Source: Anaerofustis stercorihominis
Lineage (GTDB): Bacteria > Bacillota > Clostridia > Eubacteriales > Anaerofustaceae
Length of the DNA stretch: 64,000 nucleotides
Direction: 5' to 3'
NCBI RefSeq assembly: GCF_024623185.1
Contig: NZ_JANJZK010000001.1
Coordinates: forward strand, 124,001 to 188,000
Shown piece after piece: positions 1 through 64,000 of this stretch. The notes below the pieces were generated by a model that was not told the DNA's origin, made no database searches, and worked only from the letters and a program-made list of their open reading frames with translations. How positions within the stretch are numbered: position 1 is the first letter of the stretch; each line of letters starts with the position of its first letter. Made by a program: the position numbers and the translations under genes.

Positions 1-49
1 ATGTTTAAAATATCAATAAGCCGTTAATAATTTCACAAAGGAGATAATT

Positions 50-943
50 ATGGGAACATATATTAATTTTCATGGTGAATATAAAACAAAATCTTATTTT
101 GAAGGATGGTACTTAAAACATCAGACAAATGATTTTATGATAAGCTTCATACCTTCTTTTCATATTGATGATAATGGGAATAAATTTGCCATGATTCAAG
201 TAATAACCGAAGATAAAACATATAAGTTAAAATATGATATAACCGAGTTTAAAACATATAAAAGAACTTTCTACGTTAAAGTGGGAAAATGTGCATTTTC
301 AAGTGAAGGTATAATACTAGATATTGATACCGAGGATTTGAAGATAAAAGGAGGTATATCCTACGGAGAATTTTCTCCTCTCAATTATAATATTATGGGA
401 CCTTTTAGATACGTTCCTTTTATGCAGTGTTCTCATGATGTTCTCAGCATGCATCATTCGATAAAAGGCAATTTAAATATAAACGGCAAGGTCATAAATT
501 TTGACGGCGGCAGAGGTTATATAGAAAAAGACTTTGGTTCATCCTTTCCCGAAAGATATATTTGGACTCAGTCCGGTTTTGATTACGGCGGAAATAATTC
601 AATTATGTTTTCCGTAGCTGATATACCAATGCTTAATTATAGTTTTGAAGGGCTTATAGGTGTCATTCATTATAAAGACAGGGAATATCGATTTGCTACT
701 TATCTGGGTGCTAAAGTCGTTTATAAGACGAATGACAGCTTGATTATAAAACAAGGAAAATATAAGTTTTATATGAAAGTCTTAAAATTCCCTAATTTGG
801 ATTTGGACGCTCCGGTATCCGGTAAAATGGACAGGGTAATTAAAGAAGGGCTCAAATGCAAAGTCAATTATAAATTGATAGGTCCTGAGAAGTTAATATT
901 TGATGTTATAAATGATAATGCAAGTGTAGAGTGGGAATTTTAA
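50..943 (+). CDS. Tocopherol cyclase-like family protein
   Basis: This 297-residue soluble protein resembles the bacterial members of the tocopherol cyclase-like family. Family-like signatures are YFEGWY near residues 16-21, a Gly-rich GGRGYIEKDFG stretch at 153-163 and ERYIW at 168-172. There is no signal peptide or membrane segment. The start is supported by an AAAGGAGA ribosome binding site at 38-45. Bacterial homologues are found in organisms that make no tocopherol, so a true cyclase activity should not be assumed; the function is unknown. The gene stands alone, closed by its own hairpin terminator, upstream of the spoIIIA operon and on the same strand. Confidence 0.75.
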   Translation: MGTYINFHGEYKTKSYFEGWYLKHQTNDFMISFIPSFHIDDNGNKFAMIQVITEDKTYKLKYDITEFKTYKRTFYVKVGKCAFSSEGIILDIDTEDLKIKGGISYGEFSPLNYNIMGPFRYVPFMQCSHDVLSMHHSIKGNLNINGKVINFDGGRGYIEKDFGSSFPERYIWTQSGFDYGGNNSIMFSVADIPMLNYSFEGLIGVIHYKDREYRFATYLGAKVVYKTNDSLIIKQGKYKFYMKVLKFPNLDLDAPVSGKMDRVIKEGLKCKVNYKLIGPEKLIFDVINDNASVEWEF

Positions 944-973
944 AAGCTATAGTTTTTCTATAGCTTTTTTTTA
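943..973 (+). terminator. Rho-independent terminator after the tocopherol cyclase-like gene
   Basis: A 10-bp stem (AAAGCTATAG with CTATAGCTTT) around a five-T loop is followed by a T run. It separates the first gene from spoIIIAA. Confidence 0.85.
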
Positions 974-1095
974 TATTCACTTAAAGTAAAAATATACTTA
1001 AAACTTAAAAAAGTTAAAGTAGACCTCTAGCTTTTCTCAAATACGACAACATAAAGAAGTATAGTAATACTAAATTAAAGCAAAGGACAAGTTAT

Positions 1096-2010
1096 ATGAA
1101 TACTGATAAACTTCCAAAGGAAATTATAGATATTCTGCCTGATGAAATACTTAAAGTTATTGATGAAGTAAATATAAATGATGAAATAGAAGAAATAAGA
1201 TTAAGGCTTAACAGGAATATACATATAGTAGGTTCAAAGGAAGATATCTTAATTCCCTATGATGTAAAAAAAGAAGATATAGAAGGTATATTGAATTTAG
1301 CTACAAACTATTCTTTTTATGCGAGTGTAGATAGTTTGCTCAAAGGGTTTATTACAATCAAAGGCGGTCACAGGATCGGTTTTTCCGGAAGCGTGATAAT
1401 GGAGGATAACAAAGTCATAGGTCTTAGAAATATCAATTCGCTTAATATAAGGATTTCAAGACAAATTATAGGTGCCAGTAATTTAGTTCTTAATTACATT
1501 TTAAATAAAGGAGAAGTCTACAATACTTTAATAATATCTCCGCCGAAAGTCGGTAAAACGACATTGCTTCGTGATATTTCCAGGGTAATATCCACGAATA
1601 AGGGCGATTTTGTTGGAAAAAGAGTTTGTATTGTAGATGAGAGAAAAGAAATCGCAAGCCTTCACAACGGAGTAAATGAACTTAATATAGGAGATAAAAC
1701 CGATGTGCTTGAAGGGATAAATAAAAGCGACGGTATGAATATGCTGGTCAGAGCCATGTCTCCCGAAGTGATAATAACCGATGAGATAGGAAAAACAGAT
1801 GATATTTCTGCACTCGAAAATTCTGTATTAAGCGGAGTTAAAGTAATATCATCAGCTCATGGTAAAGATATGAGAGATATGTTAAGAAAAGAGAATTTTG
1901 TTTCTATTATAAAAAAGAAAATTTTTAACAGATATATCTTCTTATCCATAGAACATGGAGAGAGGTATATAAAAGAAATTTATAACGAAAAGTTAGAGAG
2001 GTTAATGTAA
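1096..2010 (+). CDS. spoIIIAA: Stage III sporulation protein AA (ATPase)
   Basis: SpoIIIAA is the cytoplasmic, secretion-type ATPase of the SpoIIIA-SpoIIQ channel that links mother cell and forespore. The 304-residue length fits the family. The nucleotide site is SPPKVGKT at residues 148-155, with Ser in place of the usual leading Gly, and Walker B is VIITDE ending at residue 230. It is the first gene of an eight-gene operon in the standard order; its stop overlaps the spoIIIAB start. An AAGGAC-like ribosome binding site precedes the ATG. The family is expected to be under mother-cell sigma-E control, but I could not pick out a convincing sigma-E promoter in the 950-1095 spacer. Confidence 0.95.
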   Translation: MNTDKLPKEIIDILPDEILKVIDEVNINDEIEEIRLRLNRNIHIVGSKEDILIPYDVKKEDIEGILNLATNYSFYASVDSLLKGFITIKGGHRIGFSGSVIMEDNKVIGLRNINSLNIRISRQIIGASNLVLNYILNKGEVYNTLIISPPKVGKTTLLRDISRVISTNKGDFVGKRVCIVDERKEIASLHNGVNELNIGDKTDVLEGINKSDGMNMLVRAMSPEVIITDEIGKTDDISALENSVLSGVKVISSAHGKDMRDMLRKENFVSIIKKKIFNRYIFLSIEHGERYIKEIYNEKLERLM

Positions 2011-2525
2011 TGTATGTTAAATTACCGGGTATAGTTTGTTTATTTATATTTAGTATTTTATTTTCCAAAAGCATAACAAGGAAAATAAAAAACAGACTTC
2101 TTGAACTTGAAGAAATAAATAGGATTTTAAATGATTTTATAGTAAGCATAAATGTCGGTTTATATGATATTAATTTTCTTATTTCAGGGGCAATCAAAAT
2201 CACAAAGACTACATATCATGATTTTCTGAGAGATGTAAAAACTACTATGTTAAAAAAAGATTTAAGTGATTTTTCTGCAATATGGTTTGAATGTTTAAGT
2301 AATTATAAATTCAACATTTCCAGAGAAGAAATGATTTTACTTGAAAATATCGGTGTAAGTTTATCTTTTAATGATAAAAACAGAATGGTGAAACAGCTTA
2401 CTTTAATTCAGTCCGGTTTAGCAGAGGCTATAAAAAAAGCTAAAGAAGACAGAGATAATAAAGTAAGTTTATACGAAAAAATGGGGGTGTTGTTCGGCAG
2501 TTTTTTGGTAGTAATTTTTATTTAA
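2010..2525 (+). CDS. spoIIIAB: Stage III sporulation protein AB
   Basis: This is a 171-residue protein with an N-terminal hydrophobic segment (about residues 5-20) and a helical body. The C-terminus, ending in FGSFLVVIFI, is again hydrophobic. SpoIIIAB resembles GspF-like platform proteins of secretion systems and is part of the SpoIIIA channel. The start codon overlaps the spoIIIAA stop, and spoIIIAC follows 12 bp downstream, so translation is probably coupled. Identification rests on position in the operon, length and hydrophobic pattern. Confidence 0.9.
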   Translation: MYVKLPGIVCLFIFSILFSKSITRKIKNRLLELEEINRILNDFIVSINVGLYDINFLISGAIKITKTTYHDFLRDVKTTMLKKDLSDFSAIWFECLSNYKFNISREEMILLENIGVSLSFNDKNRMVKQLTLIQSGLAEAIKKAKEDRDNKVSLYEKMGVLFGSFLVVIFI

Positions 2526-2537
2526 GGAGAAGTAGAT

Positions 2538-2735
2538 ATGCAGATAGATATAATTTTTAAAATAGCGGGAATAGGTTTTATAGTAGCAGTTTTAAGTATA
2601 ATTTTAAAGAAAAGTGACAGAGATGATATGGCGACTATGGTAGCTTTGGCAGGAATTATAGTGGTGCTTATGTTGGTAGTAAATATGGTCAATGACTTTT
2701 TCAGTACGGTAAAAACGATGTTCGGGTTATACTGA
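2538..2735 (+). CDS. spoIIIAC: Stage III sporulation protein AC
   Basis: This 65-residue integral membrane protein has two predicted transmembrane helices (about residues 6-24 and 31-53) joined by a short polar KKSDRDD loop, typical of SpoIIIAC. A ribosome binding site (AAGGAGAAG) precedes the ATG. It is a small membrane subunit of the SpoIIIA complex and is related to the C-terminal part of SpoIIIAD. spoIIIAD begins one base after its stop. Confidence 0.93.
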   Translation: MQIDIIFKIAGIGFIVAVLSIILKKSDRDDMATMVALAGIIVVLMLVVNMVNDFFSTVKTMFGLY

Positions 2736-2736
2736 T

Positions 2737-3120
2737 ATGGATATTGTAAAAATAGCTATGATAGGGATATTGGGATCTGTTATAAGCCTATTTTTCATAA
2801 AAGATAATAAGGAGTATGCACTGTTTATTTCGATCATTGCAGGAATTATAATTTTAGGCTTTGCCATAAAATATCTTTATGCGGTCATAGATGTCGTAAA
2901 TACATATTCTGTTAAAGCTAATGTGGACATGCTTAATATAAAAGCTATATTTAAGATAATTGCCGTTGCTTATATCGGACAGTTTTCAAGTGAACTTTGT
3001 TTAGACAGCGGAAATAAAACTTTAAGTACCAAGATAAGTTTCTTTACAAAAATAATGATACTATACTTTTCTCTTCCTTTGATCATAAGTTTATTTTCTT
3101 ATATTGAGGAAGTGATTTGA
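2737..3120 (+). CDS. spoIIIAD: Stage III sporulation protein AD
   Basis: This 127-residue polytopic membrane protein has about four hydrophobic segments and matches SpoIIIAD in length and operon position. It is a membrane component of the mother-cell side of the SpoIIIA-SpoIIQ channel. Its stop overlaps the start of spoIIIAE (TGATG), indicating translational coupling. Confidence 0.93.
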   Translation: MDIVKIAMIGILGSVISLFFIKDNKEYALFISIIAGIIILGFAIKYLYAVIDVVNTYSVKANVDMLNIKAIFKIIAVAYIGQFSSELCLDSGNKTLSTKISFFTKIMILYFSLPLIISLFSYIEEVI

Positions 3121-4289
3121 TGAAAAGAGTATTTATTTTAATATGTTGCTTTATGGTTTTCATATCTATTCCTGCTTTAGGATACTGTGAAAATAGGAGT
3201 GGGAATAATAGTGAACAGGATTACGGAGCATTAGTCGATAATGTGTATGAAAAGGGGCAGCTTTATAAACTGGATTTATATACCAATGACAATAATTTTT
3301 ATGAACTTTTTAACTACGGTAACATAAAGGATTTTATAAGTGATGTTGTAAGCGGTAATTATTCCTTTGATTATAATGACTTTATAAATACTTTAAAAGA
3401 TTTATTTTTTATGACATTAAGGGAAAGTATTTCAATTCTGCTGACTTTCATAGCACTATCTATATTTTTAAGTTTAATAAATCTGCTTAATACTTCATTT
3501 ATGAATAAAGAGATAAGCGATGTAGCATTTTTTGGTATATATTTTGTTCTTGTAGCACTGATAGTTAAGACTTTCTTTAATATAGTCTCAGTTGCTTATT
3601 CTCTAATAAAAGCTATTACCGGATTTATGAATGTACTGCTTCCAATAATAATAATCCTTATGAACTTGAGCGGGAATATATTTTCCGGAAATATTATAAG
3701 TATAAGCTTAGTGTTTATAATCAATTTTTTTGCATCGGCTATGACTTATTTTGTTATTCCTACTTTAAGCTTTGGTTTTATCCTAAGCATTATGGACAAC
3801 CTCTTGATCGATATAAATATTTCATATTTGGTATCATTCATAAAACAAGGTGTACTCTTTGTAATGGGATTGTTTTCGGTATTGTTTGTCGGTATTTTAA
3901 GTATTCAAGGCAGTTTGTTTGCATCTCTTGACAGTCTTTCCATCAAGACAGCGAAGTTTGCAGTAAGTAAGTTAGTTCCGGTTCTTGGGTCTCTTATATC
4001 AGACAGTGCGGATACTGTTATAGGTTTCGTTAAAGTGATAAAAAATTCGGTAGGGCTTATTGGAGTCTTGATACTTATTTCTCTTTTATTGATCCCTTTT
4101 ATGCATATGCTTTGTTCCATAGTAACTTTAAAAGTATCTGCATTTTTGAGTGAACCTTTGACCGATCCAAGGGTAAGTAAAGCATTAAACGATGCTTCAA
4201 CTTTTTTAAGTCTGATTTTCGCATGCTTCTTGGTCGTAGCTGTGCTTTTTATAATGCTGATTGGTATAATAGCGATGTTAGGAGGGTAG
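3120..4289 (+). CDS. spoIIIAE: Stage III sporulation protein AE
   Basis: SpoIIIAE is the large polytopic membrane subunit of the SpoIIIA channel. The product here is 389 residues. It has a cleavable-looking signal peptide (about residues 1-22, ending near ALGYC), an extracytoplasmic N-terminal stretch and then at least six hydrophobic helices. I chose the ATG at 3120, which overlaps the spoIIIAD stop and follows a GAGGAAG ribosome binding site, rather than the TTG one codon earlier. spoIIIAF starts one base after the stop codon. Confidence 0.94.
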   Translation: MKRVFILICCFMVFISIPALGYCENRSGNNSEQDYGALVDNVYEKGQLYKLDLYTNDNNFYELFNYGNIKDFISDVVSGNYSFDYNDFINTLKDLFFMTLRESISILLTFIALSIFLSLINLLNTSFMNKEISDVAFFGIYFVLVALIVKTFFNIVSVAYSLIKAITGFMNVLLPIIIILMNLSGNIFSGNIISISLVFIINFFASAMTYFVIPTLSFGFILSIMDNLLIDINISYLVSFIKQGVLFVMGLFSVLFVGILSIQGSLFASLDSLSIKTAKFAVSKLVPVLGSLISDSADTVIGFVKVIKNSVGLIGVLILISLLLIPFMHMLCSIVTLKVSAFLSEPLTDPRVSKALNDASTFLSLIFACFLVVAVLFIMLIGIIAMLGG

Positions 4290-4290
4290 G

Positions 4291-4797
4291 ATGGCTGATA
4301 TTACAAAGAATTTTTTATATTTGATAATGGTAATAAGTATATTAAGGCTTCTTTCTCCTTCAAAGGAATATGATAAATATATTAAGTTTTTTATATCTTT
4401 ACTTCTCGTGATATCTATTTTAACGCCTATATTGACCATAGTTAAAAAAGGTGAGTTTTCCTCTCTCTTAAACGATAGTTATGTGAGGATAGATACATTT
4501 GAAAGTCAGATCAATGAGGGAAAAATTGATACCGACAGCCTCATAATAGATGAATATAAAAATAAACTAAACGATAATATAAAAGGGATTATAAATAAGA
4601 AATATTATATAGAAAGTAAAGTAAGTGTAAGGATAAATGAGGATTCCAACAGCGATACGTACGGGGATATCAAAGAAATAAATATTACTTTAAATGAAAA
4701 TGACATAAAAAAGAAAGATAAGATAAAAAGTTATCTAAGTAAAACATATTTAGTGGACTTAAATAATATAAATATTAAGACAGGAAGTGTAGAGTAA
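4291..4797 (+). CDS. spoIIIAF: Stage III sporulation protein AF
   Basis: This 168-residue protein has two N-terminal transmembrane helices (about 8-20 and 31-50) and a soluble C-terminal domain exposed to the intermembrane space. That architecture is normal for SpoIIIAF, which forms a ring-building-motif domain. The stop codon overlaps the spoIIIAG ATG. An AGGAGGGTAGG ribosome binding region sits at the end of spoIIIAE. Confidence 0.92.
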   Translation: MADITKNFLYLIMVISILRLLSPSKEYDKYIKFFISLLLVISILTPILTIVKKGEFSSLLNDSYVRIDTFESQINEGKIDTDSLIIDEYKNKLNDNIKGIINKKYYIESKVSVRINEDSNSDTYGDIKEINITLNENDIKKKDKIKSYLSKTYLVDLNNINIKTGSVE

Positions 4798-5363
4798 TGG
4801 ATAAAGATAAACTAAGCGGTATCATTAATAATTTTATTAAGGGTGAGGATAAAAATAAATCTTTGCTTATAATACTTCTGGTAATAGGACTTTGTTTAAT
4901 ATTATTTTCTTCTTTATTCTCGTCTTCAGGTAATAAAGATAAAAAAGAAACTTCAAAGGAATTATCTTCAAGCGAATATAAAACTAGCTTAGAAAAGAGT
5001 ATTGAAGAAACATTGAGTAAAGTAAGCGGAGTAGGTAATGTAAAAGTTACTATAACTCTTGACGGAGAAATAGAAAAAAATATTGCATATAATGAAAGTA
5101 ACTCTACAAGTACTTCCGGCAGCAGTGATGAAAATACTAATGACAGCAGTAATTCTTCAAAAGATGCGGTTATGGTAAGAGACGGTTCCAATGAAAGTCC
5201 GTTTACGACTAAGGATAAATACCCTGAAGTCGTGGGAGTTGTTATTGTGGCAAGCGGTGCGGGCAATAAGACGGTCCAGTATTACATAACCAAAAGTGTA
5301 GAGGCGTTACTTAGCTTGCCTAGTTATAAAGTGGTAGTTTTACCAAGTAAAGAAAATATATAA
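4797..5363 (+). CDS. spoIIIAG: Stage III sporulation protein AG
   Basis: SpoIIIAG forms the large oligomeric ring in the space between mother cell and forespore. The 188-residue product has one transmembrane helix (about residues 23-41) and a ring-building-motif domain. The domain is interrupted by a low-complexity Ser/Asn/Thr-rich insertion near residues 101-122, which corresponds to the beta-insertion region seen in the family. The start overlaps the spoIIIAF stop, and spoIIIAH follows 13 bp later. Confidence 0.93.
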   Translation: MDKDKLSGIINNFIKGEDKNKSLLIILLVIGLCLILFSSLFSSSGNKDKKETSKELSSSEYKTSLEKSIEETLSKVSGVGNVKVTITLDGEIEKNIAYNESNSTSTSGSSDENTNDSSNSSKDAVMVRDGSNESPFTTKDKYPEVVGVVIVASGAGNKTVQYYITKSVEALLSLPSYKVVVLPSKENI

Positions 5364-5376
5364 GGAGAATGGGGTC

Positions 5377-6033
5377 ATGAATAAAATCAAGAAAAAAAAT
5401 GCAGTTTTAGTGGGACTGGTTACATGTTTACTGGTTATCAGTATTGCTAACTATACATTGTTTTATAAGGGGGACAGCTCATCTGTAGCTAATGTAAATA
5501 ACAATGAACCAAGCAATGCCACACTTGTTTCAAATATAAGCGAGGATGATGTATTAAGCGGCAACGCAGAATTGTCGGATGAATTTTTCAGTGAATACAG
5601 ACTCAACAGAGACAAGATAAGAAGTCAAAACTTGGAAGCTCTTCAAAATATTGCAAAGGATTCTTCAGCTGATAAGAACATAGTTAAGGAAGCGGTTGAA
5701 GAAAGTGTAGCTATTTCAAAGTTGTCGGAAACTGAGCTTGTCGTAGAAAATCTAATTAAATCTAAAGGGTTTGATGATGCTATAGTGATTATACATGAAG
5801 GCTATGCAAATGTAATTGTGGATGCAGATGAACTAAGTCCCGCAGACGCTTCCAAAGTTCAAAATATAGTAAATAAAGAATGTAAAATAGATATTTCTAA
5901 AATAACCATTGCAACAAGCAATACAAAAAAGGACAATGACAGTAAAGATGATAACAATACTAAGACGGATACAAATGATAAAACAAAAGAAAATACTAGT
6001 GAAAGCAGTACAAGTATGAATAAAAGTATATAA
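5377..6033 (+). CDS. spoIIIAH: Stage III sporulation protein AH
   Basis: SpoIIIAH spans the mother-cell membrane once (about residues 9-28) and its EscJ/YscJ-like domain pairs with SpoIIQ from the forespore. The 218-residue product ends with a charged tail of about 35 residues rich in Asp, Lys, Asn, Thr and Ser, after the folded domain. An AAGGAGAATGGGG ribosome binding region precedes the ATG. It is the last gene of the operon. SpoIIQ is not encoded in this window. Confidence 0.93.
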   Translation: MNKIKKKNAVLVGLVTCLLVISIANYTLFYKGDSSSVANVNNNEPSNATLVSNISEDDVLSGNAELSDEFFSEYRLNRDKIRSQNLEALQNIAKDSSADKNIVKEAVEESVAISKLSETELVVENLIKSKGFDDAIVIIHEGYANVIVDADELSPADASKVQNIVNKECKIDISKITIATSNTKKDNDSKDDNNTKTDTNDKTKENTSESSTSMNKSI

Positions 6034-6034
6034 A

Positions 6035-6060
6035 ATGAGAAAAAATCTCCTTTTTTAATA
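6035..6060 (+). terminator. Probable weak terminator of the spoIIIA operon
   Basis: A short GAGA/TCTC stem with an A-rich loop is followed by six T. The stem is weak, so this is only a probable terminator. Confidence 0.45.
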
Positions 6061-6071
6061 GTTTTCTACAG

Positions 6072-6089
6072 AATACGACAAAATACGAC
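6072..6089 (+). repeat. Tandem AATACGAC direct repeat upstream of the RHH gene
   Basis: Two copies of AATACGAC start at 6072 and 6082, exactly 10 bp apart, so on the same face of the helix. A TATAAT-like hexamer lies at 6137-6142. This could be an operator for the downstream ribbon-helix-helix protein; that is inference from spacing and position. Confidence 0.35.
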
Positions 6090-6187
6090 TATGTATTATT
6101 TTATCATATTTACGAGATATTGGTAAAATTTGGTAGTATAATATATTATAAGATATCGGAGTTTAGTATGTGCATGGGAGGATAGAT

Positions 6188-6352
6188 ATGAGACCATTAA
6201 AAGCAAAAGTTAGTATAACTCTGGATGAGCAAATTATCAAAGATATTAAAAAGCTGGCAGAGTTAGACGACAGGTCATTTTCTCAGTATATCAATATTGT
6301 TTTAAACAAGCATTTACTGGAACGAAATATGGGTAAAAAGAAGAAGTCATAA
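6188..6352 (+). CDS. Small ribbon-helix-helix (Arc/CopG-like) protein
   Basis: This 54-residue protein has an Arc/CopG fold pattern: a beta-strand with KVSITLDE, then helix IIKDIKKLAELDD, a turn, and helix FSQYINIVLNKHL, with a basic C-terminal tail. Such proteins bind DNA as dimers. I chose the ATG at 6188 because GGGAGG at 6176-6181 is a well-placed ribosome binding site; an in-frame ATG at 6170 lies upstream of it. No toxin gene follows, so a toxin-antitoxin role is not supported. It could be an autoregulator of its own promoter. Confidence 0.75.
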   Translation: MRPLKAKVSITLDEQIIKDIKKLAELDDRSFSQYINIVLNKHLLERNMGKKKKS

Positions 6353-6377
6353 AAAAACGCCTTAAGGCGTTTTTTTA
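6352..6377. terminator. Bidirectional terminator between RHH gene and EamA gene
   Basis: AACGCC/GGCGTT stem with a TTAA loop is flanked by A and T runs, so it can serve both convergent genes. Confidence 0.85.
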
Positions 6378-7298
6378 TTCCCTGTTTACCATATATATCC
6401 CTATACAAACCAGAATCAAAGAAATCAAACCAAGAATATTAAAGACACTTCCTTCCTTTAATAGTACCGCAGATAGGATAACACCGCATACCGGATTTAA
6501 AAATCCAAAGACTGCCACTTTTCCTACGGGATTGTATTTAAGAAGTATCGACCATAGGGAATAAGCAACAGCGGATATAAGAGCCATATAAATTAAAAGA
6601 AGTGTTGAATTCAAATTAAAACCGCTTACTTTACCTCCCATAAACAAACCTATTAATATCATTACTATCCCGCCTAAAACAAATTGATATCCGCTTAAAA
6701 CGACAGGCTGTTCATTTTTTGAATATTCTTTTACCAGTATGGAAGATAATGCGTACATTACCGCAGACATAAATATAAGTCCTTCTCCGCTTAATTTCAT
6801 ACTTATATCCAAACTGGCACCGTTTAAATTGATGATAACCACGCCTATAAAACCTATGGTACATCCAAGCATTTTTTTGAATGTTAGATTTTCATGCTTT
6901 AATATCAAAGAAGGTATCAATATTGCTAAAAAAACATTTGAAGCTTCTATAATGGAAGCCTTGACTCCCTTTGTATTTGCAAGTCCCACATAGAAACAAA
7001 CATACTGAAGAACAGTCTGGACCATTGAAAGCTTAAGTATAGATTTATAAGATCCTTTTTTAGGAATCAAAAGCTTTTTGGAGATGATACTTCCAAGAAT
7101 AATAGCGAGAATTCCCGCAAGGGTAAATCTTAATCCCGCAAAAAGCATTTGACCGGCGGTATCCGCTGAAGTGATATTAAAAAGCCTATATCCTATTTTA
7201 ATTGAGGGAAATGCACTTCCCCATAAAATGCAGCATATAGAAGCGAGTAAACATATTATTATCGGTCTTGTCAAAAATATTTCTTTTGTCTTATTCAT
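6375..7298 (-). CDS. EamA/DMT-family transporter
   Basis: This 307-residue protein has about ten hydrophobic helices arranged as two EamA repeats, as in the drug/metabolite transporter superfamily. Such proteins export amino acids or other small metabolites; the substrate cannot be read from the sequence. The first repeat contains the SICCILWGSAFPSIKIGY region, typical of the family start. It is a single gene, convergent with the RHH gene and upstream of rsmI's 3' end. A second, diverged EamA protein is encoded at 18832-19731. Confidence 0.85.
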   Translation of the reverse strand: MNKTKEIFLTRPIIICLLASICCILWGSAFPSIKIGYRLFNITSADTAGQMLFAGLRFTLAGILAIILGSIISKKLLIPKKGSYKSILKLSMVQTVLQYVCFYVGLANTKGVKASIIEASNVFLAILIPSLILKHENLTFKKMLGCTIGFIGVVIINLNGASLDISMKLSGEGLIFMSAVMYALSSILVKEYSKNEQPVVLSGYQFVLGGIVMILIGLFMGGKVSGFNLNSTLLLIYMALISAVAYSLWSILLKYNPVGKVAVFGFLNPVCGVILSAVLLKEGSVFNILGLISLILVCIGIYMVNRE

Positions 7299-7310
7299 AT
7301 TTACCTCTCG

Positions 7311-7340
7311 ATATAAAAAAGCCCTATTTATGGGCTTTAT
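7311..7340 (-). terminator. Terminator of rsmI
   Basis: AGCCC/GGGCT stem followed on the minus strand by a T run; it overlaps the last codons of rsmI. Confidence 0.75.
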
Positions 7341-8161
7341 TTTTTCATTAAATAATTATATAAATCTCTTTTATTTAAATTGTTTTCTTTAGCTAATTTC
7401 TTTATCAACTCTTTAGGGTGTTCACCCTTTTGGGTTTCCATATCAAATATTTCTTTTGCTTCTTCTTTTGTAAGTAATTTTTTTTCTTCCTTATTTCCTT
7501 CCACCACAACGACAAATTCGCCTTTTATTTCCACATCACTTAACATATTAATTAGTTCTTTCGGCGTTCCTCTGTAAGTAGTCTCATGAAGTTTCGTTAT
7601 TTCTTTTGATACAGCAGTTTTTCTGTCTCCCAAAACATTGTCGATAGATTTTAACATATCAATCAATTCGTAAGGAGAAGAATAAAAAATCAAAGTTTTG
7701 TCTAACTCTTTTAATGTATTTAATTTTTCTTCTTTTTTATTATTTTTCTTAGCTAAAAATCCAACAAATAAAAATTCTTCACTGTTAAATCCGGACAAAA
7801 TAAGTGCAGGCAGTAATGCGTTAGCACCGGGTACTACTGTAAATTTTATATTATTTTCTATTAATGATTTTACAAGTATACTCCCAGGGTCTGATATTAA
7901 AGGTGTTCCCGCATCTGAAATCAAAGCCAAAGTCTTGTTTTCATTTATTAAGGAAAGAATATAGTCTATTCTTTCCTTTTCGTTAAATTTATGATAGCTT
8001 ATCAGCTTATTTTTTATTTCAAAATGATTTAGTAACTTTATTGAGTGTCTCGTATCTTCACATAAGATAACATCGACTTCTTTTAAAACTTTTATTGCTC
8101 TGAAGGTCATATCTTCGAGGTTACCGATAGGTGTCGATACTATATATACTTTATCTTCCAT
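7337..8161 (-). CDS. rsmI: 16S rRNA (cytidine(1402)-2'-O)-methyltransferase
   Basis: RsmI methylates the 2'-O of C1402 in 16S rRNA using SAM. The 274-residue product has the tetrapyrrole-methylase fold, with the family start VYIVSTPIGNLEDMTFRA, the LISDAGTPLISDPG motif near residue 80-95 and the FYSSPYEL motif. Length and motifs are complete. It is divergent in reading order from the downstream EamA gene and lies one base after the end of purA on the same strand, so the two are probably co-transcribed. Confidence 0.93.
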   Translation of the reverse strand: MEDKVYIVSTPIGNLEDMTFRAIKVLKEVDVILCEDTRHSIKLLNHFEIKNKLISYHKFNEKERIDYILSLINENKTLALISDAGTPLISDPGSILVKSLIENNIKFTVVPGANALLPALILSGFNSEEFLFVGFLAKKNNKKEEKLNTLKELDKTLIFYSSPYELIDMLKSIDNVLGDRKTAVSKEITKLHETTYRGTPKELINMLSDVEIKGEFVVVVEGNKEEKKLLTKEEAKEIFDMETQKGEHPKELIKKLAKENNLNKRDLYNYLMKK

Positions 8162-8162
8162 A

Positions 8163-9443
8163 TTATAAATATTGTTGTCTTATAATTGTATCTTCTCTGT
8201 CAGGTCCTACAGAAACGATACCGATTGGAACTTCGCAAAGTTCTTCCACCCTGTTGACATATTTTTTAGCATTTTCAGGCAGTTCATCAAAATCTCTGAT
8301 TTGTGAAATATCTTCATTCCATCCTTCAAATTCTTCATAAACAGGTTCACATTCGCCGAGAACCGTAAGTTCTGCAGGAAAATCTGTGATTATTTCATCT
8401 TTGTATTTATATCCGACACAAAGTTTTATTTTCTCCATTCCGGTTAGAGTATCAAGTTTTGTAAATACTATACTTGTAAGAGAATTTACTCTTACCGCGA
8501 ATTTAAGTATTACTGCGTCAAGCCATCCGCATCTTCTCGGTCTTCCCGTTGTAGTACCGTATTCATAACCTTTTTCTCTTAGATAGTCTCCGTCTTCATC
8601 GAATAACTCTGTAGGGAAAGGACCTTTACCTACTCTTGTTGTGTAAGCTTTGGCAATCCCGCATACATCGTCAATATAAGCAGGACCTATGCCCGAACCT
8701 ATGCATGCTCCGGCTGCTGTTGGGTGAGATGATGTAACGTATGGATATGTACCGAAGTCTATATCGAGAAGTGTTGCTTGAGCACCTTCAAATAACACTT
8801 TTTTACCTTTTTTGATGTAATCATAAATAATAACTGTAGCATCAGCTACATACTGTCTTATGATATCCGCACATTTATTGTACTCATCAAAAATATCTTC
8901 AAATTTTAATTCTTCTCCGCCGTAAACTTCTACAATTTCTTTATTAACAGCTTCGAGATTGATTTTTAAATTTTCTTCGAATAGCGGTGTATCGATTAAA
9001 TCACAAATTCTTATCCCGCTTCTTTTGATTTTATCCGTATAAGCAGGTCCGATACCCCTTTTTGTCGTTCCTATATCGTTTTTACCAAGTGATTTTTCGA
9101 TCAGTTCATCAAGCACTCTGTGATAAGGCATGATTACCTGCGCTCTTTTGTCAATGATAAGTTTATCAAACTTGACCCCTTGTTCTTTTAAAGTGTTCAT
9201 TTCCTTAACTAACCATGTAGGGTCAACTACCATTCCTGCGCCAATAATTGATGGTTTATCCTGGATAACACCTGAAGGAATAACATGTAACTTATATGTA
9301 ATGCCGTTTGCTATAACTGTATGTCCCGCATTGTTACCGCCTGAACTTCTTACAACAATATCGCATCTATCTGTAAAGTAATCTGTTATTTTACCTTTTC
9401 CTTCGTCGCCCCATTGTGAACCGACTACTACTAAATTTCCCAT
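8163..9443 (-). CDS. purA: Adenylosuccinate synthase
   Basis: PurA joins IMP and aspartate with GTP in the first committed step of AMP synthesis. The start MGNLVVVGSQWGDEGKGK carries the GDEGKGK phosphate loop, and NNAGHT, TTKRGIGPAY, SSHPTAAGACIGSG and TTTGRPRRCGWLDA are all present. The open frame runs upstream to 9521, but I start at 9443: AGGAGG at 9451-9456 is well spaced, and 426 residues is the family length. rsmI follows directly. Confidence 0.95.
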   Translation of the reverse strand: MGNLVVVGSQWGDEGKGKITDYFTDRCDIVVRSSGGNNAGHTVIANGITYKLHVIPSGVIQDKPSIIGAGMVVDPTWLVKEMNTLKEQGVKFDKLIIDKRAQVIMPYHRVLDELIEKSLGKNDIGTTKRGIGPAYTDKIKRSGIRICDLIDTPLFEENLKINLEAVNKEIVEVYGGEELKFEDIFDEYNKCADIIRQYVADATVIIYDYIKKGKKVLFEGAQATLLDIDFGTYPYVTSSHPTAAGACIGSGIGPAYIDDVCGIAKAYTTRVGKGPFPTELFDEDGDYLREKGYEYGTTTGRPRRCGWLDAVILKFAVRVNSLTSIVFTKLDTLTGMEKIKLCVGYKYKDEIITDFPAELTVLGECEPVYEEFEGWNEDISQIRDFDELPENAKKYVNRVEELCEVPIGIVSVGPDREDTIIRQQYL

Positions 9444-9638
9444 CATAATACCTCCTAGTACTTTATAACGACACTTTATTTTACCCCATTTGGTATATAT
9501 AATCAATACTAAAATCCTCATTTTACCTACTTTTAATGGTATATATCTGAATTTTCAGAACTTTAATGATTACCAAACATTTAATGTTATGATTTAGTTA
9601 TTATGGTATAATTACAAATAATGAATGAAGGTGATATT

Positions 9639-10454
9639 ATGAGAATTACTGTTTTAAATGAAAATATGGTATATAAAAAGAACCTTATAGCCGAGCATGG
9701 ACTTTCTGCATTGATCGAGTTCAATAATAAAAAAATATTGCTGGATACCGGACAAAGTGACGTGTTCATAAAAAATGCAAAAACACTCGGTGTCGACTTA
9801 AATAATTTAGATGCAATCATTATTTCTCACGGACATTATGACCATGGGGGAGGACTTGATTATTTAAATGAAATAAATAATATTCCCAATATTTATATAT
9901 CAACAAAAGCACTAATCCCGAAGTTCAGTATAAATAAAAAGAAGAATAAATATTATTTTAATGGAATTGATGTAGATGATAATATAAAAAATCACTTTCA
10001 TTATATTGATGATAAAGAAGAAATTTTTAAGGGTGTATACTTAATTAGTAATATTCCTTATAGTAATGATTTTGAAAGTAAACCAAAAGGATTTTATATA
10101 AAGCAGAAAGATAAAATGTTACCTGATTTAATGTATGATGAACAAATCCTTGTTGTTGAAACTTCCAATGGTTTATCTTTATTTATGGGCTGCTCTCATA
10201 TGGGCATAATCAATGCAGTCTCATATGTAAAAGATATATTTAAAGGTAAAAAAATTTATTCTTTATTTGCAGGTATGCATTTAATCAATGCAGATAAGAA
10301 CAGGGTCGATAATACTATTGAAATGCTGAAAAAAGAGAATATAAATTATATCATGCCTTGCCATTGTACCGGATATAAGGTGTCTGCAAAAATAAGCGAA
10401 GAATTTAAAAATAGTTATATTGAAGTTCAGTGCGGAAGTGTTATAGAAATATAA
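9639..10454 (+). CDS. MBL-fold metallo-hydrolase
   Basis: This 271-residue protein has the metallo-beta-lactamase fold: the metal-binding HGHYDHGGG motif is near residues 63-71, MGCSHMGI lies in the C-terminal half and a CHCTGYK motif comes later. It belongs with the group often annotated as 7,8-dihydropterin-6-methyl-4-(beta-D-ribofuranosyl)aminobenzene-phosphate synthase-like hydrolases. That name is historical and the substrate here is unknown. The start at 9639 is preceded by GAAGGTGAT; an in-frame ATG at 9621 overlaps that ribosome binding site. It is a single gene with its own terminator. Confidence 0.85.
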   Translation: MRITVLNENMVYKKNLIAEHGLSALIEFNNKKILLDTGQSDVFIKNAKTLGVDLNNLDAIIISHGHYDHGGGLDYLNEINNIPNIYISTKALIPKFSINKKKNKYYFNGIDVDDNIKNHFHYIDDKEEIFKGVYLISNIPYSNDFESKPKGFYIKQKDKMLPDLMYDEQILVVETSNGLSLFMGCSHMGIINAVSYVKDIFKGKKIYSLFAGMHLINADKNRVDNTIEMLKKENINYIMPCHCTGYKVSAKISEEFKNSYIEVQCGSVIEI

Positions 10455-10480
10455 AAAGGATACATATGTATCCTTTATTT
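10455..10480 (+). terminator. Terminator after the MBL-fold gene
   Basis: Perfect 11-bp palindrome AAAGGATACAT with ATGTATCCTTT, followed by TATTTT. Confidence 0.75.
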
Positions 10481-10871
10481 TAATGAGACAATATTTTTTA
10501 TCGCATTTTACTATTTTAGAATAATATATTTGATTTCATATCTAAATACATAATAAATATTTTTTATTATATCCTGTAGCATAGTGTCGCTAAGTTATTA
10601 TATTTTAGTTTGTTATTTTTTTTACAGACCTTGTTCGTTACAGTTACAGTGCATTCTAATTTTTTTTACTGATTTTTATAAAATCTTTTTCAATAATGTT
10701 GCATTGTTTCCTACATATTCTTTTCTCTCTCTTATTTGTAGATTTTCTGTAAAAATTTAGTTTTCTTATGGTTTTTTTGATATAAATTTATTTGTATGTT
10801 TTATAATGATTTACGTTAAAATTATTTATCTCGTCTTCTTTTAATTTTATATTTTTATTATTTTAGTCATA
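10481..10871. other. AT-rich intergenic region, nothing recognised
   Basis: About 390 bp of very AT-rich sequence separates the MBL-fold gene from the convergent SdpI-family gene. I see no coding frame with a ribosome binding site and no clear structured RNA. Confidence 0.5.
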
Positions 10872-11267
10872 TTATTTAATATCTTCAATGCTTTTTCTGT
10901 TTCCGTCACTGTCAAAGGTATTTTTTAATTTCTTCTCCACATAAAATATGGGAAGAATCAATACAATCATCTCTGTAGTTTGAATTATCAGCGTTACTGT
11001 ACTGATTATGTTTTCACTTCTATTTATAGTAAATAATGAAGCTATTATTGATAAAATCAGTAATACAAAACCTAATTTATGCCATATACCTCCGAAGAGT
11101 TTATGGGCATAGGACCAAGTATCTTTGTTTTTCATCGACATTGATGTTCTGTATCCGTAAGCCATATTTATGCTCTTAGGTGCATTCTTAATAAATAATT
11201 TACCGAAAATAATCATTATTATAGGTATCAATAAGTTCATGATAAACATGAATATCCAAAATTTCAT
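10872..11267 (-). CDS. SdpI family membrane protein
   Basis: This 131-residue protein has three predicted membrane helices. The conserved SdpI-type segment NMAYGYRTSMSMKNKDTWSYAHKLFG lies near residues 34-59. In Bacillus subtilis, SdpI is the membrane immunity protein and signal receptor for the SdpC cannibalism toxin, but many family members stand alone with no known role. No sdpABC or SdpR-like gene lies nearby. An upstream ribosome binding site (AAGGATATGAG) fits the chosen ATG. Confidence 0.8.
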   Translation of the reverse strand: MKFWIFMFIMNLLIPIIMIIFGKLFIKNAPKSINMAYGYRTSMSMKNKDTWSYAHKLFGGIWHKLGFVLLILSIIASLFTINRSENIISTVTLIIQTTEMIVLILPIFYVEKKLKNTFDSDGNRKSIEDIK

Positions 11268-11321
11268 CTCATATCCTTTTTATTTTATTATACTTAAAAA
11301 ATGCAGATATAAATAAATATT

Positions 11322-12746
11322 TTATAAATGTTTTTTAGTTTTTTTCTTTCTTTTTATTGCTTCATTTTTATAAGTTTCAATCCTTTTTTCTTCTACTATC
11401 TTTTTGCTCTTGTCAGAATGATAATATATGAGCCCATATCCCACGGCGTCGTATGCATGGTCGTTTTTGTCGTCAGCGACTACTTCAGGATTTCCTTCTT
11501 CTTCCATTAAGTTTTTAAAGGTTTCTATGAAGGTTTTACATGACTTGAAAACCTGAAATTTTGCATACTCGGTATTTGTATTTTCATCTTCTATTGGTTT
11601 TAAGTACTCATGGAAAGTGCTTTTCCTAAGTTCTCTCGATGTTATAGCTTTTGTAAACGGAACGGTAAATCCTCCTTGTATATAATAGTCGATAAGGGTT
11701 TTTCCGCTTAAGTCCCTATGGTGTTTATTAAATGCGTCAAGACCTGCAACACATACTTCAATATCCTCTGTTTCTTCTTTGATTTCGCCATTTTCATCGA
11801 CATAGGGTTTTGACATCATTTCCATTGCATTTTTTCCTTGCTCGGAATATGGAATTCTTATATCTGTGTGTTTTCTCGTGTACTCTCTGTAAAGATATAC
11901 TATTCCGTCTTCGCTTATTGTAAACCATGCAAAGTAAAACGGGTCAGCATATCCGTTATCTACCGCCATCCACCTTACCCAGTGTTTAGGTATCTCAAAA
12001 TCATCTATGACATGTATTTCTTCGTTAAATTCAGGGAAGGCTCTGCCCTCATATATATCCCAATCACCTTCTAAATATGCTTTTCTCTTTGCTTCGGGAA
12101 GGTTTTCCAGTCTTCTTATATATTTGGGGTCGTTTTCTGTTAAAACTTTATTGTCATATACTCTTGCCGGTATAAATTTTATTTTATTTCCGTTTTTTTT
12201 GTCTTCATATATTTTTTTACCATAGTCGGTAGATGTAATGTATCTTGCTTTTACCCATGCGTGACCTATATTTCCCGGGTTTGCTGTAGCTCTGAAAAAT
12301 GTAGGGTATCCTTTTGGACTTCTAAGACATGACAGCAGTATTTGGACCCATTCTTCTTCAAAGTGAGTAAGTTCATCTATTCCTATGTAATCAATACTTC
12401 TTCCGTCGTATCTTATAGCGTCCTTATAATTTGATACAAACCTGAAAAATATTTTACTTCCATTTATTAGTGTTGCAGTTTTTTTTGAAGCATTATATTT
12501 ATATATAATACTTGGAACTTTATTAAACCATTCACTTATTAAATTTGCTTCCAAGTCGTCATAGGTTTTTCTGAAAAGATATATCGTGCTCTTTTTATAT
12601 ATAAGAGCATATTTAAGTGCGTCCATAACCAAAGCACAGCTTTTACCTCCTCCTTTTGCTCCTCCGTATAATACTTCTTCCTCACTGCTTTTGTGAAAAA
12701 TCTTTTGTTTATTATTTTCTTCATAATCTATCGTTACTTCTTTCAT
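11322..12746 (-). CDS. Phage terminase large subunit (isolated)
   Basis: This 474-residue protein is a full-length terminase large subunit: ATPase plus headful-packaging nuclease. The Walker A is GGAKGGGKS near residues 28-36, Walker B is IGIDELTHF, the coupling motif is RATANPGN, and the nuclease domain shows AVDNGYADP, AGLDAFN and DHAYDAVGY with acidic residues in place. The start has an AAGGAGGAT ribosome binding site. No portal, capsid, small terminase, integrase or lysis gene surrounds it. It may be a leftover of a lost prophage or a captured single gene. Base composition matches the host. Confidence 0.88.
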   Translation of the reverse strand: MKEVTIDYEENNKQKIFHKSSEEEVLYGGAKGGGKSCALVMDALKYALIYKKSTIYLFRKTYDDLEANLISEWFNKVPSIIYKYNASKKTATLINGSKIFFRFVSNYKDAIRYDGRSIDYIGIDELTHFEEEWVQILLSCLRSPKGYPTFFRATANPGNIGHAWVKARYITSTDYGKKIYEDKKNGNKIKFIPARVYDNKVLTENDPKYIRRLENLPEAKRKAYLEGDWDIYEGRAFPEFNEEIHVIDDFEIPKHWVRWMAVDNGYADPFYFAWFTISEDGIVYLYREYTRKHTDIRIPYSEQGKNAMEMMSKPYVDENGEIKEETEDIEVCVAGLDAFNKHHRDLSGKTLIDYYIQGGFTVPFTKAITSRELRKSTFHEYLKPIEDENTNTEYAKFQVFKSCKTFIETFKNLMEEEGNPEVVADDKNDHAYDAVGYGLIYYHSDKSKKIVEEKRIETYKNEAIKRKKKTKKHL

Positions 12747-13149
12747 TTTATCCTCCTTATATTAGTAAAATTTTATCAAAATGGGTAAAATAAAAATTAA
12801 TGAGTTTTTAAAGTTAAAAGGGGACAGAGAAGTGATTTCGGGCGCGGAATCTGCGTAAGCAGGCGTATTGCCCGAAGAGGTAAATCATGTTGTAAAGATA
12901 CGATAACTGGAGTATAATTATTAAATAATTTATCTAATAGATTTAACAGTAATTTTTTAAATATTCTGAAAATATTTTATGATTTTTGTAAATAAATCAG
13001 GCTGAAATTTCGTATTTTTTAAATTAATACTCATTTGGTAGGAAATAATCTTTTTTTATGTAAAAGTATGTGATATACTATCTAAATAATAAAGATGTAA
13101 AATAAAGGAAATAACTTAATATATATAGAAAAGGAAAGGAATTAAGAAA
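12747..13149. other. Divergent intergenic region with one hairpin repeat
   Basis: This 400-bp spacer lies between the terminase and the SufC-like gene. It holds hairpin repeat copy 1 (12839-12874) and a TATACT hexamer at 13074-13079 that may be the -10 of the sufC promoter. The rest is AT-rich without a supportable gene. Confidence 0.5.
12839..12874 (+). repeat. GC-rich hairpin repeat, copy 1
   Basis: One of four related intergenic palindromes. The left arm is CGGGCGCGGAATCTGC, the loop GTAA and the right arm GCAGGCGTATTGCCCG. The outer pair C-G differs from copy 2 (G-C) but pairing is kept. The GC content is far above that of the surrounding DNA. Confidence 0.85.
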
Positions 13150-13869
13150 ATGTTAAAGCTAGAACATGTCAAATGGAAAGCAGAAGACGGCGAAGAAATA
13201 ATAAAAGATATAGATTTAGATATTGAAAGCGGTAAACTTGTTGTTGTAACCGGACCGAACGGAGGAGGTAAGACCACTCTTGCAAAACTTATAGCGGGGA
13301 TCGAACAAGTTACTTCCGGTAAAGTTATATTAGATGGTAAAGATATCACGAATGAAGATATAACCACTCGTGCAAAAGAAGGCATTGCTTATGCATTTCA
13401 GCAGCCTGTTAAGTTTAAAGGACTTACCGTAAGAGATATTTTAAAGCTTTCTGCGGGAAAAGACCTTGAAGAAGGGGAGGCTTGTGCTCTTTTAAGTAAA
13501 GTGGGGCTTTGTGCCGAAGAATATATTGATAGAGAACTAAATGACTCTTTATCCGGAGGAGAAAGTAAAAGAATAGAAATCGCGGGAGTACTTGCAAGAG
13601 ATGCGAAACTTCTTATATTTGATGAGCCCGAAGCAGGTATAGACCTTTGGAGCTTCTCAAAATTAGTTGAAACTTTTGAAATTTTAAGAAAAAGAAATAA
13701 AGGAACTTTACTAATCATTTCTCATCAGGAAAGGATTTTATCCATTGCAGACGAAATCATAGTTATTTCAGGTGGAAAGGTCAGAGACATGGGAAGAAGA
13801 GAAAAAATCCTTCCTACATTGTTTAAAGAAGAAAGGGCAAATATGTGTCCGAAGGAAAAGGAGCTATAG
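13150..13869 (+). CDS. SufC-like ABC ATPase of a minimal Suf (SmsC-type) system
   Basis: SufC hydrolyses ATP to drive Fe-S cluster assembly on its SufB/SufD partner. This 239-residue cytoplasmic protein has Walker A GPNGGGKTT at residues 35-43, signature LSGGESKR and Walker B LLIFDEPEAG, all intact. It is followed three bases later by a single SufB/SufD-like gene, with no sufS, sufU or second scaffold subunit. This two-gene arrangement matches the minimal SMS-type module known in anaerobes. GGAAAGGAATT serves as the ribosome binding region. Confidence 0.9.
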   Translation: MLKLEHVKWKAEDGEEIIKDIDLDIESGKLVVVTGPNGGGKTTLAKLIAGIEQVTSGKVILDGKDITNEDITTRAKEGIAYAFQQPVKFKGLTVRDILKLSAGKDLEEGEACALLSKVGLCAEEYIDRELNDSLSGGESKRIEIAGVLARDAKLLIFDEPEAGIDLWSFSKLVETFEILRKRNKGTLLIISHQERILSIADEIIVISGGKVRDMGRREKILPTLFKEERANMCPKEKEL

Positions 13870-13872
13870 ATC

Positions 13873-14790
13873 ATGAATAAGACAACAGAACAGATACTTC
13901 GTGCAGTTTCGGGTTTTACAGGCAAATTTGAAGGTGCATTTAATATAAGAGAAGACGGTAAATGTGCGGGAAGACAGTCAAGTAAAAATATTAAAATCGA
14001 ATCTAAAGAAGATGGTCCCGGACTTATTATTCATATTAAACCGAATACAAAAGATGAAAAAGTTTATATCCCCGCTTGTGTAACGCACGGAGATGTAGAT
14101 GACCTTGTGTATAATGATTTTTATGTAGGTGAAAATGCAGATGTAACGATTGTTGCAGGCTGCGGAGTCCATACCGATGACGGACATGATGCAAGGCATA
14201 ACGGTATCCATAGATTTTTCCTTGAAGAAAATGCTCATGTATTATATGAGGAAAAGCATATCGCAACGGGAAAAGGCGTAGGGATTAAAAGAATAGACCC
14301 CATAACCGACGTAAATTTAAAAAAGGGTGCAGTACTTGAAATGGATACGATACAGCTTGAAGGTGTCGATAGTTCTATTCGTAAAACTAATGGAACTTTA
14401 GAAGAAGGTGCAAAGCTTATTGTCAGAGAACGTATAATGACGGACGGAAATGAAAAAGCACAAACGGATTTTGATGTAGTATTAAAGGGTGAAAATTCTA
14501 AAGTTGATTTGATTTCACGTTCCGTAGCTAAGGGAAATTCTTATCAGGAATTTAATTCTAAAATCAATGGAGAAACGAAATGTAAGGGACATTCCGAGTG
14601 TGATGCAATATTAGTAGATAACGGAATGGTATCCGCTTCTCCGTCGCTTGTTGCTTCTGATATTGACGCTGAACTTATCCATGAAGCTGCTATAGGAAAG
14701 ATTGCCGGGGAACAAATCCTCAAACTTCAAAGTTTGGGACTTACAAAAGAAGAAGCGGAACAAAAAATTATTTCCGGCTTTTTAAAATAG
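13873..14790 (+). CDS. SufB/SufD-like Fe-S scaffold protein (SmsB-type)
   Basis: This 305-residue protein matches the SufB/SufD beta-helix core, being shorter than classical SufB (about 465 residues). It carries the scaffold segment AGCGVHTDDGHDARHNGIH near residues 95-113 and a C-terminal HECDAILVDNG-like region: here HSECDAILVDNG, then HEAAIGKIAGEQ. Such shortened SufB proteins pair with SufC as homodimers in the minimal system. It is co-transcribed with the upstream SufC gene and closed by a strong terminator. A cysteine desulfurase must come from elsewhere in the genome. Confidence 0.9.
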   Translation: MNKTTEQILRAVSGFTGKFEGAFNIREDGKCAGRQSSKNIKIESKEDGPGLIIHIKPNTKDEKVYIPACVTHGDVDDLVYNDFYVGENADVTIVAGCGVHTDDGHDARHNGIHRFFLEENAHVLYEEKHIATGKGVGIKRIDPITDVNLKKGAVLEMDTIQLEGVDSSIRKTNGTLEEGAKLIVRERIMTDGNEKAQTDFDVVLKGENSKVDLISRSVAKGNSYQEFNSKINGETKCKGHSECDAILVDNGMVSASPSLVASDIDAELIHEAAIGKIAGEQILKLQSLGLTKEEAEQKIISGFLK

Positions 14791-14799
14791 TACTTACGA

Positions 14800-14829
14800 A
14801 AAGAGATGTAATATCATCTCTTTTTTTAT
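14800..14829 (+). terminator. Terminator after the SufCB operon
   Basis: AAGAGATG/CATCTCTT stem with a TAATAT loop followed by seven T. Confidence 0.9.
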
Positions 14830-14893
14830 TATTTTAAAGTTTTAGTGTAAATATAAGGCGTAATCTGTATAATGTATATATAATTAACATGAC

Positions 14894-14940
14894 TGCAACT
14901 AAAAGTTTACAAAAAAACTTGTAGTTGCAATTAAAAGTTG
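14894..14940. promoter_or_regulatory. Triple operator-like repeat upstream of the XRE regulator
   Basis: Three copies of the pattern AACT-N3-AGTT occur at 14897-14907 and 14916-14926, and with one change (AATT) at 14929-14939. The first two sit in a larger inverted repeat, TGCAACTAAAAGTTT facing AAACTTGTAGTTGCA, with 14 of 15 bases matching. The block ends 55 bp before the regulator's start codon, where an autoregulatory operator would be expected. Confidence 0.6.
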
Positions 14941-14994
14941 GTAGAAAATAATTCATGCAGACAGTATCATTAGGGCAGAAAGAAGGTGTATAAA

Positions 14995-15918
14995 ATGAAT
15001 TTCAACACAAATTTACAAAACTTAAGAAAGATACATAATTTATCTCAGGAACAGCTTGCAGAAAAACTTGATGTATCAAGACAGGCCGTATCAAAATGGG
15101 AAAATGGTACATCATATCCTGAAATGGATAAATTACTTATTTTATGCGATATATTCTCCCTTAATATGGACGAACTTGTACAGGGGAATATCTCCGTTAA
15201 TGATAATTCTTTTAAAGAAGATAAAGAATTATACGAAAACGCTCAGAATAAGTTTTCCAAAATGATAACCTTAGGAGTGTTTTTGATTCTCCTTGGTGTA
15301 ACTATAATGAGTATGTCCGATGGATTGATTAAAGGCGGAAACTTCTTTATAAATACATTCAGTTCCATTTCGACTATATTATTTTTTATTTTGGTTACGA
15401 TAGCGGTATTCATATTTGTTTATTTCGGAATAAGTCATTCCAATTTTGTAGAAGAACATCCTTATTTTGACGATTTCTATACAAAAGAAGAAAAGAGTTC
15501 TTATAACAGATTGTTTGCCGGTATGATAGCCGTAGGCGTTGGTATCATATTGGTTGCTGTCACTATTCTGGTAGGGGTAGAGGAAATATTAAAGACAGAT
15601 GTAGATAATATGCCGGCTGTTATGGGACTGTTTATGTTCATGGTAACAATAGCGGTAAGTATATTTACATACTTTGGAATGCAGAAGGCAAAATATGATA
15701 TAAACGGTTATAACAAAGAAAATAAACATCACGATATATATTCCCCTGACAGTAATTCACTTATAGGCAAAGTTTCGGGAGTAATAATGCTTATTGCTAC
15801 TTTTATATATCTGGCATTAGGATTTATTTGGAATTTATGGCATCCCGGCTGGGTCGTATTTCCTTTAGGCGGTGTGCTTTGCGCAATAGCTACGATAATT
15901 ATAGGTGATGATAAATAA
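14995..15918 (+). CDS. XRE-family regulator with C-terminal membrane domain
   Basis: This 307-residue protein has an N-terminal Cro/CI-type helix-turn-helix (about residues 5-60; SQEQLAEKLDVSRQAVSKWENG is the core). It is followed by about six hydrophobic segments and ends in the membrane. Such membrane-tethered XRE proteins are common in Firmicutes and are thought to sense envelope signals; the signal is unknown here. I start at 14995 because AGAAGGTG at 14981-14988 fits it. A triple palindrome upstream is a candidate binding site for the protein itself. Confidence 0.85.
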   Translation: MNFNTNLQNLRKIHNLSQEQLAEKLDVSRQAVSKWENGTSYPEMDKLLILCDIFSLNMDELVQGNISVNDNSFKEDKELYENAQNKFSKMITLGVFLILLGVTIMSMSDGLIKGGNFFINTFSSISTILFFILVTIAVFIFVYFGISHSNFVEEHPYFDDFYTKEEKSSYNRLFAGMIAVGVGIILVAVTILVGVEEILKTDVDNMPAVMGLFMFMVTIAVSIFTYFGMQKAKYDINGYNKENKHHDIYSPDSNSLIGKVSGVIMLIATFIYLALGFIWNLWHPGWVVFPLGGVLCAIATIIIGDDK

Positions 15919-15924
15919 TAAAAA

Positions 15925-15956
15925 AAAGAACCGAGACATCATTCTTGGTTCTTTTT
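15925..15956. terminator. Bidirectional terminator between XRE regulator and PAP2 gene
   Basis: AAAAGAACC...GGTTCTTTT stem flanked by A and T runs; it touches the stop codon of the convergent PAP2 gene. Confidence 0.85.
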
Positions 15957-16443
15957 ATATCAACATACCTATCAAGGCACAAACTATTCCTAATAAAGCT
16001 CCGACAGTAACATCCTTTATGAAGTGTACTACTCCCATAACTCTTATGACCGACAGTAAAATACCCAATATAATAATTATTACTCCATATGTAACGGATA
16101 TAAATAGTCCGGAAGTTCCTATTACAAAGGCGGAAAATACATGTCTGCTGGGAAACGACTTACCCTTTGTATCTTTATTGAGTATCGGTTTTATGTCAAA
16201 TATTTCATATGGTCTTTTTGCATCAAATACTTTTCTAAATACACTTAATAATATAAATGGAATTAATGTAGAAAGTATAAGCCTGGTTACATCGTGACCC
16301 TTTATAAAATTAATCATTATAAATATGGGAAAAGATAAAAATATTAAATATGTTACTATCTTATCTATTATATTAAGAAAATTTTTTTTATTTTTATCTT
16401 TATAAAAGGGTGCATATAATTTTAAATAAAATTCTTTATTCAT
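15955..16443 (-). CDS. PAP2-family membrane phosphatase
   Basis: This 162-residue integral membrane protein has the three acid-phosphatase signatures: KVFDAKRP, then SFPSRH, then RVMGVVHFIKDV. Family members dephosphorylate lipid pyrophosphates such as undecaprenyl pyrophosphate, or phosphatidic acid. The frame opens with a GTG at 16452, but I choose the ATG at 16443, which is correctly spaced from AGGTGA. It follows uvrC by only 9 bp and is probably co-transcribed. Confidence 0.87.
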   Translation of the reverse strand: MNKEFYLKLYAPFYKDKNKKNFLNIIDKIVTYLIFLSFPIFIMINFIKGHDVTRLILSTLIPFILLSVFRKVFDAKRPYEIFDIKPILNKDTKGKSFPSRHVFSAFVIGTSGLFISVTYGVIIIILGILLSVIRVMGVVHFIKDVTVGALLGIVCALIGMLI

Positions 16444-16452
16444 GCATATCAC

Positions 16453-18321
16453 CTAATCGTTTTTGAAATGGTCCTTAACTTTTTTTGCAAGTTCTTCATT
16501 CATACCGTCTACTTTTATTATTTCTTCAATAGGTGCATTTTTTAGATCTTCCATGTTTTTAAAGTGCTTTAAAAGATTCCTGCATTTGACCTTACCGATT
16601 CCCTCAATCTCTTCAAGCGTAGTTTTAAGGAAACTTTTGCTTCTTAAGTTTTTATGATAATCAATGGCAAATCTATGGACTTCTTCACTTATATCGTTTA
16701 GTAGCTTTACGGCAAATTCAAAATCTCTTATATTTCTTGCTTCCTCGTTGCTTTTTACTACTTCCTTTAATTTGTGTTTATTATTTTTTCCGAGCCCTAA
16801 GACTTTAATATTAAAATTAAAAGTATCCACTACATTTTTTACTGCATTGACATGACCTATTCCTCCGTCGACAAATATTATATCCGGAAGGGGTAAAAAT
16901 CTTGGATTTCCATCATTTTCTTTAAGCTCTTTTTGTGCTCTGTTAAGACGTCTGAATACGACTTCCACCATACTTCCGTAATCGTTAGGTCCTTCAATAG
17001 ACTTTACTTTAAATTTTCTGTATGCTTTATAGTTTCTTTTTGCCCCGTCGAATACAACCATGACTCCTACGCTGTCAACTCCGGATGTATTGGAAATATC
17101 ATATGCTTCATATCTGAAATTGCCTTCTTTACTGATATTTGCATATTCATTTATTTCTTCAACGGCTTTCTTTTCCATCAATGCCTTCTGCTTTTCTTTT
17201 CCTATTGTATTTTCAAGATTTAATTTTGCATTGTCAGTGGCAAGTTTTAATAATTTTTTCTTTTCTCCTTTTACCGGGACTTTTATTTCTACTTTCTTAG
17301 ATTTAAGCTTTGTAAGCAGATCTGTAATATTATCTATATCATCAAATTCCTTTTCGACTAAAATCAGAGGAGGTATAAAAGGTGTATTGGTGTAGAACTG
17401 TTTTATAAATGCAGACAATACTTCGCTGACATCTTTTTCATTCTGACCTTTTAATATATAATTTTCTCTTCCCACTATTTTTTTATCTCTCAGTGCATAA
17501 ACTTGTACACACGCCATATCTTCCGCCATTGCAAGCCCTAAAATATCCATATTGTCCGCATTTGCATTTGATACGTTCTGTTCGCTTTTAAGACCTTTTA
17601 TCGCAAAAATCTTATCTCTGACTTTCCCGGCATTTTCAAAGTCAAGGTTCTCGCTGTAGCTGTTCATTTTGTTTTCAAGGCTTTGAATTATCTTAGCAGT
17701 CTTTCCGTTTAGTATATCTATTATTTCTTTTATATAGCCGTTATAAAGCTTAGTATCTATATTTCCCTGACATACTCCAAGGCACTGTCCTATATGATAG
17801 TTTAAACATACATCGCCCTTTTTGACTCCGCTTTTAAGTTCTTTTTTACACATAGCTATAGGATATAGCTCGTTTATCGTACTTACTGCCTTTTTGGCAT
17901 ATGTCGCATTTGCGTAAGGTCCGAAATATTTATTTCCGTCATTTATATATTTTCTTGTTACGAATAATTTAGGATACTCATCTTTTGTAGTTATTTTGAT
18001 ATATGGATAAGTTTTATCATCCCGCATTAAGATATTATAATAAGGTCTGTATTTCTTTATTAGATTACATTCCAGTATCAATGCTTCCATTTCATTGTTG
18101 GTTATTATATATTCAAAGTCTGCAATGTTTTCTACCATTTTCAAAACTTTTGGTGTATGATTGGAATTTTTTCTGAAATATTGGGTTACTCTATTTTTAA
18201 GCACCTTAGCTTTACCCACATAAATAATAGTGCCGTTTTCGTCTTTCATAAGATAAACGCCGCTGTTTTCAGGGAGTAATTTGATTTTATTATTTAAATT
18301 TTCGCTGAATTCTTTACTCAT
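16453..18321 (-). CDS. uvrC: Excinuclease ABC subunit C
   Basis: UvrC makes the dual incisions in nucleotide excision repair. The 622-residue product has the GIY-YIG nuclease at the N-terminus (SGVYLMKDENGTIIYVGKA, about residues 19-37), a UVR motif near 200-235, the RNase H-like second nuclease domain (YDISNTSG, IFVDGGIGHV) and C-terminal helix-hairpin-helix motifs. Length is normal. The ribosome binding site is AGGTGAAAA. No LexA-like box is seen just upstream, unlike recA. The PAP2 gene follows on the same strand. Confidence 0.96.
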   Translation of the reverse strand: MSKEFSENLNNKIKLLPENSGVYLMKDENGTIIYVGKAKVLKNRVTQYFRKNSNHTPKVLKMVENIADFEYIITNNEMEALILECNLIKKYRPYYNILMRDDKTYPYIKITTKDEYPKLFVTRKYINDGNKYFGPYANATYAKKAVSTINELYPIAMCKKELKSGVKKGDVCLNYHIGQCLGVCQGNIDTKLYNGYIKEIIDILNGKTAKIIQSLENKMNSYSENLDFENAGKVRDKIFAIKGLKSEQNVSNANADNMDILGLAMAEDMACVQVYALRDKKIVGRENYILKGQNEKDVSEVLSAFIKQFYTNTPFIPPLILVEKEFDDIDNITDLLTKLKSKKVEIKVPVKGEKKKLLKLATDNAKLNLENTIGKEKQKALMEKKAVEEINEYANISKEGNFRYEAYDISNTSGVDSVGVMVVFDGAKRNYKAYRKFKVKSIEGPNDYGSMVEVVFRRLNRAQKELKENDGNPRFLPLPDIIFVDGGIGHVNAVKNVVDTFNFNIKVLGLGKNNKHKLKEVVKSNEEARNIRDFEFAVKLLNDISEEVHRFAIDYHKNLRSKSFLKTTLEEIEGIGKVKCRNLLKHFKNMEDLKNAPIEEIIKVDGMNEELAKKVKDHFKND

Positions 18322-18406
18322 AAAATTTTCACCTATGTATCTTGCTTTTTACACCAAGTTATTATATCATATAACTTGTTTAATTTAAATAAATCGGGAG
18401 TATGAC

Positions 18407-18601
18407 ATGAAAACTAAATTTAATGAACTCAAAGTCAGTAATGATAAATACGATGTTTATGTAACACAAAAAGTGTTTTTCGGATATACCTTAAAAAAAT
18501 TTTTAAAGGGAACCTTTTATGATATAGTTCAGAAAATAGATATTAACGAAAATCTTTCAAATGAAGAATTAGAACAAATTGCATATGGAATGTTGGATTA
18601 A
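18407..18601 (+). CDS. Small conserved-looking protein of unknown function
   Basis: This 64-residue acidic protein has no signal peptide or membrane helix. A GGGAG ribosome binding site lies 8 bp before the ATG, and a clear terminator follows the stop, so it is very likely expressed. It has a KVFFGYTLKKFLKGTFYDIVQKI centre with mixed strand and helix character. I recognise no family. It is divergent from uvrC and shares its upstream region. Confidence 0.7.
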   Translation: MKTKFNELKVSNDKYDVYVTQKVFFGYTLKKFLKGTFYDIVQKIDINENLSNEELEQIAYGMLD

Positions 18602-18627
18602 ACAGAGTTTATCTCTGTTTTTTTTAT
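18599..18627 (+). terminator. Terminator after the 64-residue protein gene
   Basis: AACAGAG/CTCTGTT stem with TTTAT loop and a run of eight T. Confidence 0.9.
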
Positions 18628-18831
18628 TTTTATTATCGGTATTTCAAAAAAAGTTTTGGTTTGAATTTTATTAATAGATATTATAATAAAATTTAAGGGG
18701 TTTAAAACTCCTTTTTTGTATATTAAGTGTAAGAAATTTTCTATAAATAAGTCTAATATTATATATTTTTTAATACCACTGTTTATAAAAAGCTTTGTAT
18801 AAAGAGAGCTTGATATTCATATACTATTTTT

Positions 18832-19731
18832 ATGGATAATAAGAAAAAAGGATACTTAGCAACTTTACTCATGAGTCTGATCATGGGTATGCAATATATT
18901 TTTATCAAAGATTTAGTGAAACTTTCAAATAATAATGTATTTTTAGTATTAAGCTCAAGATTTTTTGTAGCTTTTATAGTAATGCTTATTATATTTCTTA
19001 TAAAGAAAAGACCGATCGATTTATCTTTTAAACATAAAGAAATGTTTAAATTATCTTTTTATAATCCCGTTGTTAATTTTTCCTTTCAGACTATCGGAGT
19101 TATGATGTGTCCTGTCACTACGGTGAGTGTCCTTATAGCTTTGATACCGATAGCAAATGTTATTGTAAGCTATTTTATGCTGCACGAAAAGCTTACTATC
19201 AAGCAAGCTTCTTGTATGGCATTATGTATTGCAGGAACTCTTATAGCCAGCGTGTCTTCTTCCGTTAATAATAATTATCATTTTGCTGTAGTAGGTGCGG
19301 CTTTGATAATAATGTCTATATTCTCAAGAGCAATATATCAGGGAAAATTCAAACAAATAGGAGAAGATGTAGATTTGGATGATGTTTGCTTTTATCAAAT
19401 TTACTATGGTTTTATAATATTTTTGATTATATTACTTGTATTTATGTTCCTTTCTCCTACTCATCAGATAATAACTGTAATAAGTAATATTGATTTTATT
19501 TATGGGATTTTGTATCTTGCACTGCTTGCGACTATTGCAGTATTTTATTTAAATAATTTTGCTGTGAAAAATATAAGCGTTATAAGTGTGGGGCTTATGA
19601 ATAATGTTACTGTTTTAGTTTCAACACTTGCGGGAATAATTTTTTTATCAGAGACCTTTAGCTATATTCAGGGCATAGGACTTATTATGATATTAATAGG
19701 CAGTTTACTGTATTATCACACTAAAAAATAA
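18832..19731 (+). CDS. EamA/DMT-family transporter
   Basis: This 299-residue protein has about ten hydrophobic helices in two EamA repeats. SLIMGMQYIFIKDLVKLS at the N-terminus and LIPIANVIVSYFMLHEKLT at the end of the first repeat are typical. It differs clearly from the other EamA protein at 6375-7298. The substrate is unknown. The start codon is not preceded by a strong ribosome binding site (AAGAGAGCTTG is the closest), so the start is the natural one but not proven. It is a single gene with a terminator. Confidence 0.83.
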   Translation: MDNKKKGYLATLLMSLIMGMQYIFIKDLVKLSNNNVFLVLSSRFFVAFIVMLIIFLIKKRPIDLSFKHKEMFKLSFYNPVVNFSFQTIGVMMCPVTTVSVLIALIPIANVIVSYFMLHEKLTIKQASCMALCIAGTLIASVSSSVNNNYHFAVVGAALIIMSIFSRAIYQGKFKQIGEDVDLDDVCFYQIYYGFIIFLIILLVFMFLSPTHQIITVISNIDFIYGILYLALLATIAVFYLNNFAVKNISVISVGLMNNVTVLVSTLAGIIFLSETFSYIQGIGLIMILIGSLLYYHTKK

Positions 19732-19756
19732 AAGAAGCAATTATGCTTCTTTTTTT
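19731..19756. terminator. Bidirectional terminator between EamA gene and amidohydrolase-like gene
   Basis: AAAGAAGCA/TGCTTCTTT with an ATTA loop, flanked by A and T runs. Confidence 0.9.
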
Positions 19757-20568
19757 AATATTACTTTTCTGATGTTGTCTATGGTATTCTTATGTTTTGT
19801 TTTTCTTACTTCTTCACCGAATGCGTAATTTTTTATGATTTCTAAGTCTCTATAATTGTCGTCTTCCGGTATAAATATATCTTTGTTTAATATCATAAAA
19901 TTTGCATAATAATTTTCTTTTATGAGCCCCATATCATTTAAATGGTTAGCTTCTTTTGCTTCGATGTATAATTCCTTTTTTATTGCAAGGTACGGATACA
20001 TGTTTTCTTCTATTGATTTTTTCACTTTATTTAGTGGGTCTAAATCCGGAAAATGTTCTGCTGCCTTTATAATAGTATCATTATTAATTATTCTTCTGCT
20101 TGATTTCTTTTTTAGATATTTAATGGTACTGTTATGGATCAAATACTCATTTACTCTGTTATTGACACTTTCGGAGTAATTATCTTCTTTCAAGATGATC
20201 GTGCTGATACCCTTATTAAGTAAATAATCGTTACCTTCGGATAATATTTGTTTTTGAGTCCTATTATCTAAATTGCCGAAATATACTTCGGCTTCTCCCA
20301 AAGTGTTGAACTTCAAATATTTATTATATTTAAATAAAAGAAGAGGAAGCATATAGACGTCTTTTACAATAAATGAAGGTATTACAGTTTGATTATAAAG
20401 ATTAATCATATTACCTACATCATTTTTTAAATCTATTTCATCCTCTACATAATTTTGTTTATATAACTTTACTATTTTCCCATCTTTTATTAACATACTT
20501 CTGTATATATCATATGGATTTTCAAAAGTATGGATATTCCCATTATAAACCAGGACGTCAAAGTACAT
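19741..20568 (-). CDS. Amidohydrolase-like protein lacking the catalytic core
   Basis: The first 75 residues resemble the outer beta-sandwich of YtcJ-type amidohydrolases: VLVYNGNIHTFENP, IKDGKIVKLY and LYNQTVIPSFI. The last part has the matching return strand (MGLIKENYYANFMILNKDIF). The enzyme core of about 250 residues is missing. At 275 residues it is about half the family length, and the metal-binding HxH after PSFI is replaced by VKDVYM. The frame is intact and AAGGAGGAA precedes the ATG, so it is probably expressed. It may be a non-catalytic, binding or decaying relative. It is the last gene of the hslO directon. Confidence 0.6.
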   Translation of the reverse strand: MYFDVLVYNGNIHTFENPYDIYRSMLIKDGKIVKLYKQNYVEDEIDLKNDVGNMINLYNQTVIPSFIVKDVYMLPLLLFKYNKYLKFNTLGEAEVYFGNLDNRTQKQILSEGNDYLLNKGISTIILKEDNYSESVNNRVNEYLIHNSTIKYLKKKSSRRIINNDTIIKAAEHFPDLDPLNKVKKSIEENMYPYLAIKKELYIEAKEANHLNDMGLIKENYYANFMILNKDIFIPEDDNYRDLEIIKNYAFGEEVRKTKHKNTIDNIRKVILKKEA

Positions 20569-20598
20569 GGACTTCCTCCTTAATATTAATATGTACGT

Positions 20599-21168
20599 TT
20601 ATAATTTGGGATTTCCATAACACTTTCTGCAAACCGGTATGTAGTTTTGATTATCTCCGATTTGAATTTGTTTACCTGAATAATTGGGTTTGCCGTCGAT
20701 TATCCTTAAATTCATTGTAGCTTTTTTATTGCAAAACCAGCAGACTGTCTTTATTTCTTCGATTTTGTCTGCATAAATAAGAAGGTTGATACTTCCTTCG
20801 AATAAGTTGTTTTGTGAGTCATTTTTCAGTCCGTAGACTATGACCGGGATATCCATGTAATCTACGATTTGAGTAAGATCGAGAACATGCTGTCCTGTTA
20901 AAAATTGTCCTTCGTCGATGACGATGCAGTGTATTTCATCTTCCTGCATTTGCACTATTTGTTTAAAATCCGTATCTTCATTGAAAGTCATAGCTTCTCT
21001 TTTTAAACCTATTCTTGAACCTACAAATCCTTCTCCGTATCGGTTTTCAAGTTCTGAAGTAAAGATTAATACGTTTTTACCTTGTTCTTGATAGTTATGA
21101 GCTATTTTTAATACTTCTATTGATTTTCCCGCATTCATCGTTGAATATCTAAAGTATAATTGTGCCAT
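20599..21168 (-). CDS. tdk: Thymidine kinase
   Basis: Tdk phosphorylates thymidine for salvage to dTMP. The 189-residue protein is a type II enzyme: phosphate loop MNAGKS at residues 11-16, VIDEGQFL with the catalytic Glu, and a zinc ribbon from two Cys pairs, CWFC and CRKC. The N-terminal GPMFSGKT of many homologues is here YSTMNAGKS, as in a known subgroup. The ribosome binding site is GGAGAAAAC. Neighbouring genes on both sides run the same way with short gaps. Confidence 0.93.
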   Translation of the reverse strand: MAQLYFRYSTMNAGKSIEVLKIAHNYQEQGKNVLIFTSELENRYGEGFVGSRIGLKREAMTFNEDTDFKQIVQMQEDEIHCIVIDEGQFLTGQHVLDLTQIVDYMDIPVIVYGLKNDSQNNLFEGSINLLIYADKIEEIKTVCWFCNKKATMNLRIIDGKPNYSGKQIQIGDNQNYIPVCRKCYGNPKL

Positions 21169-21182
21169 TGTTTTCTCCGTTT

Positions 21183-21998
21183 TTAAATGTTTATATCATT
21201 GAAGATTTCATATTTTGTATAATCAAAATCAATTGCTTTTGCATTTATTCTTTTTGCTAATATATTATATTCCTTGTCAATATCCAAATCATTTAAAGAT
21301 TGTCTTACTTTATCTTCTCCTATGGATAAATCTATTACATTTTGGATATATTTTTGATAATTTATATTATTGCTATCTTTAAATTTTTTTAAATAAGAAT
21401 TATTAGAAGTTATTATGTTTCCTGATGAATCTTTTTTTGTATATGATATTTTACTTATCACATTATTTTCATAAGTGACCTTTAGGGTTGCATCATATCC
21501 GTTTTTATCATATTTATAGTTCTGAGCTGTATGTGTCGTTGCAAAATCAACATAACTGATATTATTTTTACCATTTTTTATGCTCTTTAAACCTTCTGTC
21601 AGTAATTCATTATATATTTTATAAACATCTTCATAGTTTTGGTTGGTATTTTTTATTTTATCTTGATTTTGAAGAACGGCAGTATTTAAAGTTTTAATAT
21701 AAAACAATGTTTCATTATTATTGTTGTCACTTAAATATAACTTTCCGTTACTAGATATATAATTAAAATATATACCGGTTATTATTTTATTTTTGACAAT
21801 AAGCTTCATATAAGGAGCTTTTGAATCATTATCGAATTTTTTTGCAAATATATAATAATTTCCGTCTACATACTCATGTTTTATTTTAAAATCTTTTATT
21901 TTACCGCTGTCACTGTCCTTTACATTATCTTTGCCGCATGCTGTAAACATTCCTATAGTTAATATGAGAACAAGTATTATAGAAATAAGTTTTTTCAT
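21183..21998 (-). CDS. Putative lipoprotein of unknown function
   Basis: This 271-residue protein begins with a lipoprotein signal: basic start, hydrophobic stretch and lipobox FTAC with Cys at residue 21. It should be anchored on the outer face of the membrane. The rest is rich in Asn, Lys, Asp and Tyr with two similar-looking strands (DGNYYIFAK; KNGYDATLKVTYENNVISKISYTKKD), suggesting a repeated beta domain of the FMN-binding-like or PepSY-like kind, which I cannot settle. It sits 13 bp after the preceding gene in the hslO directon. Confidence 0.7.
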   Translation of the reverse strand: MKKLISIILVLILTIGMFTACGKDNVKDSDSGKIKDFKIKHEYVDGNYYIFAKKFDNDSKAPYMKLIVKNKIITGIYFNYISSNGKLYLSDNNNNETLFYIKTLNTAVLQNQDKIKNTNQNYEDVYKIYNELLTEGLKSIKNGKNNISYVDFATTHTAQNYKYDKNGYDATLKVTYENNVISKISYTKKDSSGNIITSNNSYLKKFKDSNNINYQKYIQNVIDLSIGEDKVRQSLNDLDIDKEYNILAKRINAKAIDFDYTKYEIFNDINI

Positions 21999-22011
21999 CT
22001 TATATCCTTAT

Positions 22012-22599
22012 TTAAAAGAAATATATATATCTTTCTTTACTTTCTAAAAACATTTCTTCGTATTCACCCATAATATCGCTTGAAAATAATTCTATTGCGT
22101 CAATTATCTCATCATGACTTCTTAGTATGAGCGGTGGAGACAATATATACTTTTTATTTACATATATCCCCGAAACATCAAGGAATTCAACCTCGTCCGG
22201 ATTTGTAACTTCAACGTTCTCTTTGTTTATATTATCAAGTTCTTTCTTTACAGCCTTAGCCAAGGAAATCGAAGCATCTCTCGGGCTTAGTTTTTTTAAA
22301 TCATAGCCGCTTGCCATTTCAAAGAATAAATCATTAAATACCTTTTCACATTCTTCTTTTGAATAATCAAAGTCATTTAATTCTTCTTCCCATATAGTAT
22401 TTTTAAGCCATAAGCCTAAAAATACTTCAAGGGGATTAAATTCTTTATCTTTTCTTGCAATATATATATTTACCCCGCTCCCGTATCCTTCATTTGAAAT
22501 ATATGTTATTCTTTTTATCTTAAGTTTATTTGCTTTCATAAATGAAGAAACAATAATTTCTTTGTTTTCTTCTAATTTTGCTAATTCTCCTAATAACAT
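22012..22599 (-). CDS. Protein of unknown function
   Basis: This 195-residue soluble acidic protein has no signal peptide and no family I recognise. It carries paired features such as NEGYGSGVNIYIARKDKEF and, at the C-terminus, FSSDIMGEYEEMFLESKERYIYF. An AGGAGACGATT ribosome binding site fits the ATG. It lies between the PHP phosphoesterase and the lipoprotein genes with short gaps, so it is probably co-transcribed with them. Confidence 0.65.
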   Translation of the reverse strand: MLLGELAKLEENKEIIVSSFMKANKLKIKRITYISNEGYGSGVNIYIARKDKEFNPLEVFLGLWLKNTIWEEELNDFDYSKEECEKVFNDLFFEMASGYDLKKLSPRDASISLAKAVKKELDNINKENVEVTNPDEVEFLDVSGIYVNKKYILSPPLILRSHDEIIDAIELFSSDIMGEYEEMFLESKERYIYFF

Positions 22600-22647
22600 A
22601 ATCGTCTCCTTTTTTTATATTATTTTTATTATAGTATAGTTTTTTTA

Positions 22648-23472
22648 TTATTTTGTCATATTTTTATGAAAATTTATTATTTTGTATAAATACTTATCGG
22701 TTAAATAAGCACTTGCGATTTTATTTTTGCCTTTTGTCTTTAATCCGTGAAAATCGCTTCCTCCGCTAATCAAAAGATTTCTTTCGATAGCTAAATTATA
22801 AAAATATTGTCTTTGTTCATTTGAGTGCTTTGGGTAAAAGACTTCTATCCCGTTTAGTCCATAATCCAATATCTCGTTGTAGTCATTAATATCTTTTATC
22901 AATCCGGGATGAGCCAAGAAGCTTATTCCTCCCGCATTTTTAATCAGTTCTATAGCTTCGGGGATCGTAACTTTTTCATTCTTAACAAAGCAAGGCATAT
23001 CATCACCGATGTACTTAATAAATGCTTCCTCAGTATTTTTTACATATTTAAGCCTTACCATTTCTCTTGCGATATGCATTCTGCCTATCGATGCATCATC
23101 AGTATCTTTTTTTATATCATCATAATTGATTATTATATTTTCTTTATTATTTAACTTTTCTATTATTTCTCTTGCTCTGTTTTTTCGTTTGTTTCTTAAA
23201 TATGTTAATTTGTTATTTAATCCTTCGTTTTTATTGTCTATAAAATATCCTAAGATATGAACACTTTTATTTTTATATGTCGTAGAGAATTCTATTCCTT
23301 TAATTATATTTATATCGTAATTATCTTTGAAATTTTCAAAGGCTCCTATTGTGTCATGGTCGGTAATAGCCAGTGTATCTACCCCTCTAGACTTACAGAT
23401 GGGTATAAGTTCGTCTATGGTGTTTGCTCCGTCAGACATTATTGTATGAACATGTAAATCTGCTTTAGCCAT
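22648..23472 (-). CDS. PHP-domain phosphoesterase
   Basis: This 274-residue PHP protein has the metal ligands in place: DLHVHTIMSDG at residues 4-14, ITDHDT near 36-41, KGIEFS, FLAHPG and, near the end, GGSDFHG. It belongs to the TrpH/YciV-like group, whose studied members act on nucleoside 3',5'-bisphosphates (pAp) or RNA 5' ends. The exact substrate here is inferred from that family only. It starts three bases after the hslO stop, so the pair is an operon. Confidence 0.88.
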   Translation of the reverse strand: MAKADLHVHTIMSDGANTIDELIPICKSRGVDTLAITDHDTIGAFENFKDNYDINIIKGIEFSTTYKNKSVHILGYFIDNKNEGLNNKLTYLRNKRKNRAREIIEKLNNKENIIINYDDIKKDTDDASIGRMHIAREMVRLKYVKNTEEAFIKYIGDDMPCFVKNEKVTIPEAIELIKNAGGISFLAHPGLIKDINDYNEILDYGLNGIEVFYPKHSNEQRQYFYNLAIERNLLISGGSDFHGLKTKGKNKIASAYLTDKYLYKIINFHKNMTK

Positions 23473-23475
23473 TTA

Positions 23476-24351
23476 TTACGCCTCGTTTATTAAGTTTAAG
23501 AGTTCTTGTTCATCTAAGTGATATTCTTTGCCGCAGAAATGACATTTTAAAGTAATACCATGATCTTCTTTTAGTATTTTTAATAGCTCGTCTTTCCCAA
23601 GTGCCAAAACCACTTTTTCTATTTTTTTCTTTGAACAGTTACACTTATAAACAACATCTTTTTTATCTGTAAATTCAATTTCACCGTCATCAAATATACA
23701 TTTTATTATGTCTTCAGGATCTTTACCCTCGTTTAAAAGTGCTGTCATGTATTTTAAGCCTTTTATTTTATCTTCCAAATATTCTATGTCTTCTTCCTTT
23801 GCATCCGGCAGAAGCTGTATGATAAGTCCTCCCGCTTCTTTTACAAAGAAGTCTTTATTATCTAACAGTACACCTAATGAGACAACGCTGGGCGTTTGTT
23901 CACTCATTGCAAAGTAGTAGGTGTAATCCTCTGCGATCTCTCCGCTGACTAATTTTGTCTCTCCCACATATGGGTCTCTAAGTCCGATATCTTTGATTAC
24001 TTTGAGAGTCCCGTTTCCCACTATTTTCTTTACGTCCAGTTTTCCTATATCATTCAAATAAATTCCCGTATTGGGATTTATTATATCGCATTTTACTTCG
24101 CCTTTTGAATTTGCCGTTACTGTTACCTTTTTTATTTCTCCGTCACAGTCAATAATGCTTGTTACCATGTCACTGTCATTTTTCATTGTATATCCGATAA
24201 GTGCCGTAGCCATTAAGCTTCTTCCCGCGCAAGCTGTTGCATTGGGGCTTGAATTATGAATTTTTCTCATTTCTTCGACTGTATCTTTTGCCGTTATAAC
24301 AAAAAATATAATAGGTTTATTTTTAAGATTTCCTCTGATTATATAGTCCAT
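23476..24351 (-). CDS. hslO: Redox-regulated chaperone Hsp33
   Basis: Hsp33 is a holdase switched on by oxidation of a four-Cys zinc centre. The 291-residue protein shows CNC and CHFC motifs in the C-terminal 60 residues (consensus CxC and CxxC), plus the N-terminal substrate-binding domain with TACAGRSLMATALIG and GGLIIQLLPDA. Length is normal. The ribosome binding site is AGGTGAAAAT. It heads a six-gene minus-strand directon extending to the amidohydrolase-like gene. Confidence 0.95.
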   Translation of the reverse strand: MDYIIRGNLKNKPIIFFVITAKDTVEEMRKIHNSSPNATACAGRSLMATALIGYTMKNDSDMVTSIIDCDGEIKKVTVTANSKGEVKCDIINPNTGIYLNDIGKLDVKKIVGNGTLKVIKDIGLRDPYVGETKLVSGEIAEDYTYYFAMSEQTPSVVSLGVLLDNKDFFVKEAGGLIIQLLPDAKEEDIEYLEDKIKGLKYMTALLNEGKDPEDIIKCIFDDGEIEFTDKKDVVYKCNCSKKKIEKVVLALGKDELLKILKEDHGITLKCHFCGKEYHLDEQELLNLINEA

Positions 24352-24444
24352 TTTATTTTCACCTCGTTTAAGTAAGTATACTATGTTTATCTTTTTTTTT
24401 CAATTTATGTTTTATTATAGCATGGATTTTATGTATTATAATAA

Positions 24445-24479
24445 GGGGCGCGAAATCTGCATAGCAGGCGTAGTGCCCC
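24445..24479 (+). repeat. GC-rich hairpin repeat, copy 2
   Basis: The left arm is GGGGCGCGAAATCTGC and the right arm GCAGGCGTAGTGCCCC around an ATA loop. Seven outer and five inner pairs form, with a conserved mismatched stretch between. It ends 28 bp before the dipeptidase start codon, so it may lie in that gene's leader. Confidence 0.88.
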
Positions 24480-24507
24480 GAAGATTTTAAGGATTTGAGG
24501 ATTTATA

Positions 24508-25509
24508 ATGAAACTGATAGATTTGCACTGTGATACATTTTCTAGAATGTATGAAGAAAATATTTTAAATGTAGAAAATAATGATTTACATATAGATTTA
24601 AATAAGCTTAGAAAGGCTGATTCTTATCTTCAGGTCTTTGCCTTATTTGATGATAAAGATAAAACCGATTATAAGTTAGAAGAATTTAATAAGCTTATAG
24701 ACTTTGCATTTGATTTAATAAATAAAAACAAAGAAAAGTATAATTTAATAAAAAAATATGATGATATCAAAGATAACGGTAAACAAAATATTTTGATTTC
24801 TGTAGAAGATATGGGAAGTGTTGAAGGAGATTTTAAAAATATAAAATTTTATTACGACAGAGGTATTCGTATAGGTACTCTTACATGGAATTATGAAAAT
24901 TCATTGGGATTTCCAAATACAATGGATAGTTCTCTCGGTCTTAAGCCGTTTGGGAAAGAAGCGGTAGAATACATGAATGAGCTGGGAATGATAGTGGATG
25001 TTTCTCACTTAAATGACGGGGGATTTTATGACGTCTATGATATAAGCACAAAACCTTTTATTGCTTCGCATTCATGTTCTCGTGAATTATGTAACCATAC
25101 TAGAAATTTAAAAGATGATATGATCAGAATAATTGCGGATAAAGGAGGGGTTATTGGTATAAACTTTTATAGTTTATTCTTAAATAAACATATTCAGGGT
25201 TTAACAAAAGAAGAAGTTGAGTTTTTAATAAAAAATAAAAATTATAAAAAACTGGATGAAATAATAAATAAGCAAATAAGTAAAAATGATGATATAATAA
25301 AACATTTATCTTATATAAGAAATGTAGGCGGAAGTGATGTATTAGCTTTCGGCAGCGATTTTGATGGTATCAGTTGTAAACTTGAGATGGGGGATATATC
25401 AAGTCTTCCAGTATTGATTTCACTGCTTGAAAAAGCTGGTTTCAAAGATAAAGAGATAGAAAAACTATACTATAAAAATGCACTTAGATTATTTAGTGAT
25501 TGCCTTTAA
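24508..25509 (+). CDS. Membrane dipeptidase (renal dipeptidase, M19 family)
   Basis: This 333-residue protein is an M19 zinc dipeptidase. The metal site is visible as LHCDTF (residues 6-11), the bridging Glu in SVEDMG, VDVSHLND and IASHSCSR, and the C-terminal FGSDFDG. There is no signal peptide, so it is probably cytoplasmic despite the family name. It would cleave dipeptides, including those with a D-residue. The ribosome binding site is a GGATTTGAGGA region; hairpin repeat copy 2 lies just upstream. It is divergent from hslO. Confidence 0.9.
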   Translation: MKLIDLHCDTFSRMYEENILNVENNDLHIDLNKLRKADSYLQVFALFDDKDKTDYKLEEFNKLIDFAFDLINKNKEKYNLIKKYDDIKDNGKQNILISVEDMGSVEGDFKNIKFYYDRGIRIGTLTWNYENSLGFPNTMDSSLGLKPFGKEAVEYMNELGMIVDVSHLNDGGFYDVYDISTKPFIASHSCSRELCNHTRNLKDDMIRIIADKGGVIGINFYSLFLNKHIQGLTKEEVEFLIKNKNYKKLDEIINKQISKNDDIIKHLSYIRNVGGSDVLAFGSDFDGISCKLEMGDISSLPVLISLLEKAGFKDKEIEKLYYKNALRLFSDCL

Positions 25510-25552
25510 AAGTATTTAGATTACTTATGATTATATACAACAATATATAAAT

Positions 25553-25587
25553 AAAAAAAGAAAAGCTAAATGCTTTTCTTTTTTTAT
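25553..25587. terminator. Bidirectional terminator between dipeptidase and M23 gene
   Basis: A 14-bp A/T-rich stem ending AAAAGC...GCTTTT around TAAAT, with A and T flanks. Confidence 0.8.
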
Positions 25588-26736
25588 TTATAACCAATTT
25601 CTTGGATTTTGTGTTACGCCGTCAGCATGAACTTCAAAGTGACAATGCGGACCTGTAGAATATCCGGTACTGCCTCCGTATGCTACTGTTTGTCCTCTTC
25701 TGACCTTTTGTCCAACCGATACTCTTACACTTGAGTTATGTCCTAATAAAATAGTTACATGTTTTCCTTTTATCAGTCCTGCATCTATCCCTACTGCATA
25801 ACCATATCCGCCATACCAACCGGCTATAGTAACTCTGCCGTTTGCAGGTGCGACAACGCTGTCTCCGTAACTTAATCCGATATCCATTCCCGCATGGTAT
25901 TTATATACTCCCGATATAGGATGATATCTGTAACCTTGTTCGCTTGTTACATAATAATTTCCCGGCGTAGGCCAACCTAACGAACCGTTTCCTGTATTAT
26001 ATACTTTGTTTGTTGTAGAACCGCTTTGTGAAGCTAATTTATTGCTGAGTTCATTTTGTTCTGCTTCCAGTTTTTCAACTTCTTTTTTTAAATCTTTAAT
26101 GTCTCCTTTGACATTCGCTAGCTGTGCATTTTTAGCAATCTTCAATGTATCTAAATCATCTTTATTTGAGTTTAACTTAGAAATTAAATCTTCTAATTCT
26201 TTTTTTTCTTTTGCGATTTTATCTGTTTTCGTTTGTATTTTCTTTTCGACAGTTTGTAGTTCTTTTACTATGTTTTGGTCATAACTTACAAGCTCTTGCA
26301 CTGTTATTACTTTACTTATTAAATCCGAAAAATTTTCCGAAGAAAAGATCAAATCTAGGTATCCTGTATCCCCGTACATATACATGACTTCCATTCGTTC
26401 TTTTAATAAATCTTGATATTTTTTTCTTTCTTCTTTTGCTTCTCTAAGTTCTTTTTTTGCTTTTTCTAACGATTTTTCTACTTTTGATTTATTAGTTTCT
26501 TGTTCTTCTATTTTCTTTTCTAATTTTTCAATTTTAGTATCATAACTTTCAATTTGATTTGATAAATCATCTGCTTTATCTTGTGAATTATTTAAACTGT
26601 CTTTTTTATCATCAAGCTTGTTTTCTACATCTTTTAATTTTTGTTTTGTAGTTTTGGCTGTTATCGTACTTTGTGTGAGGGGTAGGGTAAAAACACAAAT
26701 AAACACTAATATTAATGATAGTATTCTTTTTTTCAT
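25588..26736 (-). CDS. M23 peptidoglycan hydrolase with coiled coil (PcsB/CwlO-like), copy 2
   Basis: This 382-residue secreted protein has a signal peptide (about 1-28), a long Lys/Glu-rich coiled coil (about 30-240) and a LytM/M23 domain (about 250-382). The zinc ligands are present: HAGMD, a later LLGHNS and HCHFEVH. This is the EnvC/PcsB/CwlO architecture, in which FtsEX relieves autoinhibition by the coiled coil. It is a close paralogue of the gene just upstream, in the same operon after ftsE and ftsX. The linker between coiled coil and LytM is short here. Confidence 0.9.
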   Translation of the reverse strand: MKKRILSLILVFICVFTLPLTQSTITAKTTKQKLKDVENKLDDKKDSLNNSQDKADDLSNQIESYDTKIEKLEKKIEEQETNKSKVEKSLEKAKKELREAKEERKKYQDLLKERMEVMYMYGDTGYLDLIFSSENFSDLISKVITVQELVSYDQNIVKELQTVEKKIQTKTDKIAKEKKELEDLISKLNSNKDDLDTLKIAKNAQLANVKGDIKDLKKEVEKLEAEQNELSNKLASQSGSTTNKVYNTGNGSLGWPTPGNYYVTSEQGYRYHPISGVYKYHAGMDIGLSYGDSVVAPANGRVTIAGWYGGYGYAVGIDAGLIKGKHVTILLGHNSSVRVSVGQKVRRGQTVAYGGSTGYSTGPHCHFEVHADGVTQNPRNWL

Positions 26737-26781
26737 TTTACTCTCCAGTCATTTAAAATAAACTTTTTTATGGTTGTAATA

Positions 26782-28038
26782 TTAAATATTAACATAATCT
26801 AATGGGTCTACGGCGTATCCGTTTTTATACACAGCAAAGTGTAAATGCGGTCCTGTTGAAATCCCGGTACTTCCGCTGTAAGAAACAACTTGTCCTCTTT
26901 TTACTTTTTGTCCTGTAGATACTTTTAGAGAACTGTTGTGAGCAAGTAATACTGTTATGTGGTCTCCATTAATGTTCCCGCAGTCTATAGAAACCGCATA
27001 TCCATATCCTCCATTCCAACCTGAATAAGTAACTTTACCGTTTGCAGGAGCTCTAACTGGAGTTCCTGTGCTTACACCAATATCAACGGCTCCGTGATTT
27101 GTACTTGCACCAGCTGTAGGTTGGTCTCTATGACCGAAATAACTGGTTATATTATAATGTCCCGGAACAGGCCATGAAAGAACTCCGTCTTTACTGCTTG
27201 AACTTGATCCTCCGGTGGAATTGCTGCTTCCTCCTGTGCTGCTGTTGGAACCACTGTTTCCTTTATCCTTATCTTTATCTAAGCTGTTATTGTCATTGTT
27301 ATAATTTACATTAGTTGAAGCTGCACTTTGTGCTGCTATCTTATTGTCCAAATTAGCTTTTTCTTTTTCCAAACTAGCTATTTGTTTCTTTAAGTCATCT
27401 ATAGTACCATTTACATTTTTAAGTTCAGAATTCTTTGCGATTTTTAATGTACTTAAATCTTCCTTGTTTTTAGCCAGACTTTTAATAGTAGTATCAAGCT
27501 CTTTTTTGCTATTTGATATTTCATAAGTTTTAGTCTTTATATCATTTTCTGTATCTTGCAATTTAGATATGATATTTCGGTCATAGCTGACTAAAGATTG
27601 AACTGTGATTATCTTACTGATCAAATCTGAGAAGTCGGTTGAAGAAAATATCAAATCGAGATAACCCATGTTTCCGTACATATACATGGTTTCCATTCTT
27701 TCTTTTAATGCATCTTGATACTTTTTTCTTTTCTCTTTCGCATCTTTTAATTCTTCTTTGGTTTTGGTTAAATTTTTTTCTAGTGTTGACTGCTTTTTTT
27801 CTTGTGTGCCAATAGTGTTCGTCAATTCAGATATCTTGCTGTCAACATCTTTGATTTCTCCGGATAAATTATCAGAAGTACTTTTTTCATTATTTAAATT
27901 ATTTTTTTTACTGTCTATTTTACTTTCAACGTCATTTAACTTTTCTTTATCTGTTTTTGCATTTACGGTATCAAATGTAAATGCTGTCGTAAATACGAAT
28001 GATAATACTAATAAAATTGATACTATTTTTTTATTCAT
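26782..28038 (-). CDS. M23 peptidoglycan hydrolase with coiled coil (PcsB/CwlO-like), copy 1
   Basis: This 418-residue secreted protein shares the domain order of its downstream paralogue: signal peptide (1-27), coiled coil (about 30-245) and LytM domain (about 290-418). The LytM zinc ligands are NHGAVD, LLAHNS and HLHF. It differs by a Gly/Ser/Asn-rich linker of about 40 residues before the LytM domain. It starts 10 bp after ftsX, so FtsEX is its likely regulator at the division site. Confidence 0.92.
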   Translation of the reverse strand: MNKKIVSILLVLSFVFTTAFTFDTVNAKTDKEKLNDVESKIDSKKNNLNNEKSTSDNLSGEIKDVDSKISELTNTIGTQEKKQSTLEKNLTKTKEELKDAKEKRKKYQDALKERMETMYMYGNMGYLDLIFSSTDFSDLISKIITVQSLVSYDRNIISKLQDTENDIKTKTYEISNSKKELDTTIKSLAKNKEDLSTLKIAKNSELKNVNGTIDDLKKQIASLEKEKANLDNKIAAQSAASTNVNYNNDNNSLDKDKDKGNSGSNSSTGGSSNSTGGSSSSSKDGVLSWPVPGHYNITSYFGHRDQPTAGASTNHGAVDIGVSTGTPVRAPANGKVTYSGWNGGYGYAVSIDCGNINGDHITVLLAHNSSLKVSTGQKVKRGQVVSYSGSTGISTGPHLHFAVYKNGYAVDPLDYVNI

Positions 28039-28047
28039 GCCTGTTAC

Positions 28048-28929
28048 CTATACATCTAAGAATTTTCTAATTGAGAAAGCACTTCCTGCCGCACCTATGA
28101 TTATTCCGTAAACGATAAATAATAGTGTAACTTGTCCCATTATTATTCCCGGTGGTGCTATTCCGCTTCCGAGAGGAAGTCCGGTTCCTCCGCCTTGAAT
28201 AAATCCGATTACATAATAGTAAATATTTCTTATAATCAGTATAGATACACTGGAACCTAAAAGTCCTAGAATACTTCCTTCTATTAAAAATGGGAACCTA
28301 ATAAACCAGTCTGTGGCACCCACATATTTCATAACCGTGATATCGTTTCTTCTTGCATAAACGGTTAATTTAATAGTGTTATAAATAATAAATATACTTA
28401 CTATACTTAGAACTATAAATATTACTATGCAAACCACACTGGCCATATCGTTAAATTTAAGAAGGTTATCAACGACTTCTTCTCCGTAAACGACATCTTT
28501 TACCCCGTCAATATCTTTTGAATAAGAATACATGTCTTTAAGTTTCGTAGAATCTGTGACTTTTACGATAAAAGATTCGGGAAGAGGATTGTTTTTACCT
28601 TCATATCCGTTTAATAAGTAGGATTTATCTCCGAAATCCTGCTTAAAATTTGTAAGAGCATCGTTTTTAGATTCATAAGTTACACTTTTGCATAAACTGT
28701 TTTTTTCAATATTAGTTTTTACACTGTCTTTTTGTGTCTGGGTCAATCCGTCATTAAGATAAACTTTAAGCTCTAGATTGTTTTCAATTTCACCTGTCAT
28801 AAAGTTTAAGTTGAGTGCGAATACAAGGAATACACCTATAATAATAAGTGCTGCTACTACAGATAAAACAGATGCTACACTCATTAAAGAATTCCTTTTG
28901 ATATTTTGAAAAGAGTCTCTTATGAACAC
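28048..28929 (-). CDS. ftsX: Cell-division ABC transporter permease FtsX
   Basis: FtsX is the membrane half of the FtsEX complex. It does not transport a substrate but passes ATP-driven motion to peptidoglycan hydrolases outside. The 293-residue protein has one N-terminal transmembrane helix (about 21-44), an extracellular loop of about 120 residues that would bind the coiled coil of a hydrolase, and three C-terminal helices. ftsE lies 16 bp upstream and the first M23 gene 9 bp downstream. Confidence 0.95.
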   Translation of the reverse strand: MFIRDSFQNIKRNSLMSVASVLSVVAALIIIGVFLVFALNLNFMTGEIENNLELKVYLNDGLTQTQKDSVKTNIEKNSLCKSVTYESKNDALTNFKQDFGDKSYLLNGYEGKNNPLPESFIVKVTDSTKLKDMYSYSKDIDGVKDVVYGEEVVDNLLKFNDMASVVCIVIFIVLSIVSIFIIYNTIKLTVYARRNDITVMKYVGATDWFIRFPFLIEGSILGLLGSSVSILIIRNIYYYVIGFIQGGGTGLPLGSGIAPPGIIMGQVTLLFIVYGIIIGAAGSAFSIRKFLDV

Positions 28930-28945
28930 CTTTATAGTTGATAAT

Positions 28946-29626
28946 TTAATTGTTATATCCTCCTTTTCTGTCTCCGATTATTTTTCCGTCTTTTAAAAGC
29001 ACTACTCTTCTTTGCATCGCATCAACGATTGTTTTATCGTGTGTTGCTATGAGTAAAGTAGTTCCTCTTCTGTTAATGTCATGAAGAAGTTTCATTATTC
29101 CTATTGAGGTATGGGGATCTAAGTTACCGGTAGGTTCATCGCATATAAGTATCTTTGGATTATTTATAATACTTCTTGCTATGGCTACTCTTTGCTGTTC
29201 CCCCCCCGATAATTGATTAGGATATTTTCTTGCTTTATCTTTAAGTCCAACCATTTTTAAAACGTTTGGAACTCTCTTATGTATTTTTTCTGGTTTATGC
29301 TGCATGACTTCCATTGCAAAAGCTACATTTTCGTATACTGTTCTGTTTTCCAGTAATCTGTAGTCTTGGAATACGACACCTACATGTCTTCTTAAAAATG
29401 GAACTTGTTTATTTGTTAAGTTATTTAAATCATATCCCGCTACGGAGATATCACCGTAAGTCGGAGATATTTCTTTTAATATAAGTTTCAAAAGTGAAGA
29501 TTTTCCCGCTCCGCTTTTCCCTACAATAAATAAAAACTCGCCCTTATCGACATTTAAATTAATGTCTTTAAGTGCAGCTTCTTCTCCGCCTTCATATATT
29601 AATGATACATTATTTAAAGTAATCAT
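28946..29626 (-). CDS. ftsE: Cell-division ATP-binding protein FtsE
   Basis: FtsE is the ATPase of FtsEX. The 226-residue protein carries Walker A GKSGAGKSS (36-44), signature LSGGEQQR, Walker B ILICDEPTGNLD and the switch histidine in THDK. GDISVAGYDL and FQDYRLLENRTVYENV are typical of FtsE. It is the first gene of the four-gene operon ftsE-ftsX-M23-M23. Confidence 0.96.
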   Translation of the reverse strand: MITLNNVSLIYEGGEEAALKDINLNVDKGEFLFIVGKSGAGKSSLLKLILKEISPTYGDISVAGYDLNNLTNKQVPFLRRHVGVVFQDYRLLENRTVYENVAFAMEVMQHKPEKIHKRVPNVLKMVGLKDKARKYPNQLSGGEQQRVAIARSIINNPKILICDEPTGNLDPHTSIGIMKLLHDINRRGTTLLIATHDKTIVDAMQRRVVLLKDGKIIGDRKGGYNN

Positions 29627-30009
29627 ACTTACTCCTATTCTAAATTTAAATAAATACTAAAAATACACATCTAAATATTACATTTTAAATCTATTAAGAA
29701 ACGATTAAATAAATTTAGATGTTTTATTAAAACATTATAGCATATTTTGTCGTATTATCAATTATTTTGTCATTTTTTAATAATAGAAAGCATCCATTTT
29801 ATGGCATATATAGTTATATTTTCAAAAATATTAAAGAAAAGGAACAATATGTTGAAGGTTAAGTGATGATTATGTGGATTTATGGTTTTAAGTGGAAATC
29901 AAATAAAATTTTATTATGATATAATATTAATGAAATATTAATAATTTCCATAAAGAATATTAAATATTATGGTTTATAATTTATTCAACACTTAATTAGG
30001 GGGAAGACC
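29627..30009. other. Divergent intergenic region between ftsE and the two-component system
   Basis: This AT-rich spacer of about 380 bp must hold promoters for both directions. A GTCGTATT (reverse complement of AATACGAC) occurs at 29749-29756. I cannot assign a gene or structured RNA. Confidence 0.45.
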
Positions 30010-30711
30010 ATGGGTAAATATAATATATTAGTAGTAGACGACGATAAAGAAATTGTAAAAGCAATAAATATATATCTTTCCAATGAGGGATACAACATAT
30101 ATGAAGCTTATGACGGATATGAAGCATTAGGTATTTTAGAGAAGGAAGAAATCCATTTAATAGTACTAGATATAATGATGCCTAAATTAGATGGGATAGC
30201 AACCATTACCAAGGTTAGGGAAAAGCAAAATGTTCCTGTTATATTCTTGTCCGCAAAATCCGAGGATACCGATAAAATAATAGGACTAAATATCGGCGCC
30301 GATGATTATGTTACCAAGCCTTTTAATCCTTTGGAACTTATTGCAAGGGTTAAGTCTTTGATTAGAAGATATACGATACTCGGCAATATGAGTGAAATGG
30401 AAGCTGATAATATATTGACAACCGGTGGGCTCAGCTTGAATGAAGATACTACAGAGGTAACTGTTGACGGAGAAGAGGTAAAGCTTACCAGCACGGAATT
30501 TAAGATACTTAAGCTTTTAATGTCCAGACCTAATAAAGTGTTTTCCATGGAGGAAATATATGAAAAAGTTTGGGGAGAACTTTCTTATATGACGGATAAC
30601 ACTGTAGCTGTACATGTTAGGCATATAAGAGAAAAGATAGAAATCGATCCTAAAAATCCAAAATATTTAAAGGTGGTGTGGGGAATTGGATATAAAATTG
30701 AAAAACATTAA
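30010..30711 (+). CDS. OmpR/PhoB-family response regulator
   Basis: This 233-residue regulator has a receiver domain with acidic pocket DDD (residues 10-12), phosphoacceptor D54 in VLDIMMP and K103 in TKPF. A C-terminal winged-helix DNA-binding domain follows (EVKLTSTEFKILKLL, TVAVHVRHIREKIE). The ribosome binding site is GGGGGAAG. The sensor kinase gene overlaps its end, so the two work as a pair. The target genes are unknown; the unit is divergent from the ftsEX operon. Confidence 0.93.
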   Translation: MGKYNILVVDDDKEIVKAINIYLSNEGYNIYEAYDGYEALGILEKEEIHLIVLDIMMPKLDGIATITKVREKQNVPVIFLSAKSEDTDKIIGLNIGADDYVTKPFNPLELIARVKSLIRRYTILGNMSEMEADNILTTGGLSLNEDTTEVTVDGEEVKLTSTEFKILKLLMSRPNKVFSMEEIYEKVWGELSYMTDNTVAVHVRHIREKIEIDPKNPKYLKVVWGIGYKIEKH

Positions 30712-32704
30712 GGGAAATAAAAGTTTACTTAACCATATACTTTTGATAATAGCAATATTTATTACATTTAGTTTTGTAGTTAATAACGGCAATAAAGTCA
30801 TTTTAAATAAATCTTATCAAATGTTTGGTAATCATGCTTATCTTACTTCTTCCGACTATGGATACAAGTTAGATGAAATACATGCTTACTTAAATAATGC
30901 TTTATACAGAGAATATAAAGAAGTACATGATAATAATCCGAAGGCGGATCTATTTAAGAGTGTTGCCGATATGTCTCCAAAACTTAGAGGTGAGCTTAAG
31001 GCAAACGTTATAGGCAGTTACGGACCTGAAGTATCTTACTATATAATGGATAATAATACCGATGTAGGCTATACGAACTCAGGTGTCAGGACAGAAAAAG
31101 AATTTGAAAAAGAATATAAAAAGGAAGGTTATACTTTTATTAGTACGAGAAGCAATGTGACAAACACATATGTGAACGGAAATAAAGAATTATTAAATGT
31201 TTCTTATAACCTTACAAATAATTTTGATATGTATGATGACAATAATTCTTTTCTTGCAACTAAGATACTTCCGCCGACGGTACTTGTAGCTGTGAATCAT
31301 GACTTTACATCCGGAGGTTATTTCAAGGAAAGCTATGAAGCTTATAAATCAGATGGAGTATGGTCTACTTTAGGCTTTATTTTTTCCTCTATATTATTAT
31401 TATATCTATTGATTATAATAAAAAAGAAATATGGAATAAGAGATTCTCTGGAAGTAATAGGACAAATATTTAATAAAGTATTCCTGGAAATAAAATTATT
31501 TGTAGCTTATTTTATATATAATAATTTTTATAGTATAAACGGCACGATAACTGCAATATTATTTGTTTTTTGTCTATACTGTGCTGCAATGTATGATAAT
31601 GAAAATTTATTAAATGTATCTGTATATAAAAAGGTTATGGATATATATAAAAGTAATCAGGTCTTCAAACCATTTAGTAAAAAGGTACAGTCGAGAATGG
31701 TCAACGGGATTACAAGGTGTGTTGTTTCCGGCGGGATATTGATGTTTTCTTTTCTACTGTTGGCTATGGGGATATCGGGACCGTACGAGCAATTATATGC
31801 AGTAGTAATTGTAGCTTCTTTTATATATTTGATGTACTCGATATTTAGATTATATTCGTCTTCAATAAAGAGTGTAAAAGATATAGAAGATGTATATAAT
31901 TATACGGAAACGCTTGGACTAGGGCACTTCAATGAAAATATTTATTTAAGTGAAAACAGTTATTTTAAAGAAATAGAATATAATTTGAATGCACTTAACG
32001 ACCACATAAAAGAAGCAGTAGAAGAACAAGTGAAAAGTGAAAAAATGAAGAGCGAACTTGTAACTAATGTTTCACATGATTTAAAGACACCTCTTACATC
32101 TATTATTAATTATGTTGATTTAATGAAGAGGGAAGATATAAAGCCGGAAATTGCAAAGGAATATCTTGAAATACTCGATAGTAAATCTCAAAAATTAAAA
32201 AAATTGGTAGAGGATATATTTGATATTTCAAAGGCAACGAGCGGAAATATAGATTTGCATAATACAAATATCAATTTAAAAAGCTTGATTAATCAAAGCA
32301 TAAGTGAGTTTAGTGACAGTATAAATGAAAATAATCTTGAAGTTAGGGTAAATGTGGATGATGATGTTTATATTTATGCCGACGGAGAAAGGCTTGGAAG
32401 AGTACTTGAAAATTTAATTCAAAATGCGGTGAAATATTCACTCAAAGGAACAAGGATATATATAGACTTGGAAAAAGACGACCCGAGTATAACGATAAGT
32501 AATATATCTAATTATGAGATGGACTTTTCCAGTGAAGAAATTTTAACCAGATTTGCAAGAGCGGATAAAGCCAGAGATCTTGAAGGTTTTGGGTTGGGGC
32601 TTTCTATAGTTCAAAGTTTTACCGGCTTGATGGGAATTGACTTTAGTGTTACGATAGATAAAGATTTATTTAAAGCAAGGCTGGATTTTAAAAATAATAA
32701 ATAA
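30686..32704 (+). CDS. Sensor histidine kinase with large membrane region
   Basis: This 672-residue kinase has a first membrane helix near residues 14-33 and an extracellular domain of about 190 residues. Four or five further membrane helices lie between about 225 and 390. Then come a HAMP-like linker, the H box VSHDLKTPL with H464, the N box with N580 and the G box FGLGLS near 635-640. The first codon is a TTG at 30686 inside the regulator gene; a second TTG four codons later is possible. The extra membrane helices are unusual against simple two-helix kinases and may form part of the sensor. Confidence 0.88.
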   Translation: MDIKLKNIKGNKSLLNHILLIIAIFITFSFVVNNGNKVILNKSYQMFGNHAYLTSSDYGYKLDEIHAYLNNALYREYKEVHDNNPKADLFKSVADMSPKLRGELKANVIGSYGPEVSYYIMDNNTDVGYTNSGVRTEKEFEKEYKKEGYTFISTRSNVTNTYVNGNKELLNVSYNLTNNFDMYDDNNSFLATKILPPTVLVAVNHDFTSGGYFKESYEAYKSDGVWSTLGFIFSSILLLYLLIIIKKKYGIRDSLEVIGQIFNKVFLEIKLFVAYFIYNNFYSINGTITAILFVFCLYCAAMYDNENLLNVSVYKKVMDIYKSNQVFKPFSKKVQSRMVNGITRCVVSGGILMFSFLLLAMGISGPYEQLYAVVIVASFIYLMYSIFRLYSSSIKSVKDIEDVYNYTETLGLGHFNENIYLSENSYFKEIEYNLNALNDHIKEAVEEQVKSEKMKSELVTNVSHDLKTPLTSIINYVDLMKREDIKPEIAKEYLEILDSKSQKLKKLVEDIFDISKATSGNIDLHNTNINLKSLINQSISEFSDSINENNLEVRVNVDDDVYIYADGERLGRVLENLIQNAVKYSLKGTRIYIDLEKDDPSITISNISNYEMDFSSEEILTRFARADKARDLEGFGLGLSIVQSFTGLMGIDFSVTIDKDLFKARLDFKNNK

Positions 32705-32707
32705 GAT

Positions 32708-32741
32708 AAAAACGACATCAAATTAATGATGTCGTTTTTTA
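32708..32741 (+). terminator. Terminator after the histidine kinase
   Basis: A 13-bp stem AAAAACGACATCA/TGATGTCGTTTTT around AATTAA, followed by T residues. Confidence 0.92.
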
Positions 32742-32828
32742 TTGGATAGTAATAATGATTTATATTTATTGTAATTTGTTTAAATATGTTATAATCTCTT
32801 TATATATTATAATTTTAAGAGGTCAGTA

Positions 32829-33218
32829 GTGAATAAGTTTTTATTTATAGTTTTATTTGTAGTCGCGTCATTAGGGATTGCATTTATAAAAATCAAAGAA
32901 TATTATTTATATAAAATATGCACTAAAAGTACTTATGCTAAAATACTTTCCATTAAATCATCTTATGGAAATAACAGGAAAATTGCAGGTGCTGTTTTAA
33001 CATATAAAGTAGATGAAAAATTTATTAATGCAAAAAGCAGTTTAGACGTAAACAGTGAAATGGTAAAGAAAGATGATGTTATAGAAATTTTATATAATCC
33101 AAGAAAACCAAGACAAAATGTGTGCTTTAAAAGAGAACTCCAAACTTCAAGATTATCTTTAATGATTCCATTATGGCTAGTGACATTGATAGCCTTAATA
33201 GTTTGTTTTATTATATAA
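32829..33218 (+). CDS. DUF3592-like small membrane protein
   Basis: This 129-residue protein has a membrane helix at each end (about 4-24 and 108-128) and a beta-rich extracytoplasmic middle. That middle has the DUF3592-like pattern: VLTYKVDEKF, then VKKDDVIEILYNPRKPR. The function of the family is unknown. The start is a GTG at 32829 after an AGAGGT ribosome binding site. It stands alone with a terminator. Confidence 0.7.
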   Translation: MNKFLFIVLFVVASLGIAFIKIKEYYLYKICTKSTYAKILSIKSSYGNNRKIAGAVLTYKVDEKFINAKSSLDVNSEMVKKDDVIEILYNPRKPRQNVCFKRELQTSRLSLMIPLWLVTLIALIVCFII

Positions 33219-33230
33219 AATATATAAAAA

Positions 33231-33258
33231 TAAAAAGCGGATAATGCTCCGCTTTTTT
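33231..33258. terminator. Terminator between DUF3592-like gene and SDR gene
   Basis: AAAAAGCGGA/TCCGCTTTTT stem with a TAATGC loop; works for both convergent genes. Confidence 0.88.
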
Positions 33259-33268
33259 CTTATATTTT

Positions 33269-34030
33269 TTATTTTGCGTAAGTCCTCGCTCCGTCCATTA
33301 GTATTACTTCTCCGCTTATGTATGACGCCATTTCGCTTGAAAGGAATGCTGTCATATAAGCTACATCTTCAGGTTCTCCAAGCCTTCCCACCGGTACTGT
33401 AGCAATTTTTTTCTTTAACATTTCATCGTCAAATTTATTTAACATTTCTGTTTTAATAAGTGAAATTGCAAGTGTATTACATCTTATATTTCCTGGGCCG
33501 TACTGTACTGCCATATATCTTGTAAGACCTAATAATCCTGCTTTTGAAGCTGAGTATTGCGGTCCTCCGCCCATTCCCGAATACATTGCAGAAGAGCCTA
33601 TATTTATGATACTTCCGCCCCCTGCTTCTTTAAGAAGGTCCAAACCTCCTGCCATGATAGAATAAAATGAACCATATAAATTTGATTTTAATACAGTATC
33701 TAGATATTCCGGAGTAAGTTCGTCTATCTCTACGACTTTTGAACCTCCGGCATTGTTTACTATTATATCTAATTTACCAAACTTTTCTTTAATATTATCT
33801 AAAGTTTCTTTCATTTGGTCAAAGTTGCCGACATCGCATTTATAACAGTAAGCTTTTCTACCTAAAGCTTCTATTTCTTTAACCACCCCATTTGCTGCTT
33901 CATCTCTTGATAAATATGTGAATGCAACATCTGCTCCGCACTCGGCAAGTGCAAGACAAATAGCTTTTCCTACACCTCTGCTGCCTCCTGTAAGAAATGC
34001 TTTCTTTCCCGTTAAGTCAATTTTTAACAT
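33269..34030 (-). CDS. Short-chain dehydrogenase/reductase (FabG/FabL-like)
   Basis: This 253-residue NAD(P)-dependent oxidoreductase has the Rossmann motif TGGSRGVG (14-21), NNAG (92-95), catalytic Ser in IGSSAMY and YSASK with Y159 and K163. The closest described types by pattern are FabG-like 3-oxoacyl-ACP reductases and the FabL-type enoyl-ACP reductases. No other fatty-acid gene is nearby, so the substrate is undecided. The ribosome binding site is AAGGAGAAAT. Hairpin repeat copy 3 lies 88 bp upstream of its start, in the possible leader. Confidence 0.85.
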   Translation of the reverse strand: MLKIDLTGKKAFLTGGSRGVGKAICLALAECGADVAFTYLSRDEAANGVVKEIEALGRKAYCYKCDVGNFDQMKETLDNIKEKFGKLDIIVNNAGGSKVVEIDELTPEYLDTVLKSNLYGSFYSIMAGGLDLLKEAGGGSIINIGSSAMYSGMGGGPQYSASKAGLLGLTRYMAVQYGPGNIRCNTLAISLIKTEMLNKFDDEMLKKKIATVPVGRLGEPEDVAYMTAFLSSEMASYISGEVILMDGARTYAK

Positions 34031-34117
34031 AATTATTTCTCCTTAAACTTTGTATATTCTATAAATAAAGTTTATCATAACTTAAATATAATGTAAATTA
34101 AGATTTATCTAAAAAAT

Positions 34118-34155
34118 GCGGGCACTACGCCTGCTGAAGCAGATTTCGCGCCCGC
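34118..34155 (-). repeat. GC-rich hairpin repeat, copy 3
   Basis: Read on the minus strand the left arm is GCGGGCGCGAAATCTGC and the right arm GCAGGCGTAGTGCCCGC around TTCA. The outer pairs differ from copy 2, but every one still pairs. It lies between the Crp/Fnr gene and the SDR gene. Confidence 0.88.
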
Positions 34156-34175
34156 TGTTCTTACTATAAAATTAA

Positions 34176-34841
34176 TTAATTTGAAAGCTTTATAAGTTCA
34201 TCTTCATTTAGTATTTCTATACCTCCTCTGAAGAGTTTTATGATATCGTTACTTTCAAAGTGTTTAAGCATCCTGCTTACCACTTCTCTCGCACTTCCTA
34301 AGTGATTTGCTATTTCTTCATGTGTCATTTTTATTTTATCTTTTTCATCTCTATGGAAAAGTAAAAATTCCGCCAGTCTTGAATCGAATTTTTTAAATAA
34401 TACCTGCTCCAAAATCCACATTACATCCGATAATCTTGAAGACATAATGCTATTAACATACTTTGACATCTCGATATAATTATTAGCTATATCTTTATAT
34501 ATATGTGTAGGTAAAATAGCTGCTTTTGTTTCCTCCATTGATTCTATGAATATATCAAATGTTATGTCTTTCATCACGCATGAAGCGGACATCAAACATA
34601 TATCATTATCCATTAAATAATATAAACTGAGCTCTCTTCCTGTCTCCGATATCATGTAAGCCCTGAGCTTACCGCTTAAAATAAATATTAATCCAGTGCA
34701 TGTCACGGAGTTGTCGTGAACAGTTTCGCCTTTTTTAAATGTTTTAAATTTTAATTCTTTTAGTATTGTTTCCTGGCATTCATTTTTAAGACTGTCCCAA
34801 AACGGGAGAAAATCTTTCATATTAAAGTTATCATCATTCAT
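34176..34841 (-). CDS. Crp/Fnr-family transcriptional regulator
   Basis: This 221-residue regulator has a cyclic-nucleotide-binding-like sensor fold (about 15-125), a long dimer helix and a C-terminal winged HTH (MTHEEIANHLGSAREVVSRMLKHFE, about 172-196). The Cys residues do not form an Fnr-type N-terminal Fe-S motif; CLMSASC lies inside the sensor domain and might respond to redox state, which is a guess. It is divergent from trxA and shares a palindrome with it. Confidence 0.88.
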   Translation of the reverse strand: MNDDNFNMKDFLPFWDSLKNECQETILKELKFKTFKKGETVHDNSVTCTGLIFILSGKLRAYMISETGRELSLYYLMDNDICLMSASCVMKDITFDIFIESMEETKAAILPTHIYKDIANNYIEMSKYVNSIMSSRLSDVMWILEQVLFKKFDSRLAEFLLFHRDEKDKIKMTHEEIANHLGSAREVVSRMLKHFESNDIIKLFRGGIEILNEDELIKLSN

Positions 34842-34913
34842 ATTTTTACCGCCTTATTATATATTCTATAATTATTATTCTTATTTGTCCATTATGACTT
34901 TATATTTTTTTTA

Positions 34914-34928
34914 TGTGACTTTGTCACA
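34914..34928. promoter_or_regulatory. Crp/Fnr-type palindrome in the trxA promoter
   Basis: TGTGAC-TTT-GTCACA is a perfect inverted repeat. It is centred about 41 bp before the expected trxA start, given TATAAT at 34950-34955. Binding by the divergent Crp/Fnr regulator is inferred from position and from the family's preference for TGTGA half-sites. The spacer is one base shorter than in the classical CRP site. Confidence 0.65.
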
Positions 34929-34986
34929 GTCTTTTATTTTTTATTTGAATATAATATAAACAAATAACAGGAAAGAGGTAAGAAAA

Positions 34987-35301
34987 ATGAGTGTAATAGA
35001 TTTAACAAATAAAACCTTCAAGGAAGAAATAAATGATAATAGATTGGTGATAGTTGATTTTTGGGCTCCTTGGTGCGGACCATGCAGTGCTTTTTCTCCG
35101 GTAATAGATAAAGTGGCAGAAGAAAGAAATGATATAAAAGTATGCAAGGTCAACGTAGATGATGAAAGAATGCTTGCAATGAAGAATAAAGTAATGTCTA
35201 TCCCAACATTATTAATGTATAAAGACGGCAAGCAAGTAAAAAGAACACAAGGTGCCATGACAAAACAAGAACTTTTAGAAGTTATCGACCAAGTAAAATA
35301 A
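34987..35301 (+). CDS. trxA: Thioredoxin
   Basis: This 104-residue thioredoxin has the active site WAPWCGPC with C30 and C33, the cis-Pro turn SIPTLLMY and a normal fold length. It reduces protein disulphides in the cytoplasm. The ribosome binding site is AAAGAGG. The promoter shows TATAAT at 34950-34955 and a Crp/Fnr-type palindrome at about -41, suggesting activation by the divergent regulator. No thioredoxin reductase gene is adjacent. Confidence 0.94.
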   Translation: MSVIDLTNKTFKEEINDNRLVIVDFWAPWCGPCSAFSPVIDKVAEERNDIKVCKVNVDDERMLAMKNKVMSIPTLLMYKDGKQVKRTQGAMTKQELLEVIDQVK

Positions 35302-35333
35302 ATAATATATAAACCTTTAAAATTAAATTGTTT

Positions 35334-35360
35334 AAAAAAGAGCGAAAGCTCTTTTTTATT
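35334..35360 (+). terminator. Terminator after trxA
   Basis: A 10-bp stem AAAAAAGAGC/GCTCTTTTTT with a GAAA tetraloop. Confidence 0.93.
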
Positions 35361-35674
35361 ATCATTAATATGTAAGTCTGGTTGATTGTATATTTAAGTT
35401 ATAATATTTTACTGTATAATATAAAGGATTTATGATTTATTAAAGGAACAAATAGCCGAAAAAATATAAATTTATTGTAAATGTAAGATGTTTATTGAGT
35501 TTTTAAAATGTAACATAATAAAGTTTTAGAAGATGAAAAGAAAGATCATTTAAATTTTCTTTTTTGTTAAAAATATCTAAGGTATATTATGTAAAACCGA
35601 ACAAATTTTCTAAAAATTTGTTGTTATTTTAAAAAATTTGTGATAATATCATATTAATGTTTAAGGAGGATATT
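35361..35674. other. Intergenic region upstream of uvrA
   Basis: This spacer of about 310 bp is AT-rich. Its distal end holds a perfect palindrome (35600-35622) overlapping a GAAC-AAAT-TTTC half LexA-like site, and a possible -10 GATAAT at 35642-35647. I see no gene in the rest. Confidence 0.5.
35599..35622. promoter_or_regulatory. Palindrome and LexA-like half box upstream of uvrA
   Basis: AACAAATTTT and AAAATTTGTT face each other around CTA. The left part, GAACAAAT, is identical to the left part of the LexA-like box before recA. It lies near a possible -35/-10 pair and 50 bp before the uvrA ribosome binding site. SOS control is expected for uvrA, but the right half (TTTC) is a poor match. 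Confidence 0.4.
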
Positions 35675-38485
35675 ATGACAGATAAAATTGTTATAAGAGG
35701 TGCCAGAGAAAACAACCTTAAAAATATAGATTTAACTATACCGAGAGACAAGCTTATTGTATTTACCGGACTGTCAGGTTCAGGTAAATCTTCTCTTGCT
35801 TTTGATACCATATATGCAGAAGGACAGAGAAGGTATGTAGAAAGTCTTTCTGCGTATGCGAGAATGTTTTTGGGTCAAACGAATAAACCCGACGTAGATA
35901 ATATTGAAGGGCTAAGTCCGTCTATTTCCATAGATCAGAAGACTACTAATCGTAATCCACGTTCCACAGTTGGAACGGTAACGGAAATATATGATTACTT
36001 CAGATTGTTATTTGCCAGAATAGGAACACCTTATTGTCCTAAATGCGGCAAGAAAATAGAAAGCCAGAGTATAGATACTATAATTGATGATATTTTATCT
36101 ATGGAAGAGGGTACTAAAATACAAATATTAGCTCCCGTTATAAGAGGAGAAAAGGGGACTCAAAAGAATTTTCTTACTCATTTAAAGAAGGAAGGTTATC
36201 TTAGAGTATTTATAGACGGTGGACTTTATGACCTTGATGATGAAATAAAACTTCCCAAGAATAAGAAGCATGATATAAGTGTTGTAATAGACAGGCTTAA
36301 AGTAAGGGACAAAATAAAATCAAGACTTAATGATTCCGTCGAGACAGCATTAAACTTGAGTGACGGATTGGTCATATGTAAAACTGATGATGAAGAAAAA
36401 TTGTACTCGGAAAAATTTGCCTGCATGGACTGTGGGATTGCTATGGATAAGCCCGAACCGAGAAGCTTTTCATTCAATTCACCTTTTGGTATGTGTATGG
36501 AATGTAACGGGATAGGTTATCATCAAACCATCGATCCCGAACTTGTTATTCCCGACAGAAGTATCTCCATAAACGAAGGCGTTCTTTCCAATTTTGTAAG
36601 CAGTGACGACAGCACTTACTATTCTGTAATTGTCAAAACTTTGGTAGAGAAATATAATTTCTCTATGGATAAACCGTTGGATGAAGCAAGCGACGAATTT
36701 ATGGAGGCTCTTCTTTACGGAGATAAAGATAAAATAAAAATCGGATTTAATTCTCATTTCGGAGGGTATAAGGAAAGAGAAATCGTATTTGAAGGAATAG
36801 TAAATAATTTAGAAAGAAGATACTTTGAAAGCAGCAGTGAGTATGTAAAGGCTAAGTTTAGTAAATTTTTGTCTAATATTACTTGTAATGCATGTAAAGG
36901 AAAAAGACTTAATGACAATTCTTTGAGTGTAAAGATCAATGGAGTCAATATTATTGAGCTTACGGAGATGTCTATAAGAGACTGTAAAAAGTTCATTGAT
37001 AATCTTGTTTTAAATGAAAATGAAGCTAAAATAGCGGAACTTGTCCTTAGGGAAATAAAATCAAGGCTTGGTTTTTTAAATGATGTTGGACTAAGTTATC
37101 TTACTTTGGACAGAGCTGCTTCTACATTATCCGGAGGAGAAAGCCAGAGAATAAGACTTGCCACTCAAATAGGTTCTAAGCTTACCGGAGTACTTTATGT
37201 TTTAGATGAACCCAGTATAGGGCTTCATCAACGAGACAATGAGATGTTACTTAATACATTAAGAGAGCTTACGGATATAGGTAATACAGTTATCGTAGTA
37301 GAGCACGATGAAGATACAATGAGAGAAGCCGATCATATAGTAGATATAGGTCCGGGCGCAGGTATTCATGGCGGAGAAGTTATAGCAAACGGTCCTTTGG
37401 AAGAAATAATAGATAACAAAAATTCTATAACCGCCGATTATTTGTCAGGCAGGAAAAAAATAGACGTTCCTAAGGAAAGGCAGAAAGGCAACGGACAGTA
37501 TCTTGAAATAATCGGAGCTAAAGAAAACAATTTAAAGAATATTGATGTAAAATTTGAGCTTGGGAATATGACTTGCGTTACAGGAGTTTCCGGATCGGGA
37601 AAAAGTACGTTAATAAATGAAATATTATTTAAGGCTCTTAGAAAGAAGCTTTTGGGTTCTGTAGAAAAACCCGGAAAACATAAAGAAATAAGAGGCTGGG
37701 AAAACCTTGATAAGATAATAGATATAGACCAGTCGCCTATAGGGCGTACTCCGAGATCAAATCCTGCTACTTATACCGGGATGTTCGATCTTATAAGAGA
37801 TGTATTTGCTTCGACAAATGAAGCGAAAATGAGAGGATATAAGAAAGGTCGTTTCAGCTTTAATGTAAAAGGCGGAAGATGTGAGCATTGTAAGGGAGAT
37901 GGTATAATAAAAATAGAAATGCATTTCCTTCCCGATGTTTATGTTCCTTGTGAAGTTTGTAAAGGGCATAGATATAATGATGAAACTCTTCAAATAAAAT
38001 ATAAGGGCAAAAATATTGCAGAAGTACTTGATATGAGTGTTGAAGAAGCTTTGACATTCTTTGAAAATATTCCTTCGATTAAATCTAAAGTACAGACTTT
38101 ATATGATGTGGGACTTGGATATATTAAACTGGGACAGCCTTCTACGACCCTTTCCGGCGGAGAGGCTCAAAGGATCAAGCTTGCAACGTATCTTTCAAAA
38201 AGACAGACGGGCAAGACTTTATATATTTTGGATGAACCCACTACGGGGCTTCATATGGAAGATGTAAAGAAGCTTCTTGAAGTGCTGTACAGATTAAGAG
38301 AAGGCGGAAATACCATACTCATAATAGAACATAATTTAGATGTCATAAAATGTGCAGACTATTTGATTGATTTGGGTCCCGAAGGAGGAGACGGCGGCGG
38401 AACCGTGATTGCAACGGGTACTCCGGAAGAAGTTGCCAAGGTCAAAAAAAGTTACACTGGACAGTTTTTGAAGAAAATATTATAA
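35675..38485 (+). CDS. uvrA: Excinuclease ABC subunit A
   Basis: UvrA recognises DNA damage and loads UvrB. The 936-residue product has two ABC modules: Walker A GLSGSGKS near residue 30, first zinc finger CPKC...CMDC...CMEC, signatures LSGGESQR and LSGGEAQR, second Walker A GVSGSGKS and the C-terminal zinc finger with CEHC and CEVC. I start at 35675 with AAGGAGG at 35663-35669. uvrB is not in the window; in many Firmicutes it would sit just upstream. Confidence 0.97.
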
Positions 38486-38504
38486 ATAAAATATAATAAT
38501 GAAG

Positions 38505-38533
38505 AACACTCTAAATAATTAGGGTGTTTTTTA
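38505..38533 (+). terminator. Terminator after uvrA
   Basis: AACACTCTAA/TTAGGGTGTT stem with an ATAA loop and T run. Confidence 0.85.
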
Positions 38534-38537
38534 TTTC

Positions 38538-38572
38538 GGGGCACTACGCCCGCTTCGCAGATTCCGCGCCCC
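38538..38572 (-). repeat. GC-rich hairpin repeat, copy 4
   Basis: Read on the minus strand the left arm is GGGGCGCGGAATCTGC and the right arm GCGGGCGTAGTGCCCC around GAA. It sits right after the uvrA terminator, antisense to uvrA and cinA. It has 35 nt and differs from copy 2 at four or five positions, mostly in the loop. Confidence 0.88.
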
Positions 38573-38730
38573 TGTTTTTCTATGCACATATGATTTTTTA
38601 TACGGATTAATATATTAACTTATTTTATTTGTTTTTTACTTTAAAACAGATATGTTAAGATGTATAATTAATAGTAATTGATGTTTTTACAGAATAATGA
38701 ATTTAAATTTTATTAATATAAGGAGATATT

Positions 38731-39966
38731 ATGAAAGCAACGATACTTTGTATAGGTGATGAAGTTTTATGCGGAGATGTTTTGAATTCAAACGGAACTT
38801 TTTTTGCAAAAGAACTTACAGAAATAGGAATAGAAGTTGTAAAGCATGTAGTAGTAAGTGACGATGAAGATATGGTAGAAGGTGCATTCAACGATGCGGT
38901 GAATATAAGTGATTTGATTATTACTACCGGAGGGCTTGGTCCTACACTCGACGATATGACAAAAGAGGCAATAGCTAAAGTCACCGGAAGACCGCTTGAA
39001 GAAAATGCAGAAGCAAGACATCATGTTGAGACTTATTTCAAAAATAAAGAAAAAGATTTTGTTCTTACTCCAAATAATTTTAGACAGGCACTATTCCCAA
39101 AAGGAGCAAAGATACTTAGTAATGACAGGGGAACAGCCCCCGGTGCACTTCTTGAAATAGATGATAAGATGATCATAATGCTTCCCGGACCTCCAAGGGA
39201 AAATACTTATATGTACAACAAGCATATCAAAGAATATTTAATGAATAAATTAAATAAATTCTTTGCCGTAAAGGACTATATGACTGCGGGAATAGGAGAG
39301 TCTGAAATTGAGTACAGAATGAGAGATTTGCTTCCTAATCTTGAGGGTGTAAATGTAAATACATATTTTAATGACAGCGGTGTTAAAGTCAAGGCAGTAT
39401 CCAAGGCTGATAATCTAAAACACGCAATTGAAAATTTGGATAAAATAGATGATATTATAATGAAAAATTTCAAAGAATATATCTATTCCGTTAAAGGTGA
39501 AACACTTCCTCAAAAATTTGTTAATATACTTAAAAGTATGGGGCTCACATTCTCATGTGCAGAGTCCTGTACAGGCGGACTTCTTGCAAGTTATTTAACA
39601 GAGATACCCGGAGTAAGCGAAGTATTTATGGGCAGTGCCGTTACTTATACAAATGAAATCAAACACTCTCTTCTCGGTGTTAAAAATGAAACATTGGAGA
39701 AATATGGAGCGGTGAGTTCTCAGTGTGTGGAAGAGATGGCTCTCGGTTGTGCTGAAAGGTTTAATTCCGATGTTGCTATATCAATAAGCGGAATTGCGGG
39801 GCCGGGGGGAGGCACTCCTAAGAAGCCTGTTGGAACTGTTTATATGGGATTTTATTATAAAGGACAAGTTTCTTCAACTAAATATAATATAACCGGAGAA
39901 AGAAAAAGAGTTCAGACACGAAGTGCATATTATTCGATAAATAATATGTTAAAAATAATGCAATAA
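38731..39966 (+). CDS. cinA: Competence/damage-inducible protein CinA
   Basis: This 411-residue protein joins an N-terminal molybdopterin-binding-like domain (CIGDEVLCGD, TTGGLGPTLDD) with a C-terminal NMN amidohydrolase domain (SCAESCTGGLLAS, GIAGPGGGTPKKPVGTVY). Two-domain CinA proteins act in pyridine-nucleotide recycling; NMN deamidase activity belongs to the C-terminal domain. It lies 69 bp upstream of recA in the usual Firmicute order. The ribosome binding site is AAGGAGATATT. Confidence 0.94.
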   Translation: MKATILCIGDEVLCGDVLNSNGTFFAKELTEIGIEVVKHVVVSDDEDMVEGAFNDAVNISDLIITTGGLGPTLDDMTKEAIAKVTGRPLEENAEARHHVETYFKNKEKDFVLTPNNFRQALFPKGAKILSNDRGTAPGALLEIDDKMIIMLPGPPRENTYMYNKHIKEYLMNKLNKFFAVKDYMTAGIGESEIEYRMRDLLPNLEGVNVNTYFNDSGVKVKAVSKADNLKHAIENLDKIDDIIMKNFKEYIYSVKGETLPQKFVNILKSMGLTFSCAESCTGGLLASYLTEIPGVSEVFMGSAVTYTNEIKHSLLGVKNETLEKYGAVSSQCVEEMALGCAERFNSDVAISISGIAGPGGGTPKKPVGTVYMGFYYKGQVSSTKYNITGERKRVQTRSAYYSINNMLKIMQ

Positions 39967-39970
39967 ATTG

Positions 39971-40018
39971 TTGACTAATCTCTAAACTAAATGTATAATT
40001 GAATAAGAACAAATGTTT
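39971..40018 (+). promoter_or_regulatory. recA promoter with LexA-like box
   Basis: A -35 TTGACT (39971-39976) and a -10 TATAAT (39994-39999) are separated by 17 bp. GAAC-AAAT-GTTT at 40007-40018 matches the Gram-positive LexA box GAAC-N4-GTTC except for the last base, and covers the expected transcription start. This gives recA its own SOS-controlled promoter downstream of cinA. Confidence 0.8.
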
Positions 40019-40035
40019 GAAAGGAAGTCAAAATA

Positions 40036-41073
40036 ATGAATCCAGATAAAGAAAAAGCTCTAGAGCTAGCAATGAGAAATATAGAAAGCAACTTCGGAAA
40101 AGGTGCGGTAATGAAATTAGGCGATAAACCTACCGTTACCATAGATGCTATTTCAACATCATCTATTTCCCTTGATGCTGCCCTTGGTGTAGGGGGACTT
40201 CCAAGAGGAAGAATAATCGAAGTATATGGTCCCGAGTCTTCAGGTAAGACGACTGTTGCATTACATGTTGTTGCGGAAGCACAAAAGGCAGGCGGCGTTG
40301 CGGCATTTATTGATGCTGAACATGCTCTTGATCCTATTTATGCGGAAGCTTTGGGTGTTAATATAGATGAACTTATAGTATCTCAGCCGGATACCGGTGA
40401 ACAGGCATTGGAAATCACTGAAGCTCTTGTAAGAAGTGCTGCGGTAGATGTTGTCGTAGTTGACTCCGTAGCCGCTCTCGTTCCAAAAGCGGAAATCGAA
40501 GGGGATATGGGGGACAGCCATGTAGGTCTTCAGGCAAGGCTTATGTCTCAGGCCCTTAGAAAACTGGCAGGAGCCATAAATAAATCAAATACTACGGCAG
40601 TTTTTATTAATCAGCTTAGAGAAAAAGTAGGGATTATGTTTGGTAATCCCGAAGTTACTCCGGGAGGAAGAGCATTAAAATTCTATTCTTCTGTAAGGCT
40701 TGAAGTAAGAAGGATTGATTCTATCAAGAACGGTCAGGATATAATAGGTAACAGAACTAAAGTCAAGGTAGTTAAAAATAAAGTGGCGCCTCCTTTTAAA
40801 ATCGCCGAATTTGATATCATGTACGGTAAAGGTATTTCAAGAGAAGGTGATATCGTAGATATGGCCGCTAAGTATGGAATTATCAAAAAAGCCGGTGCTT
40901 GGTATTCTTATAATGATGAAAAAATTGGACAGGGAAGAGATAAAGCAAAACAATTTCTTGCCGATAATCCGGAAATTGCCGAACATATAGAAAAGCTGGT
41001 ATTGGATGAAGTTTTGGGCAGAAATAAAGAAGAAGAGCCTGAAACTGCTGATACTGTAAAATCCGAAGAATAA
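40036..41073 (+). CDS. recA: Recombinase RecA
   Basis: RecA forms filaments on single-stranded DNA for homologous recombination and triggers LexA cleavage. The 345-residue protein has Walker [10 protein letters not shown] (65-73), [10 protein letters not shown], and the L2 region [16 protein letters not shown]. An acidic C-terminal tail ([14 protein letters not shown]) is normal. The ribosome binding site is AAAGGAAGTC. The promoter with a LexA-like box lies in the 69-bp gap after cinA. Confidence 0.98.
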
Positions 41074-41078
41074 AAAAT

Positions 41079-41114
41079 AAAAAGAACAGCGAAAACTGTT
41101 CTTTTTATTTTTTA
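41079..41114. terminator. Bidirectional terminator after recA
   Basis: AAAAAGAACAG/CTGTTCTTTTT stem around CGAAAA with A and T flanks; faces the convergent OTC gene. Confidence 0.9.
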
Positions 41115-41145
41115 TTCTAATTATTGTAAGTAATGTTTGTTCTTC

Positions 41146-42153
41146 CTACTCATATAATTTATCGGATAACGTTGCGCACATAACCGCTTTTATTGTATGA
41201 GCTCTGTTCTCTGCCTCATCGAATACTTTTGAATGTTTGCTTCTAAATACCTCGTCTGTTACTTCCATTTCTTTAAGACCATATTTTTCGTAAACATCTC
41301 TTCCTACTTCGGTGTTTAAATCATGGAACGATGGCAAACAGTGAAGGAATATAACATTTTCGTTGCCTGTCTTTTTAAGCATTTCCATGTTTACTTGATA
41401 ATCTTTTAAAAGTTCAATTCTTTCCGCAAATTTGTCTTCTTCTCCCATTGAAACCCATATGTCTGTATATATGGCATCACTGTCTTTAACCGCTTTATCA
41501 ATATCATCGGTAATTAAAATCGTGCTGCCGTTTTCTTTTGCTATTATTTCCATTTCCTTAACCAGATTTTCATCAGGCCAAAGTGATTTTGGTGCCGCCG
41601 CCGCGAAATTGATACCAAGTTTTGCACATCCAATCAATAATGAGTTTGAAACATTGTTTCTTGCATCTCCGACATAGGTAAGTTTCATATCATTATTATT
41701 ATCTTTATTTATATGTTCATACATTGTTAAAACGTCTGCCAATAGTTGTGTCGGATGATATAAATCCGTAAGTCCGTTCCACACGGGTACACCTGAGTAT
41801 TTTGCTAAATCTTCAACGGTTTCCTGTTTGAATCCTCTAAATTCAATACCATCAAACATTCTTCCGAGAACATTTGCGGTATCCTCAAGAGATTCTTTCT
41901 TACCCATTTGAGAGTTTGTTAGGAATGTTACATGTGCACCTTCATCGTAAGCAGCCGTTTCGAATGCACATCTTGTTCTTGTGGAAGTTTTTTCAAACAA
42001 TAAAACAATATTTTTGCCTTCCAGCAAGTCTCCTTTTTTTCCTCTTTTTTTCTTGGCTTTTAGTTCTTTTGCCAAATCCAGTAAATATTTTATTTCCTCA
42101 GTTGTATAATCTTTGAGTGTTAAAAAACTTCTTCCTTTTAAATTTATGCTCAT
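41146..42153 (-). CDS. arcB: Ornithine carbamoyltransferase (catabolic type by context)
   Basis: This 335-residue enzyme has the carbamoyl-phosphate site STRTR (57-61), the HPTQ motif ([15 protein letters not shown]) and the ornithine site HCLPSFHD near residue 272. It sits 9 bp after the arginine deiminase gene on the same strand, so it most likely splits citrulline to ornithine and carbamoyl phosphate for ATP by the arginine deiminase route. The ribosome binding site is AGGAGGAAT. Carbamate kinase (arcC) and the antiporter (arcD) are not in the window. Confidence 0.93.
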
Positions 42154-42162
42154 TTATTCCTC

Positions 42163-43380
42163 CTAAAAATCTATATCTTCTCTTACCAAAGGCATGCTCA
42201 TACATCTTGGACCGCCTCTTCCTCTAACTAATTCGCTTCCTTCTATAGAAAGTACTTTAATGCCGTTTCTGTCTAAAATTTCATTGGATATTTCGTTTCT
42301 GTTATATGTTATGACCACTCCCGGTGAAATAGCCAATGTATTTGTACTGTCATTCCATTGTTCCCTTGCCGAAATCACACTGCTGCTCCCTCCGCTTTTG
42401 ATGAGTTTTACACTTGGAAGATTAAGTGCTTTTGCAAGTGCAGTTTTTAAATTCTCTTCGGCTTCGTATCTAAGTGAAGATTTTCCGCCTGACGTAATGG
42501 TGATGACTTCTATATCATTTAAAATATTAGGGAATATTACAAACTTATCGTAGTCTACCATTGTAAATACAGTATCAAGATGCATAAAAGCTCTTTCATG
42601 AGGTATTTTAACCGCTAAAACTTTTTTTACTCCGCTGTTTGAGTTTAATAAGTTAGAAGCGAGTTTATCTATCCCCTCTAAAGATGTTCTCTCGGAAAAT
42701 CCGATTAGTACACATTCTTTACTTAGTATAAGTACATCTCCGCCTTCCAAACTCATTTTTTCTTGTTTATTGTCGAAGTAAACAGGTGCGCCTGAAAAGT
42801 CGGGATGGTATTTATATATAAGTCTTACAATCAGACTTTCTCTCCTTCTTATAGGTGTTTTCATCCTGCTGAGTGCAACGCCGTTTTTAATCACTACACC
42901 TACATCTCTCATGAAATAAAGATTTGGTATAGGTTTAAAATAGTAAGGGTATTTATCCTGCATATAATCGGATAATGTCACTCTGCTTGATTTGACTTCA
43001 CTTTCGCTGAGTCCCGCTATTATACATCTTATAAGTTCTTTGTTGTCTAAACTTAATAAGAACTCTCTTAGTCCGTTTATTGTAATACTGTCATACTGCA
43101 CTTCTTCCAGTGCTAATTCTACAAGTTCTTTTTTAGCTTCTGCGTTATTATTTATTACTTCCAGCAAGCAATCTGTTACATATAATACTTCGGTACCTGT
43201 TTCTTTTAAAACTTTAGCAAAACCATCATGCTCTTTTCTCATTCTGCTCATCCAAGGAATATCATCGAATAATACTTCCTTCAAGTCATCGGGAGTAATC
43301 CTGTCAAGTTCAAAGCCCGGTCTATGAAGCAAAATCTTTTTTAGTTTCCCTATTTCACTGTTAATTGATAATTTATCCAT
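42163..43380 (-). CDS. arcA: Arginine deiminase
   Basis: This 405-residue enzyme hydrolyses arginine to citrulline and ammonia. The motifs are EGGDVLIL, FMHLDTVFTMVDYD and the active-site Cys at about residue 393 in RGGPRCMSMP. It is the first gene of an arcA-arcB operon. It is divergent from an ornithine-racemase-like gene, which makes this a small arginine/ornithine catabolism locus. Confidence 0.95.
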   Translation of the reverse strand: MDKLSINSEIGKLKKILLHRPGFELDRITPDDLKEVLFDDIPWMSRMRKEHDGFAKVLKETGTEVLYVTDCLLEVINNNAEAKKELVELALEEVQYDSITINGLREFLLSLDNKELIRCIIAGLSESEVKSSRVTLSDYMQDKYPYYFKPIPNLYFMRDVGVVIKNGVALSRMKTPIRRRESLIVRLIYKYHPDFSGAPVYFDNKQEKMSLEGGDVLILSKECVLIGFSERTSLEGIDKLASNLLNSNSGVKKVLAVKIPHERAFMHLDTVFTMVDYDKFVIFPNILNDIEVITITSGGKSSLRYEAEENLKTALAKALNLPSVKLIKSGGSSSVISAREQWNDSTNTLAISPGVVITYNRNEISNEILDRNGIKVLSIEGSELVRGRGGPRCMSMPLVREDIDF

Positions 43381-43533
43381 AATAACCTACTTTTTTATAA
43401 TTTTTTTGTTATAATTATTATAATGTGTTTTTAATATACACTGAGTGCATAATATCAAGTTATATATTACCACATTATGCCTTTGTAGTAAAATAAATAA
43501 ATGAAAAATATTATCATATAAAGGAGAAATTTA

Positions 43534-44601
43534 ATGTTTCCAAAAATAAATATCGACTTACACGGGATTAGCGAAAATACAAAAAGAGTATGTGATAAAT
43601 GTAAAAATATTGGAATAAATGTGACTGCTATAACAAAAGTATTTTTAGCAGATGAAAATATAGCGGAATGCTTGGTTACCGGAGGAGCTACCGCTTTGGG
43701 AGATTCAAGAATAGAAAATCTTAAAAATTTGGGATGCTTTAATATGGAAAAGTGGCTGGTGAGAATCCCTATGGAGAGTGAAATCGAAGATGTTATAAAA
43801 TATAGTGATGTGTCGCTTAACAGCGAGATAAAGACAATCAGACTTCTTAATAAAGAAGCGTACAAGCAAGATACTACTCATAAGGTGATTTTGATGGCTG
43901 ATCTCGGAGATTTAAGAGAGGGGTATTTCAGTACAGATGATTTGCTTAGTGATGTAGACAAAGTACTTCAAATGAAGAATATAGAGCTTTACGGGGTAGG
44001 AACAAACCTTACCTGCTTTGGTGCCATTATTCCTCGCCCCGAAACATTACAAAAGTTAGTTAAAATAAAAGAAAGAATAGAAAACGATTTTGATATAGAA
44101 TTAAAAGTAGTTTCCGGAGGAAACTCAAGCTCATATACTTTGGTTGATAGGGGCGAGATGATTGACGGTATCAATAATTTGAGGCTTGGAGAGGTAATAC
44201 TCCTTGGTAATGAGACCAGCTACGGGACTCCTGTAGAGGGACTTCATCATGATAATTTTATTTTGGAAGCACAAATCGTTGAACTAAAAGAAAAGCCCTC
44301 GGTTCCTATAGGTGAAATCGGAATAGATGCTTTTGGGAATAAACCGGAATTTGTAAATAAGGGAACGATGAAAAGAGCAATAATTGCCGTTGGTAAGCAG
44401 GATGTAAGGATCGATGGGATGACTCCTGTTGACAGTAATATTGAAATCCTTGGTGCAAGCAGTGACCATACTATCCTCGATTTAACAAATGTGGATAAGA
44501 TATATAAGTTAGGTGACACTGTTTCCTTTAAATTGGATTACGGGGCTACTCTTGCGGCAATGACGAGTAAATATGTCGAAAAAGAATATGTTGATATATA
44601 A
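43534..44601 (+). CDS. Alanine racemase-fold protein, probable ornithine racemase
   Basis: This 355-residue protein has the alanine-racemase N-terminal PLP barrel. AITKVFLAD near residues 31-39 contains the PLP lysine. Other family segments are GDSRIENLKNL, MADLGDLREG, GVGTNLTCFG and the SGGNSSSY phosphate-binding loop. The pattern fits the YhfX/Orr branch, whose clostridial member converts L- to D-ornithine. The divergent arcA-arcB genes, which produce ornithine, support this. The D-ornithine aminomutase genes (oraSE) are not present in this window, so the use of D-ornithine is unproven. Confidence 0.75.
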   Translation: MFPKINIDLHGISENTKRVCDKCKNIGINVTAITKVFLADENIAECLVTGGATALGDSRIENLKNLGCFNMEKWLVRIPMESEIEDVIKYSDVSLNSEIKTIRLLNKEAYKQDTTHKVILMADLGDLREGYFSTDDLLSDVDKVLQMKNIELYGVGTNLTCFGAIIPRPETLQKLVKIKERIENDFDIELKVVSGGNSSSYTLVDRGEMIDGINNLRLGEVILLGNETSYGTPVEGLHHDNFILEAQIVELKEKPSVPIGEIGIDAFGNKPEFVNKGTMKRAIIAVGKQDVRIDGMTPVDSNIEILGASSDHTILDLTNVDKIYKLGDTVSFKLDYGATLAAMTSKYVEKEYVDI

Positions 44602-44603
44602 AA

Positions 44604-44634
44604 TAAAAAAAGAACACTCTTGTGTTCTTTTTTA
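44604..44634. terminator. Bidirectional terminator between the racemase and hemW
   Basis: AAAAAAGAACAC/GTGTTCTTTTTT stem with a TCTT loop. Confidence 0.92.
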
Positions 44635-45762
44635 TATAAATTCGACCATAACTGTATTGGCAAAATCCAAGCCTTTATAAGTAAGTTTAAAATGATTGTT
44701 TTCTATCATTACTAAACCTTGCCTTTTGAGCATTTCGATTTTATCATTATAAATATCAGTGAAGTCGATATTGAATTTTTTGTTTATTTCATCGATATCG
44801 ATACCTTTTGTTTTCCTAAGTCCAAGCATGATATAATCACCGATGAGCTCTTCTTTGTTTAGTTTGTTTTCTTCCTTTATAGGTAATATTTCATTATTTA
44901 AATCAGATATATATTCTTTAATATTTGATTTATTTGTTTTTCTTGTATTTTCATTAAATCCCGAAGCATTACTCCCAAAGCCTATATAATTTTCAAAGTC
45001 CCAGCAGCTCATATTGTGTTTGCTTTCATAGCCTTTTTGGGCAAAATTTGAAATTTCATACTGTTCATAATCGTATTCGCTTAATTTGTTTATGCAGTAG
45101 TGATACATTGTCCTGTCTAAATCATCATCAATAATGATATTATTTTTTTTATAATTATTATATAATTTTGTTCCTTTTTCAAGTATCAAAGAATATGTAG
45201 ATATATGAGTAGGGTTAAGCATAATAACTTCTTCGAGACTGTCCATAAAATGGTTTAATGTTTCATAGGGAAGTGAGAACATCAAATCTACATTTATATT
45301 GTCAAACCCGGCACTTTTGCAAAGTTCATAAGAGGATAAAAATTTTTCAAAAGTGTGTATCCTTCCTATTTCCTTTAATGTATTGTTATTTGCGGATTGA
45401 AGTCCCATACTTATCCTGTTAAATCCCGCTATTTTATAATTTTCAAGCTTTTCTTCCGTTACACTTTCCGGATTTGCTTCAATAGTGATTTCTGCGTCTT
45501 TTTTTATGTTGAATTCACTTTTCAATATATCCATTATATCAGTTATGTATTTGCTGTCCACATAACTTGGGGTACCGCCGCCAAAATAAACAGTAGAGAT
45601 ATCGCTACTGTTTATTTCATTTTTTCTTAGGATTATTTCTTTTTTAAGTGCCATATAATATTCATTTATAAAATCTTCATTATTTGCAAATGATGCAAAA
45701 TCACAATAGTAACATTTGTGTTTGCAAAAAGGTGTATGAACGTATACAGATATATTATTCAT
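44632..45762 (-). CDS. hemW: Radical SAM protein HemW
   Basis: This 376-residue radical SAM protein has the cluster motif CKHKCYYC near residues 13-20 (CxxxCxxC), the SAM-binding GGGTPS and the HemN/HemW C-terminal domain. HemW-type proteins act as heme chaperones; they are often misnamed coproporphyrinogen oxidase. The CNxC extension of true HemN is absent. The start overlaps the lepA stop by 8 bp, the classic lepA-hemW order. Confidence 0.92.
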
Positions 45763-47560
45763 CTAGTTTTAATACTGCTGTAAATGCTTCCTGAGGTACT
45801 TCTACTTTGCCTACTTGACGCATTTTCTTTTTCCCTTCTTTTTGTTTTTCAAGAAGTTTTTTCTTTCTTGTTATATCACCGCCATAACATTTAGAAAGTA
45901 CATCTTTTCTAAGTGCTCTTACGGTTTCTCTTGCGATGACTTTTCCTCCTATTGCAGCTTGAATAGGTATTTCAAACATCTGTCTTGGGATTTCTTCCTT
46001 TAGTTTTTTAACTATTTGTCTTCCTCTCGTCTGTGCTTTGTCTCTATGAACAATAAAGGACAATGCGTCGACTATTTCCCCGTTTAGTAATATATCCAGC
46101 TTCACAAGGTCTGCTTTTCTGTAATCCAGTAGTTCATAGTCTAGTGAAGCATAACCTTTTGTCCTCGATTTTAAAGTATCAAAGAAATCATATATTATCT
46201 CATTCAACGGTATTTCATATTTTAGGTTTACTCTGTTTTCATCTATATAATCCATGGTTTTATATATTCCCCTTTTGCCTTGGCATATTTCCATGACAGC
46301 CCCGACATAATCACTGGGAAGCATTATATTTGCGTCAACGAAAGGTTCTTCCATAAAACTGATTTCCGGGATAGGAGGCAGATTGGTAGGGTTGTCTACT
46401 TTTAATTTGCTTCCGTCGGTCTTTGTGACATTATAAATAACACTTGGAGTAGTCGTCACTATATCCAAATTATATTCTCTGTCGATTCTTTGCTGGGTCA
46501 CTTCTAAATGAAGCAGTCCTAAAAATCCGCATCTGAAACCAAATCCCAATGCAACAGAAGTTTCCGGTTCATATAATAATGAAGCGTCGTTCAATTTTAG
46601 TTTACCGAGTGCTTCTTTTAAATCTTCGTATTTACTTCCGTCAGCCGGATAAATTCCGCAGTACACCATAGGAGTGATACTTTTATATCCAGGCAGAGGT
46701 TCTTTTGCAGGATTTTCTTCATTCATTATTGTATCGCCGACTCTTGTATCCGCAACATTTTTAATACTCGCGCATATATAACCTACATCTCCGCTTTCAA
46801 GCTTATCAGTAGGGGTAAGAGTACTTGTAAATATACCCACTTCTTCCACTTCAAAAGTTTTTCCAGTCGCATAGAATTTTATTTTTGTACCCTTTTTTAT
46901 TTCTCCGTCTACTATTCTTGTACTTATTACAACACCTTTGTATTGGTCGTAATAAGAATCGAAAATAAGTCCCCTTAATGGTTCTTTGTTTTTCTCTTTA
47001 GGAGGTGGAACATCTCTTACTATTGCTTCCAATACATCATCGATATTTAAACCTTCTTTTGCGGAAATAAGAGGAGCTTCGTCTGCGGGAAGACCTATAT
47101 AATCTTCGATTTCTCTTCTTGCCATTTCCGGATCTGCACTGGGAAGGTCGATTTTATTTATTACCGGGATTATTTCCAAATCATTTTCCAACGCCAAATA
47201 TACATTTGCCATTGTCTGCGCTTGGATGCCCTGAGTTGCATCAACTATTAATATTGCACCTTCGCATGCTGCAAGGGAACGTGAAACTTCATAAGTAAAA
47301 TCCACATGTCCGGGAGTATCGATCAAATTTAAATAATACTCTTCTCCGTCCTTTGCATGATATACAAGTCTGACAGCCTGAAGTTTAATGGTTATCCCTC
47401 TTTCTTGTTCAAGGTCCATTTTATCCAAGACTTGGCTTGTCATTTCTCTTTTTGAAATGAGTCCTGTTTTTTCTATTAATCTGTCGGCTAAAGTTGATTT
47501 GCCGTGATCTATATGAGCTATTATACAAAAATTTCTGGTTCTTTCTTGTTTTGTTTTCAT
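45755..47560 (-). CDS. lepA: Elongation factor 4 (LepA)
   Basis: LepA is a ribosome-binding GTPase that back-translocates or remodels ribosomes. The 601-residue protein starts with [19 protein letters not shown] (G1), then DTPGHVDF (G3) and [11 protein letters not shown] (G4). It ends with the LepA-specific C-terminal domain ([24 protein letters not shown]). hemW follows and overlaps. In many Firmicutes hrcA-grpE-dnaKJ would come next; here the operon ends at hemW. Confidence 0.97.
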
Positions 47561-48026
47561 TCTTCACCTTTTAAAATAATAATGTTAATAAATTTTACCA
47601 CAAATTTATCATAAGTAAAAGTATCATAAAATAAAATACGATTTATTTTTTATTAATTAACTAAATGTTAAATTTTTATTGGTATCATAAGTTTTAATTA
47701 TATTATTTGGTATTTTTATTATTTTCTTTTAAATTTTGCTCTAATTTAATATTTATATATTTAGTTATTTATAATAGGGTATTTAAATATCTGAAAGAAT
47801 TAGTATAAATAATAGATTTTTATTTTGAACGTTAACTTTATATCCGGATATCCTTAAGTTTAAAAGTTTTTAGAGTACATATTTTGGATATATATTTTTA
47901 AAGCGTACTTTAATAAGTTATAATTTGAATATTAGGTTCGAAGTACAACAATTTTAAGATAATTGTTGTTTAAAAGTGCACATGGTATAATTAATAATAT
48001 AAAAGAACTTTTCAAGGAGGATTATC
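47561..48026. other. AT-rich intergenic region upstream of the GNAT gene
   Basis: A 466-bp spacer with a lepA promoter on one side. A short inverted repeat, AACAATT with AATTGTT, lies at 47948-47968 about 60 bp before the GNAT gene and may be an operator or weak hairpin. I see no gene. Confidence 0.45.
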
Positions 48027-48401
48027 GTGAGATATATAGTTGATGATAAAAATTTAGATGCAGAAATATTTATCTCTTTTGCAAGTAAAGTCTGGCAGGG
48101 AGAATACGATATTGAAAAAACGAAAAAGGCACTAAATAAAACTATCAATATCACAGCATATGAAGATAATAAACTTATTGGATGTATCAGGATATTATCT
48201 GATGGTTATTACTTTGGTACGATAACGGAATTATTAGTTTTACCGGAGTTTCAAAATAAAGGTATCGGAAGCAAATTGCTAAACCTTGCAAAAGAAAATT
48301 CTCCTACGATGTTGTATTTTGGTGCAAAACCCGGAGTAGAAGAGTTTTATGAGAAGAATGGGTGTGAAAAGGGAATGCAGGCATATATAATTAATAAGTA
48401 G
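48027..48401 (+). CDS. GNAT-family N-acetyltransferase
   Basis: This 124-residue protein has the GNAT core: substrate side strands, ITELLVLPEFQNKGIGSKLL with the acetyl-CoA loop (QNKGIG) near residues 79-84, and the terminal GVEEFYEKNGCEKGMQAY pattern. It is a small acetyltransferase with unknown substrate. The start is a GTG after a perfect AAGGAGG at 48014-48020. It stands alone. Confidence 0.87.
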   Translation: MRYIVDDKNLDAEIFISFASKVWQGEYDIEKTKKALNKTINITAYEDNKLIGCIRILSDGYYFGTITELLVLPEFQNKGIGSKLLNLAKENSPTMLYFGAKPGVEEFYEKNGCEKGMQAYIINK

Positions 48402-48924
48402 TAATTTTAGACATAGATATGTTTAGTTAAATATAAAAATTGTAAATAAATATTATTTGTTTAAATAAAAAGGAATTATAAAAATATAATATTATGTTAT
48501 ATTTATCATTCTTTAATAAAGGGAAAAAGTCTTATTATATGGTTTTATAAGTAGAGAAAGATTATTTAAGTGATAATAATGATTATTTATATATTATTAC
48601 TGAAAAGGAAATATTAATGTTGCTTATATAAGTAATAGATTACATCTATATTAAGATATTATATAGAATAATTATTTAAATTATTTATTTTCTAAGAATT
48701 ATGAAAATATTGAAGTTTTTATTAATCAAATATAATATGTTTTACATATTAATTATCTATAGTTGAGTTTAATTGACTTTTATTTTTTCTTATGATAAGG
48801 TTTACTTAACGGCATTATGAAACATATCAATAAGTATTAAAACCTTATTTAATGGGATTTTAGATAAATAATTCAGAGCGAAAAATGATTAAGTTCATTT
48901 AATAAATTTATAGGAGGTAAAATA
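48402..48924. other. AT-rich intergenic region between GNAT and cupin genes
   Basis: About 520 bp with roughly 80% A+T. No frame with a ribosome binding site and no clear hairpin or repeat stands out. Confidence 0.45.
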
Positions 48925-49395
48925 ATGGGCTTTCATAAAGAAAATGATTTTAACTGGGAAGGTATAGAAAAAGTAGATTATAAGACTGCTTCTACAGACG
49001 GACCTATAAGTTTCAATAAGACAGATAGGCATACATTGGTAGGTGACGGACAAAGTACTTCTTTTCATACCAGATATTTTGAATGTGACGGAGGAGGGTA
49101 TTCTTCTCTTGAAAAACATGCACATGTCCATGTTGTAATTGCGGCAAGAGGAAATGGTGTGGTTATAGTCGATGATAAAGTTTATGAAGTAAAACCTCAC
49201 GATCTGATTGTTATTCCCCCTTGGGCAAAACATCAGCTTGTAAATGCTTCCGAAACAGAGCCCTTTGGTTTTTTCTGCATAGTAGATGCCGACAGAGATA
49301 GATTTCAAACTCTTACTAGAGAAGAAGTGGCGGATATGAAGAAAAATGAAAAAGTTGCAAATGCAATCAGAGTCCATGAAAAATACTGGGGTTAA
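48925..49395 (+). CDS. Cupin-domain protein
   Basis: This 156-residue protein has a single cupin barrel: motif 1 HAHVHVVIAARGNGVVIVDDKVYEV (about residues 66-90) and motif 2 PPWAKHQLVNA. Histidines for a metal are present. It may bind a small ligand or act as a dioxygenase-like enzyme; nothing here decides. TAGGAGGTAAA is the ribosome binding site. The OsmC gene follows three bases later, so the two are co-expressed. Confidence 0.85.
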   Translation: MGFHKENDFNWEGIEKVDYKTASTDGPISFNKTDRHTLVGDGQSTSFHTRYFECDGGGYSSLEKHAHVHVVIAARGNGVVIVDDKVYEVKPHDLIVIPPWAKHQLVNASETEPFGFFCIVDADRDRFQTLTREEVADMKKNEKVANAIRVHEKYWG

Positions 49396-49398
49396 GAT

Positions 49399-49833
49399 AT
49401 GGCTATTTTAAAGTATAGCATAAAAGCAGAAAATGAAGGATATGCCAAGACCAGAGTTAAAGCTAGAAACTTCGAATTTATTATTGACGAACCTAAAAAC
49501 GCCGGAGGAGAAGACGCCGGTCCCACACCTGTGGAATATTTAATAGGTGCTTTGGCAGGATGTCTTGGAGTGGTATGCAATAAAGTTGCAAAAGAAATGG
49601 ATATTAAAATAAACTCTCTTAATATCGATATAGAAGGTGATCTTGATACTGACAAGTTTGCGGGTAAAGATACTGATAAAAGGAGCGGATATAGGGAAAT
49701 CAGAGTGAATATAATCGCAGATGTCGATGCAGACAGTGTTAAGAAATATCAATGGATAAAAGCAGTAAAAGAAAGGTGTCCGGTGAGTGATAATATCTCT
49801 AATCAAACTCCTGTTAAAATCAAACTTTCATAA
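49399..49833 (+). CDS. OsmC-family protein
   Basis: This 144-residue protein matches OsmC/YhfA-type proteins: GPTPVEYLIGALAGCLGVVCNKVAKEM contains the first redox Cys, and RCPVSDNI near the C-terminus the second. These proteins reduce organic hydroperoxides or are uncharacterised. It is co-transcribed with the cupin gene, hinting at a shared stress or small-molecule role. Confidence 0.87.
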   Translation: MAILKYSIKAENEGYAKTRVKARNFEFIIDEPKNAGGEDAGPTPVEYLIGALAGCLGVVCNKVAKEMDIKINSLNIDIEGDLDTDKFAGKDTDKRSGYREIRVNIIADVDADSVKKYQWIKAVKERCPVSDNISNQTPVKIKLS

Positions 49834-50059
49834 ATAGATGTATATGATTTTAAAGTATTAACCAAATACAATAATAAGCTAAATGAGTATTTTTAATCAA
49901 TAATTTCTGAATTTATGTTTATTAAACTAAAAATTATTAAAAAATTAAAAAAACATTTGCAATATAGAAAAAAAAATAGTATACTTATTAGGCTACGAAT
50001 ATAGTGAAGAATATAAAATTATTTTTTTATATAATAATTTGTCAAAAGGGGTGAAAGAG

Positions 50060-50260
50060 ATGAAAGAAGCAATACATCCAAAATATGGTAAATGCAAAGT
50101 AACTTGCGCTTGTGGGAATACTTTTGAAACAGGTTCTGTAAAAGACGAAATTCGTGTTGAAATTTGTTCAAAATGTCATCCATTCTATACTGGTAAACAA
50201 AAACTTGTTGATACAGGCGGTAGAGTTGATAGATTTAAGAAAAGATATAATATGGACTAA
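50060..50260 (+). CDS. rpmE: 50S ribosomal protein L31
   Basis: This 66-residue L31 keeps the four zinc-binding Cys residues (C15 and C17 in CACG, CSKC at 36-39), so it is the zinc-containing form. I start at 50060, preceded by AAAGGGGTG; an in-frame TTG at 50039 is not supported. rpmH follows 27 bp later. rpmE often neighbours rho; here rho lies about 2.8 kb away on the opposite strand. Confidence 0.96.
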
Positions 50261-50287
50261 ATATAATATAGAAGGAGGCATTATTTT

Positions 50288-50422
50288 ATGAAAAGAACGT
50301 TTCAGCCAAATAATCATAAAAGAAAGAAAAATCATGGTTTCAGAAGCAGAATGTCTACTCCAGGCGGAAAAAATGTAATCAGAAACAGAAGAAAAAAAGG
50401 TAGAAAACAATTATCTGCTTAG
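50288..50422 (+). CDS. rpmH: 50S ribosomal protein L34
   Basis: This 44-residue basic protein begins [20 protein letters not shown] and ends in GRKQLSA, the full L34 pattern. An AGAAGGAGGC ribosome binding site precedes the ATG. rnpA follows after a hairpin terminator or attenuator. dnaA, which usually lies upstream of rpmH in the other direction, is not here. Confidence 0.97.
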
Positions 50423-50435
50423 ATATTAACTGCTA

Positions 50436-50461
50436 GGGCTACTTAATGTAGCCTTTTTTTA
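50436..50461 (+). terminator. Terminator or attenuator between rpmH and rnpA
   Basis: GGCTAC/GTAGCC stem with a TTAAT loop followed by seven T. It would reduce read-through from the highly expressed rpmH into rnpA. Confidence 0.88.
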
Positions 50462-50480
50462 TATATGATAGGATTAAATC

Positions 50481-50846
50481 ATGCAAAGATTAAAAAACAG
50501 TATTGATTTTAAAAAAGTTTACAATAATAAAAAATCCATTGCAAACAGGCATTTGGTGTTTTATACTTTAAAAACCGAAGGTGAAAGCAGGATTGGTTTC
50601 TCGATTAGTAAAAAAGTCGGCAATGCGGTAAAAAGAAATAAAATAAAAAGGCGTCTTAGAGAAATTTCTAGGTTAAATGCATACCAAATAAAGGACGGCT
50701 ATGATATAATATGTATTGTCAGAGTTTATGCTAAGGATATTGACTATAATACCTTGAACAATTCTTTTTTACATTTGGTAAAAAAATCCGGACTGATTTT
50801 GGGAGATGAGTATAAAAATGACAAAGATAATGACCGGGATAGTTAA
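50481..50846 (+). CDS. rnpA: Ribonuclease P protein component
   Basis: This 121-residue basic protein is the RNase P protein: it starts [18 protein letters not shown] and carries the RNR-type motif [18 protein letters not shown] (about residues 53-70). It binds the catalytic RNA for tRNA 5' maturation. The gene overlaps yidD by 29 bp, as in many Firmicutes. Confidence 0.96.
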
Positions 50847-51039
50847 ATTCTATCAAAAGAATTTATCCGGACTTAAAAGACCTTGTTGTAAGTATATTCC
50901 AACGTGTTCAAATTATGCACTTGAGGCTTATGAAAAACATGGTTTTATAAAAGGCACTATTTTAAGTGTCTATCGAATTCTTAGGTGTAACCCTTTTTCA
51001 AAGGGGGGCTATGACCCTGTTCCCGAGAAATTTCTATAG
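50818..51039 (+). CDS. yidD: Membrane protein insertion efficiency factor YidD
   Basis: This 73-residue protein has the YidD pattern: [35 protein letters not shown], then [18 protein letters not shown] start at 50818, 7 bp after the GGGAGATGAG ribosome binding region that lies inside rnpA. An ATG at 50806 is too close to that site. It assists YidC-dependent insertion and is followed by yidC. Confidence 0.95.
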
Positions 51040-51056
51040 GAGGAAAAAAGGAAAGT

Positions 51057-51833
51057 ATGTCGTATTTATATATGCTATTTGGTAAAGTATTGCTTTTTAT
51101 CTATAATTTCGTCGGAAGTTATGGATTATCGATTATTCTTTTCGCTTTATTCGCGAAATTGATACTTTTACCGATATCATACAAACAAATCAAATCAACA
51201 CAAATTATGAAAGTAATCAATCCTGAAGTACAAAAGGTTCAGGAAAAGTATAAGAATGATAAGGCGAAACAAGGGGAGGAAATGTGGAAGGTATATGAGA
51301 AATACCACTACAATCCTATGAGCGGATGTCTTCCGTTATTCCTTCAGTTTCCGATTATCATCGGTTTATTTGGGGTAATCAGACAACCTGAAGCTTATGT
51401 TTTTATTGATGGGATGAAACATGTGTCCATGTCATTTTTATGGATAAAAGATATAAGTGTTTCTGCACTGGATATTGCAAAAACGAATGGATTTGCACTT
51501 CCTACGTTTCTTGCTATGATTATTCCGCTTATAAATGTCGTTGCTACATATATACAACAAAAGCAGGCAACTGCAAACCAAGCTGCCGATATGGGAGCAA
51601 GTATGCAGATGATGAATAATATGATGACATTAATGATCGGCTGGATGTCACTTACATTTCCGGGAGCTTTATCAATTTATTGGGCATCTACTACTATTCT
51701 TGGAATATTGCAAACGGAGATTATGTATAAATTTATGCCGGTTACTGCTGAATCGCTGCATGTTAAACCAGTGAGTAATTATACGGAGGTACCAAGTGGA
51801 AAAAAGAAGAAAAAGCGTAATAGGAAAAGGTAA
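51057..51833 (+). CDS. yidC: Membrane protein insertase YidC (Oxa1 family)
   Basis: This 258-residue protein has five membrane helices of the Gram-positive YidC/SpoIIIJ core. The first is near residues 20-40 (GLSIILFALFAKLILLPISYKQIKS) and the conserved basic loop KVQEKYKNDKAKQ follows. A typical lipoprotein Cys is missing; the protein begins directly with a membrane segment, a known variant. Basic residues KKKKKRNRKR at the C-terminus could touch the ribosome. Its end overlaps jag. Confidence 0.95.
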   Translation: MSYLYMLFGKVLLFIYNFVGSYGLSIILFALFAKLILLPISYKQIKSTQIMKVINPEVQKVQEKYKNDKAKQGEEMWKVYEKYHYNPMSGCLPLFLQFPIIIGLFGVIRQPEAYVFIDGMKHVSMSFLWIKDISVSALDIAKTNGFALPTFLAMIIPLINVVATYIQQKQATANQAADMGASMQMMNNMMTLMIGWMSLTFPGALSIYWASTTILGILQTEIMYKFMPVTAESLHVKPVSNYTEVPSGKKKKKRNRKR

Positions 51834-52431
51834 GACTATAGAAGAAGCTGTTAGCGATGCTTTAAATAAGATAGGAGCTAAAAGCGAAGATGTAACTACT
51901 AAAGTACTCGAAGTACCTACTTCCGGATTTATGGGTATAGGTGCAAAAGGTGCCAAGGTAGAAGTTACTTTAATAGATAAATCAGATGAAATTGCAAAAG
52001 ACTTCTTAAAAGACGTATTAAAGACCATGGGTATTGACGCTTTGATTTCTGTGGATTTCGATGAAGAAAGTAATAATATGTTCATTAAATTAGATCTTGA
52101 TAACATGGGGATTTTGATCGGTAAACATGGACAGACATTAGATTCACTTCAGTATTTGACAAGTCTTGTTGTAAATAAAAGTTCTGAAGAATACATAAGA
52201 GTTATTTTAGATATAAATAACTACAGAGAAAAAAGAAAGACTACTTTGGAAAATCTTGCTGACAAGCTTGCAGATAAAGCTATCAGAAGAAGAGAAAATG
52301 TAGAACTTGAACCTATGAACCCTTATGAAAGAAGGATTATTCATTCTTATCTGCAGGGAAGAGAAGATATAACCACTTATTCTGTGGATGAAGGTATAAA
52401 TAGGCATTTGATAATAGAATACAAAGGTTAA
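51796..52431 (+). CDS. jag: RNA-binding protein Jag (KhpB)
   Basis: This 211-residue protein has the Jag N-terminal domain (GKGKTIEEAVSDALNKIG), a KH domain (LIGKHGQTLDSLQYL near residues 113-127) and an R3H domain (NPYERRIIHSYLQ). The start is a GTG at 51796 after ACGGAGGT, inside the yidC end, so translation is coupled. mnmE normally follows jag near the replication origin; here an unknown gene and convergent rho follow. Confidence 0.94.
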   Translation: MEKRRKSVIGKGKTIEEAVSDALNKIGAKSEDVTTKVLEVPTSGFMGIGAKGAKVEVTLIDKSDEIAKDFLKDVLKTMGIDALISVDFDEESNNMFIKLDLDNMGILIGKHGQTLDSLQYLTSLVVNKSSEEYIRVILDINNYREKRKTTLENLADKLADKAIRRRENVELEPMNPYERRIIHSYLQGREDITTYSVDEGINRHLIIEYKG

Positions 52432-52433
52432 TT

Positions 52434-52458
52434 AGAATGCTGCTTAAAGCAGCATTTT
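52434..52458 (+). terminator. Terminator of the rpmH-jag cluster
   Basis: AATGCTGC/GCAGCATT stem with a TTAAA loop followed by T residues. Confidence 0.93.
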
Positions 52459-52541
52459 TTATTTTATCCAAAAATATTTATTCTCATGTTACCTATAAAT
52501 TTAGTCCTATAAAATAGTACTGTCAAATTATGATAACTGTA

Positions 52542-52570
52542 TTGAAAACTATTTATATTATATGTATAAT
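52542..52570 (+). promoter_or_regulatory. Promoter of the 129-residue unknown gene
   Basis: TTGAAA (52542-52547) and TATAAT (52565-52570) are spaced by 17 bp. The predicted transcript start lies near 52577, which rules out the upstream ATG at 52530. Confidence 0.75.
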
Positions 52571-52607
52571 CATGTATAATTCTGCCAGAAAAGTAAAGAG
52601 GCTCTGC

Positions 52608-52997
52608 ATGAGTAATAAATTATATTTAAATAAAATACTGACCATATCATCTTCAAATAAAATTGATTATTTATATGATGAAGTTTTTTTTGTTAATTAT
52701 TTTATTTTGAGACTAAAAAATTATAATATGGCTGATAAGGTGGTAATTGAAAAGTATAATAAAAACGGAGACGATGAAAATTTATATTCATATTTTATTA
52801 TAAGTAAAAAGGATAATAAAAAATTATATCCCCGATATATAATCATCATTGACAGGAATGGCAGAGGTGAGGTGCACGTATACGAAGATACATTTTTTAT
52901 GCATGATGATAAATTGTGTGATAGTATTTCTCTTTACCGAACAATAATGAAAAAAGTATTTGAAATATTTTTTAGAAAGAAGATAAAAGGAGTATAA
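52608..52997 (+). CDS. Protein of unknown function
   Basis: This 129-residue protein has no signal peptide and no family I recognise. It is rich in Lys, Asn, Asp and Tyr, with beta-like stretches (YIIIIDRNGRGEVHVYEDTF). I start at 52608, preceded by AAGAGG and placed after the TTGAAA-TATAAT promoter; the frame is open to 52530. It is a single gene, convergent with rho and sharing a terminator. Confidence 0.65.
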   Translation: MSNKLYLNKILTISSSNKIDYLYDEVFFVNYFILRLKNYNMADKVVIEKYNKNGDDENLYSYFIISKKDNKKLYPRYIIIIDRNGRGEVHVYEDTFFMHDDKLCDSISLYRTIMKKVFEIFFRKKIKGV

Positions 52998-53017
52998 ATC
53001 ATTATTTATACTCCTTT
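52986..53017. terminator. Bidirectional terminator between the unknown gene and rho
   Basis: A perfect 14-bp stem AAAGGAGTATAAAT/ATTTATACTCCTTT around CATT. Confidence 0.93.
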
Positions 53018-53020
53018 ATA

Positions 53021-54589
53021 TTATTTAATTTTTTTTGTACATATATTTATGAAGTCTTTATTGTTCCTTGTCTTTTTCATTAAATTAATTACTCTTTCCG
53101 ATAAATCAAGACTATCGAGAGAATTTCTTCTGAGCATATTTGCACAGTTTAATTCTTCTTCATTTAAAAGCAGATCCTCTCTTCTTGCTCCCGATTTTAT
53201 TATGTCTATTGCAGGGAATACTCTTCTTCTGGCTAAACCTCTGTCGAGTATCAGTTCCATATTACCTGTTCCTTTAAACTCTTCAAATATGACATCGTCC
53301 ATCCTGCTTCCCGTATCGACAAGTGCAGTTGCCAATATCGTTAGACTTCCTCCGTCTTCGATATTTCTTGCTGCACCGAAAAACTTTTTAGGATAATATA
53401 GACTTTCCGGATCCAATCCTCCCGATAATGTTCTTCCGGAAGATGGTACGACTAAATTGTTTGCCCTTGTAAATCTCGTTATGCTGTCCATAAGTATTAC
53501 TACATCTTCACCGACTTCAACGAGCCTTTTTGCTCTGTCTAAGACCATTTCAGCTGCTTTAATATGATTAGCCGGATTTTGGTCAAATGTAGAATAAACA
53601 ACATCAGAATCAATGCTTCTTTGTATATCTGTGACTTCTTCAGGTCTTTCATCTATGAGGAGTACGATCAAGTGTATTTTAGGATGGTTTTTCCTTATTG
53701 CCTTTGCAATTTGTTTTAACAGGATTGTTTTACCTACTTTTGGAGCTGCTACGATAAGCCCCCTTTGTCCTTTCCCAACGGGAGAGAATACATCTATAAG
53801 TCTTGTAGAAATTATATTATTTTCTGTTTCTAAGGTTATTCTATCATTTGGAAATATAGGGACCAGTCTTTCAAAATCTGTTCTACCGACGATAGTTTCC
53901 GGGTCTTTGCCGTTTACCTTTTCTACATATAAAAGAGCATCAAATTTTTCGCCTTCGGAAGAAAGTCTAATTTTTCCTTTTACCAAGTCTCCCGCTTTAA
54001 GCTTATATTTCCTGATATGCTGAGGAGCCACGTATATATCATTATCTCCCTGCAGATAGTTATTGGTTCTTAAAAAACCATATCCGTCTGAGAGAATATC
54101 CAAAACACCTTCATGTGATTCGGAGTATAGGGTCATATCTTTTTCATCGTTTTTTTGAAGTTTCCTTTTTTCTTCTTTTAATATATCACTTGTTTTTCTT
54201 CCGTTGACACCTTCCAAGAATAACATAGCGTAATATTTTTCGCCTTCTTTTGGCGGACGAACTTTTCCCGATAAAATATCTCCGCTTTTTATTTTAAACC
54301 TTTGAACCTGGCTTGCCGCAACGTAAACTGCGTCTTCCGGTTTTTTCATGTCTTTTGGTCTTAGAAAACCAAATCCTTCCGGAAGGACCTGAACTTCTCC
54401 CTCCATGTTGAAACTGTTTGAAATAGGGTCTTTTAATTTGGAATATTTTTTTGTATTGTCATTGTCCTTTTCTAAGATAAGGTCAATAATTTCTGCTTTT
54501 TTAAGCCCGGTAGTTTTTTCTATACCAAGTTCTTTGGCTTTTTCTTTAAGTTCTGCGACTTTTAAATTGTTTAAGTCTTCACTATTCAT
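53021..54589 (-). CDS. rho: Transcription termination factor Rho with two RNA-binding domains
   Basis: Rho is the hexameric RNA helicase that ends transcription. The 522-residue protein is about 100 longer than usual. It has an N-terminal SAP-like helix bundle (1-42) and two tandem cold-shock-type RNA-binding domains (about 62-133 and 159-228). Both keep the RNP1-like GFGFLR/GYGFLR, the IYV/VYV strand and an EGEK loop. A normal ATPase domain follows: Walker A AAPKVGKT (281-288), [13 protein letters not shown] and R loops (GGLDPE). The second domain aligns with the usual single one, so the first appears to be the extra copy. The ribosome binding site is GGAGGTAAC. Confidence 0.95.
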
Positions 54590-55112
54590 TTGTTACCTCC
54601 GAGAAAATGAAACGAATAAAATCATTTAGATGTTTTAAAATAAAATAAATTGTTAAAGAGACTAAATTGAAATAATTCTACTTGATATTCTACTATGGTT
54701 AAAGGAATAAATCAATTAAAAGTAATTATTTTTTATTTATTTAATATAATATAAAAAAGACGGAGAATAAAAAAAATGTGGGTTGGGATAACATTTAATA
54801 AAATATTGTTTTATTTTGTATTTTTGGTTTTATTATACTTTATAACAAAGAAGTTTATTTTAAAAAGATAAATAGTCTAAAATCCGCGGTTTTTTATATG
54901 ATAAGCTTTATTTAATAAATAAATGGTTAATATTCTAATGATATTTTAATCAAAAAAAGTGATTTTTTTCTTTAATCTTTCACATAAGAGACAAGAGACT
55001 GTCAATATACGGTTATATACTTAAGACTGTAAAACAGATAAGGTTTTACAAACAATTTCCCCTTTAATTTTAGAATGTTATGATTTTCTTTAAAATTAGG
55101 AAAAATAATCCT
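54590..55112. other. Rho leader and probable junction with the mobile element
   Basis: This spacer of about 520 bp is AT-rich like the host. It must hold the rho promoter and leader. A 7-bp hairpin GTAAAAC/GTTTTAC lies at 55029-55049 near the point where composition changes. The exact left end of the element cannot be read without a reference empty site. Confidence 0.45.
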
Positions 55113-55220
55113 TTATAAGGAAGAAATAAATAACAAAGGAAGAAGACCGAAGGCTGTCACCACATAAGGAGATAATTTGAAAACATTATTGGAACACAAC
55201 TTATGGGGAATAGCAAAGGC

Positions 55221-55263
55221 AAAGCCAGCGTAAGAAGCGTTTCTGCTTCTTATGCTGGCTTTC
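55221..55263 (+). terminator. Strong hairpin near the left end of the element
   Basis: A long stem, AAAGCCAGCGTAAGAAGC with GCTTCTTATGCTGGCTTT, around GTTTCT. It lies before tnpV and may isolate the element from outside transcription. Confidence 0.75.
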
Positions 55264-55387
55264 TTTATACCAAAAATAAAATCGCACATTCGCAAAGTGG
55301 AAAATCCTTTGCTACACTTTAGGCGAAGGATGTAGGACAGATTTTGCGGACATTTAAAATAAAAAAAGAATGTGGAGGTAACAGACA

Positions 55388-55762
55388 ATGGCAAAGACGA
55401 TTTTTGAGGAACTGGATGGCAAATACGAACGGCAAGGAGATTATCTAATACCGTGTATAACTTTACCCACCGAAGAAGAACAGCCGATAGGCACATGGGG
55501 ACAGCGGCATCTGGACTATCTGAAGCAGTACCGCAAAGTTACATACACCAATCTTCTTACAAGCGGCAGACTGAATACTTACCTTGCCGATATTGACAGG
55601 CAGGCGCAGGAACGCTTTGAACGGCTCATAGAGGGAATGAAACAGGCACAGGGCATAACGGAACGCCTAAAAGAAGAAAACGCCTTAGAATGGACAGGGC
55701 GGCTGGGTAACATAAGGGCTTGTGCAAGGGAGATTGTGGAGGAAGAAATCTTATACACATAA
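55388..55762 (+). CDS. tnpV: TnpV-family transposon-encoded protein
   Basis: This 124-residue protein resembles TnpV of Tn4451-type elements: KTIFEELDGKYERQGDYLIPCI at the start and GTWGQRHLDYLKQYRKVTY near residues 38-56. Its function is unknown and it is not needed for Tn4451 excision. GTGGAGG is the ribosome binding site. Composition is far from that of rho next door, so this is the first clear gene of the mobile element. Confidence 0.85.
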   Translation: MAKTIFEELDGKYERQGDYLIPCITLPTEEEQPIGTWGQRHLDYLKQYRKVTYTNLLTSGRLNTYLADIDRQAQERFERLIEGMKQAQGITERLKEENALEWTGRLGNIRACAREIVEEEILYT

Positions 55763-55771
55763 CGGAGTAGC

Positions 55772-55800
55772 GACAGGGTGTAAAGCTCTGTCGTTTTTCT
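55772..55800 (+). terminator. Terminator after tnpV
   Basis: CGACAG/CTGTCG stem with a purine-rich loop and a T-rich tail. Confidence 0.8.
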
Positions 55801-55889
55801 TTTTTGGGGGATAAAAATTTGCGTTTTATGAATTGATATGTTTGTTCAAACGGCTATGGTAGATACCGTGCAATTTGAGGAGAACAGAA

Positions 55890-56057
55890 ATGTTTGAGTA
55901 TATGACGGCACAGGACGCAGCGGAGCTTTGGGGAATATCGGTAAGGCGGGCACAAAGGCTCTGTAAGGAAAATCGGATTGAGGGCATATTGAATATCAAT
56001 CGGGCATGGCTCATACCAAAAGGAGCTGTTAAACTTGCCGATGCCCGAAAAAGATAA
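55890..56057 (+). CDS. Small excisionase-like HTH protein
   Basis: This 55-residue protein has a MerR/excisionase-like helix-turn-helix: MTAQDAAELWGISVRRAQRLCKENRIEG (about residues 5-32), then a short wing ending in LIPKGAVKLADAR. Such proteins often bind transposon ends or promoters. I start at 55890 after GAGGAG at 55877-55882. No adjacent recombinase is seen, so its role in excision is not shown. Confidence 0.75.
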   Translation: MFEYMTAQDAAELWGISVRRAQRLCKENRIEGILNINRAWLIPKGAVKLADARKR

Positions 56058-56138
56058 CCCGATAAAGCAAAATTAGCTTCTCCCATTTACCTTATACTGA
56101 TATGGCAGACGTTAATCAGGATTTTAAAAAGATTCCTT

Positions 56139-56160
56139 ATCTTTATGAAATCTTCAAAAA
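56139..56160 (+). repeat. 22-nt repeat with NisR-type box, copy 1 (LanF promoter)
   Basis: Contains TCT (56140-56142), eight bases, TCT (56151-56153). This TCT-N8-TCT pattern is the described NisR target at about -39 to -24 of nisin promoters. GCTATT at 56166-56171 is a possible -10. The same 22 bases recur at 61305-61326. Confidence 0.65.
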
Positions 56161-56207
56161 CATCAGCTATTCTTTTTCCATAATCAAAAGAAAGGACAGT
56201 ACAGACT

Positions 56208-56909
56208 ATGGAAATGATTTTGAAAACAACAAACCTCTGCAAATCTTTCAACGGACAGACGGCGGTAAACAACATATCGCTGAACATTGAAAGAAACTCC
56301 GTCTATGGATTATTGGGACCGAACGGTGCCGGGAAATCTACGACGCTCAAAATGATTACGGGCATTTTGAAACCGACCTCTGGGAATATCGAATTTGACG
56401 GTCACGCATGGAAACGCAGCGACTTAAACCATATCGGAGCGTTGATTGAAATGCCGCCGCTTTATGAAAATTTAACTGCCTATGAAAATCTAAAAGTAAG
56501 GACTACTATTTTAGGACTGACAGATAAGCGGATTGACGAAGCGCTGCAAATCGTCCGGCTGACGGAAACAGGCAGGAAACGAGCCGGACAGTTTTCTCTT
56601 GGTATGAAACAGCGTCTTGGAATTGCGGTTGCATTACTGAACAACCCGAAACTGCTCATACTTGATGAACCAACCAACGGGCTTGACCCGATTGGGATTG
56701 AAGAACTTAGAGAGCTTATCCGTTCTTTTCCGGCGAAAGGTATTACGGTTATCCTGTCCAGCCACATTCTTTCAGAAGTGCAGCAGATAGCCGACCATAT
56801 CGGCATTATCGCGGGTGGCGTTCTTGGATATGAGGGAAAATTGAACACAAACGAAAATTTGGAACAGCTTTTTATGGACGTTGCAAAAAACAATCACAGG
56901 GAGGGTTAA
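56208..56909 (+). CDS. Lantibiotic immunity ABC transporter ATPase (LanF/BcrA type)
   Basis: This 233-residue ATPase energises export of a lantibiotic from the membrane. Walker A is GPNGAGKST (37-45), the signature is FSLGMKQR and Walker B LLILDEPTNGLDP. The Q loop carries Glu (E81 in GALIEMPPL), the E-loop described for LanF proteins such as NukF, which supports immunity rather than general efflux. It is the first gene of a FEG-I-RK cassette. A TCT-N8-TCT box upstream fits control by the cassette's own response regulator. Confidence 0.9.
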   Translation: MEMILKTTNLCKSFNGQTAVNNISLNIERNSVYGLLGPNGAGKSTTLKMITGILKPTSGNIEFDGHAWKRSDLNHIGALIEMPPLYENLTAYENLKVRTTILGLTDKRIDEALQIVRLTETGRKRAGQFSLGMKQRLGIAVALLNNPKLLILDEPTNGLDPIGIEELRELIRSFPAKGITVILSSHILSEVQQIADHIGIIAGGVLGYEGKLNTNENLEQLFMDVAKNNHREG

Positions 56910-56912
56910 GGC

Positions 56913-57638
56913 ATGGACTATCTGAAATCAGAACATTTGAAATTCAAGAGGACAATATCGAACAAACTGATTTTCATTGTTCCGCTAATCACAGCTATTT
57001 TTGCGTGGCTTATGGGTGGATTTATGGGATATCAGTACATGACGCTTTACTGGTGGTATGCGTTCCTGCTTCCGGGAGCAATCGCAATTTTGTGTTCTTT
57101 GTCACACAGAAAAGAAGAAAACGCCGGGAAATACTATTCGGTATTTTCTATGCCTGTAAACCTTTCAAGATTTGAATTTGCCAAGGGCATTATCTTAGTC
57201 GAAAAACTGCTTGTTTCAGCGATATTTTTAGCATTGCTTATTTCTATCAGTAATATCATTGCTCCGGCAACGGCAGTATATTCTCTTTTACACAGCATTG
57301 TAGGAAGTATCGGGATTGTCCTTGCGTCTGTCTGGCAAATCCCTTTGTGCCTGTACTTAGCACGCAAAACGGGAATGTTTGTGCCGATTGTGTTAAATAC
57401 AATACTTGGAATTGTTCTATCTACTGCTACTGCATTAGGAAATACAATAGCATGGTGGTTTGTACCGTATTGTTGGGCGGCAAAACTGGCAGAGCCGCTT
57501 ATGGGAATTGAAATAAACGGGACTTATGCGGGGAATTGTGGATTTTCTATATCCATTATAATTTCCATTGCGTTGTCAATACTCTTGTTCCTTATTTTGT
57601 CCTATGCCGACGCAAAGGATTTTTCCAAAGGGAGGTAG
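56913..57638 (+). CDS. Lantibiotic immunity ABC permease (LanE/MutE type)
   Basis: This 241-residue protein has six membrane helices. Its start (YLKSEHLKFKRTISNKLIFIVPL) is the typical start of MutE/EpiE permeases. It would form the heteromeric channel with LanG and be powered by LanF. It follows LanF by three bases and LanG comes six bases after. A canonical AGGGAGGGTTAAGGC ribosome binding region lies before the ATG. Confidence 0.88.
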   Translation: MDYLKSEHLKFKRTISNKLIFIVPLITAIFAWLMGGFMGYQYMTLYWWYAFLLPGAIAILCSLSHRKEENAGKYYSVFSMPVNLSRFEFAKGIILVEKLLVSAIFLALLISISNIIAPATAVYSLLHSIVGSIGIVLASVWQIPLCLYLARKTGMFVPIVLNTILGIVLSTATALGNTIAWWFVPYCWAAKLAEPLMGIEINGTYAGNCGFSISIIISIALSILLFLILSYADAKDFSKGR

Positions 57639-57644
57639 ACGGAA

Positions 57645-58376
57645 ATGGGTTTTATTTATGCGGTTCGTTCTGAACAGGTAAAAACAAAGCATACACCGTT
57701 TTGGGCTATCCATTTTTGTATACCTGCTATTGGGGCATTGTTATTTCTTGCTTACTATTCCCAGTATGGCAGCACAGCAGATAGTAAAAAGCTCAGAATG
57801 ATATTGGAAATTACGACAACGTTTTTCCCATTGTTGATAAGCGTTATTGTCGGCCTTAATGTTGCACTGGAAGAAAAGGCTTCACACTTCCAAACGCTGC
57901 TTGCTGTACCGAACCGACACAAAAATATGCTTGCAAAATTAACTTATCTTTATGGTTCGGGGGTATTTGCATTGTTCTTTCTGTTCCTGTTATTTGTGAT
58001 TGGCATACATCTTTTGGGAATGGCTGATACAGTACCGCTCAGAATGCTGATTGGAGCCGCCGTCGGGATGGCATTTTGTAATTTGATAATATACATCCTG
58101 CACCTGTTCCTCAGCTTCAAATTTGGATTAGGGTTATCCCTGTTTTGGGGCGTATTTGAAAGTCTGCAATGTATCTTATATAGCAATATAGAACTAAAAG
58201 GCATAGCAAGGTATATTCCCTTTTCATGGTCTATGAATTGGGTAAAGGATATTTTGAGCCGACAAATTTTCAACTATGGAGCGGAAAAAATATGGATTGC
58301 AGCATTAACGACAGGCGGCTTGCTGTTGACCTTATTATGGTTTTCTCATTGGGAAGGACGGAAAAATTATGAATAA
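57645..58376 (+). CDS. Lantibiotic immunity ABC permease (LanG/MutG type)
   Basis: This 243-residue six-helix membrane protein begins AVRSEQVKTKHTPFWAIHFCIPAIGALLF, as MutG/EpiG permeases do. It is the second permease of the LanFEG transporter. It overlaps the lipoprotein gene by 8 bp. AAAGGGAGGTAGAC precedes the ATG. Confidence 0.88.
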   Translation: MGFIYAVRSEQVKTKHTPFWAIHFCIPAIGALLFLAYYSQYGSTADSKKLRMILEITTTFFPLLISVIVGLNVALEEKASHFQTLLAVPNRHKNMLAKLTYLYGSGVFALFFLFLLFVIGIHLLGMADTVPLRMLIGAAVGMAFCNLIIYILHLFLSFKFGLGLSLFWGVFESLQCILYSNIELKGIARYIPFSWSMNWVKDILSRQIFNYGAEKIWIAALTTGGLLLTLLWFSHWEGRKNYE

Positions 58377-59184
58377 AAATAGAAAAATGGTTATCGTCTT
58401 GCTATTTGCTTTTGTTGTATGCTTTTCTCTTGCGGGCTGTTCTTTACAGGAAAAAATCAAGGAATATTCCAGTGATAAAGAGCAATGCTATCTGGACGCA
58501 GAGAATGTGACGCAATTCTCCTTTAAGGGAAACGACTATACGATTTTGGAGGACACCGTTTCTAATGGCGGGCTTGGGGAATGGACTGGATATATCCGGC
58601 AGCTTGCAGCGGTAGACGAAACAGGAAAAGTATTGCTTCAGGAAAACATAGAAGCCGCTACCTTTCGGACGTTGGCAGATTTAGCGGATAAAGCCCCGGA
58701 AGCTGCTTATATTATCCCATTCTTGAATGTGTACGCAGCCCCTAACGCTGACGATTATCTGATTGTAGATGTAAACGGAGGGTATCACAAAGCTGTTAGA
58801 AAAGAAAATATCAAAGACACAGATACGGTCTTTGACTTCAAGGACACAGAGCAGTCTATGAGTGGAAAGTTTGAAATCAATCCCGAAAATGCAACGCAGC
58901 TCCTTTGTGACGGGATTATTTATCAAGTAACCTCTGATACCGTATCAAATGATGAATTGGGAAGCTGGATTGATATTATTGCGGAAAGCGTTACATTCGA
59001 TACGGAAACGAAACGCCCTTTGTCCAAAGAAGATTTGAACAAGATTGACTGGGACGGAAAAAACGCCGGACAGGGGCGGGAACAATGGTTTTACGCAGAT
59101 GTTTACGAGATTTACGATACGGATAAGACAGAAGCGGTTGCGGTAAAAATAAATAACCGCTACTATATTGCAGAGCAGAAATGA
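58369..59184 (+). CDS. NisI/SpaI-like lantibiotic immunity lipoprotein
   Basis: This 271-residue protein has a lipoprotein signal with lipobox LAGC (Cys near residue 25). It has two similar domains: NVTQFSFKGNDYTILEDTVSNGGLGEW at about 45-70 and NATQLLCDGIIYQVTSDTVSNDELGSW at about 178-205. NisI also has two SpaI-like domains, so this is probably a LanI immunity protein that captures the lantibiotic outside the membrane. It overlaps the LanG end. No lantibiotic precursor or LanB/C/T gene is present. Confidence 0.82.
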   Translation: MNKNRKMVIVLLFAFVVCFSLAGCSLQEKIKEYSSDKEQCYLDAENVTQFSFKGNDYTILEDTVSNGGLGEWTGYIRQLAAVDETGKVLLQENIEAATFRTLADLADKAPEAAYIIPFLNVYAAPNADDYLIVDVNGGYHKAVRKENIKDTDTVFDFKDTEQSMSGKFEINPENATQLLCDGIIYQVTSDTVSNDELGSWIDIIAESVTFDTETKRPLSKEDLNKIDWDGKNAGQGREQWFYADVYEIYDTDKTEAVAVKINNRYYIAEQK

Positions 59185-59247
59185 CCGCTTTTCTGCCCTT
59201 GCGGATTATGCTATAATACGAAAAGAGCAACGAAAGGAGGCGACACT

Positions 59248-59907
59248 ATGGCAGCAATCCTTATGGTTGATGATGAACGGCCTATTTTAGAGCTTGTGAA
59301 AAATGGGCTGCAAAAAGACGGACATTTCATTACTGCCTATACGTCTGCCGCACAGGTTCCGCTTGATAAGCTGAACAGATACGATTTGATTATACTGGAT
59401 ATTATGATGCCGGATATGGACGGATTTTCTTATTGCAATAAAATCCGTTCATTGGTGGACTGCCCTATTCTCTTTTTGACAGCTAAGACAATGGAAAATG
59501 ATATTACATTCGGGCTTGGCTTGGGGGCAGACGACTATCTGACAAAACCATTCCGCATTGCGGAGCTGCGGGCAAGGGTAAATGCCCACTTACGCCGGGA
59601 ACACAGGGAACGGCATGCCGCCCTTACCTTTGAACGGATAAAAATTGATTTGTCCGCAAAGGAGCTGCGGGTAGATGATACACCCATTCCCCTAACAAAA
59701 AGCGAATATCTGATTTGTGAATACCTTGCAAGAAATAAAGGACAGGTATTTTCAAAAGAACAGATTTATGAAGCAGTTTTGGGCTTGGAGGGCGACAGCG
59801 ATAATTCTACCATTTCCACCCATATCAAAAATATCCGGGCGAAATTAAGCAAATTGGATATTCAGCCGATAGCGACAGTTTGGGGGATAGGGTACAAATG
59901 GGAATAA
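59248..59907 (+). CDS. Response regulator of the lantibiotic immunity cassette (LanR type)
   Basis: This 219-residue OmpR/PhoB-type regulator has D8-D9 and phosphoacceptor D51 in LDIMMPDMDG, K in TKPF and a winged-helix output domain (IPLTKSEYLICEYL, STISTHIKNIRAKL). AAAGGAGGCGAC is the ribosome binding site; TATAAT at 59212-59217 hints at a separate promoter. The kinase gene overlaps its end. The TCT-N8-TCT boxes before LanF and after the kinase are its likely targets. Confidence 0.9.
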   Translation: MAAILMVDDERPILELVKNGLQKDGHFITAYTSAAQVPLDKLNRYDLIILDIMMPDMDGFSYCNKIRSLVDCPILFLTAKTMENDITFGLGLGADDYLTKPFRIAELRARVNAHLRREHRERHAALTFERIKIDLSAKELRVDDTPIPLTKSEYLICEYLARNKGQVFSKEQIYEAVLGLEGDSDNSTISTHIKNIRAKLSKLDIQPIATVWGIGYKWE

Positions 59908-61262
59908 AAAAGCCAACATCATTGAAAGCGTCTTTTTGGAAATTTTTATGTATGCTGCTGATTGGGCTAATGGTTTCGGTAGCTATTCCATTTAGCCTTA
60001 TCCTTGCCGGAACCAGAATGGGCTTTATTACTTATGCGGATTATTCAGAACGCAGCGCAAAAAATCTTGTTCCAATTATTGCTGCAACGCCGGATTTAAC
60101 AGATGTACAGCTTCCTATGGGGTGCAAATACCTCATACTGGATAAGAATTATCAAATGCGGGAAACGTCTTTAGAGGGCGAAGATTTAGACAGGGCTATG
60201 GAGTATGCCCTGTCTGGAAAGATAAACGAAAACCTCAACAAGCAGTATCTGTTTGTTACCCGTGAAAATGAATATGTGGTGCTTCAATATTACATTGGCT
60301 CACAGTTTATAAATGAATGGTTCTATAATCATTTTCCCTCACCGGAAATTCTGCTATATATCCTCATGGGGATAAACTGTATCGCGGTCTGCGTGATATT
60401 AACAGCGAAATTTGCAAAAAATATGAGGGCGCAGCTCTCCCCACTTTTTGAAGCAACAGAAAAAGTGGCAGAACAAAATCTTGATTTTGAGGTGGGACAC
60501 TCAAAAATCAAAGAATTTGAAGATGTGTTATGTTCTTTCTCTGATATGAAAAATAATTTGAAATCATCTTTAGAGAAACAATGGAGTGCGGAACAATTAC
60601 AAAAAGAGCAGATAGCGGCGCTTGCCCACGATTTGAAAACGCCTTTAACTGTCATTCAAGGAAATATCGACTTGATAAGCGAAACAGAGCTTGACGACGA
60701 ACAGCGGTTATATGCGGGGTATATTATAGAAAGTTCCGGGCAGATGGGCGTTTATATCAGGACGCTGATTGATATATCCCGGACAGTAGCCGGGTATCAT
60801 CTCAATTTGGAAGAATTTGATATAGCTGATTATATGCAACAGATTGAAGCGCAGGCAAATTCATTATGCCTTACAAAAGAAATTTGTTTACACATGGAAA
60901 CAGGGGAAAATTTAGGAACTTTCAAAGCGGATAAATTACTACTGGAACGGGCAATTATGAATGTGATAGGCAATGCGATAGATTACTCTCCACCAAAAGG
61001 GACAATCTATGTAGAGGTGCAAAAGCCAGACGATTTTCTACAAATCGCCATAATAGATGAGGGAACTGGTTTTACAAATGAGGATTTGCATCATGCAAGG
61101 GAGCAGTTTTTTATGGGCGACATCAGCCGAAGCTCTAATATGCACTTTGGCATGGGGCTTTATATCACAAGCAGCATTGTAAAGCAACACAAGGGGGAAC
61201 TTGCTCTTAAAAATTCCGATAAAACAGGCGGTGCAGAGGTTATAATAAAAATTCCATATTAG
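59898..61262 (+). CDS. Histidine kinase of the lantibiotic immunity cassette (LanK type)
   Basis: This 454-residue kinase has two membrane helices (about 14-38 and 151-172) with an extracellular domain of about 110 residues between. A HAMP domain, H box LAHDLKTPL (H244), N box NVIGNAIDYSP and G box HFGMGLYI follow. I start at 59898 after GGGGGATAGG, overlapping the regulator end by 10 bp; an in-frame TTG at 59880 is less likely. It probably senses a lantibiotic or the envelope stress it causes. Confidence 0.9.
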   Translation: MGIKKPTSLKASFWKFLCMLLIGLMVSVAIPFSLILAGTRMGFITYADYSERSAKNLVPIIAATPDLTDVQLPMGCKYLILDKNYQMRETSLEGEDLDRAMEYALSGKINENLNKQYLFVTRENEYVVLQYYIGSQFINEWFYNHFPSPEILLYILMGINCIAVCVILTAKFAKNMRAQLSPLFEATEKVAEQNLDFEVGHSKIKEFEDVLCSFSDMKNNLKSSLEKQWSAEQLQKEQIAALAHDLKTPLTVIQGNIDLISETELDDEQRLYAGYIIESSGQMGVYIRTLIDISRTVAGYHLNLEEFDIADYMQQIEAQANSLCLTKEICLHMETGENLGTFKADKLLLERAIMNVIGNAIDYSPPKGTIYVEVQKPDDFLQIAIIDEGTGFTNEDLHHAREQFFMGDISRSSNMHFGMGLYITSSIVKQHKGELALKNSDKTGGAEVIIKIPY

Positions 61263-61266
61263 GATT

Positions 61267-61300
61267 TAATGGGCGATAGGAAACATCGCTCATTATTTTT
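61267..61300 (+). terminator. Terminator after the LanK gene
   Basis: GGGCGAT/ATCGCTC stem with an AGGAAAC loop followed by a T-rich stretch. Confidence 0.65.
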
Positions 61301-61304
61301 GCAA

Positions 61305-61326
61305 ATCTTTATGAAATCTTCAAAAA
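61305..61326 (+). repeat. 22-nt repeat with NisR-type box, copy 2
   Basis: Identical to 56139-56160, with TCT at 61306-61308 and 61317-61319. A TAGTAT at 61334-61339 could be a -10. It would drive only a short remnant reading frame. Confidence 0.65.
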
Positions 61327-61370
61327 TATTTCGTAGTATTTTAAAAGTGAACGATTGAACTTAAAGTCCA

Positions 61371-61556
61371 CCATATAAAAAACGGCATGTTGTTGATTTT
61401 TCTGATTTGGCATAAGGGTGTAAAACTTACGATGAGATCATCGGTAAAATGACGAACACCTCAGAGGTTAAATTGAATTATATTGGCATCGCAATTTGCG
61501 GCAATAAAAAGCAGATTAACAAGTTGACAGGAAATATGCCTTTGTTAAGATAGGAG
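61371..61556 (+). pseudogene. Remnant of an unidentified coding sequence
   Basis: The frame reads PPYKKRHVVDFSDLA, a TAA stop, then GCKTYDEIIGKMTN and on to LTGNMPLLR before a second stop. It has no proper start and looks like the tail of a gene broken by a nonsense change. I do not recognise the family. The next gene, the KTR protein, has its own ribosome binding site just after it. Confidence 0.4.
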
Positions 61557-61568
61557 GAGAAATGGTTT

Positions 61569-61739
61569 ATGAGAACTGAATGGGTACATTGTCCTGTTTG
61601 CGGAGCTAAAACCCGTGATAGGATTGGAGAGGATACTATTTTGAAGAACTACCCTCTCTATTGTCCGAAGTGTAAACAAGAAACATTGATAGAAGCAAAA
61701 AAATTCCAAGTAACCGTCATCAGAAAGGAAAACACATAA
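61569..61739 (+). CDS. Cysteine-rich KTR-type small protein
   Basis: This 56-residue protein has two Cys pairs, CPVC (8-11) and CPKC (32-35), and the KTRDRI motif (14-19) that names the Cys-rich KTR family. It is probably a small zinc ribbon of unknown role, common on Tn916-like and related elements in gut Firmicutes. AGGAGGAGAA precedes the start by a few bases. A hairpin terminator follows. Confidence 0.85.
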   Translation: MRTEWVHCPVCGAKTRDRIGEDTILKNYPLYCPKCKQETLIEAKKFQVTVIRKENT

Positions 61740-61743
61740 TACG

Positions 61744-61788
61744 CAGAGCCAATAAACGAGTTGAATGAATCGTTCGTTGGCTCTTTCT
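61744..61788 (+). terminator. Terminator after the KTR gene
   Basis: GAGCCAA/TTGGCTC stem with an inner ACGA/TCGT extension and a T-rich tail. Confidence 0.8.
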
Positions 61789-61852
61789 TATGCCTAAACT
61801 ATATAGTATTCCCACCTTCTGAAAAAATTATTCAAAAACTTTTTGGAAAGTA

Positions 61853-61882
61853 TTGACAAACACTTATTTCATTCAGTACAAT
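61853..61882 (+). promoter_or_regulatory. Promoter of the mobilization region
   Basis: TTGACA (61853-61858) and TACAAT (61877-61882) with an 18-bp gap. The transcript would run through a structured leader of about 540 nt to mobC. Confidence 0.75.
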
Positions 61883-62443
61883 AAAATACTCTTTTATGAG
61901 AACCACAACCAATTACATATCCTCACAGAATTTGGGAGTACGGCTTTACGCCGTACACGCCTGCGGTATGCGAAAAAGAAATACCGCCGTTGCCATTGCC
62001 GCCTTGAACTGTCGGCGGAGGTCAAGCGTAAAAGACAGTTTCGACTTTGAATTTCAAAGCCGGTTACATCATTGTGAAACCAAAACCGCAAGGGATAAGT
62101 CTATCCTTTTGTATTGGTCGGTACACATTGATGTGCCGGCTTTTTTTGCTGCCCAAATGCCGGCTACAACTAAATGACCGGCTGGATGGGATATGATTTT
62201 GCGATAACCTCTTTTTTCGGAGAGTGAGTGAAACAACGCCGCCTGAGATGGGGGCAGGGACAAAAAAACAACGTTCAGACAAACCGGCGGAAAACAACAG
62301 ACCGTATGCGGCAGAAAGAGTGTCGCATACCGCAGCAAGCAGGGAAACTGTATTGACAGTTTCCGCCCCAACCGGCTTTATGAGCCGATTGCCCTTTGGG
62401 GAATACCCCAATCCCCTCAAAAATCCAAGAAAGGACTGATGTT
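61883..62443 (+). other. Structured leader and possible oriT region upstream of mobC
   Basis: This long leader has a perfect 7-bp hairpin (GTACGGC/GCCGTAC, 61938-61956), a CGG-CACAT/ATGTG-CCG hairpin with a T run at 62119-62147 that looks like an attenuator, and further GC-rich inverted segments. The position before mobC is where oriT of such elements is usually found. A 71-codon GTG frame (62224-62439) is open but its ribosome binding site is badly placed, so I do not call it a gene. Confidence 0.5.
62119..62148 (+). terminator. Attenuator-like terminator in the mobC leader
   Basis: CGGTACACAT/ATGTGCCG stem (with a TA bulge) followed by seven T, inside the transcript leading to mobC. Confidence 0.7.
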
Positions 62444-62746
62444 ATGAACGAAGCCAAGAACAAAAATTTATTTATCCGTGTGAGCGAAAAAGAGAAAAAC
62501 ATCATTGAGCAGAACGCCAAAAAGTGCGGGCTTTCCGTGTCAGAGTATCTCCGCCAGCGTGCTTTGGGGTATATGCCAAGAGCCGCCCTGCCCGAAGCAT
62601 TTTTCTCTTTTAATGATAAGCTGGACGAACTCTGTATCGCTGTCGAAGGCAAAATTACAGCGGATACGGAAGAAAAAATTATTAGACTCATTGACAGTAT
62701 TACCGAAGAACTGATACTGCCAAAACGTGAAAGGCTGGTGGTGTAA
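62444..62746 (+). CDS. mobC: Mobilization accessory protein MobC
   Basis: This 100-residue protein has a ribbon-helix-helix-like N-terminus (LFIRVSEKEKNIIEQNAKKCGLSVSEYLRQRALG, about residues 8-41), typical of MobC relaxosome proteins. It would help the relaxase open oriT. I start at 62444 after AAGGACTGA; the frame is open to 62396. The relaxase start codon follows the stop directly. Confidence 0.87.
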   Translation: MNEAKNKNLFIRVSEKEKNIIEQNAKKCGLSVSEYLRQRALGYMPRAALPEAFFSFNDKLDELCIAVEGKITADTEEKIIRLIDSITEELILPKRERLVV

Positions 62747-64000
62747 ATGGCTACCACCGGCTTCTGGCCTGTCAAAGACAGGCTGAAGGAAGTGATTGAT
62801 TATGCGGAAAATCCCGATAAAACCATAGACAAAAAGTATGTGGACAGCGATTTGTACACCGCTTTACAGTATGTATCCAACGATAAAAAGACCGATGAGC
62901 GTATGTATGTCAGCGGCATCAACTGCAATGCAAAGCGGGCGTATGAGCGTATGACGGCAACGAAAAAACGCTTCGGGAAAACAGGCGGCAATGTGGCGTA
63001 CCACGGGTACCAGAGCTTCCAGACCGGCGAAGCCACGCCCGAAGAAGCGCACAAAATCGGCATGGAAACCGCAAAGCGGATGTGGGGAAACGAGTATGAA
63101 ATTGTTGTTACCACACACCTTAATACAGACAATGTCCATAATCATTTTGTTGTAAATTCCGTATCCTTTAAGACGGGCAGGAAATTTGAAAACCATATCT
63201 CCGACCACCATAAACTCCGTGAAATCTCCGACTCTGTATGTTTGGAACATGGGAAAAGCATCTTGAAAGACGCAGAGTTTTACGGCAGAAGCAAAAAAGA
63301 ATACTGGCGGAAACAAAACGGCGGGCTGTCACATCGGGAGATTTTAAAAGCGGATATTGACGCCGCCCTTGCCCAGTCCGCCAACTTCAAGGCATTTGAA
63401 ATCCGTTTAAAGGATATGGACTATGAAATCTGCCGTGATGAGAACTTCGCCCATTATTCCGTAAAAGGGACAGGCTGGCAGAGGGCAGTCCGCTTAGACC
63501 GGCTTGGAAAAGAATACACGCCCGAAGCAATCAGGGCAAAACTGCTTGACAACCAGCGGCATGTCGGCTATGTCCCATTCCACAAGCCGAAATATACGCC
63601 GCTCCTTACGCTTGAAATCGAGTACCGTAAAATACAGCGCATGGACGGCATACAGATACTTTTTTCCCTTGTGATTGAACTTTGCAGGCTGGTTACGGGA
63701 AACAACATTGCCCCCGAAACTCCCCGCCCACTCTCCCCCACCATGCGGCAGGAAATCGTAAAATTAGATAAAACGCTGAAAGAATACAAGTTCCTATGTA
63801 AAAACAACATTGATTCCCCGCAGGAGCTTGTTTCTTTTATCGGAGAAAAACGGGAGCAAATCGGCGCATTGGAAAAAGAACGGCAGTCAATTTACAACCG
63901 AAACCGCCACAAAAAAGATGATGGATTGAACAAAGCGGCAAGAGAAATCTCCGCCAAGATAAAACCTCTGCGGGCGGAATTGTCCCTTGCAAAAGCAGTC
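62747..64000 (+). CDS. Relaxase/mobilization nuclease (partial, runs off the right edge)
   Basis: The first 418 codons are open to the end of the window. The protein is a MobA/VirD2-type relaxase: GFWPVKDRLKEVIDYAENP at the start holds the Tyr candidate in DYAENP, and the metal site is H124 with H131 and H133 in HLNTDNVHNHF. The rest includes a charged coiled region. This type of relaxase is found on Tn1549- and Tn4451-like elements of gut Firmicutes. mobC lies directly upstream, so both are one unit. Confidence 0.92.
   Translation, partial: MATTGFWPVKDRLKEVIDYAENPDKTIDKKYVDSDLYTALQYVSNDKKTDERMYVSGINCNAKRAYERMTATKKRFGKTGGNVAYHGYQSFQTGEATPEEAHKIGMETAKRMWGNEYEIVVTTHLNTDNVHNHFVVNSVSFKTGRKFENHISDHHKLREISDSVCLEHGKSILKDAEFYGRSKKEYWRKQNGGLSHREILKADIDAALAQSANFKAFEIRLKDMDYEICRDENFAHYSVKGTGWQRAVRLDRLGKEYTPEAIRAKLLDNQRHVGYVPFHKPKYTPLLTLEIEYRKIQRMDGIQILFSLVIELCRLVTGNNIAPETPRPLSPTMRQEIVKLDKTLKEYKFLCKNNIDSPQELVSFIGEKREQIGALEKERQSIYNRNRHKKDDGLNKAAREISAKIKPLRAELSLAKAV

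Follow-up and report, generated by a model that had tools for sequence, protein, structure and literature searches.

What controls the thioredoxin gene trxA in the window, the whole stretch of 64,000 nucleotides analysed here, is a question raised by the 145 bp gap that separates it from a divergent gene for a Crp/Fnr-superfamily regulator. The gap contains a perfect palindrome, which might be the binding site of the neighbouring regulator. In our judgement it is probable (about 0.8) that the palindrome is the operator of this regulator and that trxA is activated from it, in class II fashion, under thiol-redox or sulfane-sulfur stress; we infer binding, activation and signal from comparative evidence. 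Sequence comparisons, reported below, give good support to the operator, to its assignment to this regulator and to the geometry.

Palindrome and trxA promoter in the window

The operator, TGTGAC-TTT-GTCACA (TGTGACTTTGTCACA), is located at 34914..34928 with its centre at 34921, identified by sequence match with comparative support. At 34914-34928, TGTGACTTTGTCACA has 0 mismatches to the palindrome, as the original prediction had stated. Its placing between a Crp/Fnr gene (34176-34841, minus strand) and a divergent trxA (34987-35301, plus strand) also agrees with the coordinates and strands found. TGTGA-N5-TCACA occurs once in the window, compared with a mean of 0.07 per 64 kb in 300 mononucleotide shuffles. 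With up to three mismatches allowed, the 15-mer has three matches in the window, which is not unusual (17 of 100 dinucleotide shuffles reach three). Perfect 6+3+6 palindromes are frequent (42 in the window), so that palindromy alone carries little weight; sequence, place and conservation are what count.

The product of trxA is a thioredoxin of 104 aa with the active site WCGPC in the translation (TIGR01068, 119.4 bits against an NCBIfam cut-off of 96.8). The gene is preceded by a probable ribosome-binding site, GGAAAGAGG (34969..34977, plus strand, by inspection), and followed by a terminator-like hairpin (35333..35358, plus strand, consensus match). A -10 hexamer, TATAAT, is located at 34950-34955 (plus strand), 29 bp from the operator centre. 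Together with a predicted initiator CA at 34961-34962 (plus strand) it leads to A34962 as the predicted start (+1) and places the operator centre at -41. Sites of class II activators are centred near -41.5. A promoter-like TGGACA-17-TAGAAT on the minus strand (34863..34891, consensus match only) is a possible promoter of the regulator gene; if so, the operator would lie about 64 bp before the regulator start.

Site, spacing and target genes in relatives

Three sets of loci were collected through the regulator alone, independently of the site. The order set comprises 30 loci (37 regulator matches in 34 genomes of the same order, of which 30 are given as loci), plus a paralogue locus (L021) without a thioredoxin match. 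The named set holds the best 80 of 591 relatives from an alignment-based search; a query with the single protein found nothing. The held-out set consists of 29 loci from a phylum-wide draw, in which 35 genomes, including the window's own, had a match. No held-out regulator exceeds 82% identity to those of the discovery sets, and 11 of the 12 with a thioredoxin gene lie at 51-69%.

A thioredoxin match was found near the regulator in 19 of 30 order, 46 of 80 named and 12 of 29 held-out loci. GTGAY-N3-RTCAC, with at most one mismatch and within 330 bp upstream, precedes 77 of the 79 thioredoxin genes near regulator relatives: 19 of 20 in the order set, 46 of 47 in the named set and all 12 in the held-out set, where shuffled sequences lead one to expect 0.15, 1.35 and 0.35, respectively (about 2 of 79 in total). 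The site is missing from the second gene copy of L041 and from a thioredoxin of 26% identity in L075. When the upstream limit was set to 200 bp, the first two sets gave 63 of 67 genes, compared with 0 of 67 for reversed sequences. Within the DNA examined around each locus, the strict core is absent from 22 of the 80 named and 15 of the 29 held-out loci.

The original prediction had proposed to look for the palindrome upstream of trxA in relatives with the same divergent pair. The conservation upstream of trxA was borne out in these 77 of 79 genes, but the divergent arrangement is the exception: 53 of the 77 loci are convergent, 13 are divergent as in the window and 11 have both genes in the same direction. 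A tie between the site and the divergent layout was thereby discarded; in L019, where about 0.5 kb lies between regulator and trxA, the site stays with trxA.

The spacing of the half-sites is characteristic. In the 80 named loci GTGAY-N3-RTCAC occurs 77 times, in 58 loci, compared with 0-5 times for each of the other spacings between 0 and 10 and once in the reversed control. In the held-out set the N3 core occurs 17 times, in 14 of 29 loci, and other spacings from 0 to 8 occur 0-2 times. Classical CRP sites have the form TGTGA-N6-TCACA. Since only the 3-bp inner spacing is enriched, TGTGA-N5-TCACA can be regarded as the form of this subfamily. The 5-bp spacer pointed out in the original prediction is thus real in the window and typical of the whole regulator subfamily, in named and held-out loci.

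The promoter position was examined in 56 thioredoxin sites, made non-redundant by dropping 7 near-identical ones of 63; 4 of 67 matches with more than one mismatch had been left out beforehand. The match to TATAAT has a mean of 4.55 of 6 at +29 from the operator centre and is at most 2.8 elsewhere from +11 to +54. Of the 56 sites, 37 have C at +40 and 50 have A at +41. Counted without the preference for offset 29 in ties that an earlier tally had contained, the -10 lies at +28 or +29 in about 17 of 19 order, 37 of 46 named and 11 of 12 held-out cases. The centre at about -41 that had been predicted for the window agrees with its TATAAT and CA, and by computation the positions that place the site there are conserved in relatives, which speaks against a shifted start. 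No conserved -35 hexamer was found in the profile of the 56 thioredoxin sites, which have RGAA after the site instead. As judged by the predicted positions, the promoter layout is likely that of class II activation. G is present at +8 of the operator centre in 54 of 56 trx promoters, followed by AA, with no matching C at -8; the G and AA at +8 to +10 may extend the operator on one side or belong to the promoter.

Occurrence of the site follows that of the regulator. In the order, 32 thioredoxin genes were sampled from regulator-minus genomes (no match at E 1e-25; genes hand-picked from 29 of 33 such genomes, some containing weak regulator relatives, with short upstream DNA for L227 and L251), and 31 of them lack any site at less than two mismatches. 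The same applies to all eight other thioredoxin genes of regulator-bearing genomes, including the second one of the window's genome. The exception is genome G021, which has a perfect site upstream of trxA and no regulator at E 0.001; this site is possibly an orphan operator left after regulator loss. It lies at 2453-2467 of locus L274 (G021:C19:14500-20500).

At the level of genomes, regulator and site plus -10 are both present in 30 of 67 genomes of the order, the regulator only in 4, the site only in 2 and neither in 31 (p 2e-12). In the phylum draw the site plus -10 was found in 18 of 35 regulator-bearing and 19 of 363 other genomes (p 5e-12); both p values count related genomes as independent. 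Counted by genus, the order gives 7/4/1/14 (p 0.003). Reversed controls gave 2 of 67 genomes in the order and 14 of 398 in the phylum; the genus counts and the 2 and 14 were tallied by hand from the result tables. Four of the 34 regulator-bearing genomes of the order lack the strict pattern, and three of these four have no relaxed site in 3.6 kb at their loci.

Target genes were taken from 127 site-orientations in 139 loci, comprising the core or one-letter variants with a -10 at +28 to +30. Gene starts were set by simple rules, and classes were assigned by likeness to representatives, most of them named by Pfam or NCBIfam (SDR by inspection). The first genes are 74 thioredoxin, 14 ferredoxin, 7 TrxB, 4 rhodanese, 4 CoA-disulfide reductase, 4 DUF302, 3 rubredoxin/rubrerythrin-like, 2 peroxiredoxin and 2 regulator genes, and one each of OsmC, CcdA, SDR and SiR/C_GCAxxG (sulfite-reductase-like); 9 were assigned to no class. 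As regards autoregulation, the regulator gene itself is faced by only 2 of the 127 site-orientations with a proper -10. A thioredoxin-rhodanese-CoA-disulfide reductase operon is present in L127, and rhodanese-CoA-disulfide reductase operons in L080, L081, L091 and L102; 29 of the 80 named loci carry CoA-disulfide reductase or rhodanese in the neighbourhood of the regulator. Behind 13 of the 14 small ferredoxin targets comes another frame, about 180-200 aa long and resembling a membrane protein.

Small ferredoxins with two 4Fe-4S-like motifs were noted at L127:8128-8912, L088:5639-6447 and similar places. The distant members L161, L164, L165 and L166 have a site near the regulator followed by DUF302-like proteins (assigned by Pfam in L166 only). 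In a genome of genus g15, a site plus -10 at L047:1405 precedes an OsmC-like gene adjoining the regulator, and similar sites are present in G041, G042 and G044.

In the window's own genome the trxA site is the only match outside reading frames, as found with a strict pattern in a genome 92% complete in 65 contigs, where a site could be missed. Eight other TGTGAYNNNRTYAC matches all lie inside reading frames, and a wider regulon built on them was rejected. In the congener G001 another site was found, in front of a frame that resembles CoA-disulfide reductase in sequence. The window also contains an SDR gene 35% identical to the SDR behind the site in L079; the sole core site in the window is that of trxA. 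The description of the regulator as dedicated to thioredoxin therefore holds for the promoter sites found in the window's genome (trxA only), but not for relatives, which have several targets.

The regulator, its predicted signal and competing readings

Domain and structure matches identify the product of 34176-34841 (minus strand, 221 aa) as a Crp/Fnr-superfamily regulator and a relative of PDB 3DV8. A Crp-type helix-turn-helix domain is present (HTH_Crp_2, 62.1 bits against a Pfam cut-off of 27). The cNMP_binding match (24.3 bits) is under its cut-off of 27.5, and the cAMP-binding phosphate cassette is not seen, the R-S of the Vfr cassette having no counterpart in the alignment. The NCBIfam Fnr model gave 43.3 bits against a cut-off of 228. 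An AlphaFold model (mean pLDDT 84.7), compared with solved structures, has the N-terminal beta-roll, long helix and C-terminal wHTH fold of the superfamily; residues 85-93 are under pLDDT 50, and the C82-C88 loop overlaps this least certain part. The nearest solved structure is 3DV8 (EUBREC_1222 of Eubacterium rectale; phmmer E 6e-58), with Z 24.6, rmsd 3.0 over 212 residues and 41% identity to the model, followed by 2gau (Z 19.2) and by chains of CRP, CooA and FNR (about Z 16-18). 3DV8 is the crystal structure of a putative regulator, for which no function turned up in the searches made.

Three cysteines of the sensor domain are conserved, C48, C82 and C88 (C48 codon to C88 codon 34578..34700, minus strand, by alignment). 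Among the 139 loci, in which the window's gene (= L017) was counted once, C48 is present in 138, C82 in 129 and C88 in 136. The recognition-helix residues R185, E186 and R190 (R185 and E186 to R190 codons 34272..34289, minus strand, by alignment) are invariant in 139 of 139, and all six residues are invariant in an alignment of 19 sequences. R-E-x3-R is the CRP pattern that reads TGTGA. As judged from these alignments, the regulator belongs to an uncharacterised Crp/Fnr subfamily, here named the 3DV8-like cysteine-triad subfamily. A relaxed site was found in 95 of 126 loci with the full triad, compared with 3 of 13 without. Of the ten triad-less loci without a relaxed site, L160 and L162 have a one-mismatch site before trxA, so triad and site are not strictly coupled. 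Glycine replaces C82 in the regulators of L151, L153, L157, L158, L160 and L162; in L160 and L162 the retained site reads TGTGAGCAAGTCACG.

The following mechanism is proposed. A dimer of the regulator would read two TGTGA half-sites, 1 bp closer to each other than in classical CRP/FNR sites, via the R-E-(x3)-R helix. Bound at -41, it would adjoin RNA polymerase, recruit it and activate trxA as a class II activator, at a promoter that has a good -10 but lacks a conserved -35 hexamer. The regulator would probably become active upon oxidation or persulfidation of protein thiols or low-molecular-weight thiols, thereby raising thioredoxin; C48/C82/C88, in the part of the protein that corresponds to the cAMP-binding region of CRP, may sense the signal. 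In relatives it would also raise TrxB, CoA-disulfide reductase, rhodanese, ferredoxin and peroxide-removing proteins.

The signal, probably thiol oxidation or sulfane sulfur, is the weakest step of this mechanism; redox sensing through the conserved cysteines, which the original prediction had suggested, is plausible. Sulfane sulfur is favoured by the target list, which resembles the set of CoA-persulfide reductase and rhodaneses under CstR described in PMC9405070. Oxygen or peroxide is favoured by the peroxiredoxin and rubrerythrin-like targets. A more general proposal, to which we give somewhat less than an even chance, is that in this widespread Clostridia subfamily of Crp/Fnr proteins the region of the cyclic-nucleotide pocket became a cysteine-triad sensor of disulfide or sulfane-sulfur stress, and the protein a specific activator for thioredoxin and its partners, acting through a 15-bp operator (TGTGA-N5-TCACA) that differs from classical CRP/FNR sites.

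The same regulator and operator could instead serve a gas or oxygen sensor, in which the signal is the ligand of a bound cofactor, either heme or an iron-sulfur cluster held by cysteines. The CLMSASC loop of the regulator aligns with GDMFCMHSGC of CooA, the stretch in which CooA has its heme ligands; one cysteine is shared, but the CooA histidine has no match in the alignment and overall identity is 24% (2hkx). A cluster could be held by the three conserved cysteines, although the four-cysteine arrangement of FNR is absent. Heme binding has been reported (PMC6955866) for PgRsp, a Crp/Fnr protein of P. gingivalis for which 3DV8 served as modelling template. The CooA-like loop and this report make a cofactor a serious rival, albeit a less likely one when set against the many targets that lean to thiol or sulfane-sulfur chemistry, 14 ferredoxin genes among the targets notwithstanding.

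Whether the regulator activates or represses trxA was judged from the geometry, by which activation is likely. Repression from the operator, with release upon oxidation, has a low probability: a site touching the -35 region could block polymerase, but the exact -41 spacing to -10 and CA is kept over the 56 non-redundant promoters, where a repressor would tolerate more positions, and the site profile has no conserved -35 hexamer. Use of the site by a different Crp/Fnr protein of the window's genome is very improbable. Two more clear HTH_Crp_2 matches do exist there, one in a frame with stops; from genome to genome, however, the site accompanies this regulator subfamily, and the one further match to the regulator in the window's genome has 20% identity. 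A chance palindrome, or an RNA hairpin or terminator between the divergent genes, has a next to negligible probability. A terminator scan does flag the operator as a stem plus T-rich tail, and 6+3+6 palindromes are frequent in the window, but its sequence, spacing and place in the promoter are shared across families, and 3' of the site the consensus reads RGAA instead of a series of T.

Comparison with known systems

The proposed thiol-responsive activator shares with CRP of E. coli the fold, the R-E-x3-R helix with its TGTGA half-site and the position near -41.5. It differs from CRP in the spacer (5 here, 6 in CRP sites), in a cyclic-nucleotide domain that is below the Pfam cut-off, in the cysteines found in the region of the ligand pocket, and in its thiol-redox targets. 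With FNR it has in common the superfamily, a cysteine-bearing sensor domain and the redox theme. FNR holds a [4Fe-4S] cluster by four cysteines, three of them N-terminal, and reads the half-site TTGAT, whereas the half-site here is TGTGA; the regulator lacks the N-terminal three-cysteine cluster plus central cysteine, only cysteines 48, 82 and 88 being conserved. Cysteine positions are the same in 3DV8. The likeness to CooA lies in the cysteine loop, located where CooA has its heme-ligand loop.

To our knowledge, it is poorly known how thioredoxin is adjusted to oxygen or sulfur stress in strict gut anaerobes. In searches of open-access papers, which covered the slash spelling 'Crp/Fnr' poorly, no description of this regulon or operator was recognised. 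The cst-like operon of Enterococcus faecalis under CstR encodes a CoA-disulfide/CoA-persulfide reductase and rhodaneses and responds to sulfane sulfur, as stated in PMC9405070. These enzymes are targets in the putative regulon described here as well; CstR, however, is described as a di-thiol repressor and not a Crp/Fnr protein (PMC9405070), and the main target here is thioredoxin. 'crp' and 'fnr' have 0 occurrences in the main text of PMC10880999.

On comparative grounds, the conserved pair of operator and regulator, the family-specific spacing and the coherent regulon are taken to be real, within a known superfamily and without constituting a new kind of system. The pairing of regulator and site recurs in many Clostridia and points to an undescribed switch for the protection of protein thiols in anaerobes. 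If this is true, the cysteine-triad activator would do for strict anaerobes what thiol-stress activators do for aerobes. The system offers a defined regulator with a solved relative, an exact operator of unusual spacing, a promoter geometry and a testable list of targets for many species, and the operator pattern can be used to search genomes for the regulon. It would also present a case of a Crp/Fnr dimer coping with half-sites 1 bp nearer to each other.

Elsewhere in the window, a large frame at 30686-32704 (plus strand) resembles a membrane sensor histidine kinase by inspection. Downstream of trxA, inspection of the translations identified a uvrA-like frame at 35657-38485 and a CinA-type-like frame at 38731-39966.
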